From assembly GCA_017439305.1 (NCBI GenBank), contig JAFSJK010000034.1:1-64000 (forward strand): a DNA stretch of 64,000 nucleotides. The letters are read 5' to 3'. Position numbers and translations under genes: made by a program. The stretch comes from Bacteroidales bacterium. GTDB lineage: Bacteria > Bacteroidota > Bacteroidia > Bacteroidales > UBA932. Below, piece after piece: positions 1-64,000 of the stretch. Within the stretch, counting starts at the first letter, position 1; each line of letters opens with the position of its first letter. Below the pieces are notes generated by a model. It was not told the origin of the DNA, did not search any database, and saw only the letters and a list, made by a program, of their open reading frames with translations.

Positions 1-1
1 G

Positions 2-3163
<3,162 letters not shown>

Positions 3164-3181
3164 CGTTCTTCACTTTCAATG

Positions 3182-3211
3182 AACCGGCCATTTCACTGTG
3201 GCCGGTTTTTT
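3182..3211 (+). terminator. Intrinsic terminator after rpoC
   Basis: Perfect 9-bp stem AACCGGCCA (3182-3190) / TGGCCGGTT (3199-3207), 8-nt loop, and a T-run 3206-3211. It ends rpoC transcription. The promoter of the next gene starts within about 5 nt. Confidence 0.85.
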
Positions 3212-3214
3212 GTA

Positions 3215-3222
3215 TATCTTTG
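3215..3222 (+). promoter_or_regulatory. Bacteroidetes -7 promoter box TATCTTTG
   Basis: TATCTTTG matches the -7 consensus TAnnTTTG and lies 18 nt before the lipoprotein start at 3241. No clear -33 TTG was found at 19-21 nt; the corresponding positions lie inside the rpoC terminator stem, so terminator and promoter overlap. Confidence 0.6.
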
Positions 3223-3240
3223 CAGAAAACCTTCAGAGAG

Positions 3241-4425
3241 ATGAAAAGATTGTTCAAAACCATCGCCTTGGCGGCGATAGCCTCCCTGGCGCTGACCGGA
3301 TGCTTCAAGCACGATCCGATAGACCGTCACGGCGGATACGAGCCTGGCGGGAATGGCCGGGATGAAGTGGAGAAGCTGGTAGTGAACGAACGTTCCGACT
3401 GGCACGTCAGCTACGTCGCCCGGGAGGACTGGGTGAATGACGACGGCAGCGTGGACCGGGTGGAGCACTTCAAGTTCAACTATACGGGAAAGGGATACTA
3501 CATCGTCCGGCTGGTCCGTCCGGAGGACTTCGAAGGCGTGTACGAGAGCGATGCGGCGGCCTTTTTCACCTATGAGGCGGAGAGCCTGGTGGAGGATGCA
3601 AAGAAGGATAATGTGAACTTCTGGGATTATACCGACGAGGTGTTCAATTCCCGGATTTCCGACATCTTTTTCAACCGCCTCCGCAGCGGCTCCTGGATTG
3701 CCTTCATGATTGAACTCGACGGCAAGGGGAATGTGACCGGTGATTTTGCCGAAGCGGACTTTACCATCCAGGAGGAGGAGGCCACCGCGTCTTTCTCCAA
3801 GTGGCTGGGTACCTGGAGGGCTTCCAACGGGTTGGTCGGCTATGACCTGACGATCTCCAGCCTGGACAACAACTTCCTGTACCGGATCGACGGCTGGGAG
3901 TGCGGACCGGCTGCCGCCTGCCAGATGGACCTGGAATACCTGGAGGGCGAGTTCTACGCGCCGAACGGCTTCCTGTACATCGTTTCCCAGTATCTGGGGA
4001 GCTATGACGACGAGAACCTGGGCACCGTGGATGAGCTCTTCCTGGGCAATATCTTCGACTCCGGCGGACTCACCCTCATCGAGGACGAAGGCCTCGACCT
4101 GGCCGTGATGGTTCCGCAGGGTGAGGATCTGGCTGAACTGCAGGCCCTTGAGGTTACTCTCTCCACCGACAATGGCGACTATACGACACCCTTCCATTCC
4201 ATGCAGTATTACATGTGGGCCCACGACGACGGCAGCTGGCATCCGTACAACGGCAGTGTCGCCCAGCTCCCGCTTGCGATGACCCGTCTGCCGGGAACGA
4301 AGGTCGCCGATGCCGCTCCGGCGAAGGAGCGCGCCGCGACGAAGGCCTCCATCCATCACGCACAGCCGAAGGCCGGACAGACCGCCCGAAAGAGCGTGGC
4401 GAAGAAGTCGGTAAGGTTGAAATAA
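3241..4425 (+). CDS. Hypothetical lipoprotein
   Basis: 394 residues, function unknown. I take ATG 3241 rather than an in-frame start at 3220, because it gives a clean lipoprotein signal (MKRLFKTIALAAIASLALTGC) and leaves room for the -7 box at 3215-3222. The mature part is acidic and aromatic-rich, with no domain I recognise. The last ~35 residues switch to a basic, Ala/Lys/Arg-rich tail, which is odd for a secreted lipoprotein. It is transcribed alone between two terminators. The sequence resembles other Bacteroidales-specific envelope lipoproteins only in general character. Confidence 0.8.
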   Translation: MKRLFKTIALAAIASLALTGCFKHDPIDRHGGYEPGGNGRDEVEKLVVNERSDWHVSYVAREDWVNDDGSVDRVEHFKFNYTGKGYYIVRLVRPEDFEGVYESDAAAFFTYEAESLVEDAKKDNVNFWDYTDEVFNSRISDIFFNRLRSGSWIAFMIELDGKGNVTGDFAEADFTIQEEEATASFSKWLGTWRASNGLVGYDLTISSLDNNFLYRIDGWECGPAAACQMDLEYLEGEFYAPNGFLYIVSQYLGSYDDENLGTVDELFLGNIFDSGGLTLIEDEGLDLAVMVPQGEDLAELQALEVTLSTDNGDYTTPFHSMQYYMWAHDDGSWHPYNGSVAQLPLAMTRLPGTKVADAAPAKERAATKASIHHAQPKAGQTARKSVAKKSVRLK

Positions 4426-4437
4426 AATTCGTATATT

Positions 4438-4467
4438 AGCAGTCTGGATTTTCAGACTGCTTTTTTT
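4438..4467 (+). terminator. Terminator whose T-run abuts the cysS start codon
   Basis: Stem AGCAGTCTG (4438-4446) / CAGACTGCT (4453-4461), 6-nt loop, then T7 at 4461-4467. The ATG of cysS begins at 4468, immediately after the T-run. The hairpin therefore ends the upstream lipoprotein gene and also forms the whole leader of cysS if cysS is transcribed from further upstream. Confidence 0.8.
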
Positions 4468-5967
4468 ATGCGAAACCTCTATCTGACCAATACCCTGACG
4501 CGCCGCAAGGAACTGTTCGTCCCCATCCATCCGGGCCATGTGGGCATGTATGTGTGCGGCCCTACCGTCTATGGGGACGCCCATCTGGGTCACGCCCGTC
4601 CGGGGGTGACCTATGACGTCTTGTTCCGTCTTCTCAAACACCTCGGCTACAAGGTCCGCTACGTGCGGAATATCACCGATGTGGGCCATCTGGAGCACGA
4701 TGCCGACGAAGGGGAGGACAAGATAGCGAAGAAGGCGCGCGTGGAGGAGCTGGAGCCCATGGAGGTGGTCCAGACCTACACGGAGCGCTACCACGAGGCC
4801 ATGCGCCTGCTGAACGTGCAGTCTCCGTCCATCGAGCCGCGCGCCTCCGGCCATATCATCGAACAGATCGAGACCGTGAAGAAGATCCTCGAGGCCGGTT
4901 ATGCCTATGAGTCCAACGGATCGGTCTATTTCGACGTGGAGAAATACAACCGCGACTTCGGTTACGGCATCCTGTCCGGCCGTACCCTGGAGGCGACCCT
5001 GGAAGGGACGCGCACCCTGGACGGCCAGTCCGACAAGCGCGCCCCGTACGACTTCGCCATCTGGAAGAAGGCCGAGCCGGAGCACATCATGCGCTGGCCG
5101 TCCCCGTGGGGCGAAGGCTTCCCGGGCTGGCACCTGGAGTGCTCTGTGATGGGGGAGAAGTACCTCGGCAAGGAGTTCGATATCCACGGCGGCGGCATGG
5201 ACCTGATGTTCCCGCACCATGAGTGCGAGATCGCGCAGAACCAGGCCTCCCGCGGCACCCAGGGCGTGCATTACTGGGTCCATAACAACATGATTACCAT
5301 CAACGGGCAGAAGATGGGCAAGTCCCTCGGCAACTTCATCACCCTGCCGGAACTCTTCAGCGGCAACCATCCCAAACTGGACCGCGCCTACAGCCCGATG
5401 ACCATCCGATTCTTCATCCTCCAGGCCCACTACCGCAGCACGCTGGACTTCTCCAACGAGGCCCTGCAGGCCGCAGAAAAGGGCTACAAGCGCCTGATGC
5501 AGGCGGGACGGGAGTTGGGTGCCACGCCGGTGGAAGAGGGATTTCCGGCGGCTAAAAAGAGTGTCGATGCCACCGGAAATCCATCTTCCGCCGTGGTCGC
5601 ACTCATCGAGAACGTCTATGAGGCGCTCTGCGATGACCTGAATACGCCGATTGCCATCGCGCATCTGTTCGAGGCGGTGAAGATGGTGAACGGCGGCAAG
5701 CTTCCCGAGGCCGACAAGGCTGCCCTGCGGAAGCTTTTCGAAGACGTTGTCTACGGCGTCCTTGGCCTCCGCGACGAGGAAGCTGCCGGATCCTCCGGCA
5801 AGGCCGAGAAGGCCCTCGAAGGCGTGATGGACATCGTCCTGGAGGACCGCCGCAAAGCCCGCGCGGAAAAGAACTGGGCCGAATCCGACCGCATCCGCGA
5901 CCTCCTCGCCTCCTTCGGCATCACGGTCAAGGACACCAAGGAGGGCGCTACCTGGACATTGGAATAA
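4468..5967 (+). CDS. cysS: Cysteine--tRNA ligase
   Basis: Class I aminoacyl-tRNA synthetase that charges tRNA-Cys. HIGH-type motif HLGH in [16 protein letters not shown] near residue 40, KMSKS-type motif KMGKSLGN near residue 280, and zinc ligands in CGPTVY, LECSVM and PHHECEIA. The start at 4468 gives [10 protein letters not shown], matching the usual N-terminus. 499 residues, slightly longer than typical Bacteroides CysS (about 490 from memory). The extra length is a short insertion around residues 350-376, after the catalytic core and before the helical C-terminal domain. That insertion coincides with a DNA palindrome (5528-5593), reported separately. xth follows after 4 nt, so the two are probably co-transcribed. 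Confidence 0.97.
5528..5593 (+). repeat. Protein-coding palindromic element, copy 1 (in cysS)
   Basis: Inverted repeat inside the cysS frame. Arms 5528-5552 and 5569-5593 pair at 22 of 25 positions. The 16-nt loop TAAAAAGAGTGTCGAT occupies 5553-5568. The inner stem reads TTCCGGCGGC / GCCACCGGAA. It encodes [12 protein letters not shown]. The same loop (13 of 16 identical), inner-stem pattern and reading frame occur in trmH (14146-14217), while the outer arms differ in sequence. Confidence 0.85.
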
Positions 5968-5971
5968 AGTC

Positions 5972-6715
5972 ATGAAATTCATCTCTTGGAACGTGAACGG
6001 CCTCAGGGCCGTGGCGGGGAAGGGCTTCGCGGACGTTTTCGTGGACCTGGACGCCGACTTTTTCTGCCTGCAGGAGACCAAGCTGCAGGCCGGCCAGATC
6101 GACCTGGAATTTCCGGGGTATCTTTCTTTCTGGGACTATGCCGAAAAGAAGGGCTATGCCGGTACGGCCATTTATACGAAGCATGAACCGCTGTCGGTCC
6201 GGTATGGCATCGGCGTGGACGAGCACGACCATGAGGGAAGGGCCGTTACGCTGGAGTATCCGGATTTCTTCCTGGTGTGTGCCTACGTGCCCAATTCTCA
6301 GGACGGTCTCCGGCGGCTCGACTACCGGATGCGTTGGGAGGATGATATGCGCGCCTACCTGTGCGGCCTTCCGAAGCCGGTCGTCTTCTGCGGCGACCTG
6401 AATGTGGCGCACGAGGAAATCGACATCAAGAATCCTGCCTCCAACCGCCGCAATGCCGGTTTCACCGACGAAGAGCGCGCGAAGTTCGGAGAACTTCTCC
6501 GGGCCGGATTCATCGACACCTGGCGTTTCCAGCATCCGGACGAGGTGAAATATTCCTGGTGGTCCTACCGCTTCAACGCCCGTGCGAACAACGCCGGCTG
6601 GCGCATCGACTACTTTGTCGTCTCTGAAGCTCTCCGCGACCGCATCGTCTCCACCGGCATCCATAACGAAATCTTCGGCTCCGACCACTGCCCCGTGGAG
6701 CTGGTGCTGCGATAG
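5972..6715 (+). CDS. xth: Exodeoxyribonuclease III (AP endonuclease)
   Basis: Cuts DNA 5' of abasic sites and removes 3' blocking groups in base-excision repair. 247 residues, the normal length for the ExoA/Xth family. Visible motifs: N-terminal ISWNVNGLRA, metal-binding Glu in FCLQETKLQ (E35), GDLNVAHEEID carrying the catalytic Asp/Asn, WRIDYF, and the C-terminal SDHCPVEL with the catalytic Asp-His. The ATG lies 4 nt after the cysS stop, so translation is probably from a shared message. Confidence 0.95.
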   Translation: MKFISWNVNGLRAVAGKGFADVFVDLDADFFCLQETKLQAGQIDLEFPGYLSFWDYAEKKGYAGTAIYTKHEPLSVRYGIGVDEHDHEGRAVTLEYPDFFLVCAYVPNSQDGLRRLDYRMRWEDDMRAYLCGLPKPVVFCGDLNVAHEEIDIKNPASNRRNAGFTDEERAKFGELLRAGFIDTWRFQHPDEVKYSWWSYRFNARANNAGWRIDYFVVSEALRDRIVSTGIHNEIFGSDHCPVELVLR

Positions 6716-6752
6716 GGGGGCGGCTATCTCGTTGATATTCAGCGATATATAT

Positions 6753-6825
6753 AATATTCCCTGGGAGGTTTTCCCCGGGGAATATTTCGTAAGTTGCTGT
6801 ATTACAGTTATTTGGCCGAACCTCA
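6753..6825 (+). repeat. RAYT-linked foldback repeat, copy a
   Basis: Hairpin AATATTCCCTGGG (6753-6765) / CCCGGGGAATATT (6774-6786), 13 bp with one T-G wobble and an 8-nt loop. The core is followed by exactly 8 nt, then GTAA (6789-6792), then TTGGCCGAACCTCA (6812-6825). The last three bases of that tail are the reverse complement of the transposase stop codon, so the repeat is fused to the gene's 3' end. Confidence 0.8.
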
Positions 6826-7800
6826 ATCTTCCTTGTTACCGTCCGGCTTCGCTTCCACGGGGGTTTTGCCATTGACCCGACGGAGCGGGATCCGGAGGTA
6901 GTTGGCGATCTGATTTGCCGTGGCCATTGTTTCACGCCGGAGCAGGAAGAATAATTCGCATCTCCTTTCTTCTGAAAAGGCCAGCATGTCATGGATATCG
7001 GTCAGGTGGCAGTGGGCCAGGATGATCTTTGTCATCCGCGCATACCAGCTGTCGTCTTTTCCGACAAACCGCTCTTTCATCTCATACTCGCTGCCTGTCG
7101 TGGAATGGATGGCTATGAGCATCGTTTCGTATGAGCCGAAATGGCTGATGGCCGCTTGATAATCGATGACGGAATAAGTAGTGATGATGATATCCGTCAA
7201 TTGGTTCTGCTCATTCCGATCCAGGGGGTTGAACAAACGCCTTAGCAGGGCGTATGGCATATGCACCCCGTCTTGATGTCGTGCTTTGACCACCCGAATG
7301 GCACGAAGCAAGGCTTTGGACGCACTTTCCTTGTGAAAGGGTTCTGAGAACGGGTGTTTATCGGTTGCGTAGGCCAGATAATTCCAGCGGTACTGTTCGG
7401 CCAGTTGGCAGAGATGGCGTTCCACGGGATTGTTATCGACATAAATGAGGTTGCTGCGTTCCTTCTTGTCCCCTATCTTGGGAACGCTTCCGAACGGGGT
7501 TTTGAAGAACGGCCCATCCCGATGACAGGTTCCGTTGTGTTCCCTGGCAAACAGGGATGTCAGATCACGTTCGAAATTGGATAGGTCGCTCTTTCGGTCC
7601 GCGATGACGCTTCCGTGGATGTGATCCGGCATTTGGCACAACTTCAAGACCCGGATGTTGTATCGCTCCGCGATGGTGCAGAAAATGGTAAAATACACCA
7701 AGTGGTCGCTGACGCTGTAAAAAATGACCTCGCCTTTACGGGAAATCTGGTAAATGTGATTGATGGCGCCTTGGACAAAACGTCGGTTCCCTCCCTTCAT
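6823..7800 (-). CDS. REP-associated tyrosine transposase (Y1/HUH family)
   Basis: 325 residues. An HUH nuclease of the IS200-like Y1 superfamily: metal-binding HUH motif in QMPDHIHGSV and catalytic tyrosine in NLIYVDNNPV, the TnpA_REP pattern. The C-terminal half (about 180-325) is helical and ends in a segment that looks helix-turn-helix-like (ATANQIANYLRIPLRRV), which may bind hairpin DNA. It lies alone between convergent xth and ssb and has lower GC than its neighbours by eye. Foldback repeats sit on both sides (6753-6825 and 7925-7963), and two more lie at 32.6-33.2 kb. Known RAYTs are single-copy domesticated transposases that move REP hairpins; that role here is inference. Confidence 0.88.
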   Translation of the reverse strand: MKGGNRRFVQGAINHIYQISRKGEVIFYSVSDHLVYFTIFCTIAERYNIRVLKLCQMPDHIHGSVIADRKSDLSNFERDLTSLFAREHNGTCHRDGPFFKTPFGSVPKIGDKKERSNLIYVDNNPVERHLCQLAEQYRWNYLAYATDKHPFSEPFHKESASKALLRAIRVVKARHQDGVHMPYALLRRLFNPLDRNEQNQLTDIIITTYSVIDYQAAISHFGSYETMLIAIHSTTGSEYEMKERFVGKDDSWYARMTKIILAHCHLTDIHDMLAFSEERRCELFFLLRRETMATANQIANYLRIPLRRVNGKTPVEAKPDGNKED

Positions 7801-7924
7801 ATCTCTCTGGCGTCAGCCTTTGACCTGCTGACATTGTAAAGATGGGAAACTTTTTGATGTCTTCCAAAAGAGTCTCATCTTTTCTTCGGTTCTCCTAACG
7901 GCCTGTGATAGAGGTGTTTATAGA

Positions 7925-7963
7925 AAACTCCCTGGGGGAAAACACCCAGGGAGTTTCGGGTAA
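7925..7963 (+). repeat. RAYT-linked foldback repeat, copy b
   Basis: Perfect 12-bp stem AAACTCCCTGGG (7925-7936) / CCCAGGGAGTTT (7945-7956) with an 8-nt loop. The CCCAGGG core is followed by 8 nt, then GTAA (7960-7963) and TTGAG 8 nt after the start of GTAA. It lies 125 nt upstream of the transposase start. The TTGGCCGAACCTCA tail is not recognisable at the expected position. The rest of 7801-7996 holds no gene I can support. Confidence 0.75.
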
Positions 7964-7996
7964 ACGATTGAGTGATAGGGCTCTAGGGGGACCAAG

Positions 7997-8029
7997 AAAA
8001 AACCCGTCGATTCATTTTCGACGGGTTTT
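7997..8029 (-). terminator. Intrinsic terminator of ssb
   Basis: Stem AAAACCCGTCGA (7999-8010) / TCGACGGGTTTT (8018-8029), 7-nt loop. Read on the minus strand it ends in a T-run (complement of 7997-8002) just after the ssb stop. Confidence 0.85.
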
Positions 8030-8035
8030 CTTTCC

Positions 8036-8665
8036 TCAGAACGGCAGGTCGTCGTCGGGGGCGCCGGCATCGGACTGGGCGGGGGACTGAAAGGGCTGCT
8101 GTACGGGTGTTTGCGCAGGCTGGGGGGCGAATGGCTGGTGACCGGCCGATTGGGGCGCGAAGCTGCCCTGCGGGGAGCCCTGCTGTCCGGGATAACCGCC
8201 CTGGGTGCCGGCTTGCCCGGAGTAGCCGCCTTGGGAGCCGCCTTGCCCGGAGTAGCCGGCTTGTCCGGAGTAGCCGCCTTGCCCGGAATAACCGCCCTGG
8301 CCCTGCGGGGCGTCGGGGCGCTTGCCCAGGAGCTGGAGGTTGTCCACCTGGATTTCGGTAGTGAAGCGCTTATTGCCAGTCTGGTCGGTCCACTGGCGGG
8401 TGCGGATCTTGCCTTCGATGAAGACCTGACTGCCCTTGTGGACGAATTTTTCGATGAGGTCGGCGTTGCTACGCCAGGCAACGATGTTGTGCCATTCCGT
8501 GTTCTCGCGGGTTTCGCCGTTGCGGTCGCGATAGCGCTCCGTGGTGGCGAGACGGAAGGTGGCTACCTTGGTGTTGCCCTGGGGGCCTTGGGGATTGGAA
8601 TCGAGGTAACGGATTTCGGGGTCATTTCCAACGTTACCGATCAGCATGACTTTGTTGAGTGCCAT
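8036..8665 (-). CDS. ssb: Single-stranded DNA-binding protein
   Basis: Coats single-stranded DNA in replication and repair and recruits partners through its C-terminal tip. 209 residues: an N-terminal OB fold (MALNKVMLIGNVGNDPEIR... to about residue 115), then a flexible Gly/Gln/Tyr/Ser-rich linker with repeated GYSGQ units, a Gln/Pro-rich stretch, and the conserved acidic tip DDDLPF. A -7 promoter box lies at 8688-8695, overlapping the aroE stop, and a terminator follows, so it can be expressed on its own. Confidence 0.97.
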   Translation of the reverse strand: MALNKVMLIGNVGNDPEIRYLDSNPQGPQGNTKVATFRLATTERYRDRNGETRENTEWHNIVAWRSNADLIEKFVHKGSQVFIEGKIRTRQWTDQTGNKRFTTEIQVDNLQLLGKRPDAPQGQGGYSGQGGYSGQAGYSGQGGSQGGYSGQAGTQGGYPGQQGSPQGSFAPQSAGHQPFAPQPAQTPVQQPFQSPAQSDAGAPDDDLPF

Positions 8666-8687
8666 AATGCAATAGGTTTGGTCCTAA

Positions 8688-8695
8688 CAAAGTTA
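8688..8695 (-). promoter_or_regulatory. -7 promoter box of ssb
   Basis: TAACTTTG on the minus strand (CAAAGTTA as printed), 22 nt upstream of the ssb start. It overlaps the TAA stop of aroE (8693-8695). No well-spaced -33 TTG seen. Confidence 0.55.
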
Positions 8696-9454
8696 GCAAA
8701 AAATCCGCAACATCGCATCCCGGTCGGGCGCTTCTGAAGTAAAAATCGAATACCCTGCCACGGCCTGGTACAGCAGCCAGCGGAGACCGGAAACATAAGC
8801 CCGTCCGCGGCCCGCTAGGACCGGCGTCCGGTAATTGGCTTCGAGGATCACGGCGTCCGGGAAATCCGGTAAGCCTTCCATCGGCCCGGGAACGGTATAG
8901 ATGACCAGGTCCGCCCGGGGAACGGCCCCTTGGGAAGGGCTCCAGGACCCGGAATCCGACCCCCCAAGTTCTTCGACCGGCATCCAGCCGCAACCCAGTT
9001 CGGCGGCAAGGGATGAGGCGCGGGAGGGAGTGCGGTTGACGAGCGTCACGCGGCAACCCAACCGGAGGGCGGCCACTGCCGCGGCACGGCCGGCGCCGCC
9101 GCAACCTACGACCAGCGCCTCGGATACCGGTATTCCGGTTTCCTGGACGGACAGTACCACGCCGTCGACATCCGTGTTGTATCCGACAATACCGTCAGGC
9201 GTCTTCACCGCCAGGTTCACGGCCCCGCACAGGCGGGCGCTGTCCGAAAGGACATCGACCGACCGGAAAGCGTCCAGTTTGAAGGGGGCGGTGATGTTGA
9301 TGCCGTCGTACCCGTCCAGGAAGCGCTGCCAGGAGCGTCCGAAGTCGGCCCCTTCAATCAGGTCATAGGGATATCGTCCCCCATAGGCCGCTTCGAACAG
9401 CCGGGGACTCAGGGAGCCGGCGACGGGATTGCCGATGAGGCCGAAACGTCTCAT
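8693..9454 (-). CDS. aroE: Shikimate dehydrogenase
   Basis: Reduces 3-dehydroshikimate to shikimate with NADPH in aromatic amino-acid synthesis. 253 residues. Substrate-site motifs: GNPVAGSLSP near the N-terminus, NITAPFK with the catalytic Lys, YNTDVDG with the catalytic Asp. The Rossmann dinucleotide motif is VVGCGGAGRAAAVAAL, and LLYQAVAGYSIFT is near the C-terminus. A short Ser/Gly/Pro-rich stretch (GGSDSGSWSPSQGAVP, about 163-178) looks like a lineage-specific linker. The start overlaps the stop of the upstream membrane protein by 4 nt (ATGA), indicating coupling. Confidence 0.93.
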   Translation of the reverse strand: MRRFGLIGNPVAGSLSPRLFEAAYGGRYPYDLIEGADFGRSWQRFLDGYDGINITAPFKLDAFRSVDVLSDSARLCGAVNLAVKTPDGIVGYNTDVDGVVLSVQETGIPVSEALVVGCGGAGRAAAVAALRLGCRVTLVNRTPSRASSLAAELGCGWMPVEELGGSDSGSWSPSQGAVPRADLVIYTVPGPMEGLPDFPDAVILEANYRTPVLAGRGRAYVSGLRWLLYQAVAGYSIFTSEAPDRDAMLRIFC

Positions 9455-10500
9455 CGCCGATGGAGTAAGGTTTCATACAGGTAGGATCCGCCCCCGCAGA
9501 AGACGTCCACGATGACCTGGGACTCGTGGGAGAGCGTCGCGAAGATCATCCCCATCCCGAACGGAATGCCGTACAGGCTGGAAAGGGCGCCGGCGACGAC
9601 CATGTGGAAGGCACCGAAGCCGCCGGGGACGGGAACGACCGAACTCAGGGCACCCGCGAACATCAGGAGCAGGGCGTCATCCATGCCGAGCGTGTCGATC
9701 TTGGCGAGGCTGTCGGCGAGTTCAGGACTGAGCCCCGTGGGGTCGATGCCCTGCAGGGACCACAGGATGCTGGCGCTCATGAGCCAGTACAGGACCCAGA
9801 TGAGGGCGGTGTAGAGGACGAAGAGCCAGCCGTGCTCCATGTGCAGGCAGGACGACAATCCGTCGGCCATCCCTTTCAGGTAGCCCCAGATGCGGCCCCA
9901 GATGCGGCCCCGGTCACGGAGACGCCAGCACAGATACAGGAATCCGCCCATCAGCAGGATGGCGATGACTGCGATCCACCACAAATGGGCCTTTCCGGCT
10001 ACGCCCGGGAGGATGGTTTCCGTAAAAAAGGTGCCGAAGCGGTCCCACATGAGTACGAGCGTCAGGACAAAGACGATGAAGAAGGAGGCCAAGTCCCACA
10101 TCCGGTCCGCGATGACGGTGCCCAGGACCTTGTCGATGGGCGCGAGATGGCGTCCTTCCGCATCCCGGCCGGAATTCCGGGTCACGAAGATGGATCGGAC
10201 CACTTCACCCACCCGCGGCAGCACCAGGTTCACGACCATGCAGATATTGTAGGCGTTCCAGCATGTGAGCCGCTTGGTGGCGGGGTCCACGGGCAGGATC
10301 TGCATCCGCCAGCGGAGGCCGCGGATATAGAGTACCAGGGCTCCGAAAGCCATGGACAGGAGTACGTATCCCCAACGGCAATGCTGCAGGGCGGTCGCGA
10401 AATCCGCCCAGTTCACGCTCCGGAACGAGAAGTACAGCAGCGCCGCTGAAACGCTGATCCAAAGGAGGTACTTGCCGGTATTCTTCAATTTCTTGCCCAT
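9451..10500 (-). CDS. Flippase-like / lysylphosphatidylglycerol synthase TM-region integral membrane protein
   Basis: 349 residues with seven to eight hydrophobic segments. Conserved features of the UPF0104/LPG_synthase_TM family are present: RGLRWRMQIL, NICMVVNLVLPRVGEVVRS after the second helix, and VPVPGGFGAFHMV near the C-terminal helices. The family includes lipid flippase domains of MprF; Bacteroidales members stand alone and their substrate is not established. First gene of an operon with aroE (4-nt overlap). A minus-strand -7 box lies 9 nt upstream of the start. GRIWGRIWG near residue 200 is a small in-frame tandem duplication. Confidence 0.85.
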   Translation of the reverse strand: MGKKLKNTGKYLLWISVSAALLYFSFRSVNWADFATALQHCRWGYVLLSMAFGALVLYIRGLRWRMQILPVDPATKRLTCWNAYNICMVVNLVLPRVGEVVRSIFVTRNSGRDAEGRHLAPIDKVLGTVIADRMWDLASFFIVFVLTLVLMWDRFGTFFTETILPGVAGKAHLWWIAVIAILLMGGFLYLCWRLRDRGRIWGRIWGYLKGMADGLSSCLHMEHGWLFVLYTALIWVLYWLMSASILWSLQGIDPTGLSPELADSLAKIDTLGMDDALLLMFAGALSSVVPVPGGFGAFHMVVAGALSSLYGIPFGMGMIFATLSHESQVIVDVFCGGGSYLYETLLHRR

Positions 10501-10508
10501 TGCTGATG

Positions 10509-10516
10509 CAAAGTTA
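10509..10516 (-). promoter_or_regulatory. -7 promoter box for the flippase-aroE operon
   Basis: TAACTTTG on the minus strand, ending 9 nt before the start codon at 10500, so the transcript would be nearly leaderless. It is divergent from the box at 10540-10547. Confidence 0.55.
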
Positions 10517-10539
10517 GTGGAAAATCCCCAAATAATGTA

Positions 10540-10547
10540 TAAATTTG
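10540..10547 (+). promoter_or_regulatory. -7 promoter box for the kinase operon
   Basis: TAAATTTG matches TAnnTTTG. The expected transcription start is about 10553-10555, which makes ATG 10573 a better start for the kinase than the upstream ATG 10555 unless the mRNA is leaderless. Confidence 0.6.
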
Positions 10548-10572
10548 TAGGTTAATGGAAAAATGCGTCCGT

Positions 10573-11568
10573 ATGAAATCCATCCTGGGCATCGGAAACG
10601 CCCTCACCGACATCCTCGCCGTCCTTCCGGACGATTCGCTTCTCAGGAAGTATCATCTTCCGCTGGGCAGCATGCAGCACGTGGATATGGAGACGGGCGA
10701 CCGGATCTGGGATGCCCTGAAAGAATACGGCGTCAAGTATGTCCCGGGCGGTTCCGCCGCCAACACCATCACCTGCACGGCCATCTTCGGAATGCCTTCC
10801 GGTTACATCGGCAAGATCGGCAATGATGACCTGGGCAACCTCTTCAAGAGCACGATGGAGCAGTACGGCGTCCGTGCCCAGATGCTGTACGGGACCAAGT
10901 CCAGCGGCCGGTGCATGGTCTTCATCACCGGGGCCAACGCCGAGCGTACCTTTGCCGACTACATGGGCGCCACCCTGGAACTGGGTCCGGATGACCTCGT
11001 CCCCGAGATGTTCGAGGGCTACGACTATTTCCACATCGAAGGCTACCTCGTGCAGAACCAGGAACTCATCGCCAAGGCCGCCCGGCTGGCAAAGGGAGCA
11101 GGCTGCACCGTCTCCATCGACATGGCCTCCTACAACGTCGTCGAATCCAACGACGCCTTCTTCCACAACCTGGTGGAGAACTACGTGGACATCGTCTTCG
11201 CGAACGAGTCGGAAGCCAAGGCCTTCACCAAGCTGGAGCCGCGCGAGGCGGCGGACGAAATCGCCCGCCACTGCCAGATCGCTGTCGTGAAGGTGGGCAA
11301 GGACGGGTCGATGGTCCGGTCCGGGGACGAATTCCATTTCATCGAGCCCAAGCCGGCGAATCCGGTGGACGCCACCGGCGCCGGAGATACCTACGCCGCC
11401 GGGTTCCTTTATGCCCATTCGCTCGGGATGCCGCTCCGCGTCTGCGGGGAAATCGGCTCCATCATCGCCGCGAAGGTGGTCGAAGTCATCGGCACCAAGA
11501 TCGACATTCCGCGCTGGAAGGACGCCAAACTGGAAATCCGTGAACTCATCGCTGCCAACACACCATAG
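10573..11568 (+). CDS. PfkB-family carbohydrate/nucleoside kinase
   Basis: ATP-dependent kinase of the ribokinase/PfkB superfamily; Bacteroidales orthologues are often labelled adenosine kinase or sugar kinase, and the substrate cannot be decided here. Motifs: N-terminal GIGNALTD, the PfkB signature 1 region VPGGSAANT and IGKIGNDDLG, and the C-terminal DATGAGDTYAAGF carrying the anion hole and catalytic Asp. I start at 10573 (MKSILGIGNAL) because homologues begin just before this motif and the -7 box lies only 8 nt upstream of ATG 10555. Next gene starts 3 nt after the stop. Confidence 0.9.
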   Translation: MKSILGIGNALTDILAVLPDDSLLRKYHLPLGSMQHVDMETGDRIWDALKEYGVKYVPGGSAANTITCTAIFGMPSGYIGKIGNDDLGNLFKSTMEQYGVRAQMLYGTKSSGRCMVFITGANAERTFADYMGATLELGPDDLVPEMFEGYDYFHIEGYLVQNQELIAKAARLAKGAGCTVSIDMASYNVVESNDAFFHNLVENYVDIVFANESEAKAFTKLEPREAADEIARHCQIAVVKVGKDGSMVRSGDEFHFIEPKPANPVDATGAGDTYAAGFLYAHSLGMPLRVCGEIGSIIAAKVVEVIGTKIDIPRWKDAKLEIRELIAANTP

Positions 11569-11571
11569 ACT

Positions 11572-12105
11572 ATGCTGGATTCGGTCAAAGATATGCTCAG
11601 GCGCCACAGCCTGAAAAAGAACGCCTCGCCGGAGCCGACGGGATTCGTCCCGCTGAGCGATATCCGCTCTGCCGTCGCGTTCATCGACGTGGAGGACACC
11701 TCGTTCAACGAGTGCAAGAACTCGTTGCTGCTGTTCTTCCGCGAACATAACATCAAGGGGGACATCTTCTTCTTCGACTTCCGGAAACTTACGGAAGGGG
11801 AGCGTCTCATCACGAGCATTACGACCACCGTCCTCAAGAAGGACCTCAACTGGTATGGCAAACCCTCCAACGAGAAAGTCGCCCTGATGCTGAACGGCGA
11901 GCCCGACCTTTTCATCTCGCTGCTTCCTTTCAACGACTACCCCCTGGAATTCATGGCCAAGTGTTCCCGCGCCCGGTTCAAGATCGGCCGGGTCCAGCTG
12001 CCGGGCGATACCTTCGACCTCGTGATCAAGGACCCCGAGGACCGCAAGCTCAATGAAGCCGAGGTCTGCAAGGAACTGATCAAGTTCATGGGCAAGATCC
12101 GATGA
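11572..12105 (+). CDS. Conserved Bacteroidetes protein (DUF6913-like)
   Basis: 177 residues, soluble, no signal peptide. The order of conserved patches (FNECKNSLLLFFREHNIKGDIFFFDFRKL, LNWYGKPSNEKV, DLFISLLPFNDYPLEFMAKCSRARFKIGR) matches a small family restricted to Bacteroidetes that I associate with DUF6913; no biochemical role is known to me. It sits between the kinase (3 nt away) and the next gene (4-nt ATGA overlap), so it is translationally coupled on both sides. Confidence 0.8.
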   Translation: MLDSVKDMLRRHSLKKNASPEPTGFVPLSDIRSAVAFIDVEDTSFNECKNSLLLFFREHNIKGDIFFFDFRKLTEGERLITSITTTVLKKDLNWYGKPSNEKVALMLNGEPDLFISLLPFNDYPLEFMAKCSRARFKIGRVQLPGDTFDLVIKDPEDRKLNEAEVCKELIKFMGKIR

Positions 12106-12575
12106 TCCAATACCTGATTGTTTTCCTGATCTCGATGGTGCCGCTCATTGAGCTGCGCGTGGCCGTCCCGTACGCCGTCGGCATGGGCCTGCCCCTTGTT
12201 CCCTCCTGTATCATCGCTGTCCTCGGGAACATGCTGCCGGTTCCCTTCATCTTCCTGTTCGCCCGCCGCATCCTGGAGTGGGGAAAGGATAAGAAATATA
12301 TCGGCAAGTTCTTTACCTGGTGCCTGGAAAAAGGCGAGAAGGGGGGACGCAAGTTGGAAGAAAAGGCCGGCCGCGGCCTGTATGTCGCCCTGCTGCTCTT
12401 CGTTGGTATCCCGCTTCCCGGGACGGGCGCCTGGACAGGTACCCTCGCCGCCAGCATCCTGGACATGGATTTCAAAAAAAGCGTCTTATACGTGCTTCTC
12501 GGCGTCCTGCTGGCAGGGGCGATCATGCTCCTGGGTTCCCTGGGCGTTTTCGGAGCCATCAACTTCCTGAAATAA
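12102..12575 (+). CDS. Small multidrug export family membrane protein
   Basis: 157 residues, four hydrophobic segments. The opening MIQYLIVFLISMVPLIELRVAVPYA and the motif VGIPLPGTGAWTGTLAA are characteristic of the PF06695 (Sm_multidrug_ex) family. Transport function in the family is weakly supported; call by family only. Overlaps the preceding gene by 4 nt. Confidence 0.85.
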   Translation: MIQYLIVFLISMVPLIELRVAVPYAVGMGLPLVPSCIIAVLGNMLPVPFIFLFARRILEWGKDKKYIGKFFTWCLEKGEKGGRKLEEKAGRGLYVALLLFVGIPLPGTGAWTGTLAASILDMDFKKSVLYVLLGVLLAGAIMLLGSLGVFGAINFLK

Positions 12576-12588
12576 ACCACACGAAACT

Positions 12589-13563
12589 ATGACACTGAAA
12601 CGATTCATCCTCTGGAGCGCATCGCTCCTTCTCGCCGCGAACTGCCTGACGGGCTGCCTTGCCGGCAAATTCATGACGAACTATGCCCTCAAGCCTGCGC
12701 AGCACGGTGAGGCCGATATCGAACGCACCCGCGCCAAGGCCGATTCCCTGGCTCCCGGCGTGATGGCCTGGTACGACGACCTGCACCAGAAAGGCATCTT
12801 CAAGGACATTACCCGTACCGATCCTGACGGTTATAAACTGCACGCCGTATACGCTCCGGCCAAGGATCCGGCCAATGCCCAGGGTACCGCCATCATCGTC
12901 CATGGATATACCGACAACCATCTCGTCTTCATGTACCTCGTGCGCATGTACCGTGACGAGTTCAACTACAACGTGATGGTCCCGGATCTCCAGTACTTCG
13001 GCTATTCCGAGGGCGTGGCCGCCCAGATGGGCTGGCTGGACCGCCTGGATGTGGAAGACTGGGCTGTGGTCGCCCACGACATCTTCAAGGATGATTTCAC
13101 CGTCGTGCACGGCGTGTCCATGGGCGCCGCCACCGCGATGATGATGAGCGGCGACGACCTTCCGTCCTATATCCGCGCTTTTGTCGAGGACTGCGGCTAC
13201 TCTTCCGCCTGGGACCAGTTCGCCCACAATCTGAAAGACAGCTTCCATCTGCCCCCGTTCCCGATCCTGAACAGCGCCAGCATCGTGTCCAAGCGCCGCT
13301 ACGGCTGGGGCTTCAAGGAGGCATCCTCCGTGAATCAGCTTGCCAAGTGCGACCGCCCGATGCTCTTCATCCATGGCGATGCCGACGACTTTGTCCCGGT
13401 GGATCATGTGTACAAGAACTACGCGGCCAAGACCCACGGCTACAAGGAGCTTTACGTCGTTCCCGGCGCCGTCCACGCGAATTCCTATGCGAAGGATCCC
13501 GCGAACTATACCTGGCGCGTGAAGTACTTCCTCCAGCGCGTGAAAAACGGAACGGTCAAGTAA
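12589..13563 (+). CDS. Alpha/beta hydrolase, lipoprotein-like N-terminus
   Basis: 324 residues. N-terminal hydrophobic segment with a lipobox-like LTGC at 20-23, then a serine hydrolase fold. Visible: oxyanion-region HGYTDNH, nucleophile elbow GVSMGA, acid FIHGDADDFVPV and histidine VHANS. Similar proteins in Firmicutes and Bacteroidetes are annotated as DUF/esterase-like hydrolases; the substrate is unknown. It is the last gene of the kinase operon (13 nt after the previous stop) and ends 1 nt before the convergent trmH stop, with no terminator between them. Confidence 0.88.
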   Translation: MTLKRFILWSASLLLAANCLTGCLAGKFMTNYALKPAQHGEADIERTRAKADSLAPGVMAWYDDLHQKGIFKDITRTDPDGYKLHAVYAPAKDPANAQGTAIIVHGYTDNHLVFMYLVRMYRDEFNYNVMVPDLQYFGYSEGVAAQMGWLDRLDVEDWAVVAHDIFKDDFTVVHGVSMGAATAMMMSGDDLPSYIRAFVEDCGYSSAWDQFAHNLKDSFHLPPFPILNSASIVSKRRYGWGFKEASSVNQLAKCDRPMLFIHGDADDFVPVDHVYKNYAAKTHGYKELYVVPGAVHANSYAKDPANYTWRVKYFLQRVKNGTVK

Positions 13564-13564
13564 T

Positions 13565-14407
13565 TTACGCGTGCCGCTGGCGGACGGCTTCGAAGAGGAG
13601 GATGGCGGTGGAGACGGAGACGTTGAGGCTGTCCAGCCGGCCGAGCATGGGGATGCGGATGTGCGCATCCGCGGCATCCCGCCAGATCTGAGTGAGACCG
13701 GTGGATTCGGTACCCATCACGAGGGCCGTTCCGCCGGTCATATCCGTATCATAGTACCAGGAAGAATCCTGCAGCTGGGCCGTGAGGATCCGGATGCCCC
13801 GGGCGCGGAGCCAGGCGATGGCTTCCTCCGAGGTGGTGCATACGGTGGGAACCGTGAAAATGCCGCCGAGGCTCGCGCGGATGAGATTCGGGTTCCACAG
13901 GTCCGTGAGCGGGTCGCAGACGACGACCGCATCGGCCCGCGCTGCGTCCGCGCTGCGGAGGACGGCGCCGAGGTTTCCCGGCTTTTCCACGGACTCCAAC
14001 ACGACGACGAGCGGATGCTCGGACAGTTCCAAGTCTTCCAGGCCGATGTCCCGGCGCTCCACCTCGGCGATGATCCCTTCCGTACTTTCCCGATACGCAA
14101 CCTTCCGGTACAGCGCTTCAGGAATCTCGATCAAGAGCGGAATGTCCCCGGAGGGGGTGAACCTTCCGGGCGCATCGACCTTTTTTTTAGCGCCCGGAAG
14201 GTTTACCCCCTCCGGGGTCGGCCCTGCGAGCTCCGGACAGACGAAGAGGGTCCGGACCCGGAAGCCGGCTTCCAGGCAGTGCTCCAGTTCGCGCCGTCCT
14301 TCCACCACGAAAAGACCCTGCTCCCGCCGCGCCTTGGATTTCTCCTGCAGCAGGAGCAGATTCTTGATTTTCGGATTCTGCGCCGATGTGATGGTTTCTA
14401 TCCTCAA
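13565..14407 (-). CDS. TrmH/SpoU-family RNA 2'-O-methyltransferase
   Basis: SAM-dependent SPOUT-class enzyme that methylates ribose of tRNA or rRNA; exact target unknown. N-terminal substrate-binding domain ([32 protein letters not shown]) followed by the knotted catalytic domain: motif 1 [18 protein letters not shown], motif 2 [10 protein letters not shown], motif 3 [17 protein letters not shown]. Residues about 63-88, in the linker between the two domains, are an insertion ([18 protein letters not shown]...) encoded by a 72-bp DNA palindrome. The start overlaps the lysS stop by 4 nt. Confidence 0.92.
14146..14217 (-). repeat. Protein-coding palindromic element, copy 2 (in trmH)
   Basis: Two 28-nt arms (14146-14173 and 14190-14217) are complementary at every position but one. 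That one is a G-T wobble when the gene strand is read as RNA. The 16-nt loop on the gene strand is TAAAAAAAAGGTCGAT. Inner stem TTCCGGGCGC / GCGCCCGGAA. It encodes [12 protein letters not shown] in the frame of trmH, parallel to [12 protein letters not shown] from the element in cysS. Confidence 0.9.
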
Positions 14408-15921
14408 AACTTCTCAGGCCTCATCGTCGGGAAGAAGAGGACGTCCTGGATGGCGTCGTTGCCCGTCATGAACATGGTGAGGCGGTCGATGCCGATGCCG
14501 ATGCCGGAGGTCGGCGGCATGCCGTACTCGAGTGCACGCACGAAGTCGTAGTCGATGTACATCGCCTCGTCGTCACCCTTGGACTTGAGGGCGGCCTGCT
14601 CCTCGAAACGCTCCAGCTGGTCGACGGGGTCGTTCAGCTCGGAATAGGCGTTCGCGAGTTCCTTGCCGGCGACGAAGAGCTCGAACCGCTCGGTGAGCGT
14701 ATCGTCATAGCGGCAGCGCTTGGTAAGCGGGGACATCTCCACCGGATAATCGATGATGAACGTAGGCTGGACAAGGTTCTTCTCGCAGTATTCGCCGAAG
14801 ATGGCGTCGATGAGCTTGCCCACACCCATTTCCGGAGTGACTTCCACGTTCAGTTTCTTGCAGGTTTCGCGCAGCTGCGCTTCGTCCATGCCCTTCACGT
14901 CCACGCCCGCGTATTCCTGGATGGCATCCAGGATGCGGAGCCGGCGGAAAGGTCCCTTGAAGGAGATTTCGTTCCCGGCGATGACCTTGTCGGTGCCGCC
15001 GGTCGCGACGGCCACCTGCTCGAGCATCTTCTCGGTGAAGTCCATCATCCAGTTGTAGTCCTTGTAGGCCACGTACAGCTCCACGCAGGTGAACTCCGGG
15101 TTGTGGGTCTTGTCCATGCCCTCGTTGCGGAAGTTCTTCGCGAACTCGTACACGCCCAGGAAGCCGCCCACGATGAGGCGCTTCAGATACAGCTCATTGG
15201 CGATCCTCAGGTACATGTCCACGTCCAGGGCGTTGTGGTGCGTGATGAACGGACGGGCCGTGGCGCCGCCCGGGATGGGCTGGAGGATCGGGGTTTCCAC
15301 CTCCAGGCAGCCGGCTTCGTCGAAGTAGCGGCGCATCGTGGAGATGATCTTGGCCCGCTTGACGAAGGTTTCCTTCACTTGCGGGTTCACCACGAGGTCC
15401 ACATAGCGCTGGCGGTAGCGGAGCTCCGGGTCCTCGAAACTGTCATGGACGGTGCCGTCGGCATCGGTCTTCACGATGGGGAGGACGCGGAGGGACTTCG
15501 AAAGGACAGTGAGTTCCTTCGCATGGACGGACAGCTGGCCGGTCTGGGTGATGAAGGCGAAACCCTTGATGCCGATGATGTCGCCGATGTCCAGGAGTTT
15601 CTTGAAGACGGTGTTGTACAGGGTCTTGTCCTCGCCGGGGCAGATTTCGTCCCGCTTGACATATACCTGGATGCGTCCCGCATAGTCCTGCAGCTCCATG
15701 AAAGAGGCTGCGCCCATGATGCGGCGGGACATGATGCGCCCGGCGATGCACACGTCGTTGAAATTGCCTTTCTCAGGGTCGAAACCCTCCGCGATTTCCA
15801 CGGTCGTGGTATTGATGGGATAAAGGGGTGCCGGATATGGATTGATGCCCAGTTCACGGAGCCGGAGAAGGGACTCCCGGCGGCCGCGTTCCTGCTCGTT
15901 CAGTTCGGTTGTAGATGCCAT
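14404..15921 (-). CDS. lysS: Lysine--tRNA ligase (class II)
   Basis: Charges tRNA-Lys. 505 residues, normal length. N-terminal OB-fold anticodon domain ([24 protein letters not shown]) followed by the class II catalytic core: motif 1 around [25 protein letters not shown], motif 2 [15 protein letters not shown], motif 3 [15 protein letters not shown]. First gene of a two-gene operon with the methyltransferase. A minus-strand -7 box lies about 40 nt upstream. Confidence 0.97.
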
Positions 15922-15962
15922 AGGAATTTATCAATGAAAACGTTGACGGTTTTTTGCGGATA

Positions 15963-15970
15963 CAAAGGTA
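15963..15970 (-). promoter_or_regulatory. -7 promoter box of lysS
   Basis: TACCTTTG on the minus strand (CAAAGGTA as printed), 41 nt before the lysS start; no well-spaced -33 element recognised. Confidence 0.5.
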
Positions 15971-16030
15971 CGAAAAACCTCTTACAAATTGATAAACCTT
16001 GGATTTATTTATAGAAAAGTTTCAAAAATG

Positions 16031-16062
16031 TTGGGAAAATTAGATAATTCTGCTTAATTTTG
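16031..16062 (+). promoter_or_regulatory. Promoter of the OmpA/giant lipoprotein operon
   Basis: -33 TTG at 16031-16033, 21-nt spacer, -7 TAATTTTG at 16055-16062. Predicted transcription start about 16069, giving a 5' leader of roughly 110 nt. One of the few complete consensus promoters in the window. Confidence 0.7.
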
Positions 16063-16084
16063 CGTTTGTATACGATAGTGTCTA

Positions 16085-16120
16085 CACCGGAACATGGGTC
16101 CGGTGGGCCCAAAAAGGGCC
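16085..16120 (+). other. Tandem hairpins in the ompA-like gene leader
   Basis: Stem CACCGGA (16085-16091) / TCCGGTG (16099-16105), directly followed by GGCCC (16106-16110) / GGGCC (16116-16120) around A5. Both lie near the 5' end of the predicted leader. They could stabilise an abundant mRNA; no T-run follows, so it is not a terminator. Confidence 0.5.
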
Positions 16121-16180
16121 ACTTGACGCGTCGGCATACCTTAAATTTTATATGTAGAACGCAACAACAATTCTTATCAT

Positions 16181-17353
16181 ATGAAAAAAAGCTTAACACT
16201 GATTCTCGCCGTTGCGCTGGGTGCCCAGGTGGCGTTCGCGCAGCAGAGCACGACCGATCCCAGCGTGGAGTTCAACCCCCACTGGTACGGCCAGATCCAG
16301 GGCGGTGCCGGTTACACCATCGGCGAAACCGCGTTCAAGGACCTGATTTCCCCTGCCGGAGCCCTCTCCCTGGGTTATCAGTTCAATCCTGTCCTCGGCG
16401 CCCGCTTCAACGTCGCCGGCTATCAGGGCAAGGGCGCTGTCGTTGCTCCGCTCGAGGTGTACAAGTTCAACTACGTCCAGGGCGCATTTGACCTCACCGT
16501 CAACCTGGCGCAGCTCCTTGGCTACAAGCATGACCGCGTATTCAATCCGTTCGTGTTCGTCGGTGGCGGTGCCGCCTACGGCTTCAAGAACGGAGCGAAC
16601 AACGTCACCAAGACCAACCCGAAGGAGTACTTCGCCCTCCTGTGGGAGAAGAGCCTCATCACGCCGGTCGCCCGCTTGGGCCTGGGTGCTGACTTCCGTC
16701 TGAGCGACGCTGTCGCCCTCACCCTCGAGGTGAACGACAACATCCTCTCCGACAAGTTCAACTCCAAGAAGGTCGGTCATCCCGACTTCCAGTTCAACGC
16801 CCTCGCCGGCTTGAAGATCAACTTCGGCAAGACCACCCGTCCTTGCGCCAAGTACTTCGCCGAACTTGCCGCCGCTGAGGCTGCCGCTGCTGCCCTGAAG
16901 GCCCAGCAGGAAGCCGAGCGTGCCGCGAAGCTCGCTGCCGAGAAGGCCGCCGCCGAGAAGGCCGCCGCTGAGAAGGCTGCCGCCGAGAAGGCTGCCGCCG
17001 ATGCCGCTGCCGCCGAGAGACTCGCTGCCGAAATGCGTCAGGTGAACACCTTCTTCGTGATCAACTCCGCCGTCATCTCCGACGAGGAAGCCGCGAAGCT
17101 CGTCCGCTACATCGACTGGCTCAAGGCCAACCCGGACGTGAACGTCGCCATCGCCGGTCACGCTGACAAGGGCACCGGTAACGCCCGCATCAACCAGCGT
17201 CTGTCCGAGGAGCGTGCCGCCGCCGTCAAGGCCTTCCTCCTGGAAAGAGGTATCGCCGAGTCCCGGATCGTCTCCGTCGTCGCCAATGGCGACCGTGTCC
17301 AGCCGTTCGCCGAGAACGACCTGAACCGCGTGGTTATCAGCACCATCAGATAA
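16181..17353 (+). CDS. OmpA-family outer-membrane protein
   Basis: 390 residues. Signal peptide MKKSLTLILAVALGAQVAFAQ, then a membrane beta-barrel (about 35-215), an Ala/Glu/Lys-rich helical linker with repeated AAAEK units (about 225-285), and a C-terminal OmpA peptidoglycan-binding domain. The domain runs from VNTFFVINSAVI through GHADKGTGNARINQRLSEERAAAVKAFLLERGI to NRVVISTIR. It tethers outer membrane to cell wall. The Ala/Lys linker is a low-complexity repeat in DNA too (16930-17020). Next gene starts 30 nt downstream; the pair probably shares the promoter at 16031. Confidence 0.92.
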   Translation: MKKSLTLILAVALGAQVAFAQQSTTDPSVEFNPHWYGQIQGGAGYTIGETAFKDLISPAGALSLGYQFNPVLGARFNVAGYQGKGAVVAPLEVYKFNYVQGAFDLTVNLAQLLGYKHDRVFNPFVFVGGGAAYGFKNGANNVTKTNPKEYFALLWEKSLITPVARLGLGADFRLSDAVALTLEVNDNILSDKFNSKKVGHPDFQFNALAGLKINFGKTTRPCAKYFAELAAAEAAAAALKAQQEAERAAKLAAEKAAAEKAAAEKAAAEKAAADAAAAERLAAEMRQVNTFFVINSAVISDEEAAKLVRYIDWLKANPDVNVAIAGHADKGTGNARINQRLSEERAAAVKAFLLERGIAESRIVSVVANGDRVQPFAENDLNRVVISTIR

Positions 17354-17383
17354 TCAATTAACTCTTAATTCTATACCAACTTT

Positions 17384-20300
17384 ATGAAAGTCAAATTCAC
17401 CAAACTTGCAGCGTTGCTCCTCGCCGGAGCCGCACTGCTCGCTGCTGGATGTACCGACTACGAAGTCGACATCCAGAATGTTGACAAGAAGGTTGATGCA
17501 CTGGCCGCCAAGACCGTTGCCGACCTGGAGGCTCAGGCCGACGCCCTCCGGGCCATGATCAACACCCTTGACAACGATCTTACCAATGACATCAGCAAAA
17601 TCGAGGATGACGTTGAGGCGCTTCAGGGCGCTCTCGATGACCTGAACTCTGATTTTAACAAGGCCATTGAGCGCATCAAGGCCCTTGAGGATGCCGACGA
17701 GAACTTCCAGAAGGCCGTTGAAGAACTGGGCAAGAAGTATGACAAGCTTGCCGAGGAGAAGGCTGACAAGACTGCTCTTGACGCTGTCAAGAACGAACTC
17801 GAAGCCCTCATCAATAGCGAGATTGCCAAACTCGACGACCGTATGAAGGATGCCGAGGCTGCTATCAAGGAGATGAAGGAGACCACCATCCCCGCCATCA
17901 ACAAGCAGATCGAGGATCTCCAGAACCTCAAGCTCGACGCTTCTACCTTCGAGGCTTACAAGGAAGCTACCGCTACCACGATCTCCCTCATGCAGGATGC
18001 CATCGACGAGCTTGCCGCTGCCGACGAGGATTTCCAGGAGAAGATCGATGAGATCATCGCCAAGTTCGACGACTATGTGCTCACCTCCACCTTCGAGGAG
18101 TTCGTGAAGATCGCCGCTACCAAGGAGGAACTCGAGGACATGGAGAACACCCTCAAGACCTATGTCGACGGTAAGGTCAAGGACGTCAAGGACGAGCTTG
18201 ACAAGGTCAAGGAGGACATGGGCAAACTTGACGAGCGTGTCGTGAATCTCGAGAATACCGTCAGTGACATCGTTGACGAACTCGCTTTCGCCGAGGGTGA
18301 CCTCCAGGGTTACATCGACGATGCCGCCGCCAATGCCCTCGAGAGTGCCATCGCCTATGTTGACGAGCAGATCGCTGCCATCAAGGATTCCCTGATGTAC
18401 TACATCACCGACATCTACAACCTCCTCTTCGCGAACCTCCAGCGCATCCAGAGCGTTGTCTTCGTTCCGACGCACGACGACCTCAAGATGAACATGAACG
18501 TTTCCATCATCACCCAGGATGCGGTGAACGAGGAGACCGGTGAGACCGAGAAGGTCGCTTTCTACTATGGCCAGCCTACCGAGGTGACCTACAAGATCAC
18601 CCCGACCGAGTACGCCGAGTGGCTTGCTTACTATGTGAACAACTATGCCCTCGACAAGGCTATGTCTCAGCTCTACAAGGAGTATCTTGACTACAGCATC
18701 CCTGCTGTCTTCTTCGATGTGAAGCCGCTTCAGACCCGTGCTGACGAGGAAGAAGAGGAGACTCCCGAACTCGCCATCCTCGGTGTCGTCAATTCCGACA
18801 ATGAGACTGGTGAAATCACCTTCCTCGTGGAGCCTTACGGCATTGCCAGCCCCGAGTTCATCGCCAACGCCAACAAGCCGTCCTACGAATTCGCGCTTGG
18901 AATGATGGACGATGAAGATAACTTTACGCCTCTTACTGCCTATAATATCGATACGGATGAAAGTGGAGACGTCGTGGGTGAGAACTTCCTGGGTGTTCTG
19001 TATTACCTCTTTGGTTTGGAAGGCTATACCATCCCTGTATGGAAGTTCGAGGATCATATGATGTATGAGCTTCGCAAGCCCTTCGCTGCCAGCCTGACCG
19101 TTTACTGCCCGGATGCCGACAACTTCGGCCTCTACATGGACGGTTGGACGGAAGGTTCCAGCGGTGATCTGGAGATGGATGAGTACTTCATCATGTCCAA
19201 CGAGGTCTCTTCTACCTACAGCGTGCTCTATCCGGTTGTCATGACGATGGATATCCTTCCTGATCCGTACAAGCCGGAACTCGACGAGAACGGTGAGCCC
19301 GTTCTGGACGAGGATGGTTATCACGTGATGGTCGAGGCTCTCCCTGATTATCAGAGACTTCCTTATTCCTCTCTCCGTGAGAACCCGATCGGTGAGGATC
19401 CTGCCCAGGAGCCGAAGGGTTACCGTGTCGTCCTCGATCAGGCTGTCCCGGCCATCTCCGTCAACGGTGGCGAGCCGATGATGCTTGAAGAGGCTTCCGA
19501 TAAGTACAACCTCTATTATCCGAGCTTCTACATCGAGCCGGTTGAGTTCTCTTATGACAAGGGTACCGCCGAGTCCGTCGACGAGGAGAACTTCATCGTC
19601 TCCCAGCCGGAAGGCTATCTCTATGAGGATGTCCAGTTCGAGGAAGATGGTCCTACCTTCGACCTCTACGAGATTCCGCTCGACAAGTATGCCGAGGTTG
19701 AGATGAATCCTGATAAGAGCGCCGCTGAGCGCCGTGAGGCTGTCGGTAACATCATTACCGGTACCTATACCTTCACTTCCTTCCTGGGTTCCTTCAGCGC
19801 TGACGGCCAGGTTGAGATCACCAAGCCGCTCGGCTCCGTGGATCTCGACGCCAAGATCGTCTGGACTTGGGCTCTGGATGCCGACGTCGACCACGCCAAC
19901 TTCTACGAGGATGCCGAGATGCCTTACAGCCGCAAGGCTTACGAGGTCAACATCGACGAGGAGGATGCCAAGTCCCTCGAGGACAACCTCGCTGTCACCA
20001 TCCAGGATTTCTCCAAGCTCGAGCCTACTTCCCTCAAGGTCACCTATGTTGACGCTGAAACCGGTGAGGAAGTCGACGCCACCCAGGATCTCGTGATCGA
20101 GAACGTCACCATCACCGAGGACGGCAAACTGCTTGCTGACTTCTCCAACTTCCTGTGGGATACCGTCTACACCATCGTCGCCGAGTACGAGCTTGAGTCC
20201 GCTCTCATCACTGTGAACGGCACGCTCACCACTGTCGACCGTAACCGTGAGAAGGTCGTCATCGGCCCGATCGAGCACACCTTCATCATCAACGGTGAGG

Positions 20301-21757
20301 AGTACTATGACGGTTACTATCACTGGACCAGCGATCCTCTCTATGGCCCGATCTTCAAGGCCTTCGACGAGGAGAGTGTCATCAATGTCGAGGACAACGT
20401 CGACTTCGAGTATGACGCTGCTCAGGATGAGTTCAACGCGAGCGAACTCGAGGGCAAGCTCAAGGCTGCTGCCGATGCCGGTACCGCCAAGGGTTATGTC
20501 GACATCAAGAACGCCGAGGATACCGACGTCTATGCCTGGACCATGAAGTCCTTCACTTCCAGCGTCCTCGCTGGCGAGATCTTCAACAGTGGCGAGCGTT
20601 CCGCTGACGATCCGAACCTCTGGCTCGGCAACACCGTCACCCGCAACATCACCACCTACATCGGTGAGGAAGTGGAATTCCAGTTCATCTTCAACTACAA
20701 GGTTCCGGACTACAACTTCCTGCACCTGCGCTTCTACACCTTCAACAAGGATAAGGAAGTGGATGGCCTCATTCAGCAGCTTGACTTCGCTGACAACGAC
20801 GGTTCCGTTCTCTGGTGGTCTCAGGTCTACCCGTCCTACTTCACCACTGTCAAGGAAGAGGGTACCAACGAGACCGATGCTCAGAATCGCGTCAGCAACC
20901 GTTATGCCCTTGCTGATTACGATGTCGCTTACATCAACCTCGCCGAACTCGCGTTCAACGTCGTTGACGAGAACGATGACATCATTGAGGATGCCCAGCT
21001 CGAGGAACTCGGCCTGAACGTCAAGTTCGTCTACACCGACGAGACGCAGGGTGAGAAGGAACTTCCTGAGGTTGACAAGATCGATCCTGAATTCCTCCTC
21101 TACGAGAGCCTGTGGGTTGACAATACCATCTTCTACTACAGGACCAATGAGAAGAAGTTCATCCCGGCCCTCGGTCAGCTGACCCTCACCTCCGGTGACT
21201 ATGACTTCCCGGTTGCTACCCGCTTCGAGTTCCCGAAGAACTCCGTCAAGTTCCCTGAGGAAGTGCTCGACTACAGCACCTACGCCATGGTCCGCTGGAC
21301 TCCGTTCAAGGAGCCTGTTGCCAACGGCTTCACCATTGTCCTCGACGAGAACAAGATCTACCGTGAGCCTCTGTTCAAGGGTATGTTCCTCCAGGACAAC
21401 CGTCCGACCGGTGTCTCCTTCTATGTGATCAAGGATGGTGAGTGGGTTGTCGGTGACGCCGCTGAGAATGCGACGGCTGCCAGCAAGTCCAACGGTTACA
21501 TCAGCGGCATTGCTGCCAACGATGCTTACCACATCACCACTGACTTCGTCTATGACACCACCGGTATCCCGAACGAGCTCAAGAAACTCCTGTCCGTCGA
21601 GGTTGAGAACGGTGTCCCGTACGTGGTCTACAACTACACTTCCGAGGTCCAGTTCCACGGCGTCATCACCCTCCCGGTGGTCGTGAAGCTCGAGAATCCT
21701 TGGCAGGAGCAGCTCAAGTTCGTCTACAATGTTACCATCAAGGGTGTTGGTGACTAA
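17384..21757 (+). CDS. Giant coiled-coil lipoprotein, function unknown
   Basis: 1457 residues. Lipoprotein signal ending LLAAGC (Cys23) followed by acidic residues (TDYEVD), compatible with surface export in Bacteroidetes. Residues about 25-345 are charged heptad sequence with repeated Lys/Glu/Leu/Asp patterns, a long parallel coiled coil or helical stalk. The remaining ~1100 residues are very acidic and beta-rich with no domain I recognise and no transmembrane segment. Codons are strongly biased to GCT/GTT/GAC/GAG/CGT, unlike neighbours, suggesting very high expression. It directly follows the OmpA-type gene and is followed by a strong terminator. A major surface or filament-like protein is an inference only. 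Confidence 0.85.
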   Translation: MKVKFTKLAALLLAGAALLAAGCTDYEVDIQNVDKKVDALAAKTVADLEAQADALRAMINTLDNDLTNDISKIEDDVEALQGALDDLNSDFNKAIERIKALEDADENFQKAVEELGKKYDKLAEEKADKTALDAVKNELEALINSEIAKLDDRMKDAEAAIKEMKETTIPAINKQIEDLQNLKLDASTFEAYKEATATTISLMQDAIDELAAADEDFQEKIDEIIAKFDDYVLTSTFEEFVKIAATKEELEDMENTLKTYVDGKVKDVKDELDKVKEDMGKLDERVVNLENTVSDIVDELAFAEGDLQGYIDDAAANALESAIAYVDEQIAAIKDSLMYYITDIYNLLFANLQRIQSVVFVPTHDDLKMNMNVSIITQDAVNEETGETEKVAFYYGQPTEVTYKITPTEYAEWLAYYVNNYALDKAMSQLYKEYLDYSIPAVFFDVKPLQTRADEEEEETPELAILGVVNSDNETGEITFLVEPYGIASPEFIANANKPSYEFALGMMDDEDNFTPLTAYNIDTDESGDVVGENFLGVLYYLFGLEGYTIPVWKFEDHMMYELRKPFAASLTVYCPDADNFGLYMDGWTEGSSGDLEMDEYFIMSNEVSSTYSVLYPVVMTMDILPDPYKPELDENGEPVLDEDGYHVMVEALPDYQRLPYSSLRENPIGEDPAQEPKGYRVVLDQAVPAISVNGGEPMMLEEASDKYNLYYPSFYIEPVEFSYDKGTAESVDEENFIVSQPEGYLYEDVQFEEDGPTFDLYEIPLDKYAEVEMNPDKSAAERREAVGNIITGTYTFTSFLGSFSADGQVEITKPLGSVDLDAKIVWTWALDADVDHANFYEDAEMPYSRKAYEVNIDEEDAKSLEDNLAVTIQDFSKLEPTSLKVTYVDAETGEEVDATQDLVIENVTITEDGKLLADFSNFLWDTVYTIVAEYELESALITVNGTLTTVDRNREKVVIGPIEHTFIINGEEYYDGYYHWTSDPLYGPIFKAFDEESVINVEDNVDFEYDAAQDEFNASELEGKLKAAADAGTAKGYVDIKNAEDTDVYAWTMKSFTSSVLAGEIFNSGERSADDPNLWLGNTVTRNITTYIGEEVEFQFIFNYKVPDYNFLHLRFYTFNKDKEVDGLIQQLDFADNDGSVLWWSQVYPSYFTTVKEEGTNETDAQNRVSNRYALADYDVAYINLAELAFNVVDENDDIIEDAQLEELGLNVKFVYTDETQGEKELPEVDKIDPEFLLYESLWVDNTIFYYRTNEKKFIPALGQLTLTSGDYDFPVATRFEFPKNSVKFPEEVLDYSTYAMVRWTPFKEPVANGFTIVLDENKIYREPLFKGMFLQDNRPTGVSFYVIKDGEWVVGDAAENATAASKSNGYISGIAANDAYHITTDFVYDTTGIPNELKKLLSVEVENGVPYVVYNYTSEVQFHGVITLPVVVKLENPWQEQLKFVYNVTIKGVGD

Positions 21758-21780
21758 TCCCAAGCGAACTCCATGAAATC

Positions 21781-21813
21781 GGGCCGGTCCTTTCGGGGAC
21801 CGGCCCTTTTTTT
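21781..21813 (+). terminator. Terminator of the OmpA/lipoprotein operon
   Basis: Perfect 10-bp stem GGGCCGGTCC (21781-21790) / GGACCGGCCC (21797-21806), 6-nt loop, T7 at 21807-21813. Confidence 0.9.
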
Positions 21814-21829
21814 ATTTCGCCTTTCTTCT

Positions 21830-21837
21830 TATCTTTG
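21830..21837 (+). promoter_or_regulatory. -7 promoter box of the small OMP gene
   Basis: TATCTTTG, 23 nt before ATG 21861; -33 not clear. Confidence 0.55.
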
Positions 21838-21860
21838 TTTTCGGTTAGAATGATTGATCT

Positions 21861-22364
21861 ATGAAGAAGTCCGTTTATCTTATGCTGGCCGTCCTTACCG
21901 GCCTCTTCGTTTCCCAGAGCAGTTTTGCCATTCAGGATCCGGATGTTCCGGGTACCAAGCTGATTACTTTCCAGGCTGGTGGAGGTCCCGGGTTCGGGGG
22001 GCTCGTTTCCGGCAACATCGCCATTGCAAATCTGGGCGCCACTCACTTGTATGGCGGTCTGCAGCTGGGCGTCGATCTTCACAGCGGATATGGTTCCAAG
22101 CGGACGGATCTTTCACTGGCACCACGGATTACCCTGGGATTCAACCTTTCCCGGGTGGTCGAATTGCATTTCGGCGGTCTGGCCGGCATCGCGATGCGGA
22201 AGATCTCTTCGACCGGTTTCTCTCCGGATCCTTCGCTCCTGTTCTGCTATGGCGGTCTGGGCGGTTTCCGCTTCAATATTTCCCCGTCCGTAGGCATCAT
22301 CCTGGAAGGCTGCTATTCCAACTGTATGCCGTATGGTACGGGCGGCATCGCCTTGCGGTTCTAG
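21861..22364 (+). CDS. Small outer-membrane beta-barrel protein
   Basis: 167 residues with a signal peptide (MKKSVYLMLAVLTGLFVSQSSFA). The mature part alternates hydrophobic and glycine residues in short strands (FQAGGGPGFGG, LYGGLQLGVDLHSGY, LAPRITLGFNLS, VVELHFGGLAGIAM) and ends in GTGGIALRF with a C-terminal Phe, typical of an eight-stranded outer-membrane barrel. Specific function unknown. It is a single-gene unit with its own -7 box and a strong hairpin 26 nt after the stop. Confidence 0.8.
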   Translation: MKKSVYLMLAVLTGLFVSQSSFAIQDPDVPGTKLITFQAGGGPGFGGLVSGNIAIANLGATHLYGGLQLGVDLHSGYGSKRTDLSLAPRITLGFNLSRVVELHFGGLAGIAMRKISSTGFSPDPSLLFCYGGLGGFRFNISPSVGIILEGCYSNCMPYGTGGIALRF

Positions 22365-22390
22365 GCTAATACGCTACATACCAAAGAATT

Positions 22391-22420
22391 GGCCGGGTCT
22401 CCTCCCCAAGAGACCCGGCC
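22391..22420. terminator. Hairpin between convergent OMP and galM genes
   Basis: Perfect 11-bp stem GGCCGGGTCTC (22391-22401) / GAGACCCGGCC (22410-22420), 8-nt loop. There is no good T-run on either strand, so terminator efficiency is uncertain. Confidence 0.6.
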
Positions 22421-22473
22421 GGTATATAAAACGAACTTAACAAATAGACACGAATTAACTTCGATGTCCAATG

Positions 22474-22504
22474 CAAAGATAGATTCTTTTACTCAGATAA
22501 GCAA
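22474..22504 (-). promoter_or_regulatory. Orphan consensus promoter pointing at the OMP 3' end
   Basis: On the minus strand: -33 TTG (22504-22502), 20-nt spacer, -7 TATCTTTG (22481-22474). No minus-strand gene starts downstream. A transcript starting near 22467 would meet the hairpin at 22391-22420 after about 50-75 nt, or run antisense to the OMP gene. Confidence 0.5.
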
Positions 22505-22520
22505 CAAATTTACGGATTTC

Positions 22521-22565
22521 AAGTAAAATAAATTATTTTACTTATAAATTAAAAGATTTTACTTA
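22521..22565. repeat. AT-rich palindrome with direct repeats
   Basis: Perfect inverted repeat of 11-bp arms around one central base (22521-22531 and 22533-22543, AAGTAAAATAA). ATTTTACTTA occurs at 22535-22544 and again at 22556-22565, the second copy overlapping the galM stop. A related TTTTACTCA lies near 22488. This is an AT-rich island in otherwise GC-rich DNA. Confidence 0.6.
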
Positions 22566-23702
22566 TTTCACGCTGAACGCGAAGACGCAGTGGCTGTGGT
22601 AGGTTTCGCCCGGACGGAGGATGACGGACGGCCAGTCTGCCTTGTTGGGGGAGTCCGGATAGTGCTGCGTTTCCAGGCAGATTGCGTGGCGCTGGTTGTA
22701 CACGACGCCTTTCTTGCCAGTGACGGTTCCGTTCAGGAAGTTGCCGGAATACACCTGGATGCCGGGCTCGTCGGTATAGACCTTGAGGTCGATGCCGGAA
22801 GCGGGGCAATATAACTCGACAGCGACCTGGCTGAGGTCACCGGCGGTGTCCAGGACCCAGTTGTGGTCGTAGCCGTTGCCGTTGCGGACCTGCTCGTTGT
22901 CGGCCGTGATGCCGTCGCTGATCAGGTGGGCCGTCGTAAAGTCGAACGGAGTTTCGGCCACCGGAGCGATCTCACCCGTGGTCATGTACGTGTTGTCCAC
23001 CGGCGTGTAGTTGGAGGCATTGACGTATAGGATGTCGTCCACGATGCTGTGGCCGGCCGGATCGCCGGACAGGTTGAAATAGGAGTGGTTGGTCATGTTG
23101 ATGACCGTAGGGGCGTCGGTTGTGGCCTCGTAGGCAATCTCGATCTTGTTGTCGGCGGTGAGGGTGTAGGTGACGTACGCCTTGACTTCACCCGGGAATT
23201 TGTTGTCACCATCGGGGGAGACGCGGAGGAGCTTCACATGGGAAGCATCGGCCTCGACGCACTCATAGACCTGGTACTGCCAGCCGGTGGGGCCGCCGTG
23301 GAGGCAGTGCTGGAAGTTGTTCTGCGGCAGCTGGTACTCCGTTCCGTCGATGGTGATCTTACCCTGGTTGATCCGGTTCGCGTAGCGGCCGATGGCGGCG
23401 CCGAAGTCGGAGGCGTTGTTCTCCGGGAAGTAGTCAGTGATCTTGTCGAATCCGAGGACGACGTCCTGCATCTTGCCGTCCTTGTCCGGGACCATGATGG
23501 ACACGATGCGGCCGCCGAAGTTGGTGATGCACACTTCCATACCGGCCTCGTTGGTGAGGGTGTAGAGGGCGGTGGGGGCGTCGTTGTAGGTTCCGATGAA
23601 GTCATCCGGATTCAGACCAGAAGCCGTGAGGACGGGTTCTTTTTTCTGGTTGCAGCCGGCGATGACAGCCGCTGCGAAGAAAAGGGTCAGTAACTTTTTC
23701 AT
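22563..23702 (-). CDS. galM: Aldose 1-epimerase (mutarotase), lipoprotein form
   Basis: Interconverts alpha and beta anomers of hexoses such as galactose or glucose. 379 residues from the chosen start (MKKLLTLFFAAAVIAGC lipoprotein signal). An upstream in-frame ATG at 23726 is rejected because it would bury the signal peptide. Family motifs: ITNFGGRIVSIMVPD, IGRYANRINQGK, CLHGGPTGWQ, MTNHSYFNLSG with the catalytic His, and the catalytic Glu in HAICLETQHYPDSPN. Divergent from the sugar permease/kinase pair, whose substrate it would feed from the periplasm. Confidence 0.93.
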   Translation of the reverse strand: MKKLLTLFFAAAVIAGCNQKKEPVLTASGLNPDDFIGTYNDAPTALYTLTNEAGMEVCITNFGGRIVSIMVPDKDGKMQDVVLGFDKITDYFPENNASDFGAAIGRYANRINQGKITIDGTEYQLPQNNFQHCLHGGPTGWQYQVYECVEADASHVKLLRVSPDGDNKFPGEVKAYVTYTLTADNKIEIAYEATTDAPTVINMTNHSYFNLSGDPAGHSIVDDILYVNASNYTPVDNTYMTTGEIAPVAETPFDFTTAHLISDGITADNEQVRNGNGYDHNWVLDTAGDLSQVAVELYCPASGIDLKVYTDEPGIQVYSGNFLNGTVTGKKGVVYNQRHAICLETQHYPDSPNKADWPSVILRPGETYHSHCVFAFSVK

Positions 23703-23754
23703 ATGCTTGTTTTGTTGTAGGGTCATCAGTTATACAAAGTTGCGAAATTTTTTC

Positions 23755-23762
23755 TATATTTG
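23755..23762 (+). promoter_or_regulatory. -7 promoter box of the sugar permease operon
   Basis: TATATTTG, 52 nt before ATG 23815; a TTG at 23740 is too close to be a normal -33 element. Confidence 0.5.
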
Positions 23763-23814
23763 AGAGATTATTGGGAATAACGACGATAATTTTTAACTAT
23801 AAAACACAAGACAA

Positions 23815-25107
23815 ATGACTGAAACCAAAAAAAACAGTAATCTGGTAGCCATTATCACGATGTGTTTCATCTTCGCGATGATTTCCTTCGTGACCAATAT
23901 GGCGGCCCCGTTCGGCAACATCTGGAAGGGCCAGTACAGCTGGGCCGGAATGATGGGCAACATGATGAATTTTGCCGCGTACCTGTTCATGGGTATCCCC
24001 GCCGGCAAGATGCTCCTCAAGGTGGGTTACAAGAAGACCACCCTCATCGCCTTGGCTACCGGCTTCGTGGGCATTGTGATCCAGTGGCTCTCCAGCCGTT
24101 CCTTCCTGGGCGGCAGCGCCGTGTATGTCTATCTCCTGGGCGCTTTCATCTGCGGTTTCTGCGTCTGCATGCTCAATACCGTGGTGAACCCGATGCTGAA
24201 CATGCTGGGTGGCGGCGGCAACCGCGGTAACCAGCTGATCCAGACCGGTGGTACCCTGAATTCCCTGGTCGGTACCCTGACCCCGCTCCTGGTGGGTATC
24301 CTCATCGGCACGGTGACCGAGAATACCAAGATGTCCGACGTGGCTCCGCTGCTGTTCATCGCGATGGGCGTGTTCGCAATCGCTTTCGTGATCATCTCCC
24401 TGGTGAAGATTCCCGAGCCGGCTCAGGAGCGCAAAACCACGGTCTATGAGCACAGTGCGTGGAATTTCCGTCATTTCGTGCTGGGCGCCGTCGCCATCTT
24501 CTTCTATGTGGGTATCGAGATCGGTATCCCTGCCCAGGTGAACTTCTTCCTGTCCGATGCCTCTTCCCGGGGCGCCGGCATCCTGGTGAACGGTGCGGCC
24601 GTGGGCGGTGCCGTCGCTGCTGTGTACTGGCTCCTCATGATGATCGGCCGGTTCTGCAGCACCCTCATTTCTGGTAAGGTTTCCACCCGCACCCAGATGA
24701 CAGTCGTGAGCACGGTGGCCATTCTCCTCGTCCTCGCCGCCATCTTCACCCCGAAGACCGTGACCATCAGCATGCCTGGCTACAGCGCTGCCGACGGTTT
24801 CACGATGTTCGACCAGGTTCCGCTGAGCTGCCTGTTCCTCGTCCTCTGCGGTCTGTGCACCTCCATCATGTGGGGCGCCATCTTCAATCTCGCCGTGGAA
24901 GGTCTGGGCAAGTACACCGAAGCCGCTTCCGGTATCTTCATGATGCTGGTGGTGGGCGGTGGCATCATGCCGCTCATCCAGGAATACATGGCCAAGGGGG
25001 TTGGCTACATGAACAGCTACTGGCTCGTCGTTGCGATGCTGGCCTATCTGCTCTACTATGCCCTCATCGGTTCCAAGAACGTGAACAAGGATATCCCGGT
25101 TGACTAA
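23815..25107 (+). CDS. FucP/GluP-type MFS sugar permease
   Basis: 430 residues with about twelve transmembrane helices. It resembles proton-coupled fucose/glucose/galactose permeases of Bacteroidetes: the N-terminal domain has NMAAPFGNIWKG and MGIPAGKMLLKVGYKKT; the C-terminal domain has GGGIMPLIQEYMA. The exact hexose is not determinable. Its TAA stop shares one base with the ATG of the ROK kinase (TAATG), so the two are translationally coupled. With galM across the divergent promoter region this forms an uptake, anomerisation and phosphorylation set. Confidence 0.88.
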   Translation: MTETKKNSNLVAIITMCFIFAMISFVTNMAAPFGNIWKGQYSWAGMMGNMMNFAAYLFMGIPAGKMLLKVGYKKTTLIALATGFVGIVIQWLSSRSFLGGSAVYVYLLGAFICGFCVCMLNTVVNPMLNMLGGGGNRGNQLIQTGGTLNSLVGTLTPLLVGILIGTVTENTKMSDVAPLLFIAMGVFAIAFVIISLVKIPEPAQERKTTVYEHSAWNFRHFVLGAVAIFFYVGIEIGIPAQVNFFLSDASSRGAGILVNGAAVGGAVAAVYWLLMMIGRFCSTLISGKVSTRTQMTVVSTVAILLVLAAIFTPKTVTISMPGYSAADGFTMFDQVPLSCLFLVLCGLCTSIMWGAIFNLAVEGLGKYTEAASGIFMMLVVGGGIMPLIQEYMAKGVGYMNSYWLVVAMLAYLLYYALIGSKNVNKDIPVD

Positions 25108-26072
25108 TGAATATGGCACAAGATCTCGTAATCGGTATCGACGTAGGCGGCCAGACCGCCAAATGCGGCGTCGTGGACGCCCGTGGCAACCTCGTTGCCC
25201 AGACGGTCATCAGCTCGGAGAATACCACCAACGCGGAAGAATTCGTGTCGGCCCTCGCCGAGGCGCTGAACCGCATCATCGTGGAAGCCAAGGCCGAAGG
25301 TTGCATCCGCGGCATCGGAGTAGGTATTCCGAACGGTAACTTCTATACGGGGGTCGTGGAGAACGCCGTGAACCTCGTATGGGCCCAGGGCGGCAACATC
25401 CCGTTTGCCAAGATGCTCCAGGAGCAGATGAACGGCATCCCCGTGTCCCTGACCAACGATGCGAACGCCGCTGCGATGGGTGAAATGACCTACGGCGCTG
25501 CCCGCGGTATGAAGAACTTCATCATGATCACCCTTGGTACCGGTGTCGGTTCCGGCATCGTGATCAACGGGGAGGTGGTTTACGGACACGACGGATTCGC
25601 CGGCGAACTTGGCCACACCTGCGCCGTCCGCCACAACGGCCGCCGCTGCAACTGCGGCAAGGACGGCTGCCTGGAGACCTATGCCTCCGCTACCGGCGTC
25701 GCCCGTACCGCCCGCGAATGGCTGGACATGACCGACGAACCCTCGCTCCTGCGATCCTTGGACAAGATCAAGTCCAAGAACGTGTACGAGGCCGCGAAGG
25801 AAGGTGATAAGCTCGCCCTCCGTGTGTTCGAATACACCGGCCGCATCCTCGGCGAGAAGTTTGCGGACTTCATCGAGTTCTCCGCCCCGGAGGCCATCGT
25901 CCTCTTCGGCGGCCTCGCCCGTGCCCGTGAGTTCCTGGAGGAACCCATCCGCAAGGCGATGGACGAGAACGTCATTCCGCTCTGGCGCGGCAAGGTGAAG
26001 CTCGTCTTCTCCCAGCTCAAGGAATCCGACGCCGCCATCCTCGGCGCCTCCGCCCTGGCCTGGGAGCTGTAA
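25107..26072 (+). CDS. ROK-family glucokinase
   Basis: 321 residues. ATP-dependent hexose kinase of the ROK family: phosphate-binding GIDVGGQTAKCGVVD at the N-terminus, TNDANAAAMGE with the catalytic Asp, LGTGVGSGIVINGEVVYG, and the zinc-binding ROK signature CNCGKDGCLETYAS. It lacks an N-terminal helix-turn-helix, so it is an enzyme rather than a NagC-type repressor. A start at 25113 (MAQDL) is also possible; 25107 is preferred because it overlaps the permease stop. Confidence 0.92.
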   Translation: MNMAQDLVIGIDVGGQTAKCGVVDARGNLVAQTVISSENTTNAEEFVSALAEALNRIIVEAKAEGCIRGIGVGIPNGNFYTGVVENAVNLVWAQGGNIPFAKMLQEQMNGIPVSLTNDANAAAMGEMTYGAARGMKNFIMITLGTGVGSGIVINGEVVYGHDGFAGELGHTCAVRHNGRRCNCGKDGCLETYASATGVARTAREWLDMTDEPSLLRSLDKIKSKNVYEAAKEGDKLALRVFEYTGRILGEKFADFIEFSAPEAIVLFGGLARAREFLEEPIRKAMDENVIPLWRGKVKLVFSQLKESDAAILGASALAWEL

Positions 26073-26098
26073 AAGCCCATTTTTCCCGGCTTGGTATT

Positions 26099-26159
26099 TA
26101 GATAAAAGGACAGGGTCCGGACGACTTTTTTCGGAGTCCGGACCCTGTCCTTTTATCTA
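26099..26159. terminator. Bidirectional terminator, unusually long stem
   Basis: Perfect 24-bp stem (26099-26122 with 26136-26159) and 13-nt loop with T6. The outer part of each arm is TAGATAAAAGG / CCTTTTATCTA, supplying T-rich ends on both strands. It lies between the convergent kinase and arabinose operons. Confidence 0.8.
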
Positions 26160-26175
26160 TAATCGCGCAATCAGG

Positions 26176-27768
26176 CTACTTCTTGTACCGTACGGCGCAC
26201 TGCTCGATGGGCAGGGCGGCCTTGTAGTTCGCGAGGTAGGCGTCAAAGCCGGCGACCTCCTCCGGAGTGGGGGCGATCTCTTCGCCGGTGTTGCCTGCGA
26301 AGACCACCTGCTCCAGGAAGTCGGGGAGGCTCAGGCCGGCGGGATTGTTCACGAGGAAGGAACCCAGCAGGGCAATGCCCCAGGCGCCGCCTTCGCCCGC
26401 CGTCTCCATGACGGAGATGGGGGAGTTCAGGGCAGCGGCGAGGATGCGTTGTCCCACGCCCTTGGTCTTGAACAGGCCGCCGTGGCCAGTAATCCGGTCC
26501 ACCTGCACTTTTTCGTCCTTGAACAGGATGTCGTTGCCCAGCTTGAGCACGCCTACGGCGCCGCACAGGTGCGCCCGCATGAAATTCGCGAGGTTGAACT
26601 TGTCGCCCGCGGAGCGGATGAACATCGGACGGCCTTCCGCGAGGCCGGTCACAGGCTCTCCGGAAATGTAGTTGAACGAAACGAGTCCGCCGCAGTCGGC
26701 GTCTCCCGTCAGCGCGTGGTTGTACAGTTTGCCGAAGATCGTGCCCATGTCCACAGGTACCCCCAACAATTCCTGATACTCACGGAACAGACCCACCCAG
26801 GCGTTCAGGTCCGACGTGCAGTTGTTGCAGTGGACCATCGCGACGGGTGCGCCGTCCGGCGTGGTGACCATGTCGATGACCTCGTACGGCTGGGACAGGT
26901 CCTTCTCCATCACAATCATCGAGAAGGAGGAAGTTCCGGCGGATACGTTGCCCGTACGCGGCTTGACTGCGTTCGTGGCGACCATGCCGGTACCTGCATC
27001 GCCTTCCGGCGGGCAGAAGGGAACGCCAGCGGCAAGGTTTCCGGTCGGATCCAGCCGGAGGGCGCCGTCCTCGGTGAGGACGCCGGCGCTTTCGCCTGCG
27101 AGCAGCACCTTGGGCAGGATGTCGCGCAGTTTCCAGGGATAGCCCTTGGGGGCCACGAGGCAGTCGAAGGCCTCGATCCGCTTTTCATCGAAGTCGCGGG
27201 TTGTGGCGTCGATGGGCATCATGCCCGACGCGTCACCCACACCCAGCACCTTGCGTCCGGTGAGTTTCCAGTGGATGTAACCGGCGAGCGTGGTGAAGAA
27301 ATCGACGTCCTTCACGTGCGGCTCCCCGTCCAGGATGCACTGGTAAAGGTGGGACAGGCTCCAGCGGAGGGGCATGTTGAAGTTGAACAGTTCCGACAGC
27401 TCCTTGGCCGCGGCCCCCGTGTTGGTGTTCCGCCAGGTGCGGAAGGGGACGAGCAGGCGCTCGGCGGCGTCGAAGGCCATATAGCCGTGCATCATCGCGC
27501 TGATGCCGATGGCTGCGAGCGAGGTGATCTCCACGCCGTAGTGGTGCCGGACATCCCGGCGCAGGTCGGCGTAGCAGTCCTGCAGGCCGTTCCAGATGGC
27601 TTCCAGGCTGTAGGTCCACAGGCCGTCCACCAGCTGGTTCTCCCACTCGTGGCTGCCCTGTGCGATGGGCTTGTGCTCAGGATCGATGAGCACCGCCTTG
27701 ATGCGGGTCGAGCCGAACTCGATGCCGAGCACGGCTCTTCCCTCGGTAATTACGGATTTGGCGTCCAT
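26176..27768 (-). CDS. araB: FGGY-family carbohydrate kinase, probable L-ribulokinase
   Basis: 530 residues. N-terminal phosphate-1 loop LGIEFGSTRIKAVLIDP, middle MHGYMAF and FRTWRNTNTG, and the C-terminal ATPase half with GNVSAGTSSFSMIV and GHGGLFKTKGVGQRILAAAL. Sequence alone does not separate ribulokinase from xylulokinase, but it is the last gene of araR-araT-araD-araA and starts 1 nt after araA stops. That is the arrangement of the Bacteroides arabinose operon, whose kinase is of this atypical FGGY type. Confidence 0.85.
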   Translation of the reverse strand: MDAKSVITEGRAVLGIEFGSTRIKAVLIDPEHKPIAQGSHEWENQLVDGLWTYSLEAIWNGLQDCYADLRRDVRHHYGVEITSLAAIGISAMMHGYMAFDAAERLLVPFRTWRNTNTGAAAKELSELFNFNMPLRWSLSHLYQCILDGEPHVKDVDFFTTLAGYIHWKLTGRKVLGVGDASGMMPIDATTRDFDEKRIEAFDCLVAPKGYPWKLRDILPKVLLAGESAGVLTEDGALRLDPTGNLAAGVPFCPPEGDAGTGMVATNAVKPRTGNVSAGTSSFSMIVMEKDLSQPYEVIDMVTTPDGAPVAMVHCNNCTSDLNAWVGLFREYQELLGVPVDMGTIFGKLYNHALTGDADCGGLVSFNYISGEPVTGLAEGRPMFIRSAGDKFNLANFMRAHLCGAVGVLKLGNDILFKDEKVQVDRITGHGGLFKTKGVGQRILAAALNSPISVMETAGEGGAWGIALLGSFLVNNPAGLSLPDFLEQVVFAGNTGEEIAPTPEEVAGFDAYLANYKAALPIEQCAVRYKK

Positions 27769-27769
27769 C

Positions 27770-29305
27770 CTACTTCAGTGCTTTGTTCAGCAGGTAGTAC
27801 ACCTCGTTCATGCGCAGTTCGCGCTTGAATTTGTGGATGGTGGTATCCTTGCCGATGTGGAGGAATTCGATGCCGGTGAATTCGGCGAAGTCGCCCCAGT
27901 ATTCGGCCGTAATGTCATAGCTGAAGGCCGAATGGTGGGTTCCGCCGGCCAGGATCCAGGCACAGGCGCCGATTTCGAAGCTGGGACGCGGGATCCAGAG
28001 GGCCGATGCCACGGGAAGCTTGGGCATGGGTTTGGGCTCGATGCAGTCCACATCCTGCACGATGACGCGGAAGCGGTTCCCCAGGTCCACGATCGTGGCC
28101 TTGGAACCGGGGCCGGTCTTGGACGTGAACACCAGGCGGGCGGTGGGCTGCTTGCGGATGCCGATACCCAGGAAGTGGACTTCCAGCTTCGGCTTGTCGC
28201 TCGCGATCATGGGGCTTACCTCCAGCATGTGGCTCTGCAGGCAGGAGCTCTTTTCCCCGTCGAAGTTGAGGGTGTAGTCCTCCAGGAAGGAGTTTCCGCC
28301 CGGAAGGTCCTGGGACATCACCCAAAGAGTGCGCTGCAGGCAGGCCGTCTTCCAGTCGCCTTCTGCGCCGAAGCCGTAGCCTTCGACCATCAGGCGCTGG
28401 CAGGCCAGGCCGGGAATCTGGTCGAATCCGACGAAGTCCGGATCGTTGATGTCGGCATCACCCAGGTCGTCGAAGTTCGTGGTGAAGGCGGTAGCGCCTT
28501 TGTCGGCGAGGATGCGGCGAAGGGCAATCTCTGCACGGGCCGCGTTGCGGACCTTCTCCCAGTATACTTCTTCACCGGTTTCGTCGATCTTGATGGTGTA
28601 GCTCTTCTTGTATTCTTCCACCAGGGCTTCGGTCTCTTCGGGGGTGACCTTCTTCCAGTAATCCATCAGATTGGACACGGGGCAGTAGTCCACGTGATAC
28701 CCGAGGCGCTGCTCGAACTCGACGCGGTCACCGTCGGTGACGGCCACGTTGTTCATGTTCATGCCGAACATCAGGCAGCAGACGTTCCGGGCATCGGCCA
28801 GGGCGGCGCTCACGCGGGCGAAGATGGCGATGCGGCGCTGGGCTTCAGGGTCTTTCCAGTAACCCACTACCACCTTGCGGGGCACTCTCATGCGGGCGCA
28901 GATGTGGCCGAACTCGATGTCGCCATGGGCGCTCTGGTTCAGGTTCATGAAGTCCATGTCGATGCTGTCCCAAGGAATCTCCGCATTATACTGGGTGTGG
29001 AAGTGGAGCAGCGGTTTCTTCAGGTCCTGCAGGCCCTTGATCCACATCTTGGCCGGGGAGAAGGTATGCATCCAGGTGATGACGCCCACGCACTTGTTGT
29101 CGTTGTTGGCGGCGTTCATCACGTCCTGCACCTCCTTGCTGGAGTTGGCCGTACCCTTGTAGACAATCTTGACGGGAATGTTGCCGGAAGCGTTCAGACC
29201 TTCGACCATTTCCTTGGAATGGCCGTCGACGGCCACCACGGCGTCGCCACCGTACAGCAGCTGTGCACCGGTGACCCACCATAATTCGCAATTTTCAAAT
29301 GCCAT
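27770..29305 (-). CDS. araA: L-arabinose isomerase
   Basis: Converts L-arabinose to L-ribulose. 511 residues, the family length. Characteristic stretches: WWVTGAQLLYGG at the N-terminus, WMHTFSPAKMWI, catalytic Glu regions GYGFGAEGDWKTACL and HMLEVSP, and metal-binding His in AGGTHHSAFSYD. It lies between araD and araB. The 27-nt gap to araD contains a short imperfect repeat of GTGTTTTA. Confidence 0.97.
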   Translation of the reverse strand: MAFENCELWWVTGAQLLYGGDAVVAVDGHSKEMVEGLNASGNIPVKIVYKGTANSSKEVQDVMNAANNDNKCVGVITWMHTFSPAKMWIKGLQDLKKPLLHFHTQYNAEIPWDSIDMDFMNLNQSAHGDIEFGHICARMRVPRKVVVGYWKDPEAQRRIAIFARVSAALADARNVCCLMFGMNMNNVAVTDGDRVEFEQRLGYHVDYCPVSNLMDYWKKVTPEETEALVEEYKKSYTIKIDETGEEVYWEKVRNAARAEIALRRILADKGATAFTTNFDDLGDADINDPDFVGFDQIPGLACQRLMVEGYGFGAEGDWKTACLQRTLWVMSQDLPGGNSFLEDYTLNFDGEKSSCLQSHMLEVSPMIASDKPKLEVHFLGIGIRKQPTARLVFTSKTGPGSKATIVDLGNRFRVIVQDVDCIEPKPMPKLPVASALWIPRPSFEIGACAWILAGGTHHSAFSYDITAEYWGDFAEFTGIEFLHIGKDTTIHKFKRELRMNEVYYLLNKALK

Positions 29306-29332
29306 GATATTCAGTGTTTTAGTGTTTTATGT

Positions 29333-30067
29333 TTATTTTTTCTTCTGCCCATAGTAGGCGTTGGGGCCGTGTTTGCGGCTATAGTGCTTCTCGATGAGGT
29401 GCCCGTTCATCGAGGGAGCGGAGTTGGACTCGTAAGGGTTGCGGTTGGCACCGATGAAGTCCTTGTTGACGCTCATCGCGATGAAGGCCATCTTGGCGAC
29501 CTCCTCCAGGACGACGGCGTTGTGGACGGCGTTGTCGGCGTCGGTACCCCAGGCGAAGGGACCGTGGTTCTTGACCAGGACCGCGGGGGTATCGGCAGGC
29601 TTCATTCCCTTGAAGCGTTCGACGATCACGTTGCCGGTTTCCTTCTCGTACTCGCCGAAGACCTCTTGCTTGGTCATGTCGCGCGTGCACGGGATATCAT
29701 CGTGGAAATAATCGGCGTGGGTAGTGCCGAGGCTCGGGATGTCATGACCGGCCTGGGCCCAGGCGGTGGCGAAGGTGGAGTGCGTGTGCACGACACCTCC
29801 GATTTCCGGGAAGGCCTTGTACAGGACGACGTGGGTGGGGGTGTCGGAGGAGGGCCTGAGAGAGCCCTCCACGACATTTCCTTCCAGATCCACGACCACC
29901 ATGTCGGACGGTTTCATATTGTCATACGACACACCGGACGGCTTGATGACCACAAGGCCGGATTCCCGGTCGATGGCGCTCACATTGCCCCAGGTGAAGA
30001 GCACGAGGCCGTGCTTCACGAGGTCCAGGTTGGCCTTGCAGACCTTTTCTTTGAGTTCTTCCAACAT
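29333..30067 (-). CDS. araD: L-ribulose-5-phosphate 4-epimerase
   Basis: Class II aldolase-fold epimerase giving D-xylulose 5-phosphate. 244 residues. Motifs: [22 protein letters not shown], zinc-binding HTHS in [26 protein letters not shown] with the third zinc His, and the C-terminal [14 protein letters not shown]. Starts 3 nt after the transporter stop. Confidence 0.96.
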
Positions 30068-30070
30068 GGC

Positions 30071-31792
30071 CTACCAGAAATAGATGTAGAACGCCACGGT
30101 GAAGGCCAGGATGATGACGGTGTGGACGATGTCCCACTTGTTCCAGGAGGCGCGGGTCTCGGCCTTCTGCTCAGGCGTGGCAGTGCCGAAGCACAGGCCC
30201 TGGACCTGCTCCGGAGCGGGTTTCTTCGTGCACAGGGTGATGACGATCGCGAGGGCGATGCAGAACAGGAACATCCAGACGCAGAACGCATAGACGTTCA
30301 TCTCGTTGAAGATGTAGGTGAAGGCGTTGTGGGCCTCCGGGTTGATGATCATCGTGAAGAGGCGGGTGAAGCCCAGGACGAGACCCACGATGAGGGTCCA
30401 CATACCGGCCTTCGGGGAGGTCTTCTTCCAGCTGATACCCAGGAGGAACACGGCGGCGATGGCCGGGGCGAGGAGGCTCTGGACGCTCTGGATGTAGTTG
30501 TACAGGCTCTTGCCCATCCGCTGGATGACGAAGATCCACAGGACGCCGAGGACCACGACCACGACGGTGGCGATACGGCCGATGGTGACGAGCTTCTTCT
30601 CATCGGTCTCCGGGTGCTTGCGCTTGTAGATGTCGATGGTGTACAGCATCGCGGAGGAGTTGTACAGGGAGGCGAGGGAGCTCATGAGGGCGGCGAGGAT
30701 ACCGCAGATCACCACGCCCTTCAGGCCCACAGGCAGGAGGGTGTTGACGAGCATCGGGAAGGCAATGTCCGGGTTGGCGACGGTGCCGTCGGCCTGGAGA
30801 CCGAGGGCGGCCGCGAGCTGCTGTCCGATGGCGGAATCCGGGGTCTTGGTGAGCGCGTAGGCGATCATGCCGGGGATGAGGAACAGGAACACCGGGAGGA
30901 GCTTCAGGTAGGCCCCGAAGATGGTGCCGCGGCGGGCTTCCTTCTGGTTCTTGCCGGAGAGGACGCGCTGGACGATGAACTGGTCGGTGCACCAGTACCA
31001 GAAACCGATGATGGCGGAGCCGAAGAGGGCGCCGTACCACGGGAATTCGGGATCCTTGCCGGAGCGCATGAGGTCGGTCATCGAGTCGCCGAGGTCATTG
31101 ACGGGCTGGGCGCTGCAGATGTCCATCATCGCGTTCCAGCCACCGAGCTCGCGGAGACCCAGGTACAGGATCACGAGGGAGCCGATGAGGAGGATCGGCG
31201 TCTGCAGGACGGAGGTCTTCAGGACGGATTCCATACCGCCGATGACGGTGTAGATGGCGGTGATGATCACCAGGGCGAGGGCCGCGACCCAGAAGTTGAT
31301 GCCCAGGAGGGTGTTCAGCGCGAGGCCGCCGGCGAGGACGGTCACGGACACCTTGGTGAGGACGTAGCTGGCGAGGGACAGCCAGGTAAGGATGCCACGG
31401 CTTTCCTTGTTGTAGCGCTTCTCGAGGAATTCAGGCATCGTGTACACCATGCTGCGCTCGTAGAAAGGAACGAACACCCAGCCGAGGATGAGGATCATCC
31501 AGCCCTGGATTTCCCAGTGGGCCTGGGCCATGCCTGCGGAGGCGCCGGTGCCCGCGAGGCCGATCAGGTGCTCGGAGCCGATGTTGGAGGCGAAGATGGA
31601 GGCGCCGATGGCGATCCAGGTGGCGCTGCGGCCACTGAGGAAGTAGTCACCGGAGGTCTCCTTCTTCTTACGGGAGACGTCCCAGCAGATCCAGACCATC
31701 GCCAGGAAGAAGATGGCGATCACGATCCAGTCCCAGGATGCGAGCGAGATGCGGTTCAGGTCCGCAGCTGCAATCAGTAAGTTGTTGAACAT
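30071..31792 (-). CDS. araT: Sodium:solute symporter, probable arabinose transporter
   Basis: 573 residues, about fourteen transmembrane helices. SSS/SGLT-type features: GDYFLSGRSATWIAIGASIFASNIGSEHLIGLAG, TMPEFLEKRY, WYWCTDQFIVQRVLS, and SSLASLYNSSAMLYTIDIYK. Family members couple Na+ to sugar import. The arabinose assignment comes from its place between araR and araD in an arabinose operon, as in Bacteroides. Confidence 0.88.
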   Translation of the reverse strand: MFNNLLIAAADLNRISLASWDWIVIAIFFLAMVWICWDVSRKKKETSGDYFLSGRSATWIAIGASIFASNIGSEHLIGLAGTGASAGMAQAHWEIQGWMILILGWVFVPFYERSMVYTMPEFLEKRYNKESRGILTWLSLASYVLTKVSVTVLAGGLALNTLLGINFWVAALALVIITAIYTVIGGMESVLKTSVLQTPILLIGSLVILYLGLRELGGWNAMMDICSAQPVNDLGDSMTDLMRSGKDPEFPWYGALFGSAIIGFWYWCTDQFIVQRVLSGKNQKEARRGTIFGAYLKLLPVFLFLIPGMIAYALTKTPDSAIGQQLAAALGLQADGTVANPDIAFPMLVNTLLPVGLKGVVICGILAALMSSLASLYNSSAMLYTIDIYKRKHPETDEKKLVTIGRIATVVVVVLGVLWIFVIQRMGKSLYNYIQSVQSLLAPAIAAVFLLGISWKKTSPKAGMWTLIVGLVLGFTRLFTMIINPEAHNAFTYIFNEMNVYAFCVWMFLFCIALAIVITLCTKKPAPEQVQGLCFGTATPEQKAETRASWNKWDIVHTVIILAFTVAFYIYFW

Positions 31793-31809
31793 AGAGAGTG
31801 TTTATGAAG

Positions 31810-32487
31810 TTAGATTTTGAAGTTTCCGTCGAATTTCTCCCGGTTGAAGCGGTACAGGGCTGCGCCCTTGCGGGACAGGGTCTTGTCGATGTGCCCCGTT
31901 TTCTCGATATAGTCCATCTGGGCGATCCGCTTGCGGAAGTTCCGCTTGTCGATGGGCTCGCCGAGAATGGCCTCGTAGAGGGTCTGGAGCTGGGTGAGGG
32001 TGAATTCCTCCGGCAGGAGGTTGATGCCCACCGGCTTGACCGTCGCCTGGTAGCGCATGAAGCGCAGCGCGTCAGCCACCATCCGGTCGTGGTCGAAAAT
32101 GAGGTGGGGAATCTCGGGAAGCCTGACCCAGAAGGCGTTATGGGCCCGGACGAGTTCCCGGTCGTATTTCTTGATATTGACGAGGGCGTAGTACGCAGTG
32201 GAAAGCACGCGCTCTCCCGGGTCGCGCTCCACCTCGCCGTATGTATGGACCTGGCGCATGTACAGGTCGCTGAGGCCCGTGAGCTCGGCCACGACACGCC
32301 TTGCGGCGTCGTCCAGGTCCTCGCCGTCTTCCACGAACCCGCCCATCAGGGACCACTGTCCCTTCGCCGGCTCGAAATCCCGCTGGAGCAGCAGCAGGCT
32401 CAGTTCGCCTTCCTCGAAGCCGAAGATGATGCAGTCCACGGCCGCGTGGAATTTGGGATGGATGTCGTAGTAGGCTTTCGGAGCCAT
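31810..32487 (-). CDS. araR: Nudix-type arabinose regulator AraR
   Basis: 225 residues. N-terminal Nudix-like domain (HAAVDCIIFGFEEGELSLLLLQRDF...GQWSLMGGFVEDGEDLDDAARRVVAELTGL) and C-terminal winged helix (LTQLQTLYEAILGEPIDKRNFRKRIAQM). The Nudix box is degenerate: the REUxEE catalytic core reads RRVVAEL, losing key Glu residues, so this is a sensor, not a hydrolase. That matches the known AraR family of Bacteroides, which controls L-arabinose genes. I use ATG 32487; a TTG at 32499 would place the coding start inside an operator. First gene of the arabinose operon and probably autoregulated. Confidence 0.88.
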   Translation of the reverse strand: MAPKAYYDIHPKFHAAVDCIIFGFEEGELSLLLLQRDFEPAKGQWSLMGGFVEDGEDLDDAARRVVAELTGLSDLYMRQVHTYGEVERDPGERVLSTAYYALVNIKKYDRELVRAHNAFWVRLPEIPHLIFDHDRMVADALRFMRYQATVKPVGINLLPEEFTLTQLQTLYEAILGEPIDKRNFRKRIAQMDYIEKTGHIDKTLSRKGAALYRFNREKFDGNFKI

Positions 32488-32497
32488 TGGCCTTAGC

Positions 32498-32516
32498 AAG
32501 TGTTAAAACTACACTT
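32498..32516. promoter_or_regulatory. AraR operator 1
   Basis: Perfect palindrome AAGTGT-N7-ACACTT covering the predicted transcription start, 11 nt from the araR start codon. Confidence 0.7.
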
Positions 32517-32517
32517 A

Positions 32518-32548
32518 CAAAGATACGTAATTGAAAGTGTATTTGCAA
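32518..32548 (-). promoter_or_regulatory. Promoter of the arabinose operon
   Basis: Minus strand: -33 TTG (32548-32546), 20-nt spacer, -7 TATCTTTG (32525-32518). Sandwiched between two identical-type palindromes. Confidence 0.75.
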
Positions 32549-32554
32549 CACTTT
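32534..32554. promoter_or_regulatory. AraR operator 2
   Basis: Perfect palindrome AAAGTGT-N7-ACACTTT with the same half-site and spacing as operator 1. It overlaps the -33 element, so binding would block polymerase. Confidence 0.7.
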
Positions 32555-32644
32555 TCAAAAAATAATTGCGTGGCGGTCTGAAATCTTTCTCTCAATTACC
32601 TGAGTGGCATGCTTAAATGACTGAGACTCAATGTTTTAAATGAA

Positions 32645-32691
32645 GGTCTATGTCCTTTTGGGGACATAGACCATATTGTAAGGCGTTGATA
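32645..32691 (+). repeat. RAYT-linked foldback repeat, copy d (diverged stem)
   Basis: Perfect 11-bp stem GGTCTATGTCC (32645-32655) / GGACATAGACC (32662-32672). If the loop is drawn as 8 nt, the 7-bp core is followed by 8 nt and then GTAA (32678-32681), with TTGATA 8 nt after the start of GTAA. This is the same geometry as copies a-c and shares ACCATA-GTAA-TTGATA with copy c, but the stem sequence is different and still complementary. Confidence 0.65.
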
Positions 32692-32783
32692 GTTAGCATA
32701 TTTCGATGTTTAGCCCTGGACTTGACCGGTTAAGGCACTAATAAGGGTTATCTCCCATAGGCCCAGGTTCAGTGACTTCTACC

Positions 32784-32858
32784 GTAGGTCCATCTCCTGT
32801 CCCTACAGGAGACTTATCTCCACGATTGTTCGTCTGCCGATCCATCATGTGGACCTAC
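32784..32858. repeat. Nested hairpin element
   Basis: Outer stem GTAGGTCCA (32784-32792) / TGGACCTAC (32850-32858) encloses an inner hairpin CTCCTGT (32794-32800) / ACAGGAG (32805-32811). No second copy seen in the window. Confidence 0.55.
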
Positions 32859-32876
32859 AGGAAAGCCAGGACTGTT

Positions 32877-33078
32877 GGGCAGCGGAGCGATCCGCTCCGG
32901 ACGTCTTTCAGCCGCTACGCCCTGTCGGAAAGGCGCTTGACGGCGAACTCCTCTTTTACGGACCCGTCCCGGGCCCGTAACGTCGTCAAACAGACGCCGT
33001 CATCCCTGTCGGGCACGCACCTTCCTCTGGCTCGCTGTCCTGCTGAAATCCGATCTCCGCGGAATCGCTCCGCTGCCC
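32877..33078. repeat. Large multi-stem palindrome, copy 1
   Basis: Outer arms of 15 perfect bp (32877-32891 / 33064-33078, GGGCAGCGGAGCGAT). Inside, a 152-bp core (32901-33052) is homologous to 60892-61047. Stems in order inward: TTTCAGC/GCTGAAA, GGAAAGGCGC/GCACCTTCC (one mismatch), TGACGGCG/CGCCGTCA, and an apical TTACGG.../...CCGTAA. Arm sequence is unrelated to copy 2, but each copy is self-complementary. Confidence 0.8.
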
Positions 33079-33178
33079 GACAATCAACCGTTCAGGCACT
33101 TTGTTTCGATACAGTGGGGCGGTGGCGCCGACGGGCGGTTCGCTCAAGTCGTTGATTATCAGCTTGAAATGAAAAAGA

Positions 33179-33245
33179 CCCTGGGAAAAAACGCCCAGGG
33201 ACCATAAAGTAACTAATTGATAATCAAAAGGTTGGCCGAACCTCA
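33179..33245 (+). repeat. RAYT-linked foldback repeat, copy c (solo copy)
   Basis: CCCTGGG (33179-33185) / CCCAGGG (33194-33200) with an 8-nt loop, then 8 nt, GTAA (33209-33212), TTGATA 8 nt after the start of GTAA, and TTGGCCGAACCTCA (33232-33245). The distance from GTAA to the 14-nt tail is 23 nt in both copy a and copy c. On the minus strand the hairpin is followed by TCTTTTT and could also terminate the GH43 operon. Confidence 0.8.
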
Positions 33246-33256
33246 GGAACGGCGGG

Positions 33257-34255
33257 CTATCCGTCCAGCCCCTCGATCGTGCGGATGGTGCCGTCCTCGT
33301 TGTACTTGAGTTCGCAGACTTTCAGGCTGCGGAGGCGGTTGATGCCCTTGGAGATGCCGCTGTCGTGGTGGAAAAGGTACCACTTGCCCTTGAACTCCAC
33401 GATGCAGTGGTGCGTGGTCCAGCCGAGCACCGGGGTGAGGATCACGCCCTTGTAAGTGAACGGGCCGTACGGGTTGTCTCCGATGGCGTAGCACAGTTTG
33501 TGGGTGTCGCCCGTGGAATAGCTGAAGTAGTACTTGCCGTTGTACTTGTGCATCCAGCTGGCCTCGAAGAAGCGGCGCTCATTGTCTTCCACCTTGATGG
33601 GGGCGCCGTCTTCGTCCAGGATAACGACGGGCTTCGGGTCTTCGGCGAACTGGAGCATGTCTTTCGCGAGCTTCACCACGCGGGCCGGGATGGCCGGCTG
33701 GCCGTCGGCGGGGTAGGAGGTGCCGCAGTCCTTGGCGAGGTTGTCCTCATAGCGCTGGAGCTGTCCGCCCCAGATGCCGCCGAAGTACATGTAATACTCG
33801 TCGTCAGCGTCGTCGTGCAGGATGGCATAGTCGATGGAATAGCTGCCCCGGACGGGATCCGGCATGGCCTTGAAGGGTCCGGTGGGGCTGTCGCTCACGG
33901 CCACGCCGCAGCGGAAGATGTCGGTCTTGTCCTTGGCCGGGAAGTACATGTAATACTTGCCGTCGCGGCCTTTCACCACCTCATTGTCCCACAGCTGGCG
34001 GCGGGCCCAGGGAACGTCCTTGATGTCCAGCGCAACGCCGTGGTCCTTGACGGGCGAGGTCATGGGATCGTCTCCCTCGATGGAGAGGACGTGATAGTCC
34101 TTCATGTCGTACTCGCTGCCGAAGTCGTCGTCCGGCGCCGCGGATTCCCAGTCGTGGGAAGGGTAGATGTAGATCTTCCCGTCGAAGACATGCACGGACG
34201 GATCCGCCATGTAGTCGGCGGGGAAAAGGTAGCGTTTTTGAACTTTATCTGCCAT
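33257..34255 (-). CDS. GH43 glycosidase (beta-xylosidase type), cytoplasmic
   Basis: 332 residues with no signal peptide, so it acts on imported xylo-oligosaccharides. Five-bladed propeller family GH43: catalytic base Asp in YMADPSVHVFDGKIYIYPSHD, pKa-modulating Asp in SYSIDYAILHDD, and acid Glu in RRFFEASWMHKYNGKYYFSYS. Sequence character fits GH43 subfamily 1. I start at 34255 (MADKVQKRYLF), 13 nt after the permease stop; an upstream start at 34303 would overlap the permease. Third gene of the esterase-permease-GH43 operon. Confidence 0.92.
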   Translation of the reverse strand: MADKVQKRYLFPADYMADPSVHVFDGKIYIYPSHDWESAAPDDDFGSEYDMKDYHVLSIEGDDPMTSPVKDHGVALDIKDVPWARRQLWDNEVVKGRDGKYYMYFPAKDKTDIFRCGVAVSDSPTGPFKAMPDPVRGSYSIDYAILHDDADDEYYMYFGGIWGGQLQRYEDNLAKDCGTSYPADGQPAIPARVVKLAKDMLQFAEDPKPVVILDEDGAPIKVEDNERRFFEASWMHKYNGKYYFSYSTGDTHKLCYAIGDNPYGPFTYKGVILTPVLGWTTHHCIVEFKGKWYLFHHDSGISKGINRLRSLKVCELKYNEDGTIRTIEGLDG

Positions 34256-34268
34256 AATTATCAGTGTT

Positions 34269-35687
34269 TTACGATCTTGCTTCGATAGCGCGGTTGATTT
34301 CATCCATCTTCTCGTCGCTGAGCTCGTACTTGGAGATGATCCAGATGGCGAGGAGCAGCAGGATGGCCGGAATCACGCACACCAGCCAGAGGATGCCCTG
34401 CAGGGCCAGCGGCGTCTGCGTCGCGGCATCGGCCTTGAAGCCCACCCAGGCGAGGACGAGGCCGGGAACCACGCCGCCAAGGGCCATGCCCGCCTTGAAG
34501 AAGATGCCGGTGAGGGCGTTCACGATGCCGGCGATGCGCTTGCCGGTGGTGTATTCGCCATAGGCGATGACCTCCGGGACGAGGGCCCACATATAGCCCG
34601 TCGCGGTGATGATGCCGGTGGACTTGACGAACTGGGCGATGCACAGGAGGACGAAGTTCGACTTCGTGGCCGGGATGGAAACGAAGATGTACATCAGGAC
34701 CATGCCCAGGATGGCGATGCCGAGGAAGAGATAGAACATCCCCTTCTTGCCGATCTTGCGCTTGATGGCGGGCACGAGCGGCATGAAGATGAAGGCCGGA
34801 ATGGTGCCGAGCCACATGAAGAGGGTGGTCAGCAGGGGTGTGGCGCCCACGTTGAAGGTCATGAAATAGGCGTCGGCCGCGTTGCTCACGCTCATCATCG
34901 CGAAGGCGGTGATGAAGAAGAAGGCAACGACGCGGAGAGGCTTGTTGCGGCCGAACTCCATCCAGAGGTCGCTCACCTTCACGTTGGCGGATTCCTTCTG
35001 GTCCATGACCACGCGCTCCTTGCACTGGGAGAAGCAGAAGAACAGCAGCGCCAGGCCCGCGAGGGCGAAGATGGTCATCGTGATGAACCAGGCCGGGGCG
35101 GCCTCGGGCGTGTTATAGACGGCCGTCATCTTGCCGGTGTCCGGATTCAGGACCTTCGGGGCGAAGATGGCGATGATCAGCGGCAGGGACTTGACGCACA
35201 GGGCGCCGAGATTCGCCATGAACATGCGGGTGCTGGTGAGGATGGTAATCTCGTTCGTGTCGCGGGTCAGGGAGGCGTTCAAGGCGCCATAGGGGACATT
35301 GACGAGGGTGTAGCACATGGACATGCCCACATAAGTGATATAGGCGTATACCAGCGAGCCGCTGAAGCCGTTCCAGAAGCACAGGATGGCGAGGCCCACG
35401 AGCGGAATGCCGCCCAGGATGAGCCAGCTGCGGTATTTGCCCCATTTCGGGTTGCCCTTGTCCACGATGGTGCCCACGATCGGGTCCCACAGGACATCCA
35501 CGAGGCGGACGATGAGGAACATCAGGGCCGCAGCGCCCGGGTCCAGCCCGAACACGTTCGTGTAGAAGAACAGCAGCCAGATCGAGATGGTCTGGTAGAT
35601 GAGGTTCTGGGCCATGTCGCCGGCGCCGAAGCCGATGCGCTGGAGCCAGTTCAGTTTGTAAAAGCCTTTGGAGGTGTTGTCTGTCAT
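34269..35687 (-). CDS. GPH-family sugar:cation symporter (xyloside type)
   Basis: 472 residues, twelve transmembrane helices. Glycoside-pentoside-hexuronide family motifs: GFGAGDMAQNLIYQTISIWLLFFYTNVFG at the N-terminus, LVDVLWDPIVGTIVDKGNPKWGKYR after helix 2, VPYGALNASLTRDTNE. It probably imports xylobiose or other xylosides across the inner membrane for the adjoining GH43. Gaps of 13 nt on both sides indicate one operon. Confidence 0.9.
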   Translation of the reverse strand: MTDNTSKGFYKLNWLQRIGFGAGDMAQNLIYQTISIWLLFFYTNVFGLDPGAAALMFLIVRLVDVLWDPIVGTIVDKGNPKWGKYRSWLILGGIPLVGLAILCFWNGFSGSLVYAYITYVGMSMCYTLVNVPYGALNASLTRDTNEITILTSTRMFMANLGALCVKSLPLIIAIFAPKVLNPDTGKMTAVYNTPEAAPAWFITMTIFALAGLALLFFCFSQCKERVVMDQKESANVKVSDLWMEFGRNKPLRVVAFFFITAFAMMSVSNAADAYFMTFNVGATPLLTTLFMWLGTIPAFIFMPLVPAIKRKIGKKGMFYLFLGIAILGMVLMYIFVSIPATKSNFVLLCIAQFVKSTGIITATGYMWALVPEVIAYGEYTTGKRIAGIVNALTGIFFKAGMALGGVVPGLVLAWVGFKADAATQTPLALQGILWLVCVIPAILLLLAIWIISKYELSDEKMDEINRAIEARS

Positions 35688-35700
35688 ATGGGTTCAGGTA

Positions 35701-37275
35701 TTATTGTTTGCTTTCAAGGATGACGGTGGCGGTGCGCTGTCCGACGGTTTTCTTGTCCTGGGGATGGATGTCGTTCCATTCGCCGAGGTCCGCATTGGGA
35801 ACGAGATAGACCCCGTCGACCTTCTCCGCGGTGGCCCGCTGCTCTTTCTGGACGCGGTTCCAGCCCCAGTCGTTGTCGGTGAGTTCGGAGTGCTCGAAGG
35901 CGGCGAGTTCGATGATGTAGAAGGGGAGGGCGGCGTCGCCGGTTTCCGACCGCCAGGAGTCCACCATCGTTTCCAGCAGGCTTCCGTAGTCGGCGGCGTT
36001 GTTGCAGTTGCTCTCGCCCTGGTACCAGATGACACCGGCGAAGGGGAAGTCTTTCATCGGGGCGGTAATGGCGTTCCACAAGCCCGCGGGCTTGTATTGA
36101 AGGAAGACTTGGCCAGGACGCGCGGGCATCCTGCGGCCGTCCTTGTGTTCCCAGCCCGTCAGGAGGGAGATGTCCCCGTCAGGAGTCTCCAGGCTGTACC
36201 GTTTGTCCGGCACGGCGCTGGCAGGATTGCCGCCGCAGGCATACAGGTGGATTTCAATCTCATTCTCGCCCGCACGGAGGATGCCTTCCGGAACCGGGTA
36301 GTTGCGCGGGGGATACATATACGTGATATTGCCCACATAAACACCGTTCACGAACGTGGAATCCGCGTCGATGAGGGCACCGAGATGCAGGATGGAAGGC
36401 CCTTCCGGAGCCTTGTCCAGGGTGAATTTCCGACGAAGGAAGTGACTGCCGTAGACATTCTCCCCCTTGCGGTCCAGGGCCCAGCCCTTGTCGAACAGGT
36501 TCACCGGACGCCACTTCGCGGCCGTGTTGGCCGGCAGCGCATTGTGCGCCTCCTGCCAGTCCGTGTAAAGTGTAGCGTTGAACCGGTTGATGCTGTCCAG
36601 ATAGGCAGGCTGCTGGAAAAGATGCAGTTCGTCCAGGGCATAGCCCGGAAGCCGGGCTTCCTCGATCCAGGCCTCGACCGGCGATCCGCCCACGGCGTTG
36701 TTTATCATTCCCACGGGAACACCGGTAGCCTCCTGGAGGTAACGGGCCGTGAAGTAGCTCACGGCGCTCCAGGCGAGGGCGGTGGAATCGCTGTCCAGGA
36801 CCTCCCAGCTGCCGCCGGGAAGCTCTTCGTCCGGGCCGTTGAAACGGTACCGCATCGGCACGTGGAAATAGCGGATCCGATCGTTGGCGTATCCCTTGAT
36901 GTCGCCGGCGACTGCGTCCAGGCAGCGCCGTACGGGCAGTTCCATGTTGGACTGGCCGGAGCACAGGTAGACGTCGCCCACGAGGATATCCTTCACGACC
37001 GTACCGTTGGCTTCCAGCGTGAACGGGCCGCCGGCCTCCGTAGCGGGCAGCGCAACACACCAGTGGCCAGCCGTGTCGGCCACGGCTTTCAACGTCTTCC
37101 CCTGCCACCGGACCTTGACGGCGGCACCGGGCTCCGTGGTCCCATGGACGGGGATCTCCCGGCCGCGCTGGATGACCATTCCGTCCGCAACAGGAAGGGC
37201 GAACCGGGAGGGTGCAGGCTTGCAGCCTGCCGCAATCAGCAGGATGGCCAGGAAAGGAAGGAAATGCTTCATCAT
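35701..37275 (-). CDS. SGNH esterase of the sialate O-acetylesterase family (acetylxylan esterase candidate)
   Basis: 524 residues. Lipoprotein signal MMKHFLPFLAILLIAAGC. The SGNH/SASA domain shows the nucleophile Ser in GDVYLCSGQSNMELPV, the Gly/Asn block in IWYQGESNCNNAADY and the Asp-His pair in WNDIHPQDKK. A jelly-roll-like segment (about 240-350) is inserted in the hydrolase domain, as in other family members. In a xylan locus it most likely removes acetyl groups from xylo-oligosaccharides; this is inference, since family members also act on sialic acid or xyloglucan. Start chosen to keep the signal peptide and follow the -7 box at 37300. Confidence 0.87.
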   Translation of the reverse strand: MMKHFLPFLAILLIAAGCKPAPSRFALPVADGMVIQRGREIPVHGTTEPGAAVKVRWQGKTLKAVADTAGHWCVALPATEAGGPFTLEANGTVVKDILVGDVYLCSGQSNMELPVRRCLDAVAGDIKGYANDRIRYFHVPMRYRFNGPDEELPGGSWEVLDSDSTALAWSAVSYFTARYLQEATGVPVGMINNAVGGSPVEAWIEEARLPGYALDELHLFQQPAYLDSINRFNATLYTDWQEAHNALPANTAAKWRPVNLFDKGWALDRKGENVYGSHFLRRKFTLDKAPEGPSILHLGALIDADSTFVNGVYVGNITYMYPPRNYPVPEGILRAGENEIEIHLYACGGNPASAVPDKRYSLETPDGDISLLTGWEHKDGRRMPARPGQVFLQYKPAGLWNAITAPMKDFPFAGVIWYQGESNCNNAADYGSLLETMVDSWRSETGDAALPFYIIELAAFEHSELTDNDWGWNRVQKEQRATAEKVDGVYLVPNADLGEWNDIHPQDKKTVGQRTATVILESKQ

Positions 37276-37299
37276 CGGGTTATCAGTTTTATCCGATGA

Positions 37300-37307
37300 C
37301 AAAGTTA
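37300..37307 (-). promoter_or_regulatory. -7 promoter box of the esterase-permease-GH43 operon
   Basis: TAACTTTG on the minus strand, about 24 nt upstream of the esterase start. A TTG 24 nt further upstream is slightly too far for a good -33. Confidence 0.5.
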
Positions 37308-37411
37308 CGCGTTCCCGAAGGGAATCTTTGACAAAAATAGGTCAGAGACTTTCAAAAAAGGAACAGAAATCCCAAAATCGTTACATATCCTTGTGACAAG
37401 GAAACACGCCG

Positions 37412-40400
37412 TCATCCCTTGAACAGCTTGTCCAGCGCTTCCGGATCATCGGAATCCATATACTTTGTGACGAATTCCTTCGGCGTCATCCCGAAGTAGT
37501 CCCGGAAGGAGCTGGAGAAGTAGGAAGGGGTGGAGAAGCCTACGCGGTAGGCGACTTCGGAGATGTTCACCTTCTCGTGGATGAGGAGGTAGGCGGCCTG
37601 CTTCATCCGGGTGGACTTGATGAGGGTGGAAGGGGAGAGGCCCATGATTTCCTTGAGCCGGCGGTTCAGGTGCACGCGGCTGATTCCGACTTCCCGGCTC
37701 AGGTCGTCGACGCTGAAATCCGGGTTGTCCAGGTTCTTCTTGATGACCTCGGTCACCCGTTCCTTCAGGTCGGCGGGAGCGGCCACTTTCACGTCGGTGT
37801 AATTGTAGTCCACATTGCCGGTGATTTTGGTCCGCAGGGTTTCCCGGGCGGCGAGGATGTTGGCGATGGTGCCCTTGAGAAGGTCGAAGGATAGGGGCTT
37901 GGAAAGGAACCGGTCGGCCCCGCTGTCCACGCTGCGCTGCTGGGTGGCCTCATCGGAGGAGGAGGTCAGGAGGATGACCGGGATGTGGTTGGTCCCCGGG
38001 TTGCGCTTGATCTTTTCGCAGAGTTCGATGCCGTCCATCCCCTCCATCTTGAGGTCCGTGACCACTACGTCCGGTACGTGGACGGAAATGTCGGCCCAGG
38101 CGGAGGCGGCGTCGGGGAATGCCTTGACGTTGTAGGTGGGGCGGAGTTCGTGCAGGAGATAATCCCGGATTTCGCTGTCGTCGTCCATGAGGACGACGTG
38201 GCGGCGGGACTTGACCTCCTTGTCGGAATCGGTGGCGGAGGGCGTGAAGGCAAGGTCCTCGGTGCTCCGGGCGAGCAGGTCCGAGGTGGGGAGCTTGGTA
38301 TAGAGGTCCTTGTGATGGGAAGTCTTGGACATTTCCAGCTCGGTCAGGTGGGCGCAGCCGGCCGGGATGTACACGGAGAAGCGGACGCCCTGTTCCGTAT
38401 TGTAGGCTTCGATGGCACCGTGGTGCAGTTCCACGAGCATCTTGGCAAGGTTGAGGCCCACGCCGCTGCCGGCCTTGGCATCCAGGACGTTGGTCTGGAA
38501 GAACCGCTCGAACACTTTCTCCCGGTCCGCCTCCTCCAGGTGGGACCCGGAGTTGGTGATGTCGATGCGGACGAACTCCTTGATGTCGGCGGCCAGGAAC
38601 CCCTTGTTCGCTTTCGGCGCGCTTACCGCGATGGTGATGTCACCCCCGTCCGGCGTGTGCTTGAAGGCATTGGACAGGATGTTGAACACGATTTTGTCGA
38701 AGTTTCCCTGGTCGATCCACAGGTTCTCCACTTCGTGCACCGGTTCCAGCGTGAGGGCGATGTTCCGGGAGACCGCCATGTCGTCGAAAGACTGCATGAT
38801 GTCCCGGATGAAATAGACGATGTCCGTCTCCAGGAAGTGGAGCTGCATCTTGCCTTCATCCACCTTCCGCATGTCCATCAGCTGGTTCACGAGGCGCAGG
38901 ATCCGGAGGGAGTTGCGGTACATCAGGTTGTAAAGGCCCTTCGTGCGGGGGTCCTGTTCGGCTTCGCGCATCTGCTTGAGCGGGGACATGAGGAGGGTGA
39001 GCGGCGTGCGGATCTCGTGGGAGATGTTGGTGAACATCTTGAGTTTGAAGTCCTTGATTTCGGAGGCTTCCCGCTCCGCTTCATGCCGGCGGTGCCGCCG
39101 GTAGAGATCCTTCAGCAACAGGGCGAGGGCGGCGAGGAGGATCAGGTACACCAGGAAGGCCCAGACGGACAGGTACCAGGGATACCGGATCCTGATTTCG
39201 ATGGACCGGGAGGAGAAATCGTCCTCCGCCCCGTCGAAGAATGCCTTGACGGTAAACGTATATCGGCCGGCCGGTACTCTCGTATAGGTGGCGGTCCGGG
39301 CGGAAGGGGAGGTATAATGCCAGTCTTTGTCGAAGTGGTCCAGCCGGTAGGCGTAGCGGATTTTCCGGGGGTTCGTGTACTCCAGCACGGCGAATTCCAG
39401 CGAAAAAGTATTCCGCTGGTTGGGGAGGATGATCCGGGTGGCTTCCGTGATCTGCTTGTCCAGGATATTGTCTTCCCGGGCCGGATCGAAGTCCACCTCT
39501 TCGTTCAGGACGGTGAGTTTCGATAGGGAGAGGGGCGGAACCGGATGGACGGTCCGGTTGACAACCTGGGGATAGAACCTCGTCACGCCGCCGGTCCCGC
39601 CGAAGAACAGCTGCCCGTCATTATCCCGGAAAGCGGATCCGAAATGGAACTCGTTGTTCTGCAACCCGTCATAGGCATAGTAGCAGGTGAAGCCGCCGGT
39701 GGCAGGGTCCAGGTGGTTCAGGCCGTAGGAGGTGGATATCCAGAGCGTTCCGTCCCCGGCTTCCAGGATGGCGCTTACGACGTTGCTGGACAATCCGTCG
39801 GCTTTGCTGAAGAAGCGGGTGGTGCCCCGGTCGCGGTCGCAGGCGGTGAGCCCTTCGCCCGTCCCGATCCAGACGGTCCCGTCCTTCGCTTCATAAAAAC
39901 AATATACGCGCGCGTTGATGGCGACATTCCCGACATTGTAAGTCAGGAGTTTGCCGGTATCGGGGTCGTAGCAGAGCGGCCCGTTGAACGTTCCCAGCCA
40001 CAGGGTCCCCCTCCGGTCGGTCATCAGGGCGCTCACCCACTTGTTGATATCCTGGACGATGTTCTTTTCCACTTTCCGCGCCTTCGGGGAAATGATGCTG
40101 AGCCCCGCGCCATAGGTGCCGGCATACAGGCGGTCCTTGACCGGATCGTAGGAAAGGCAGACGACATTCCGGGATCCGACGGCATCCTGGTCGGCGAAGG
40201 GGCGGAAGCCTGCGGACGGGGTATAGGTGAAAAGGCCGTCCAGGTAGGTGGCGGCCCATAAAGTCCCGTCCCTGTCGAAGGCGAGTGCCATTACGGAATC
40301 GTTGGTCAGGCCGGAATCCGCGGCCGTGAAGAAGGTCCGGCGACCGTCATTTCCCACGCGGAGGATGCCGCCGCCGTCCGTGCCGATCCAGAAGGACCCG

Positions 40401-41518
40401 TCGGCCGGGTTCTGGACGATGGCGGTGACGCAGGCCGCCTGTTCCCCGTACAGGCCGGCGGGCCCTACGGACAGATAGCCGAATCCGTACATCGACCGGG
40501 GAACGACCAGGACACCGGTCTGGAACGCCCCGACCCAGACATTTCCCTGGTTGTCTTCCATCAGGGTATGGACCTTCCAGCGGGACATGCCGTAGGGAAT
40601 CCGGGCCAGGCTGGCTTCCCGGCAATGGTCTGTCTCGGAATCGTATACGTACAATCCTTCCGTCTCCGTGCCCACGAGGAAGGTCCGGCTTCCCGTCCGC
40701 TGGCTGGTCCGGTACGGCAACAGCGCGACCGCCTCGCACGAGCGGGCTGTCGGATCGGCGGACGCGCGGATGCGCCCCGCCGACGTACGGTAGATGTAGA
40801 TTCCGTTCATGGTCCCCAGCAGGACATCGCCGCTTTCCGGATCTTCGGCGAAACACTGGATGACGGGATTCCCTTCGAGGGGAATGTCCATTTTCCGCAT
40901 CGTGGCTGCGTCCACGACAGACAGGCCGCCGGTCTCTCCGGACAGCCAGACGCGTCCGGATGCATCCTGGAATACCCGGTTCACGAAAGGAGAGGCCAGC
41001 TCCCGGTTCAGGATGCCGCGCCGCCCGTCTTTCAAGGCGTGGGTTTCCGTATCCAGGATGTAGACCCCTTGCTGGGAAGTGGCCACCCAGAGTTCGGTGG
41101 ACGAAGGGCCGGTCCTGACTTCCAGGATGTCGGAGACATACTGGGTGGACCCGGGCACTTCCGGATCCCGGAGGTCGATATGGCTGAAGGAACTGTTGTC
41201 GGGATTGAATGTCTGCAGGCCCATCGACGTCCCTACCCACAGGACGCCCCGGCTGTCCTCGAAGACGGTGGGGACAAGGTCGCTGGCCAGCGCGTCGGCC
41301 CGGTCGCGGGCGAACCGGAAGGTGGTGAAGTCCATCCCGTCAAACCGGGCGAGTCCGCTTTCCGTGGAGATCCAGATGAACCCGCGCGAATCCTGGAAAA
41401 TGTCTTTGACCTGGCTGCTGGGCAGGCCGGATTCGGTGGTATACAGCCGTGCCATCTGGGCACGGGCGGGAAGGAGGAGGGCCAGTGAGAGCAGGGCGGA
41501 AAGGACGATTTGTCTCAT
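37412..41518 (-). CDS. Hybrid two-component system regulator (HTCS) of the xylan locus
   Basis: 1368 residues. Signal peptide MRQIVLSALLSLALLLPARAQ. Periplasmic double beta-propeller sensor with many Reg_prop repeats (GFIWISTESGLARFD and the like, to about 690), Y_Y_Y domain (about 700-765), one transmembrane helix (about 775-795), HisKA with FTNISHEIRTPLTLLMSPL, HATPase, receiver with phosphoacceptor Asp in DVVVTDLKMEGMDG, and C-terminal AraC helix-turn-helix (NISEVAYRVGFSTPSYFSSSFRDYFGMTP). ATG 41518 is chosen over an in-frame 41569, which adds 17 residues before the signal peptide. Divergent from xusA. HTCS proteins next to xus genes sense xylo-oligosaccharides in relatives. Confidence 0.94.
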   Translation of the reverse strand: MRQIVLSALLSLALLLPARAQMARLYTTESGLPSSQVKDIFQDSRGFIWISTESGLARFDGMDFTTFRFARDRADALASDLVPTVFEDSRGVLWVGTSMGLQTFNPDNSSFSHIDLRDPEVPGSTQYVSDILEVRTGPSSTELWVATSQQGVYILDTETHALKDGRRGILNRELASPFVNRVFQDASGRVWLSGETGGLSVVDAATMRKMDIPLEGNPVIQCFAEDPESGDVLLGTMNGIYIYRTSAGRIRASADPTARSCEAVALLPYRTSQRTGSRTFLVGTETEGLYVYDSETDHCREASLARIPYGMSRWKVHTLMEDNQGNVWVGAFQTGVLVVPRSMYGFGYLSVGPAGLYGEQAACVTAIVQNPADGSFWIGTDGGGILRVGNDGRRTFFTAADSGLTNDSVMALAFDRDGTLWAATYLDGLFTYTPSAGFRPFADQDAVGSRNVVCLSYDPVKDRLYAGTYGAGLSIISPKARKVEKNIVQDINKWVSALMTDRRGTLWLGTFNGPLCYDPDTGKLLTYNVGNVAINARVYCFYEAKDGTVWIGTGEGLTACDRDRGTTRFFSKADGLSSNVVSAILEAGDGTLWISTSYGLNHLDPATGGFTCYYAYDGLQNNEFHFGSAFRDNDGQLFFGGTGGVTRFYPQVVNRTVHPVPPLSLSKLTVLNEEVDFDPAREDNILDKQITEATRIILPNQRNTFSLEFAVLEYTNPRKIRYAYRLDHFDKDWHYTSPSARTATYTRVPAGRYTFTVKAFFDGAEDDFSSRSIEIRIRYPWYLSVWAFLVYLILLAALALLLKDLYRRHRRHEAEREASEIKDFKLKMFTNISHEIRTPLTLLMSPLKQMREAEQDPRTKGLYNLMYRNSLRILRLVNQLMDMRKVDEGKMQLHFLETDIVYFIRDIMQSFDDMAVSRNIALTLEPVHEVENLWIDQGNFDKIVFNILSNAFKHTPDGGDITIAVSAPKANKGFLAADIKEFVRIDITNSGSHLEEADREKVFERFFQTNVLDAKAGSGVGLNLAKMLVELHHGAIEAYNTEQGVRFSVYIPAGCAHLTELEMSKTSHHKDLYTKLPTSDLLARSTEDLAFTPSATDSDKEVKSRRHVVLMDDDSEIRDYLLHELRPTYNVKAFPDAASAWADISVHVPDVVVTDLKMEGMDGIELCEKIKRNPGTNHIPVILLTSSSDEATQQRSVDSGADRFLSKPLSFDLLKGTIANILAARETLRTKITGNVDYNYTDVKVAAPADLKERVTEVIKKNLDNPDFSVDDLSREVGISRVHLNRRLKEIMGLSPSTLIKSTRMKQAAYLLIHEKVNISEVAYRVGFSTPSYFSSSFRDYFGMTPKEFVTKYMDSDDPEALDKLFKG

Positions 41519-41523
41519 AGTCA

Positions 41524-41531
41524 CAAATTTA
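41524..41531 (-). promoter_or_regulatory. -7 promoter box of the HTCS gene
   Basis: TAAATTTG on the minus strand, 5 nt before the start codon, implying an almost leaderless mRNA. Confidence 0.5.
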
Positions 41532-41598
41532 GCAAATAATGTTTCGTTTTTTGATATGATTTGTATCATTTATGACATTTTTCGCCAAAAGCTCCTGC

Positions 41599-41606
41599 TA
41601 TCTTTG
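41599..41606 (+). promoter_or_regulatory. -7 promoter box of the xus operon
   Basis: TATCTTTG, giving a leader of about 65 nt to xusA. No TTG at -33, as expected for a promoter that needs an activator such as the adjacent HTCS. Confidence 0.6.
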
Positions 41607-41677
41607 TCCAGTTTGTAAAACTGACAAGAATTATCCAAACCAATAAAACGCTATCAACCATCTAATTGAACCCTAAA

Positions 41678-44600
41678 ATGATGAAAAGGAGAAACTATCT
41701 CGTGTTCGGAATTTTGGCGCTTCTGCTCCTTCTGCCCGGACATTCTTTCGCCCAGATCCTGCGTGTGCAAGGCAGGGTCCTGGACGAGCAGGGAGAAGGG
41801 TTGATCGGGGCCGGCGTGGTCATCCAAGGAACCACGACCGGAACCATCACCGACATGGACGGTAACTTCGTCCTCTCCGTTCCCACCGGGGCCATGCTGG
41901 AGATTTCCTGCATCGGATACACGACGCAGGTGGTTCCGGCCTCCCAGAACCTGACCGTGGCGATGGAACCCGAAAACCGGGCCCTGGACGAAGCGGTCGT
42001 CATCGCCTATGGCCAGCAGAAGAAGGTGACCATCACCGGTGCCGTCTCCGCCATGGGCAACGATGACATCATGAAGTCGCCGGTCGCGAACGTCGCGAAC
42101 GCCCTCCAGGGAAACCTTCCCGGCGTTTCCGCCGTCCAGCCTTCCGGCATGCCGGGCGCCGACGAGCCGGAAATCCGCATCCGTGGCGTCGGCTCCCTGA
42201 ACAGCGCGGATCCGCTGGTCCTCGTGGACGGCGTCGAACGTCCTTTCTCGCAGCTGGATCCCAATGAAATCGAAAGCATTTCCGTCCTCAAGGACGCTTC
42301 GGCTACGGCCGTCTTCGGTGTCCGCGGTGCGAACGGTGTCATCCTCGTCACCACCAAGCGCGGTACGACCGGGAAGGCGTCCGTATCCGCATCGGCCAAT
42401 GCCGCCGTGCAGACGATCTCGAAGTTCGTCGACTTCGCGGACTCCTACACCTACGGCCGGATGTACAATTACTCCCAGATCACGGACGCCCTTCCCATGA
42501 ACCAGTGGCCGGGAACGGCGAACATTACCGATTATTCCCCGTATGCCGACCTGGGCATCCGCTTCAGCCAGGAGGTGATGGAGCATTTCCGCACCAAGGA
42601 CATGCCCCGCACCTTCCCGAGCATGGACTGGATCAAGTACATCATGAATGATTCGGCCTGGCAGGAACAGGCCAATGTGAATGTGAACGGCGGTACGGAG
42701 CGGGTTCGCTATTTCGTCTCCGCCGGTTTCCTGAACCAGGATTCCCTGTTCAAGACTTTCTCCGACAACAAGAACGAGACCTTCAATTTCAAGCGTCTGA
42801 ACTATCGCGCGAACCTCGATATCGACGTTTCCAAGCGCAGTCAGCTCTCCATCACCCTGGGCGGCCGCATGCAGAACCGCAACACGATGGGTGGCGGTGA
42901 AGGCTTCCTGTTCCGTTACCTGCAGGGCGCTACGCCCTATGCCGGCAGCGGTGTCGATGCGGAAGGACGCCATATCGTTTCGGACCCGAACTTCGTCGGT
43001 CCTTTCGACCGGGACGCCCTGTCGAACTATTACGGACTCGGCTATCAGCTCGAAAGCACCAACGTCCTCAACTTCGATATCCAGTACAAGCTGGACCTGG
43101 GATTCATCACCCAGGGTCTCTCTTTCAAGACCAAGGCTTCCTATAACTCCGACTATACCGCCCGGAAGAACCGCCAGAACGGTTATGGTACGGGCGTGAA
43201 CTATGTCGCCACCCTCGTGAACGGCGAAGAGGTGCTCCGCAAGGAGAACATCACCTGGCCGCTTCCTTACAGTGAGGCCAAATGGGGAAACCGCAACTGG
43301 TATGCGGAAGCGAGCTTCGACTATGCCCGCCGGTTCGGCCAGCACAACATCGGCGCGCTGCTCCTCTACAACCAGAGCAAGACCTATTATCCCTGGGACT
43401 CCGACGGCAGCCTGTACCAGTCCATCCCGAAGGGCTACGTGGGCCTGGTCGGCCGTATCACTTATGACTATGCCACCAAGTACCTGCTCGATTTCAACAT
43501 CGGTTACAACGGTTCCGAGAATTTCGCCCCCGGCAAGCGGTACGGTACCTTCCCGTCCGTTTCCCTGGGTTGGATCCCGTCCCAGGAATCCTGGTGGGAG
43601 CCCATCAAGAACTTCATGGGCTATCTGAAGCTCCGCGGCTCCTGGGGACTCGTAGGTAACGACAATACGAACGGAGCCCGCTTCCTCTATCTCCCCGGCG
43701 CCTGGCAGTTCTACCAGGGCTCCACGACGGTGAACCCGCAGAACCGCGGTGCCAACTTCGGTACCGGCGGTACCGGCTGGCTGCAGGCCGTCAAGGAACT
43801 GACGTCCGGCAACCCCAACGTGACCTGGGAAACGGCCAGCAAGATCAACATCGGTCTGGACGCCGCATTCTTCAGGGATCGCCTCCACGCCTACGTGGAC
43901 TTCTTCTGGGAGGACCGCCAGCACATCCTGGTGTCCAACGCGTCCACCCTGTCCGCCGTCACGTCCCTGCCTTCCAGCTACGTGAACGAGGGCCGTGTGA
44001 AGAACCATGGTTACGAGGTCAGCCTGAACTGGGAAGACCGGATCGGCAATGTCCGCTATTCCATTTCCCCGAACGTCTCCTTCGCCCGGAACAAGGTCAT
44101 CGAGATGCTCGAAGTCGAGCCGATGTATGCCTATCTGAGCCGGACCGGCCTGCCGGTCGGCCAGCGCTTCGGTTACGAGCTCTTCGAGTTCTACCAGCCC
44201 GGCACGGAAGAGCGCTACAAGGCCAAGTACGGCAAGGACATGCCGGACCAGAATCTGGTGCTCAAGTATGGCGACTGCGTGTACGTGGACCTCAACGATG
44301 ACGGTATCATCGACCAGAACGACCAGCAGCCGCTGGGCTATACCGACAATCCGGAGATTACGTATTCCCTGAATACCTCCCTCCATTGGAAGGGCCTCGA
44401 TTTCTCCATGCTGTGGACGGGCGCCGACCATACGAGCCGTGCGCTGAACGGTTACTTCCGGGACCAGTTCGGTTCCACCAATACTTCCGCCCTCGCCCAG
44501 TGGGTGGCGGACAACTCCTGGACGGAGGACAATCCGAATGCCATCCTTCCGCGCATCTCCTTCGTCAACCGGGTCCACAACAACCGGGATTCCTCGGCCT

Positions 44601-44836
44601 GGCTGATCAATTCCCGCTACATCCGCCTGAAGAACGTCGAAATCGGATATACGTTCAACAAGCCCAAGGCCATGCCTTTCTTCAATTACATCCGCTTGTC
44701 CGTTTCCGGGCAGAACCTGCTCACGTTCTCCCGGTTCGACGGCAACGACCCGGAAGCCCCGGGCTCCGGTCTCGACTACGGCATGCGCTACCCGATGACC
44801 CGTGTCGTCAACATGGGCGTGCAGGTTAACTTCTAA
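41678..44836 (+). CDS. xusA: SusC-like TonB-dependent transporter (XusA)
   Basis: 1052 residues. Signal peptide ending GHSFAQ, N-terminal carboxypeptidase-regulatory-like domain (VQGRVLDEQGEGLIGAGVVIQGTTTGTITDMDGNF), TonB-box-like DEAVVIAYGQQKK, plug domain with IRIRGVGSLNSADPLVLVDGVE, and a 22-stranded barrel ending VQVNF. It imports oligosaccharides across the outer membrane together with its SusD lid. First gene of xusA-xusB-xusC-xusD-xusE-xyn10, the conserved xylan core of gut and rumen Bacteroidetes. The first two ATGs (41678, 41681) are equivalent; an in-frame TTG at 41666 was not used. Confidence 0.93.
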   Translation: MMKRRNYLVFGILALLLLLPGHSFAQILRVQGRVLDEQGEGLIGAGVVIQGTTTGTITDMDGNFVLSVPTGAMLEISCIGYTTQVVPASQNLTVAMEPENRALDEAVVIAYGQQKKVTITGAVSAMGNDDIMKSPVANVANALQGNLPGVSAVQPSGMPGADEPEIRIRGVGSLNSADPLVLVDGVERPFSQLDPNEIESISVLKDASATAVFGVRGANGVILVTTKRGTTGKASVSASANAAVQTISKFVDFADSYTYGRMYNYSQITDALPMNQWPGTANITDYSPYADLGIRFSQEVMEHFRTKDMPRTFPSMDWIKYIMNDSAWQEQANVNVNGGTERVRYFVSAGFLNQDSLFKTFSDNKNETFNFKRLNYRANLDIDVSKRSQLSITLGGRMQNRNTMGGGEGFLFRYLQGATPYAGSGVDAEGRHIVSDPNFVGPFDRDALSNYYGLGYQLESTNVLNFDIQYKLDLGFITQGLSFKTKASYNSDYTARKNRQNGYGTGVNYVATLVNGEEVLRKENITWPLPYSEAKWGNRNWYAEASFDYARRFGQHNIGALLLYNQSKTYYPWDSDGSLYQSIPKGYVGLVGRITYDYATKYLLDFNIGYNGSENFAPGKRYGTFPSVSLGWIPSQESWWEPIKNFMGYLKLRGSWGLVGNDNTNGARFLYLPGAWQFYQGSTTVNPQNRGANFGTGGTGWLQAVKELTSGNPNVTWETASKINIGLDAAFFRDRLHAYVDFFWEDRQHILVSNASTLSAVTSLPSSYVNEGRVKNHGYEVSLNWEDRIGNVRYSISPNVSFARNKVIEMLEVEPMYAYLSRTGLPVGQRFGYELFEFYQPGTEERYKAKYGKDMPDQNLVLKYGDCVYVDLNDDGIIDQNDQQPLGYTDNPEITYSLNTSLHWKGLDFSMLWTGADHTSRALNGYFRDQFGSTNTSALAQWVADNSWTEDNPNAILPRISFVNRVHNNRDSSAWLINSRYIRLKNVEIGYTFNKPKAMPFFNYIRLSVSGQNLLTFSRFDGNDPEAPGSGLDYGMRYPMTRVVNMGVQVNF

Positions 44837-44850
44837 TACAGACACGCGAT

Positions 44851-46851
44851 ATGAAAAAGAATATTATACTGGTTCTCGGAATCGTAACCGCCTTCCTCGT
44901 TTCGGCCTGCGTCGACAAGTTCGCCGTCGGCGATGCCTTCCTGGAGAAGGCGCCGGGCGTCGACGTCAATATCGACACGGTATTCACGAGCGCGGAGTAC
45001 ACCCGCAACTTCCTCTGGAGCGCCTATGGACAGCTCTACTGCACCTACACGTCCGGAAACATGATGAACGGAGCCCCGATCGACGTGCTTTCCGATTCCT
45101 ATCACTGCTACTGCGGCTGGGGCGGTCCCATCCAGAGCTATTATCCGGGACTGCTGACCGAAGACGCCCAGGATACGGAAGACGGTAATTTCCAGGGCAA
45201 ATTCTCCTATTCCACTAAATACGGCGGACTGGGTTCCGACGCCGGCGGCCGTGTCTCCATCTACGAGACCGTGCGCAAGTGCTGGCAGATCATCGAGAAT
45301 ATCGACCGGGTCCCGGACATGTCCGACTCGGAGAAAAGCCGTCTCCGCGGCGAGGCCTACACCATCATGGCCAGCCGTTATTTCGACGCTTTCCGCAGCT
45401 TCGGCGGTCTGTGCCTGGCCAGGAAGGCCTACCCGGTGGGCGAGCATTTCACCGGCGGCCGTTCGACCGCGTGGCAGACGGTGGAGTTCATCGACTCCCT
45501 GATCGTCTGCGCCATCAATGAGCCCGGCTACATCTGGAACATCGCCGATGCGGACCAGGGCCGTTGGTCCGGCCGCCTCACGCGCGCTTCCGCCCGGGCG
45601 CTCCGCGCCAAGGTCTGGATGTTCGCCGCGTCCCCGCTGTTCAACGATTCCGAGCCTTACAGGAATTATGATGCCGGAAAGGAGACCGAATTCACGAACA
45701 TCGAGCATGTCTGGTTCGGAAAGAAGGATCCCGCCCTCTGGACCCGCTGCCTGCAGGCCTGCAACGATTTCTTCCAGGACAACGCTGCAAACGGTGACTA
45801 TTACAGGCTCATCCAGCCGGCCACGAACGACGAGATCGGATACCGGACGGCCTACCGCAGGGCGTACCGGTACCGCAACAACGAGACGAATCACGAGAAA
45901 CTGTTCGACGCCCACCCGACCCTCACCCTGTCCGACGGTGGCTGGGGCTGGGGCTGGCGCGGCTTCGCCCTCGACTGCCTCCGTCAGGGAGGCGCCGTCC
46001 CCACCAACGAACTGATGGAGTGCTTCGGCATGGCGGACGGCCGCAATTTCCCGTATGCCGACATCTACGGTCCCGGCAAGAATCCCCAGGGAATCGACAT
46101 GTTCGCCGACCGCGATCCGCGTCTGTATGAGACCATCCTGGTTCCCAGGCAGTCCCTGCCTGCCGGATTCGACTATGCCGGCCAGACCTATACGGACATC
46201 TGGGTCGGCGGCATGATGGACAAGAACAGTAATTTCAACAACAAGGACGATATCGCGAGCGGTTACTGTAAGTTCAAGTGGTTGCTCGACTATTATGGCG
46301 GCAACCGGTATGATGACGAATACATCGGCGTGCCTTACATCCGGCTGGCCGAGATGTATCTCATCCGGGCCGAAGCCCGTGCCGAAACCGGCGACCTCAA
46401 GGGCGCCCTGGACGACATCCATGTCGTTCGCAGCCGCGTCGGCCTGGGCCGCCTGGAGACGATGAATCCGGGCCTGAACCTGACCTCCAACAAGGAGAAC
46501 CTGATCGATGAGATCCTCCGTGAGCGCAACTGCGAGATCGGAGCCGAGTGCGGTGACCGCGTGTACGACATGATCCGCCGCAAGCGGGCCGACCTGTTCA
46601 CCAAGCGGCTCCACGAGATCCGGATCTACCGGCTCGACGAGAACGGCAACCGCATGACGGAAGGAGACCTGCAGTGGGATCCCACGACCCCTTGGCCGAA
46701 GTTCGAGTACGAGAAGCCGGACATCAAGGTCGGTGCCCGCGTATGGTGGGATCAGGGCGTGTCAGGCTTTGATACCAAGTGGTACCTGGACCCGGTCTCC
46801 CGTGTCGAGGTCCAGAAGAAATACGGTCTTACCCAGAATCCTGGTTGGTAA
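44851..46851 (+). CDS. xusB: SusD-like surface glycan-binding lipoprotein (XusB)
   Basis: 666 residues, larger than an average SusD (about 550). Lipoprotein signal MKKNIILVLGIVTAFLVSAC. SusD/RagB helical fold: an early segment FLWSAYGQLYC, TPR-like core (RLRGEAYTIMASRYFDAFRSFGGLCLARKAYP, RASARALRAKVWMFAASPLFND) and C-terminal YIRLAEMYLIRAEARAETGDLKGALDDIHVVRSRVGLG, ending LTQNPGW. Partner of XusA, 14 nt downstream of it. Confidence 0.92.
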   Translation: MKKNIILVLGIVTAFLVSACVDKFAVGDAFLEKAPGVDVNIDTVFTSAEYTRNFLWSAYGQLYCTYTSGNMMNGAPIDVLSDSYHCYCGWGGPIQSYYPGLLTEDAQDTEDGNFQGKFSYSTKYGGLGSDAGGRVSIYETVRKCWQIIENIDRVPDMSDSEKSRLRGEAYTIMASRYFDAFRSFGGLCLARKAYPVGEHFTGGRSTAWQTVEFIDSLIVCAINEPGYIWNIADADQGRWSGRLTRASARALRAKVWMFAASPLFNDSEPYRNYDAGKETEFTNIEHVWFGKKDPALWTRCLQACNDFFQDNAANGDYYRLIQPATNDEIGYRTAYRRAYRYRNNETNHEKLFDAHPTLTLSDGGWGWGWRGFALDCLRQGGAVPTNELMECFGMADGRNFPYADIYGPGKNPQGIDMFADRDPRLYETILVPRQSLPAGFDYAGQTYTDIWVGGMMDKNSNFNNKDDIASGYCKFKWLLDYYGGNRYDDEYIGVPYIRLAEMYLIRAEARAETGDLKGALDDIHVVRSRVGLGRLETMNPGLNLTSNKENLIDEILRERNCEIGAECGDRVYDMIRRKRADLFTKRLHEIRIYRLDENGNRMTEGDLQWDPTTPWPKFEYEKPDIKVGARVWWDQGVSGFDTKWYLDPVSRVEVQKKYGLTQNPGW

Positions 46852-46872
46852 CCAATAGAAACTTTCACGATT

Positions 46873-49704
46873 ATGAAATTACGCAATATACTTATATTCA
46901 GCCTGCTGGGATTCTGCGCAGCGCCTGTGACGGTGAGCGCCCAGGTCGAGTTGGGGGACAAGAAGACCCAGACGGTGGACTTGGGCTACGGCGTCGGGCA
47001 GTCGGAATTCCTTTCGACGGCGGCGACCTACACCATCACCGCCGAAGAGCTGAGCCGGACCTCGGCCATCAGCCTCGCCGATGCGCTCTATGGCAAACTC
47101 CTCGGCCTCACCGCCTTGCAGAACACCGGTTTCAAGGGTGAGGAAGGCAGGGGTGCCACCTTCAATATCCGGGGTGCCCAAACCACCGGTGAACGGGATA
47201 TCCTCATCCTGGTGGACGGCTTCGAACGTCCCATCGACCGTCTGACAGTGGAAGAGGTGGAAAGTGTCACCGTCCTCCGGGATGCCGCCGCCGTCGCCCT
47301 CTTCGGGCACGAAGGCATCAACGGTGTCCTCTATGTCAAGACCAAGCGCGGCCAGGCCGACAGCGGTTTCCACTTCAAGGCCGGCGCTTCCCACAAGATC
47401 CAGTTCGACCCGCAGATGGCGGAGATGGTGGATGCCTACGACTATGCCCGCGCGCTGAACACCGCCCGCATCAACGACGGACTCAATCCGGCCTATACGA
47501 ATGCCGAAGTGAGGAAGTTCCGCAGCGGCAGCGATCCGTTCGTGTATCCGAACGTGGACTGGAAGAACGAAGTCTTCAAGAATACGGCCCACGAGACCAA
47601 AGCCTATATCTCCATGTACGGCGGTTCGGACAAGGTGGAGTATTATACCCTCCTCGACTATACGGACGCCCGCGGACTTTACAAGTACCCCGACCAGGGG
47701 GACTGGAATTCCCAGCTCAAGTATTCCAAGGCGTCGATCCGCACCAACGTGGATTTCCAGGTCACCAGCACGACCCGGGTCCGGACCAACCTCTATGCCC
47801 TGTTCATGGAGACCAACGGCGTTCCGAACCTGAACTCCAATGATGCCTGGTGGCATCTGTACAAGGTGCCGGCCCTGGCATTCCCCATCCGGACGCTTCC
47901 TGTCACCAAGATGGACCCCGCGACCGGTGAGGAGATGACGATCCCCAGCGTATGGGGCGGCAGCCAGGCGTACGGAGACTTCAACCTGGTCGCCAAGGCG
48001 CAGGGTACGGGTTTCACCAAGACCCATCAGCGCCAGATTTGGGCGGACATCGCGCTGGAGCAGGACCTGGACTTCTTCCTGGATGGCTTGAAGTTCTATG
48101 TCGGCGGCTCCTATGACAACGCTTCCAATACCTACGAGAACCGCACGAAGGGCTATCAGTACGGCTGGAACTACTACAATGCCGCCGGCGTCCTGGATGC
48201 CGAGGTCATGGGTACGGTCGAGGACAAGCTCGTATTCAATTACTGGGTGGATTCCCAGTGGCGTATCGGAACGGTGAACGCCGGTCTCAAATACGCCACC
48301 CGCTTCGCAAACGGTGACGGACTCTCCCTGAATGCCGGTTACGACATGAAGAGCGAGATCCGGGACGAGCGGAGCAATACCTGGTACCGTGAAAACTGGC
48401 ATCTGGCCACGCACTACGACCACGCCGACCGGTTCATGGTCGACCTGGTCCTCGCGGCCAACGGCTCCAACCGCTCCTATCCCGCCAAATGGGCGTTCTC
48501 CCCGACGCTGGGCCTGGGTTGGATCTATGCGGACAATCCGTCCTCCGACTTGCTGAATTACGGAAAGCTCCGCCTTTCCGGCGGTATCCAGCATACCGAC
48601 TATGTCCCGCGGCCCGGCCTGTGGCTGGCTGCCTGGAACGATTCCCATGGCCAGTTCTGGTATGGAACGAATTTCACGAGTTCCTGGGGTGCCTTCCTGA
48701 CCCGGTTCCCGACGTCCGATTTCTCCCAGGAGGCCGCCTACAAGGCCAACCTCGGAACGGATATGCGGATTGCGAACCGGCTCGACTTCACCGTCGACGT
48801 CTTCTACCAGCAGCGCCGCAACATCCTCGTGAACGCCGCTTCGCTGAATTCGGACGTGGTGGGTATCCAGTCTTCCTTCGACGACAAGGGCGTGGTGGCC
48901 AGCTATGGCCTGGAAATGGGCGCCCGCTATGCGAAGACCTTCGACAATGGTTTCCACCTGGACTTCAGCGACATGCTGACCATTTCGAAGAGCCGGATCC
49001 TGGACTGGATCGAAAGCCCTGCCTTCCCGAACCTCTCCGTCATCGGCGGACCGGCCGATGCGGAACGCGGACTCTTGGCCGATGGTTTCTTCCGGTCCCA
49101 GGACGAAATTGACAACAGCCCCCTGCAGCAGTTCGGCCAGGTGAAGGTCGGCGACATCCGGTACAAGGATGTCAATGAGGACGGCGTCATCAATGAGAAC
49201 GACTATGTGGCGATGGAGCACGGCAATGCTTTCCCTGCCCTGAACCATTCCTTCAATTTCGGCATGGAGTACAAGGGCTTCGGCCTCAGTGCCACCCTCC
49301 AGGGTGCTGCCTGGCAGGTCAAGAACCTCCGCTTTGTCGACGGTGTCTGGGGAGCGCTTTCCGACAACCGGAACCTCTCCCGGGAGTATTATGACCATTG
49401 CTTCGACACGGTCGGTGCGGATGCCCTGTATCCGCGTCTTTCCACTACGAACGTCGCCAACAATGCGCAGAACTCCACCATCTGGTACCGCGACGTGAAG
49501 TGGCTCAAGCTCCGTGACTGCGAACTGTATTACAAGCTTCCCGCCTCGTTGCTCGGCCGCATGAAGGTGTCCGACGCCAAGCTGTACGTCCAGGGCCAGA
49601 ACCTCCTGTCCTTCGGCACTGTGGCCGCCATGGACGCCGAGAACCTCAACACGGGCTACCCCGTGATGAAGGCGGTGACGATGGGCCTTTCCGTTGTATT
49701 CTAA
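46873..49704 (+). CDS. xusC: Second SusC-like TonB-dependent transporter (XusC)
   Basis: 943 residues. Signal peptide MKLRNILIFSLLGFCAAPVTVSAQ, then the plug domain almost at once (DALYGKLLGLTALQNTG, FNIRGAQTTGERDILILVDGFERP) and a barrel ending MGLSVVF. It lacks the N-terminal carboxypeptidase-like domain present in XusA, the usual difference between the two xus transporters. The barrel strands diverge from XusA, so it probably takes a different class of xylo-oligosaccharide. Confidence 0.92.
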   Translation: MKLRNILIFSLLGFCAAPVTVSAQVELGDKKTQTVDLGYGVGQSEFLSTAATYTITAEELSRTSAISLADALYGKLLGLTALQNTGFKGEEGRGATFNIRGAQTTGERDILILVDGFERPIDRLTVEEVESVTVLRDAAAVALFGHEGINGVLYVKTKRGQADSGFHFKAGASHKIQFDPQMAEMVDAYDYARALNTARINDGLNPAYTNAEVRKFRSGSDPFVYPNVDWKNEVFKNTAHETKAYISMYGGSDKVEYYTLLDYTDARGLYKYPDQGDWNSQLKYSKASIRTNVDFQVTSTTRVRTNLYALFMETNGVPNLNSNDAWWHLYKVPALAFPIRTLPVTKMDPATGEEMTIPSVWGGSQAYGDFNLVAKAQGTGFTKTHQRQIWADIALEQDLDFFLDGLKFYVGGSYDNASNTYENRTKGYQYGWNYYNAAGVLDAEVMGTVEDKLVFNYWVDSQWRIGTVNAGLKYATRFANGDGLSLNAGYDMKSEIRDERSNTWYRENWHLATHYDHADRFMVDLVLAANGSNRSYPAKWAFSPTLGLGWIYADNPSSDLLNYGKLRLSGGIQHTDYVPRPGLWLAAWNDSHGQFWYGTNFTSSWGAFLTRFPTSDFSQEAAYKANLGTDMRIANRLDFTVDVFYQQRRNILVNAASLNSDVVGIQSSFDDKGVVASYGLEMGARYAKTFDNGFHLDFSDMLTISKSRILDWIESPAFPNLSVIGGPADAERGLLADGFFRSQDEIDNSPLQQFGQVKVGDIRYKDVNEDGVINENDYVAMEHGNAFPALNHSFNFGMEYKGFGLSATLQGAAWQVKNLRFVDGVWGALSDNRNLSREYYDHCFDTVGADALYPRLSTTNVANNAQNSTIWYRDVKWLKLRDCELYYKLPASLLGRMKVSDAKLYVQGQNLLSFGTVAAMDAENLNTGYPVMKAVTMGLSVVF

Positions 49705-49718
49705 TAAAGGATTGAATC

Positions 49719-51395
49719 ATGAAACTAGACAGAATCGCTATATTCATTCTCGCCTGTCTCATCCCGGCCTCGTGCGTCGACCTCAACTATACCGAGGAGA
49801 CCACGCGTGACGAAGAGTGGACCTATGAATACTTCGAGAATGGTATCAAGAACATGGTATTCGACGTTTACGCCCAGGTCTACAACAACGAATTCGGGAA
49901 CAACAGCGCCTATTTCCTGGCCAGTGCCACCGACGAGGCCCAGTATGCGCTGGAGACCGGTGCCGTGAACAACTATGTCAACGGCGGTTGGAGCCCTGCC
50001 AACCCCTATTCGAACATCTGGACGAAGTCCTACACGGCCATTGCCGATGTCTGCATGTATCTGGAGAAACTGGATGAAGCGGACATCACGGAATGGCAGT
50101 ACAATCCGGATTATTCTCTCTGGGTCCAGCAGATGGAACTGTTCCCGTATGAGCTCCGTTTCCTCCGGGCCTACTTCTATTTTGAACTGTTCCGTACATA
50201 CGGCGATGTCCCGCTGGTGACGACGACGCTCACCAATGCGCAGGCGAACAGCATCACCCGCACGCCGGCCGACCAGATCGTGAAGTTCATCGTGGACGAG
50301 TTGGACGAGATCGCCCCTTACCTGCCGGTCACCTATCTTACGGAGGTGAACAGCGAGGTCGGGCGTGCCACCCGCATCGCGGCCTATGCCCTGAAAGCCC
50401 GTACGCTGCTGTATGCGGCCTCTCCGCTGTTCAACCCCACGGGTGACAAGTCCAAGTGGGAGAAGGCGGCCGAAGCCTGCAAATTCATCCTGGACAATGC
50501 GGGCAACTGGGGCCTGAAACTCAGCGCCTACGGTTCTCTCTGGGGCCACGATGCCTTCTACAACCCGGAGCTGATCTTCGGACTCGGCCGCGGTGAGGAC
50601 AACGCTTTCGAGATGGCCAACTATCCGGTCGGCGTCGAGAACGGCTCCTCCGGCAACTGCCCGACGCAGAGCCTCGTGGACCAGTATGAGTTCCAGGATA
50701 ACGGTGAGACTTTCCGGTCGCGTTATCCCGGCAGCATCGACCTTTCCGTCGTGAATCCCTATGAGGGACTGGATCCCCGCTTCGCCCTCACGGTCGTGAA
50801 GAACGGCGACAGCTGGCCTACCAACAATGCCCAGAAGAAGGCGATCGAAACTTTCACCGGCGGATTCAACGCCTCCCCGAAGTACGGCGCCACACCTACG
50901 GGTTATTATCTGCGCAAGTATGTCGACGGTTCCTGCGTCACGACGGCTGACAACCAGACCACCCGGCGTCACACCTGGATCATTTTCCGCCTGGGCGAGT
51001 TCTATCTCGACTATGCCGAGGCCGTGTTCAACGCTACGGGAAGCGCCAATGACGCCACCTATGGCCTGACGGCGAACGAAGCCGTCAACAAACTCCGGGA
51101 GCGTGCCGACATCCAGATGCCGAAGTTCACCGAGGACGGTGCCGCCTGGGTCGCGCGTTACGAGCGCGAGCGCCTGGTGGAACTGGCCTTCGAGAACCAC
51201 CGTTTCTGGGATGTGCGCCGCTGGAAGAAGGGTCCTGAGTATTTCCGGACCATCCAGGTCGCGAACATCAACAGTTCCCTGCAGCTCACCCGTTCCACGG
51301 TCAACCGCCAGTGGGATGACAAGTACTACTTCTATCCGATTCCGCAGACGGAGCTGAAGAAGAACCCCAACCTCACCCAGAATCAGGGATGGTAG
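49719..51395 (+). CDS. xusD: Second SusD-like lipoprotein (XusD)
   Basis: 558 residues, standard SusD length. Lipoprotein signal MKLDRIAIFILACLIPASC. SusD/RagB features: FPYELRFLRAYFYFELFRTYGDVPLVT, TRIAAYALKARTLLYAASPLFN, FRLGEFYLDYAEAVFNATG, ERLVELAFENHRFWDVRRWKKGPEYF, ending NLTQNQGW. Partner of XusC, 14 nt downstream of it. Confidence 0.94.
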   Translation: MKLDRIAIFILACLIPASCVDLNYTEETTRDEEWTYEYFENGIKNMVFDVYAQVYNNEFGNNSAYFLASATDEAQYALETGAVNNYVNGGWSPANPYSNIWTKSYTAIADVCMYLEKLDEADITEWQYNPDYSLWVQQMELFPYELRFLRAYFYFELFRTYGDVPLVTTTLTNAQANSITRTPADQIVKFIVDELDEIAPYLPVTYLTEVNSEVGRATRIAAYALKARTLLYAASPLFNPTGDKSKWEKAAEACKFILDNAGNWGLKLSAYGSLWGHDAFYNPELIFGLGRGEDNAFEMANYPVGVENGSSGNCPTQSLVDQYEFQDNGETFRSRYPGSIDLSVVNPYEGLDPRFALTVVKNGDSWPTNNAQKKAIETFTGGFNASPKYGATPTGYYLRKYVDGSCVTTADNQTTRRHTWIIFRLGEFYLDYAEAVFNATGSANDATYGLTANEAVNKLRERADIQMPKFTEDGAAWVARYERERLVELAFENHRFWDVRRWKKGPEYFRTIQVANINSSLQLTRSTVNRQWDDKYYFYPIPQTELKKNPNLTQNQGW

Positions 51396-51415
51396 TATTT
51401 TTAAGGATTTCGATT

Positions 51416-53974
51416 ATGAAGAAGATATTTGCATATATTGGATGGGTGCTGACCGTCGTCCTGCTCGGCACGCTGGCGGCCTGCAACCCCAAGGAGATCG
51501 ACGAATCGGCCGACCTCGGGCTGAACATCAAGGTGTTCTTTCCGACCAAGGTCGTCGCCGGGCAGCCGATGACCATCAACGGCTCCGGTTTTTCGGACGT
51601 AACGCAGATCGTGTTCCCGGGTGACGTCACTGTCACCGACTTCGAGAAGGTCGGCGGCGGGATGATCCGCGTCATCGCCCCGTCCGGCATCGCCGCCGAA
51701 GGCGGTAAGCTGATTGTCCGGACCGCTTCCGAGCAGGCGGAGTCCCGGGTACCGCTCACCCTGGGCAATACCGTCGTTTCCGGTTTCTCCAAGCAGGAGG
51801 GCGAGGACATCTCGGGTGGCGAGCAGCTGACCGTTTTCGGTACCGACCTCGAGTTCATCTGCCGGGCCGAACTGATTGACTCCGAAGGTAATCCACTGAT
51901 CCTCGAGGACGAGCAGTTCCACCGCAAGGGCACGAACACGGTGATTATCACCATCCCGAAACAGATTTTCGAGGGGACCTGGGTCGGCAAGCTCTACACC
52001 TTTGACGGAAAGGAGATTCTGCTGCCGGAGCTGAACTACAAGCCGGGTGGCGGTCACTGGGAGACTGTCAAGACGGTCTTCTGGACGAACGACGATCCCG
52101 AGGGACATGGTCCGGCCAACTGGAACGGCACGTACCGCTTCGCCCTGGAGGGTCACGACGGTGCCAACGAGTGTATCGCGGAGCTCCCGCAGGATGTCTG
52201 GGACATCATCAAGAACGGCACGTTCTACGCGACATTCCAGCTGGATCCGAACTGGTACCAGATCCGCATCACCAACGGTCACTGGTCCGTGCAGTGGCAG
52301 GGTGCCGACAACGACTTCAAGCCCGGCAACATGGACGACCAGCTCATTCCGAACGAAGACGGAACGCGCACGCTCGAAATCACCTTCGGCAGCGATCCGC
52401 TGGTGGAGACGCTCGACGATAAGCACCTGCTCTTCACGGGTAGCGGCAACACGCTGATGGAACTCTTCTCCCTGGAAGAGGTCTGGATCGACGACGGAGG
52501 TGAAACCGGTCCCGTTCAAGAGGTTATCTGGACGAACGAGACGGGTGAAGGCCCGGCCGATTGGGGTAACTTGAATTACCGCTTCGGCCTGGACGGTCAC
52601 GACGGCAACAACGAGTGTGATGCGACCTTCCCGCAGGAGATTTGGAACCGGATCAAGTCCGAGACGTTCTATGCGCTGATCGAGGGTGCTTCCCCGCAGA
52701 TCCGTATCACGGACGGCTGGTGGTCCGCCAATCTCACGCCGGATGACATCAAGCCCGGCAGCGACCTGCTCATCGACAATGGCGACGGAACCTGGACCAT
52801 CGTGGTCAACCTGAGCGGTGCCGACGCGCTTCTTGCCGTGCTGGATGCCCAGCATCTGCTCTTCACCGGCGGAGGATTCACCCTGCTGAAACTCTTCTTC
52901 CAGGAGGGTGGTCCCACTCCTCCTGGCGGCGGTGGTGACGAACCTGGCGGCGGCGATGAACCTGGCGGCGGCGATGAACCCATCAAGACGGAGGGAACCG
53001 TCATCTGGAATACGGAAACGGCGTTTGCCGACTGGAGCGCCACCATCCTCATCGGCCCCGAGAAGTTTGCCGATGCCCAGGAGGGAGACATCATCCGCGT
53101 GTACCTTAAAGACAAGGGCAGTGACTACAATCCGATCTTCAAGCATGCGGAAGACTGGTCCGACTGGTCCGAGTTCCAGGGTGCTAAGGTGGACGGTGAC
53201 GGATACTTCGAGGCCGCGATTCCGGCCGGTGCGCTGGACGAACTGAAGTCCAAGGGTCTGCGTTTCCAGGGTGTCGGTTTCACTATCGCTGCGGTAACGC
53301 TCATCGGGAGCGGTCCCGAGACGGAAGGAACCGTCATCTGGGATACGGTCACCGCGTTTGACAGTTGGAACGCGACCATCCTCATCGGCCCCGAGAAGTT
53401 TGCCGACGCCAAGGAGGGTGACATCGTCCGTGTGTACCTCAAGGACAAGAACAGCGACTACCTTCCGATCTTCAAGCATGCGGAGGACTGGTCCGACTGG
53501 ACCGAGTTCCAGAGTGCGAAGGTGGACGGAGACGGGTACTTCGAGGCTCCGGTTCCGGCCGGTGCGCTGGACGAGCTGACGTCCAAGGGCTTGCGTTTCC
53601 AGGGTGTCGGTTTCACGGTCGCTGCGGTGACGCTGATCCCGGGTCCTCCTCAGTATGAGGGAACCGTCATCTGGGATACGGAAACGGTGTTTGCGGACTG
53701 GAGCGCCACCATCCTCATCGGTGCCGACCGGTTTGCCGACGCCCAGGAGGGCAACATCATCCGTGTGTATACCAAGGACAAGGGCAGTGACTACAATCCG
53801 ATCTTCAAGCACGAGAACTGGAGCGACTGGACGGAATTCCAGGGTCAGAAAGAAGAAGGCGACGGGTACTTCGAGGCTCCGGTTCCGGCCGGCGCGCTGG
53901 ACGAACTCCGGTCCACCGGCCTCCGTTTTCAGGGCGTCGGATTCACCATTGTCAAAGTGACCATGATCCCGTAA
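51416..53974 (+). CDS. xusE: Multi-module surface glycan-binding lipoprotein (XusE position)
   Basis: 852 residues, from ATG 51416 (lipoprotein signal ending LAAC). Two IPT/TIG immunoglobulin-like domains (about 30-195). Then two modules of about 140 residues of the pattern VIWTN...GPADW...GHDG.NEC...PQ..W..I...LLFTG.G.TL. Then a Pro/Gly/Asp-Glu linker (GGGDEPGGGDEP), then three nearly identical 111-residue modules (GTVIWDT...FADWSATILIG...HAEDWSDWTEFQ...LRFQGVGFTIAAVTLI). All five end in the same strand motif and are probably carbohydrate-binding beta-sandwiches rich in exposed Trp. Xus-type SGBPs usually carry fewer modules, so this one is expanded. Confidence 0.85.
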   Translation: MKKIFAYIGWVLTVVLLGTLAACNPKEIDESADLGLNIKVFFPTKVVAGQPMTINGSGFSDVTQIVFPGDVTVTDFEKVGGGMIRVIAPSGIAAEGGKLIVRTASEQAESRVPLTLGNTVVSGFSKQEGEDISGGEQLTVFGTDLEFICRAELIDSEGNPLILEDEQFHRKGTNTVIITIPKQIFEGTWVGKLYTFDGKEILLPELNYKPGGGHWETVKTVFWTNDDPEGHGPANWNGTYRFALEGHDGANECIAELPQDVWDIIKNGTFYATFQLDPNWYQIRITNGHWSVQWQGADNDFKPGNMDDQLIPNEDGTRTLEITFGSDPLVETLDDKHLLFTGSGNTLMELFSLEEVWIDDGGETGPVQEVIWTNETGEGPADWGNLNYRFGLDGHDGNNECDATFPQEIWNRIKSETFYALIEGASPQIRITDGWWSANLTPDDIKPGSDLLIDNGDGTWTIVVNLSGADALLAVLDAQHLLFTGGGFTLLKLFFQEGGPTPPGGGGDEPGGGDEPGGGDEPIKTEGTVIWNTETAFADWSATILIGPEKFADAQEGDIIRVYLKDKGSDYNPIFKHAEDWSDWSEFQGAKVDGDGYFEAAIPAGALDELKSKGLRFQGVGFTIAAVTLIGSGPETEGTVIWDTVTAFDSWNATILIGPEKFADAKEGDIVRVYLKDKNSDYLPIFKHAEDWSDWTEFQSAKVDGDGYFEAPVPAGALDELTSKGLRFQGVGFTVAAVTLIPGPPQYEGTVIWDTETVFADWSATILIGADRFADAQEGNIIRVYTKDKGSDYNPIFKHENWSDWTEFQGQKEEGDGYFEAPVPAGALDELRSTGLRFQGVGFTIVKVTMIP
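52992..53974 (+). repeat. Three tandem 333-bp coding repeats in xusE
   Basis: The start motif GGAACCGTCATCTGG recurs with exactly 333-bp spacing (GAACCG at 52995, 53328 and 53661). DNA and protein remain closely similar across copies, pointing to recent duplication or gene conversion. Confidence 0.9.
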
Positions 53975-53999
53975 GTGTCTGTTGGTTAATGTAAGGAAA

Positions 54000-54027
54000 G
54001 AAGGCTGGCCGAATCCGGCCGGCCTTC
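54000..54027 (+). other. Intercistronic hairpin between xusE and xyn10
   Basis: 12-bp stem GAAGGCTGGCCG / CGGCCGGCCTTC with one T-G wobble and a 4-nt loop, 15 nt before the xylanase start. No T-run follows, so it may act as a partial terminator or an mRNA stabiliser within the operon. Confidence 0.6.
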
Positions 54028-54041
54028 TCTCAAAAAGGAAT

Positions 54042-56192
54042 ATGAAAAGCTTTTCCAGACTGTTATTCATTTCGCTCCTTGCCGTGGCCGCCTGGTCCTG
54101 CGGGAAGGACGATCCGGCCGGCCCCGAACCGGGGAAGGACAAACCCGAAGAGCCGGCCGTCAAGCCGGATCCGCCGGCCCCGGAAAAGGTCGTGGATTTT
54201 GACAAGTTTCCCTTGAAGGACCTCGCCGCGAAAGCGGGGATCAAACTGGGTGTGTCGTTCACTTATTGGGAATACAGGAACAACCCCGCCGTCCAGAGCA
54301 TCCTGATGCGCGACTTTGCCGCCGTCACCTTCGGCAACGAGATGAAGCACGATGCCATCGTCCAGGCGGACGGCCGGTATCGTTTCACGGCGGCTGACGA
54401 AATGGCCGGCTGGGCGAAAGCGTGCGGGACCGAGTTGTTCGGACATACGCTCGGCTGGCACAGCCAGCAGCAGCGTACCTACTTGAACTCCCTGATAGCC
54501 AACGCTTCCAAAAACAATGCAGCCTCGCTTCTGAAGAACAACTGGAACTTCGAGAGCGGTACTCTGGACGGCTTTGTCGCCAACGGTTTTGAGGTCTTTA
54601 CGAGCCTGTATGATGTTTTCACCGGCGATTATGCCGCGAAGGCCGTCCTGGACGGTGCCTCCCTCCAGCTTGACGTGGACATCGAAGCCGGGCAATCCTA
54701 TACCGTCTCCTTCTGGGCCAAGTCCCTGGGTGCCGAAGGAACGGTAGGGGTCCTTTCCGGCGATGGCCAGGGTGCGCAGACGCGTGTCTCTTCCCAGTGG
54801 AGCAAGTACTCCATTACCCTGGAAACCGGGTTCGTGGGCGAATTCGCCTACCGGATTATCTGTTCCAAGGACGTGGTAGTCGACAACATCCGCGTCATCG
54901 GAGACGGCAGTGTCCCTTCCGGCGACAGCTACATCAACCCGGCTGCCATCGACGGCGGCATCGATTTCGAGAGCCTGACGGCCGGCGGCGCCGGCCAGCT
55001 TACCTCGTCAGGCCTTTTCGTACAGGTGAACGGGCCTGAGTATGTGACCGTTACGGGTGATAATCCCCATAGCGGCGCCCTGTCGCTCAAGATGGACAAC
55101 GCGGACGGACATTGTGCGGACAGCTGGGATGTCCAGGTAGTCACGAAGTCCTTCGCCGTCAAGGCTGGAACCACTTACCGGATCGCCTGGTACGCCCGGG
55201 CTTCCCGGGAGGCCGACCTCCAAATCGACATCCGGGGAGACGGTGACGTCCAGTACCGGAATTCCGCCTGGGGGCAGTTCCCGAAGGTAGGCACCGACTG
55301 GACTTACCAATGGCTGGATTACACCGTGCAATCGGGGAATGACCTCTCCATCGGCTTCTTCGGCGGCACGGAAGCGGTCGCGTACTATATCGATGACATC
55401 CAGCTGTTTCCGGCCTCGGCGGCGGCCTCCGCGCCCCGGCGCGCTCCTGCCCTCAAGGCTGGTTTTAATCTGGACGGTGAACTGGTGAATGACGCCATCG
55501 GCTTCGTGTACCGCGACTGGGTATATGCGATGGTCGGACACTTCGACGTGTACGGTTGGGACGTCGTGAACGAAACGTTCTCCGACTGGCCTGTCGATTT
55601 CCGCAACGCGCAGAATACCGACCTTTCCAGGAACTTCGTCTGGGGACTGTATTTCAAGAGTACCAAGGACTGGGTGGACAAGGCCTTCGCGTATGCTACC
55701 GATGCCTTGCAGCGCAACGGGAAGACAGCCGTCCTGTACCTGAACGATTACAATCTCGAGACGATCGATGCCAAACGGAAAGCTTACTGTGACTATGTGA
55801 AAGGAAATCCGCAGGTAACCGGCGCAGGTTCCCAGATGCATCTGGACATGGCCACGCAGGACCTTAAGGGCAAGATCGTCGCCTCCCTCACGGACCTGAC
55901 CGCAACCGGCAGGATGGTCCGCATTTCCGAGCTGGACATCAAGTGTACCGACCTGACAGCGCAGGCGGACCTGTACAAGTTCATCTTCCAGAAATACCTG
56001 GAAATCGTCCCGGAGGCCCAGCGCGGCGGAATCACCATCTGGGGCATCAATGACAAGGATTCCTGGGTGGGCGAGAACAATGCGCCGCTCCTGTACCGCG
56101 GTGACACCTACACCCGCAAGCCCGCTTATGAGGCGCTTTACCTCTATCTCTGCGAGCTGGCCGGGGAAGATCCTTACCGGGAAGTGAATTGA
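54042..56192 (+). CDS. xyn10: GH10 endo-xylanase with CBM insertion, surface lipoprotein
   Basis: 716 residues. Lipoprotein signal MKSFSRLLFISLLAVAAWSC with an acidic linker. The GH10 barrel is split: N-terminal part 50-165 (GVSFTYWEY, VTFGNEMKHD, GHTLGWHSQQ), two CBM4/9-type beta-sandwiches at about 166-287 and 304-457, then the rest of the barrel 470-716. Acid/base is E511 in WDVVNETFSDW and nucleophile is E630 in RISELDIKCTD. This split design is known from the xylanase downstream of xusE in Prevotella and Bacteroides. ATG 54042 is chosen for the signal peptide. The 3' end overlaps the convergent GH67 gene by 19 nt. Confidence 0.94.
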   Translation: MKSFSRLLFISLLAVAAWSCGKDDPAGPEPGKDKPEEPAVKPDPPAPEKVVDFDKFPLKDLAAKAGIKLGVSFTYWEYRNNPAVQSILMRDFAAVTFGNEMKHDAIVQADGRYRFTAADEMAGWAKACGTELFGHTLGWHSQQQRTYLNSLIANASKNNAASLLKNNWNFESGTLDGFVANGFEVFTSLYDVFTGDYAAKAVLDGASLQLDVDIEAGQSYTVSFWAKSLGAEGTVGVLSGDGQGAQTRVSSQWSKYSITLETGFVGEFAYRIICSKDVVVDNIRVIGDGSVPSGDSYINPAAIDGGIDFESLTAGGAGQLTSSGLFVQVNGPEYVTVTGDNPHSGALSLKMDNADGHCADSWDVQVVTKSFAVKAGTTYRIAWYARASREADLQIDIRGDGDVQYRNSAWGQFPKVGTDWTYQWLDYTVQSGNDLSIGFFGGTEAVAYYIDDIQLFPASAAASAPRRAPALKAGFNLDGELVNDAIGFVYRDWVYAMVGHFDVYGWDVVNETFSDWPVDFRNAQNTDLSRNFVWGLYFKSTKDWVDKAFAYATDALQRNGKTAVLYLNDYNLETIDAKRKAYCDYVKGNPQVTGAGSQMHLDMATQDLKGKIVASLTDLTATGRMVRISELDIKCTDLTAQADLYKFIFQKYLEIVPEAQRGGITIWGINDKDSWVGENNAPLLYRGDTYTRKPAYEALYLYLCELAGEDPYREVN

Positions 56193-58201
56193 TTCCTGGC
56201 CAGGTGTTCGATGACCGGATGCCCCTCCGCATCATGGATGGGCATTCCCAGGTTGTCGGAGCGGATGGCACTGTTCAGGAGCGAGTCGATGGGCGTCTCC
56301 AGCGGAGCGACGTCGGCAGGGAGGGGGCGCTTGGAGAACAATTGGAAATAACCCACGCAGGCATCGCGCCACCAGCGGGCGTCAGCGGCCTGGATGGCCA
56401 GTTTCCCGGAAGTCTGATCCCAAAGGGCTGGAGCCACATAGGGCTTCAGCCCTTTCCAGGTCTCCCGGAAGCCGTCCACCGTCCGGATGCCGCGGTCGTA
56501 GTGGAGGCAGATTTCGTCCCAGAGGGTGCGTCCGGACTTCATGGGATGGTCCCAGGGCAGGTGGTGGAACCAGAGCAGGAGATTCTCGGGGCAGGTTTCC
56601 GGGTCGTTGAGGGTCGATGCCCAGGGCTCATTGTACTGGTCCACGTTGCCGGAACCGCTGCGGGTGCGGTCGAAACCGATCCCCGCGGAGTCGGCCTGGT
56701 GATAATAGGCCGGGGTCCAGTCGGGACGGCCCAGGCGCTCCCAGGGCATGGGACCGTAGTGCGTGCCACCGAACAGATGGTGCAGTCCCAGGGGCATTTC
56801 GTAATCGACGACGGCCTCGCGGGAGGCCATCATCATCTCCCGGACAGGATCCACAAATTTCTTTCCGAAGGTCTTGAACGACATGCCGGCCGGCCGGATG
56901 AAGGTCTGGCGGATCCATTCGTCGGCAATCTCCTCCGCGGACAGTTCCGGATTCCAGGCGAGGCGGCCGAAAGCGTACCAGTTGGCCTGGGCGAACACAT
57001 AGCCGCAGAAACCAGGATCCTGGCCCGTATTGGCGACCCCGGCGATGGCTGTCACCATCTTCGCCACCGTGGAGCCGGGACCGTCGCGGTACGTATCGGC
57101 CTGGAGGCATTCCTCCCAGGTCGTCCCGTGGTAGGCAAGGTGGTTGGAGAAGCCCAGGTATTCCTGCGTAATCTGGAACTCCATCATCATCTGCGTGTTA
57201 CGGAGCTTCCCGAACAAGGGACTGAAGGGTTCGCGCGGCTGGAAGTCCACCGGTCCGTTCTTGATCTGGACGATTACGTTGTCAGCGAACTTTCCGTCCA
57301 GCGGAAGGAATTCCTCCACGGCCTGATTGGCCCGGTCGGGACTCGTGGGGCTGTAGACGAAGGCCCGCCACATGACGATGCCGCCGTAGGGCTTCAGCGC
57401 CTCCGCCAGCATGTTGGCCCCGTCGGCGTGGGTACGGCCGTAATCCTGCGGACCGGCCTGGCCTTCGGAATTGGCCTTCACCAGGAAACCGCCGAAATCC
57501 GGGATGGCCTGGTAGATTTCCCGGGCCTTGTTTTTCCACCATTTCCGCACGGCGGGATTCAGCGGGTCGCCGCTGGTGAGTCCGCTCAGGGTGATGGGGC
57601 TGGTCCATTTGATGGACAGGTAGGTCTTGATTCCGTATTCGCGGAGGATGCCTGCGATCTTCGCCACCCGGGCGATATGTTCCGCATCCAGGATCAACGG
57701 ATTGGAATTCACGTTGTTGAGGACGGCTCCGTTCAGGCCCACGGAGGCACAGAGCTCTCCGTAGCGGCGGATGCGCTCCACCGGAATCTCCGGGGCGGTC
57801 CACTCCCACATGGACAGGCCCGCATAGCCCCGCTCCACGGTGTCGTCCAGGTTGTCCCAGTGGTTCAGGATGCGGAGGTCGTAGAAGGGCTTCTCCTGGA
57901 TGTCCAGTCCGGGATGGACCTGTCCCATCGTCTCCATCCGCTGCAAGGCGTACAGCCCGTAGCGAAGGCCTGCGTCAGAGCCTGCATCCACATGCATCCG
58001 GCCTTCGGGATCTTCGTAGATATGGTATCCTTCCGCGGGCAGGGACTTGTCGACCTGCGTATCCACGGAGACGCGGATTTCGCTGATGGACCGGCCGGCG
58101 GCCAGCCAGAGGTCGGTCCCGTCTTGCAACGGGGCTTGTACGAACGAGTTGCAGGCGGAAAGCAGCACTGCGAAAGCGGTAAGCAAAGGGAATCTGTGCA
58201 T
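56174..58201 (-). CDS. GH67 alpha-glucuronidase
   Basis: Removes (4-O-methyl)glucuronic acid from the non-reducing end of xylo-oligosaccharides. 675 residues, family length. Lipoprotein-like signal ending LLSAC. Catalytic acid Glu in FLVKANSEGQAGPQDYGRTHADGANML; catalytic Asp/Glu pair in VQIKNGPVDFQPREPFSPLFG. Other signatures: ILNHWDNLDDTVERGYAG and the C-terminal WDEICLHYDRGIRTVDGFRETW. It converges on the xylanase with a 19-nt overlap of coding ends. Confidence 0.96.
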   Translation of the reverse strand: MHRFPLLTAFAVLLSACNSFVQAPLQDGTDLWLAAGRSISEIRVSVDTQVDKSLPAEGYHIYEDPEGRMHVDAGSDAGLRYGLYALQRMETMGQVHPGLDIQEKPFYDLRILNHWDNLDDTVERGYAGLSMWEWTAPEIPVERIRRYGELCASVGLNGAVLNNVNSNPLILDAEHIARVAKIAGILREYGIKTYLSIKWTSPITLSGLTSGDPLNPAVRKWWKNKAREIYQAIPDFGGFLVKANSEGQAGPQDYGRTHADGANMLAEALKPYGGIVMWRAFVYSPTSPDRANQAVEEFLPLDGKFADNVIVQIKNGPVDFQPREPFSPLFGKLRNTQMMMEFQITQEYLGFSNHLAYHGTTWEECLQADTYRDGPGSTVAKMVTAIAGVANTGQDPGFCGYVFAQANWYAFGRLAWNPELSAEEIADEWIRQTFIRPAGMSFKTFGKKFVDPVREMMMASREAVVDYEMPLGLHHLFGGTHYGPMPWERLGRPDWTPAYYHQADSAGIGFDRTRSGSGNVDQYNEPWASTLNDPETCPENLLLWFHHLPWDHPMKSGRTLWDEICLHYDRGIRTVDGFRETWKGLKPYVAPALWDQTSGKLAIQAADARWWRDACVGYFQLFSKRPLPADVAPLETPIDSLLNSAIRSDNLGMPIHDAEGHPVIEHLARNQFTSR

Positions 58202-58321
58202 CGCGGGGGTCTTTCTTTTTCACAAGATAGTCAAAATCCCTCAAAATTGATAGAATATGATGCAAACTTGCATATCCTTCTCCGGGAGAATCCCTAACTT
58301 GGTTGCGAAATAACCAAGCAA

Positions 58322-60841
58322 ATGAAAAGATTCCATCTCCTGCCCCTGTTGCTCATCCTGGCTGCCTGCCAGTCCGAAGCGCCGGACCTCCGGCTCAACG
58401 ACCTGGAATACTTCGAGCGCCAGGGCGTCAATGTCCTCGTGTTCAACAATCCCTTCAGCGGCGGATTCAACGATGAGAAGAATTCCGGCATCGAAGTGAT
58501 CCACCACGGGGTCCGGACCATCCAGGGCGGTGCCGTCCGCCTGAGTCCCACGCCCGAACAGTGGGACCTGGTCCCGACGATGACATCCCGCACCGTCGAT
58601 TCGCTCGCGCAAAGCATCGAGGTAGGCATGCGTTATGACTGGTACGACTTTGATTCCCGCGTGGTCGTGACGGCCAAGGGTAAGGCGGTGGAGATCTCCG
58701 TATACCTGGACAAGCCGGTTCCTGAGGCTTTGGCCGGGGAGGCCGGTTTCAACCTGGAATTCCTGCCTTCCCAGTACTGGAACAAGGCGTATCTGGTCGA
58801 TGGAAGCCCCAACCGTTTCCCTCGCTATGCGGTCAGCGACACGAAAGTGCGTCCGAACGGGGAGAAAGTCCGCCAGTTCAAAGGTTACCGGACCTATGAC
58901 GACCGGGGAACCGGCCAGTTCATCGAGGCGCTGCCCCTGAGCACTGGACACGAGTTCCTCCTGGCTCCGGACGACCCGGCGCGGATGGTGAAGGTCTCCA
59001 GCGAGAGCGAACTCAGCCTCTTTGACGGCCGGATGCTGGCCCAGAACGGCTGGTTCGTCCTGCGAAGCGTGCTCCCGGCCGGCCAGACCGGCAAGGTCCT
59101 CACCTGGACCGTGGAGCCGAACGCCATTCCGGGCTGGATCCGGGAGCCGAACGTTGGCTTCTCCCAGATGGGTTACGTCCCTGACCAGCCGAAGGTCGCC
59201 GTCATCGAACTGGACCGGAAGGACAAGGTAAAGGGTTCCGCGTCCGTCTGGAAAGTCGATGCCGACGGTTCTTCCCGCCAGGTTTTCTCCGGCCCCGTGA
59301 AGGTCTGGGGCGACTATTTCAAGTACAGATACGCCAAGTTCGATTTCTCGGAACTCACCGATTCCGGCGTCTATTTCCTGCAATACGGAGATGTCCGGAC
59401 CGGGAACTTCATTATCGACCCTTCCGTCTACGACAAGATCACCGTGGCGACGAGCGATGTCTGGATTCCCGTCCATATGAACCATATGGCGGTCCACGAG
59501 GCTTATCGCCTCTGGCACGGCGAACCTTTCAAGGAAGGTTACCTGCAGGCTCCGCCGAGCACCGACCATTTCGACCTGCACTGGCAGGGCCCGACCACCG
59601 ACACGCGCTTCAAAGCCCTGGAACTCATTCCCGGCCTGAACGTGGGCGGTTATTTCGATGCGGGAGACTTCGATATCGAAACCGGTTCAAACATCAGCGT
59701 GGTGATGAACCTCATCACCCTGTGGGAGCAGTTCCGTTCGGAGCGTGATGAGACATTCGTCAGCGAGGAGCAGCGTTATGTGGAACTCCACCGGCCCGAC
59801 GGCACGCCTGATATCCTCCAGTATATCGAGCACGGTGTCCTGAACCTCGTAGCCCAGGCCGAACAGATCGGCCACATGGCTCAGACGCTCTCCAATTCGG
59901 TCCTGGACAACTACCATCATCTGGGCGATGCGGCGGGTATTACGGACGGTCTGCATTACGATCCCCGTCTGAAACCCTACCAGAAATCGGCCGACGGCAA
60001 GTCCAGCGGTACGCCGGACGACATGTGGGCTTTCACCAGCCGGAATCCGGGCCTGGACCTGCAGGCTGCGACGATGTTTGCCGCTGCAAGCCGCGTTCTG
60101 GCCGATTATGACCCTGACCTCGCCGCCCGTGCGCTGAAGCAGTCCATCTGTCTCCAGGAGGAGGGAATGAAACTGATGGCCGCCGATACCACCACCCGGC
60201 GTCGGAACCAGTTCGGCAACATTTCCTCATCCTTGCAGCTTTATGTTTCCACGAAGGAGCCGCACTATCTGGAACAGTTTACCAATGCCGTCTGGCCGGC
60301 TCTCGAGCGGGCGCCGATGTTCGCGCTCAATACCGCCCTGGATGCCGTCCCGTACCTGGATGACGCTTATAAGGAGAAACTGCGTCCCTATGTGGAGCAG
60401 TACCGTGACTATATCCTTCAGCTGGAGGACGAGAATCCATACGGGGTTCCCATCGGCCTGGGCAACTGGGCCGGCGGCGGCCAGGTGACCAGTTTCGGTA
60501 CCACCGTGTGCAACGCGTATCGCCATTATCCCGACATTATCGGCAAGGAACACATTTACAAGGCTCCTTCCTGGCTGTTCGGCTGCCACCCGTATCACAA
60601 TTATTCCTGGGTAGCCGCCGTCGGTGCCGCCCGTCCCAAACAGGTCTTCTACGGCAACAACCGCGCGGATTTCTCCTTCATCCCCGGCAACATGGCCCCC
60701 GGCCTGCTCTTCCGCCAGCCCGACCACTTCGAGAACTATGACGACTGGCCCTTCCTCTGGGGCCAGAACGAAGGTACCATCGCCGGAAACACCGGCTACC
60801 TGATCTGGGGCGAAACCTTCCGGGGCGCCCTCGCTGAATAA
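58322..60841 (+). CDS. GH9-family glycoside hydrolase with long N-terminal domain, lipoprotein
   Basis: 839 residues. Signal MKRFHLLPLLLILAAC. Residues about 25-260 form a beta-rich domain I cannot name. 262-360 is the cellulase N-terminal Ig-like domain (EPNVGFSQMGYVPDQPKVAVIEL). The (alpha/alpha)6 GH9 domain follows, with the catalytic Asp pair in GGYFDAGDFD and the proton-donor Glu in WGQNEGTIAGNTGYLIW; WLFGCHPYHNYSWV corresponds to the usual GH9 NP region. Activity on beta-glucan or xyloglucan is plausible; the substrate is not determinable. It is divergent from GH67 across a 120-nt gap in which I found no exact consensus -7 box (TAACTTGG at 58295 is closest). Confidence 0.88.
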   Translation: MKRFHLLPLLLILAACQSEAPDLRLNDLEYFERQGVNVLVFNNPFSGGFNDEKNSGIEVIHHGVRTIQGGAVRLSPTPEQWDLVPTMTSRTVDSLAQSIEVGMRYDWYDFDSRVVVTAKGKAVEISVYLDKPVPEALAGEAGFNLEFLPSQYWNKAYLVDGSPNRFPRYAVSDTKVRPNGEKVRQFKGYRTYDDRGTGQFIEALPLSTGHEFLLAPDDPARMVKVSSESELSLFDGRMLAQNGWFVLRSVLPAGQTGKVLTWTVEPNAIPGWIREPNVGFSQMGYVPDQPKVAVIELDRKDKVKGSASVWKVDADGSSRQVFSGPVKVWGDYFKYRYAKFDFSELTDSGVYFLQYGDVRTGNFIIDPSVYDKITVATSDVWIPVHMNHMAVHEAYRLWHGEPFKEGYLQAPPSTDHFDLHWQGPTTDTRFKALELIPGLNVGGYFDAGDFDIETGSNISVVMNLITLWEQFRSERDETFVSEEQRYVELHRPDGTPDILQYIEHGVLNLVAQAEQIGHMAQTLSNSVLDNYHHLGDAAGITDGLHYDPRLKPYQKSADGKSSGTPDDMWAFTSRNPGLDLQAATMFAAASRVLADYDPDLAARALKQSICLQEEGMKLMAADTTTRRRNQFGNISSSLQLYVSTKEPHYLEQFTNAVWPALERAPMFALNTALDAVPYLDDAYKEKLRPYVEQYRDYILQLEDENPYGVPIGLGNWAGGGQVTSFGTTVCNAYRHYPDIIGKEHIYKAPSWLFGCHPYHNYSWVAAVGAARPKQVFYGNNRADFSFIPGNMAPGLLFRQPDHFENYDDWPFLWGQNEGTIAGNTGYLIWGETFRGALAE

Positions 60842-60853
60842 GGCAGGTACTTT

Positions 60854-61086
60854 GGTCCGCTCCGGGCAGGCACCGGTCACTCCGGCTCCATACGTCTTTC
60901 AACGGGCTCGCACAGGGTCGGAAAGGTGCTTGACGGCGAACTCCTCCTCTTACGGGACCATTCCGGTCCCGTAATCGTCGTCAAACAAACGCCGTCATCC
61001 CTGTTGGGACCGCACCTTTCCTCGCGGCTCGCGTTCGTTGAAATCCGGATTCCGCCGGAGCGACCGGTGCCTGCCCGGAGCGGACC
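60854..61086. repeat. Large multi-stem palindrome, copy 2
   Basis: Outer arms of 33 bp (60854-60886 / 61054-61086) with a single mismatch. Inside, a core (60892-61047) homologous to 32901-33052 has stems TTTCAAC/GTTGAAA, GGAAAGGTGC/GCACCTTTCC, TGACGGCG/CGCCGTCA and TTACGGGACC/GGTCCCGTAA. It fills almost the whole gap between the convergent GH9 and regulator genes. The core reads in the same direction as copy 1. Confidence 0.85.
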
Positions 61087-61100
61087 GAATGGAGGAATAA

Positions 61101-64000
61101 TCAGCCTTTCAGGTTCTTGACGAAGGCGGAAGGCGAGACGTTGAACTGCTTCTGGAAGCAGGTGGCGAAGTAGGAAGGGGAGGAGAAGCCTGTCATGTAG
61201 GCCACTTCGCTGATCCGGTATTTCTGGCTGGACAGCATTTCGGCGGCTTTCTTGAGACGGCTGACACGGATGTACTCATTGATGTTGAGGCCCGTGTTGG
61301 CCGTTACCTTGCGGTACAGGGTGGACTTGCTGGTTCCCAGTTCGGAGGTGAGCGTTTCGATGTTCAGGTCGGGTTCGGCCAGGTGCTTCATCACCGTTTC
61401 GTGGAGGCGCTCCATGAACTCCTGGTCCATGCCGCCCGTCACCATGGAGTTGAAATGGGTGAGCGGAGACTGGGTGAACTGGCGGTTCGCGATTTCCCGG
61501 TTCTTGAACAGGTTGGCGATGTTCGCCTGGAGGAGTTCAATGGCGAACGGTTTTTCGATGTAGCCGTCGGCGCCGGCCTCCAGGGTGCCGATGCGGGTTT
61601 CCATGCCAACGGCCGCGGTCAGGAGGATGACCGGGATGTGGCAGAATTCGGTGGTGGACTTGATCCGGTTGCAGAGGGCGATACCGTCGATGCCGGGCAT
61701 CATGATGTCACTGACCACCAGGTCGATACGTTCCTTGCTGATGAGTTCCAGCGCGTCTTCGCCGTTGGCAGCCACGAGGACGTTGTATTCCTCCGACAGC
61801 TGCTTGGCGAGATAGCCGCGCATTTCCGGGTCGTCTTCCACCACCAGGACAGTGTGATGCAGGTTGTCAATGGCGGAAGGCTGGTCCTCTGCTTCTTCCG
61901 CAGGACGGGTCGCGGGCATTTCCACGCGACCTTCCTGATGGACAGGCAGTTCCAGGACGAACGAGTTCCAATCTTTGACACTGCGGTCCAGCACCAGCGT
62001 GCCGCCGTGCAGGGCGGCGAGGCTCCGGGCGTAGGGAAGTCCCAGTCCGGTTCCCTTGCCCTGCCGGGCAGGACCGGCCTGGTAGAATTTCTCGAAGATC
62101 TGCTCCGTGTCCTGCTCCGGAATCCGGTCCCCGTCGCTGTCCACCCTGACCCGGACGGTGTCCGTCCCGGGCCGTGGCTCCAGGGACACGCGGACGTGTC
62201 CGCCACCGTACTTGCAGGCATTGGAGAGCAGGTTTCCCAGGATCTTTTCCACCATTTCGGCCGCGCAATCGACGCGCTGGGGCCCTTCCGGAAGGTTCAA
62301 GTCCAGCAGGATGTGCTGGTCCTTGGCTACCGGGCTGAACCGGTCGCAGACCTTCCGGACCAGGGCGGAAAGGTCGTTGGAAAGGAAGACCGGGCGGACT
62401 TCCATCTTTTCCATCTTCCGCAGGTCCAGGAGCTGGTTGGTCAGGCTGAGGAGCCGGTCGGCATTGGCCTGCATGGTCAGGAGTTCCTGCTTGTTGCTTT
62501 CCGTGTAGTTCCCGCTGGCGATAATCTTGTCCAGCGGCATCTTGATCAGGGAGAGCGGCGTCCGGATTTCATGGGTGATGTTGGTGAAGAAGTTGATCTT
62601 CGCGTCATACAGGTCTTTCTGGCTTTGCGACTCCATCTTCTCCACTTCCCGGGCCATCCGGATCTGGCGGAGATGGTCCCATTGCCGTCCGATCAGGTAC
62701 AAGATAGCCAGGAAGAGGGCGATATAGAGCGCGATGGCGGCCTTGGACCAGTAGAAAGGAGGAACGATCTCGATATCAAGCGACCGGGTAGAGTCGCGCC
62801 GGGAACCGACTCCGTCCACGCGGAACCGGTACTTGCCGGGAGCCAGGTCCGTATAGGTGGCTTCGCCGTCGTAGGAGAAATCCTGGATGGATTTCCGCTT
62901 TCCTTCCAGGGTGGTGCGGAAGAGCCCGGTGCGGGAGGACTGGAAACTCGGAGCCGCATACCGGATGGTCAGGCTGGAGAGATCATTATAATGGATGCGG
63001 ACCTTCCTGGAACGGATCGTCGATTTTCCTTCTTCGGTCACCCGGAATGTGCCGTTGGGACCGGTCCCGAAGATTTCGGTGATGTAGAGCTGCACCGGCG
63101 TTCTGTTTTCCTGTCCGGGTGGCGTGAATCCGATGAGTCCCTGGCTGGTTCCGAAGAGAAGCCGTCCGCTGGAGGTGGAGCAGGCGGAACCGTAGGAAAA
63201 CTGATTCATCGTGTTTCCGTTCTCCTCCTGGTATATCTCCCGGATGGTCAGGTCGTCAGGTGCCAGCTTTACAATGCCGTGGGTGGTGGTGAGCCAGAGG
63301 ACCTGGTCCAGGTCCTCCAGGATACAGCAGGTGATGGAGGAGGGAAGACCGTTCTTGCGGGAGATGTTCCGGAAATGGAAACTGCCGGAAGTGATTTCGT
63401 CGAGCCCGGTAAAACAGGCGCCACCCGCTTCCGTGAGTACCCAGATCCGGTGCCGGCTGTCCTCCCGGATGCTGGTGATATAGTCGGAGGTCAGGCCGAA
63501 AGCCGGGTCATTGGCCGTAATATGCTGATATCCACCTTCCTTCCCCGTCCAGACGCCGTGGCCGTAAGAGCCGATCCAGAGACTGCCCCGGGAATCTTCG
63601 TACAGGGCATGGATGAAAGCGCTGCCGAATTCCGGACAGGACTGGAAGCGGTCCTGTGTCCGGTCATAGCGGTACAGTCCCGCCGTCGTTCCCAGCAGGA
63701 TGTCGCCGGAGCGGGTCCGGGCGACGCAGGCGGCGGACAGGTCGGAAAGATAATTCTTCTGGACCTTCCGGGAGGGAAGATCCATCCGGAAGACGCCTTT
63801 GCCGAAGGTGGCGATCCACAGTTGTTCCCCGTCCAGGACAAGCCCCTGGATGTTGAGGACACTGCCGTCCGGTCCCGGGAAGGTCAAATCCTCCACGGTC
63901 CCGTCCGAGAGGTTGAGCAGGACCAGTCCGCCGTCTTCGGCGCCGGCCAGGACATGTCCGTCGTCCACGGTGACCAGTGGACGGATCATGTCGCCGGGAA
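61101..64000 (-). CDS. Second hybrid two-component regulator (5' end outside window)
   Basis: About 966 residues are visible; the frame stays open to the window edge, so the signal peptide and first propeller blades are missing. From N to C: Reg_prop propeller repeats (SLWIGSYGHGVW, RIWVLTEAGGACF), Y_Y_Y domain (VRIHYNDLSSLTIRYAAPSF...), one transmembrane helix (AALYIALFLAILYLIG region), HisKA with FTNITHEIRTPLSLIKMPLDK, HATPase (GNLLSNACKYGGG, GKGTGLGLPYAR), receiver with Asp in LVVSDIMMPGIDG, and AraC HTH (RISEVAYMTGFSSPSYFATCFQKQFNVSP). A second HTCS next to the xylan genes suggests a second inducer or a neighbouring locus beyond the window. Confidence 0.93.
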   Translation of the reverse strand, partial: PGDMIRPLVTVDDGHVLAGAEDGGLVLLNLSDGTVEDLTFPGPDGSVLNIQGLVLDGEQLWIATFGKGVFRMDLPSRKVQKNYLSDLSAACVARTRSGDILLGTTAGLYRYDRTQDRFQSCPEFGSAFIHALYEDSRGSLWIGSYGHGVWTGKEGGYQHITANDPAFGLTSDYITSIREDSRHRIWVLTEAGGACFTGLDEITSGSFHFRNISRKNGLPSSITCCILEDLDQVLWLTTTHGIVKLAPDDLTIREIYQEENGNTMNQFSYGSACSTSSGRLLFGTSQGLIGFTPPGQENRTPVQLYITEIFGTGPNGTFRVTEEGKSTIRSRKVRIHYNDLSSLTIRYAAPSFQSSRTGLFRTTLEGKRKSIQDFSYDGEATYTDLAPGKYRFRVDGVGSRRDSTRSLDIEIVPPFYWSKAAIALYIALFLAILYLIGRQWDHLRQIRMAREVEKMESQSQKDLYDAKINFFTNITHEIRTPLSLIKMPLDKIIASGNYTESNKQELLTMQANADRLLSLTNQLLDLRKMEKMEVRPVFLSNDLSALVRKVCDRFSPVAKDQHILLDLNLPEGPQRVDCAAEMVEKILGNLLSNACKYGGGHVRVSLEPRPGTDTVRVRVDSDGDRIPEQDTEQIFEKFYQAGPARQGKGTGLGLPYARSLAALHGGTLVLDRSVKDWNSFVLELPVHQEGRVEMPATRPAEEAEDQPSAIDNLHHTVLVVEDDPEMRGYLAKQLSEEYNVLVAANGEDALELISKERIDLVVSDIMMPGIDGIALCNRIKSTTEFCHIPVILLTAAVGMETRIGTLEAGADGYIEKPFAIELLQANIANLFKNREIANRQFTQSPLTHFNSMVTGGMDQEFMERLHETVMKHLAEPDLNIETLTSELGTSKSTLYRKVTANTGLNINEYIRVSRLKKAAEMLSSQKYRISEVAYMTGFSSPSYFATCFQKQFNVSPSAFVKNLKG

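Follow-up and report, generated by a model that had tools for sequence, protein, structure and literature searches.

Protein-coding hairpins with a near-constant loop and site-particular arms in a genus of Bacteroidales

Introduction

Rickettsia, Wolbachia and a single archaeon are already known to carry selfish palindromic elements that insert in frame into genes (PMC2996958). The Rickettsia palindromic elements (RPEs), together with their Wolbachia and M. jannaschii counterparts, are reported to reside in frame in unrelated housekeeping genes, where they occupy unstructured segments of the protein and encode a recognisable peptide (PMC10969869, PMC2996958). Perfect inverted repeats have also been reported inside functional genes of Nematomorpha mitochondria, where the arms are kept identical and template switching has been proposed (PMC6649704). 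Arm homogenisation and spacer inversion are reported as products of template switching in coding DNA (PMC8604942) and in RNA genes (PMC8794818). REPs are described as bearing GTAG/CGTC tags and as being located mainly downstream of genes (PMC3733652). Our search, which had most subscription journals outside its scope, found no literature on palindromic elements in Bacteroidales. How coding palindromes arise and stay perfect is an old question that can be tested by comparing sister species.

Results

The window analysed here is a 64,000-nucleotide stretch of DNA from a Bacteroidales bacterium, in which two genes each contain a coding hairpin. The relevant features are as follows.

4468 to 5967, + strand: cysS (cysteinyl-tRNA synthetase), host of hairpin copy 1; open reading frame with Pfam matches PF01406, DALR_2 and CysS_C
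5528 to 5593, + strand: hairpin copy 1; arms 5528-5552 and 5569-5593, 22/25 paired; covariance model R1 match at 5529-5592, 70.9 bits
5551 to 5570, + strand: type A core of copy 1, GCTAAAAAGAGTGTCGATGC, comprising the loop and the inner GC/GC pairs; read as AKKSVDA
6823 to 7800, - strand: Y1_Tnp (IS200/RAYT-like) gene between both hosts; Pfam PF01797
13565 to 14407, - strand: trmH-like SpoU methyltransferase gene, host of hairpin copy 2; open reading frame with Pfam matches PF00588 and PF22435
14146 to 14217, - strand: hairpin copy 2; arms 14146-14173 and 14190-14217, 27/28 paired; covariance model R1 match at 14150-14213, 71.3 bits
14172 to 14191, - strand: type A core of copy 2, GCTAAAAAAAAGGTCGATGC; read as AKKKVDA; in the orthologue L074 (genome G341) the core has the opposite orientation with respect to the gene

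The original prediction, which placed palindromes at 5528-5593 and 14146-14217, is confirmed in its coordinates and pairing, as well as in the agreement of the loops at 13 of 16 bases (TAAAAAGAGTGTCGAT in cysS and, on the gene strand, TAAAAAAAAGGTCGAT in trmH); the open reading frame translations verify that both hairpins are read in the same frame. Weaker pairing extends the cysS hairpin to 5516-5605 (37-nt arms, 81%). The window holds two occurrences of the shared core with its CCGG flanks, and 100 shuffles produced none; likewise, no hairpin with a 16-nt loop and 22/25 or 27/28 pairs was found in 30 first-order Markov resamples. Another palindrome, at 26099-26159, was shown by a core-blind hairpin scan to have a different loop and is outside the family.

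Both peptides had been predicted to occupy linkers outside the catalytic motifs of their hosts, and both are indeed outside the catalytic domain. The CysS peptide is positioned between the catalytic (residues 17-337) and DALR (383-434) matches, whereas the TrmH peptide (approximately residues 64-88), which precedes the SpoU catalytic domain match (133-272), is located in a variable stretch within the MRM3-like substrate-binding domain match (11-114) and not between two domains. REP-like inserts, as judged by reading the sequence, are present in the same linkers of relatives.

Further copies are abundant in relatives of the same genus (up to 36 per genome), but only two copies were found in the window's own genome by core-pattern searches and a covariance model with which 150 of 1674 candidates were scored; a third place (C80:13390), which has 3 core mismatches, was not returned by the model at the same depth of scoring. 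The core with at most one mismatch is present in 38 of 400 genus genomes (for example, 36 copies in G194, 26 in G264, 18 in G402, 17 in G179, 16 in G123 and 15 in G361), while a reversed-core control never exceeded 2 per genome in the same 400. A pattern with fixed CCGG arms matched none of 119 other genomes, a misleading result given the variation in the arms and in some of the core; the family surfaces only if no arm sequence is prescribed. When 373 kb of sequence from four genomes were scanned without reference to the core, 21 hairpins with a loop of at least 14 nt emerged, of which 16 carry the type A core and 1 carries a second, type B core. Thirty loci from the core search were opened, and 14 without arms and 1 duplicate of a window copy were dropped before identities were compared. 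In a separate selection, copies were retained if they had at least 11 of 18 arm pairs, or 9 with at most one core mismatch. Covariance-model counts per genome (up to 70) were set aside, as one hairpin may count on both strands, which was observed in the window's genome, and 150 candidates were scored per genome. The named hosts are Bacteroidales MAGs, several of them from ruminants. Of 45 exact-core matches, 18 records from other organisms have 2-10 of 18 arm positions paired, the 25 scorable Bacteroidia/Bacteroidales MAG stretches have 9-18, and 2 are located at an edge.

The copies are dispersed in unrelated genes, including those for CysS, TrmH, IleS, MiaA and AtpG (host names beyond CysS and TrmH were assigned by reading sequences), and are present or absent between relatives. 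Alignment of CysS, TrmH, MiaA and IleS orthologues reveals an insert in some that is missing in others. Taking the longest open reading frame that spans each copy as its host, 106 of 109 type A copies with the host on the core strand are read in one frame. When the host is on the opposite strand, two frames are used (35/64 and 27/64), and 38 of 44 type B copies share one phase. The proposed family of protein-coding palindromic elements thus exists in this genus, with many copies in relatives that are mostly in frame and that combine a conserved core with covarying arms. That the element is mobile is suggested by its presence and absence, its copy number and its genome-typical loops.

Three layers make up each copy of the element: at the apex a loop cassette, near-identical between the copies of a genome, then a short junction, and then long, site-particular complementary arms. 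Within a genome, identity between copies is 0.84-0.97 in the core and 0.41-0.65 in the arms, and the unit spans ~60-100 nt, of which the core and the junction are the conserved parts. The common junction has the form arm-TCCGC-loop-GCT(A/C)C-arm' and variants thereof, and the edge columns of the element favour CGG / CCG. Type B is a second loop that is mounted on the same stem junction as type A and reaches 22 copies per genome. Its 38-nt core is identical in 11 of 12 copies in genome G019, the arms of which are all different, and 18 of 40 type B copies possess stems of 14-26 bp that are free of mismatch, while others (e.g. L382, L383 and L388) have short or poor stems. Of 30 loci that matched the type B pattern and were opened, 10 reach 10 or more of 14 arm pairs. 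Many single matches that read GCCCGTACAGCGCCGC have few arm pairs, including the one in the window's own genome (L341, 4/14), so that not every match is an element.

In 76 aligned copies (used out of 80 with at least 11/18 pairs, from 93 copies), 86.6% of arm cells are paired, as compared to 61.2% when shuffled and 46-53% when slid, and two-sided arm changes number 496 as compared to 147 in the shuffled set. Covariation this strong is what would be expected if mRNA hairpins regulated their hosts and the arms covaried under selection at the RNA level. We consider this reading very improbable, as the hosts are unrelated, copies are present or absent between relatives, both core orientations occur, and G-U pairs account for only 33 of ~1,448 paired arm cells (~2%); moreover, 5 loci compared with Rfam gave nothing above gathering score, the only matches being to miRNA hairpins below it. 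Instead, the fact that the arms differ by site yet match each other suggests fold-back copying of DNA.

The same arms bear on whether the entire hairpin is mobile, as in a classical selfish palindrome of the Rickettsia kind, in which case the variety of the arms would stem from many coexisting old master lines. The insert in MiaA holds a whole hairpin, and the arms of one genome resemble each other, as with GGAGGGNACNCCCCTTCGGTC in G123 and G402, both of which observations are in keeping with such mobility. However, identical 38-nt core copies bear arms that are perfect but different, whereas drift after insertion would strike the core as well and leave mismatches, and Rickettsia palindromes are said to lose repeat identity over time (PMC6649704). 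On balance, mobility of the whole hairpin is unlikely.

Comparisons of relatives at the same site reveal how copies change. Among 8 orthologous loci, the core is flipped in place at 2, with a flank identity of 91-93% and the arms kept, and at another count of 2/8 the arms are rewritten on both sides around an unchanged core. The PolA locus displays 7 double arm changes and 1 single change, while changes are mainly single and uncorrected at 4/8 loci (s446, s398, s443 and s444a), and the window's own cysS copy differs from that of genome G382 by 0 double and 2 single changes. Pairs of copies at one site whose arms are 75% or more alike hold 15 double and 15 single changes, as compared to 3.8 double changes expected if they were independent. 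The invariance of the core between close relatives is partly ascertained, since the search for copies relied on a 20-nt pattern, which leaves no more than the outer 18 of 38 nt unbiased. In 21 same-site pairs with opposite core orientation, which are not independent, the likeness of the arms is 0.549 as compared to 0.429 (0/5000 resamples). In-place flips of the loop could reflect an inverton, in which a site-specific recombinase acts between the inverted arms, but a recombinase would find no sequence that the arms have in common, and a spacer of 16-38 nt falls far below the length that site-specific inversion usually requires. This explanation is scarcely credible.

Insertion of only the loop and junction, with one flank copied backwards to become the other arm, is a more tangible possibility, although still a doubtful one. 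In its favour, IleS in genome G226 is longer than in G335, and likewise relative to G230, by a core and an inverted copy of a flank that already exists; at the site, G226 equals G335 plus exactly 57 nt, made up of 38 nt of core and 19 nt from the 3' arm, and G335 already has the 5' arm. At PolA, the right arm in G226 finishes, on its outer side, in sequence that is flank in G335; the left arm may or may not be its copy. In addition, same-site copies across genomes have common arms and genome-typed cores. Against it, the short alleles of IleS and 'site 2', which are without the core and part of one arm, can equally be read as deletions between TTCT/TCT microhomologies; the sole ground for preferring a gain at IleS is that G226 and G335 are the closest pair. 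MiaA reads AKALRAEILSADSRQ in G028 and is 25 residues longer in G264, where the insert holds both arms, but the readable relatives that lack a long insert have no stretch at the site from which an arm could derive (23/30 MiaA loci and 28/30 IleS loci were readable). Type A and type B copies at one site also have no clearly common arms (likeness 0.485 as compared to a background of 0.45; 311/5000 resamples). Strictly target-derived arms as the sole model are weakened by both results. As regards a MITE, which would have terminal inverted repeats and a target-site duplication that match a transposase family, no clear target duplication was seen at MiaA or IleS, and the arms are not a conserved TIR.

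A Y1_Tnp gene adjoins cysS in the window, and each of the 7 type A multi-copy genomes has 2-4 Y1_Tnp matches, as would be the case if the hairpins were REP/BIME elements mobilised by a RAYT transposase. Y1_Tnp is, however, present in 21/26 genomes, including G003 and G064 in which no copy was found, type A model matches occur in 0/20 Y1_Tnp loci fetched (~3 kb each; type A model only), and the edges read CGG...CCG without a GTAG/CGTC tag, which makes this origin quite unlikely. Reverse transcriptases of the DGR, retron or group II kind fare no better as candidates, with RVT_1 in 9/26 genomes and 1/7 type A multi-copy genomes among MAGs that are 64-90% complete. Across the 26 genomes and the 20 Y1_Tnp loci, neither enzyme is linked to the element.

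Discussion

We favour, with somewhat more confidence than doubt, a small, non-autonomous, selfish protein-coding hairpin that spread through one Bacteroidales genus, with fold-back copying producing or maintaining its arms. Putative machinery would spread the loop cassette, and copies would persist where the frame stays open in a tolerant part of a protein. The arms may be created, mended and rewritten by template switching of the DNA polymerase at the hairpin, with one arm copied fold-back into the other, and the same switching could flip the loop. A tentative variant, to which we give limited credence, is a cassette that owns only its loop: a loop of 30-40 nt would insert and build its stem by copying the neighbouring target backwards (an inverted target duplication), which would make each palindrome unique, and fold-back copying would later rewrite the arms, flip the loop and let a new loop type take over. 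Since either orientation can be read through in frame, essential enzymes would tolerate such a cassette.

The element is abundant in a large, MAG-rich Bacteroidales genus and is placed in core enzymes. A near-constant loop, site-unique arms and in-place flips form a layout that is undescribed for in-frame palindromes in the literature surveyed, and the hairpin family steadily supplies essential proteins with new peptides.

As compared to REPs and RAYTs, the Bacteroidales element is likewise a small dispersed hairpin, but it has no tag and no RAYT linkage (20 Y1_Tnp loci). Its coding palindromes have arms that stay matched, as reported for Nematomorpha; in contrast, the account cited for Nematomorpha describes, in its relevant part, no common loop or dispersed family, and the arms there encode conserved protein regions (PMC6649704). 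Both hallmarks of template switching are encountered, namely two-sided arm changes (496 as compared to 147) and spacer inversion with the arms kept (2/8 loci), although single changes dominate at 4/8 loci. The published cases are a mutational process acting on ordinary repeats, and in the yeast study inverted spacers change 2-5 bp, whereas here a dispersed family carries loops of 16-38 nt. The closest likeness drawn by the original prediction was to the RPEs, and it holds in that the Bacteroidales hairpins are also palindromic, recur in frame in unrelated housekeeping genes, encode a recognisable peptide, and are dispersed and present or absent between relatives. It does not extend to a conserved whole unit: RPEs are reported to measure ~150 bp (PMC10969869) as compared to ~60-100 nt here, and the Bacteroidales element keeps only its loop and junction, has arms that are unique to each site, flips its loop in place and is found in MAGs, several from ruminants, rather than in intracellular parasites.

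Two related palindromes in cysS and trmH

Three features of the window are considered here:
5528-5593, forward strand: palindrome in cysS
6823-7800: gene with a Y1_Tnp (IS200/RAYT-like transposase) domain, between cysS and trmH
14146-14217, reverse strand: palindrome in trmH

Both palindromes were re-located where the original prediction had placed them, and its account of their structure was confirmed: 22 of 25 arm positions pair in cysS and 27 of 28 in trmH, the 16-nt loops are identical at 13 of 16 positions, and both are read in one common frame. The window has two occurrences of the core (type A; loop plus inner GC/GC pairs, 20 nt) with CCGG flanks and 100 shuffles had none; 30 Markov resamples yielded no comparable hairpin. 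The palindrome family is real and beyond chance; five loci had no Rfam match at the gathering score. Three separate searches of the window genome returned only these two loci, and one of them, a pattern search, met one more place, with three mismatches, that the model did not return. Outside both host genes, a perfect 24-bp hairpin lies at 26099-26159; its loop, GACTTTTTTCGGA, differs, and it is probably a terminator or other repeat.

Distribution in the genus

A pattern with fixed CCGG arms had no match in 119 other genomes because the hairpins in orthologues differ. Alignment of CysS and TrmH orthologues (30 loci each), as the original prediction had proposed, uncovered many different in-frame hairpins, and one locus (L042) combines the window core with quite different arms. 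The further copies that it proposed to search for occur in relatives, many of them per genome; the window genome yielded its two loci. A core-only search of 400 genus genomes matched 38. Copies numbered 36 in G194, 26 in G264, 18 in G402, 17 in G179, 16 in G123, 15 in G361 and 7 in G436, as compared to at most two per genome for the reversed core. Thirty core-match loci were opened, and the 14 that lacked arms were counted as chance. Among named records, the exact core with paired arms occurs in Bacteroidia/Bacteroidales MAGs, several ruminant-derived by title; 18 others with the exact core pair at 2-10 of 18 arm positions. A literature search of incomplete coverage found no reports of such elements in Bacteroidales.

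A conserved core flanked by variable, paired arms

We compiled 173 copies, taking the longest ORF across the core as the host. The host is on the core strand in 109, 106 of which share one frame; the 64 opposite-strand hosts use two frames (35 and 27), so the reversed core tolerates more than one reading. Apparent hosts look like CysS, AtpG, IleS, MiaA, Fmt, PolA, MurE, LigA and TatD, where the Pfam analysis took in both hosts in the window plus the Y1_Tnp gene, and the remaining names are our reading of the sequences. Within genomes, identity is 0.84-0.97 for the 20-nt core and 0.41-0.65 for the arms. Since these copies had been picked by their core, 373 kb from four genomes were also scanned for hairpins with loops of at least 14 nt regardless of core, and 17 of 21 such hairpins bear one of two cores. 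In 76 gapless copies, two-sided changes occur at all 20 arm pairs (496 cells vs 147 when shuffled), and 86.6% of arm cells are paired, as compared to 61.2% when shuffled and at most 53% when slid. Out to ~29 bases from the core, pairing exceeds background, and a CGG/CCG edge is favoured at 20-22 bases.

The copies L105, L134 and L137 lie at the start or end of an ORF or close to it, have nearly perfect 22-27 bp arms and are possibly terminators or sources. Five loci (L139, L118, L240, L258, L151) hold tandem or nested copies in a single gene, e.g. AKKIADATADTSATAKKIADATADTS, which suggests insertion beside, or duplication of, existing copies.

The second core, type B, was met in three CysS orthologues. 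Its pattern matched 63 of 300 genus genomes (maximum 22 per genome); of 30 opened loci, 10 had 10 or more of the 14 arm pairs, and many single matches are non-elements. Genomes richest in type B have 0-4 type A matches, and G123, G194, G264 and G179 have 0-1 type B matches (G402, G361 and G436 lay outside this search). Forty fetched copies contain GGAGCATTTGCCCGTACAGGGTCGCGAAGCGACGCGGA or a close variant; 18 of their stems are mismatch-free over 14-26 bp, and a few copies are almost stemless. In G019, the 38-nt core is identical in 11 of 12 copies and each arm is different; with cores this alike, arm differences can hardly be due to drift. Both types share the host-frame layout [arm]TCCGC-loop-GCT(A/C)C[arm'] and are one architecture with an exchangeable loop. 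Two IleS loci (L408 in G364, L414 in G019) have a type B hairpin with ~39 extra loop bases forming a nested hairpin.

Changes between relatives at the same site

Eight loci at which two or three of the genomes G226, G335, G230 and G171 carry a copy (flank identity 86-95%) gave 16 comparisons. None of the 38 core bases changed in any of them, 20 being fixed by the finding pattern itself. At two loci the core is flipped relative to the gene with the arms kept, and at two others both arms are rewritten (PolA, seven two-sided and one one-sided change; s445, eight and three); the remainder show few arm changes, mostly one-sided. Across genomes, same-site copies have more similar arms than other copies (0.57 vs 0.45), even with opposite core orientation, and less similar cores than copies within a genome (0.832 vs 0.857). 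The window trmH copy and that of G341 likewise have homologous arms with compensated changes and an inverted core. Against this sharing, when a type A and a type B copy occupy the same site, their arms are hardly more alike than background.

Origin of the arms and mobilization

The MiaA of G264 is 25 residues longer than in relatives (e.g. AKALRAEILSADSRQ), and the insert contains both arms, so a hairpin can arrive whole. At the IleS site, G226 has exactly 57 nt that its closest relative, G335, lacks: the core of 38 nt plus 19 nt that repeat, in inverted form, sequence already upstream, ending at GTCA, which is common with the target. G230 matches G335 there save two bases (protein identity 99% for G335 and 98% for G230). 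At a second locus, G230 has a similar short allele, without the core and 13 nt, ending at TCT. Loss from a full hairpin, by deletion between microhomologies, would explain both short alleles too; at IleS, fewer events are required if G226 gained the sequence. That the loop cassette builds its own stem from the target seems rather unlikely to us: one or two loci give it direct support, readable in two ways, and there is one counter-example.

Arms are homogenised and spacers inverted when a polymerase switches template from one inverted repeat to the other (PMC8604942, PMC8794818). Such fold-back copying is our favoured explanation for how the arms are made, mended and rewritten and the loops flipped. 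Copy number and genome-typical loops indicate that the cassette spreads within genomes. A reverse transcriptase was found in one of seven multi-copy genomes, all incomplete MAGs. RAYT-like Y1_Tnp genes are present whatever the copy number, and no type A element occurs in 20 fetched Y1_Tnp loci; the window Y1_Tnp gene is therefore probably only a neighbour. In G382 (C23), a Y1_Tnp gene lies ~2 kb from the cysS copy.

The same IleS, TrmH and CysS stretches are general insertion hot spots, as relatives carry other REP-like coding inserts there (CHSERSEES, VISSEVEKS, IPGQAGNDG, CHPEARPELVEG).

Loci with other REP-like inserts
IleS: L404, L412, L422, L426, L427, L430
TrmH: L008, L015, L030
CysS: L035, L046

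Two TrmH loci (L007 in G037, L012 in G054) have a third hairpin type with a common GGACGGTGCC loop region and covarying arms.

Comparison with known palindromic elements

The family represents protein-coding palindromic elements of a new variety. The Rickettsia-like reading of the original prediction stands insofar as the elements work alike (PMC10969869, PMC2996958), but the conserved unit typical of Rickettsia palindromic elements was sought in this family and is absent. In the upkeep of its arms, the family resembles the coding palindromes of nematomorphs (PMC6649704).
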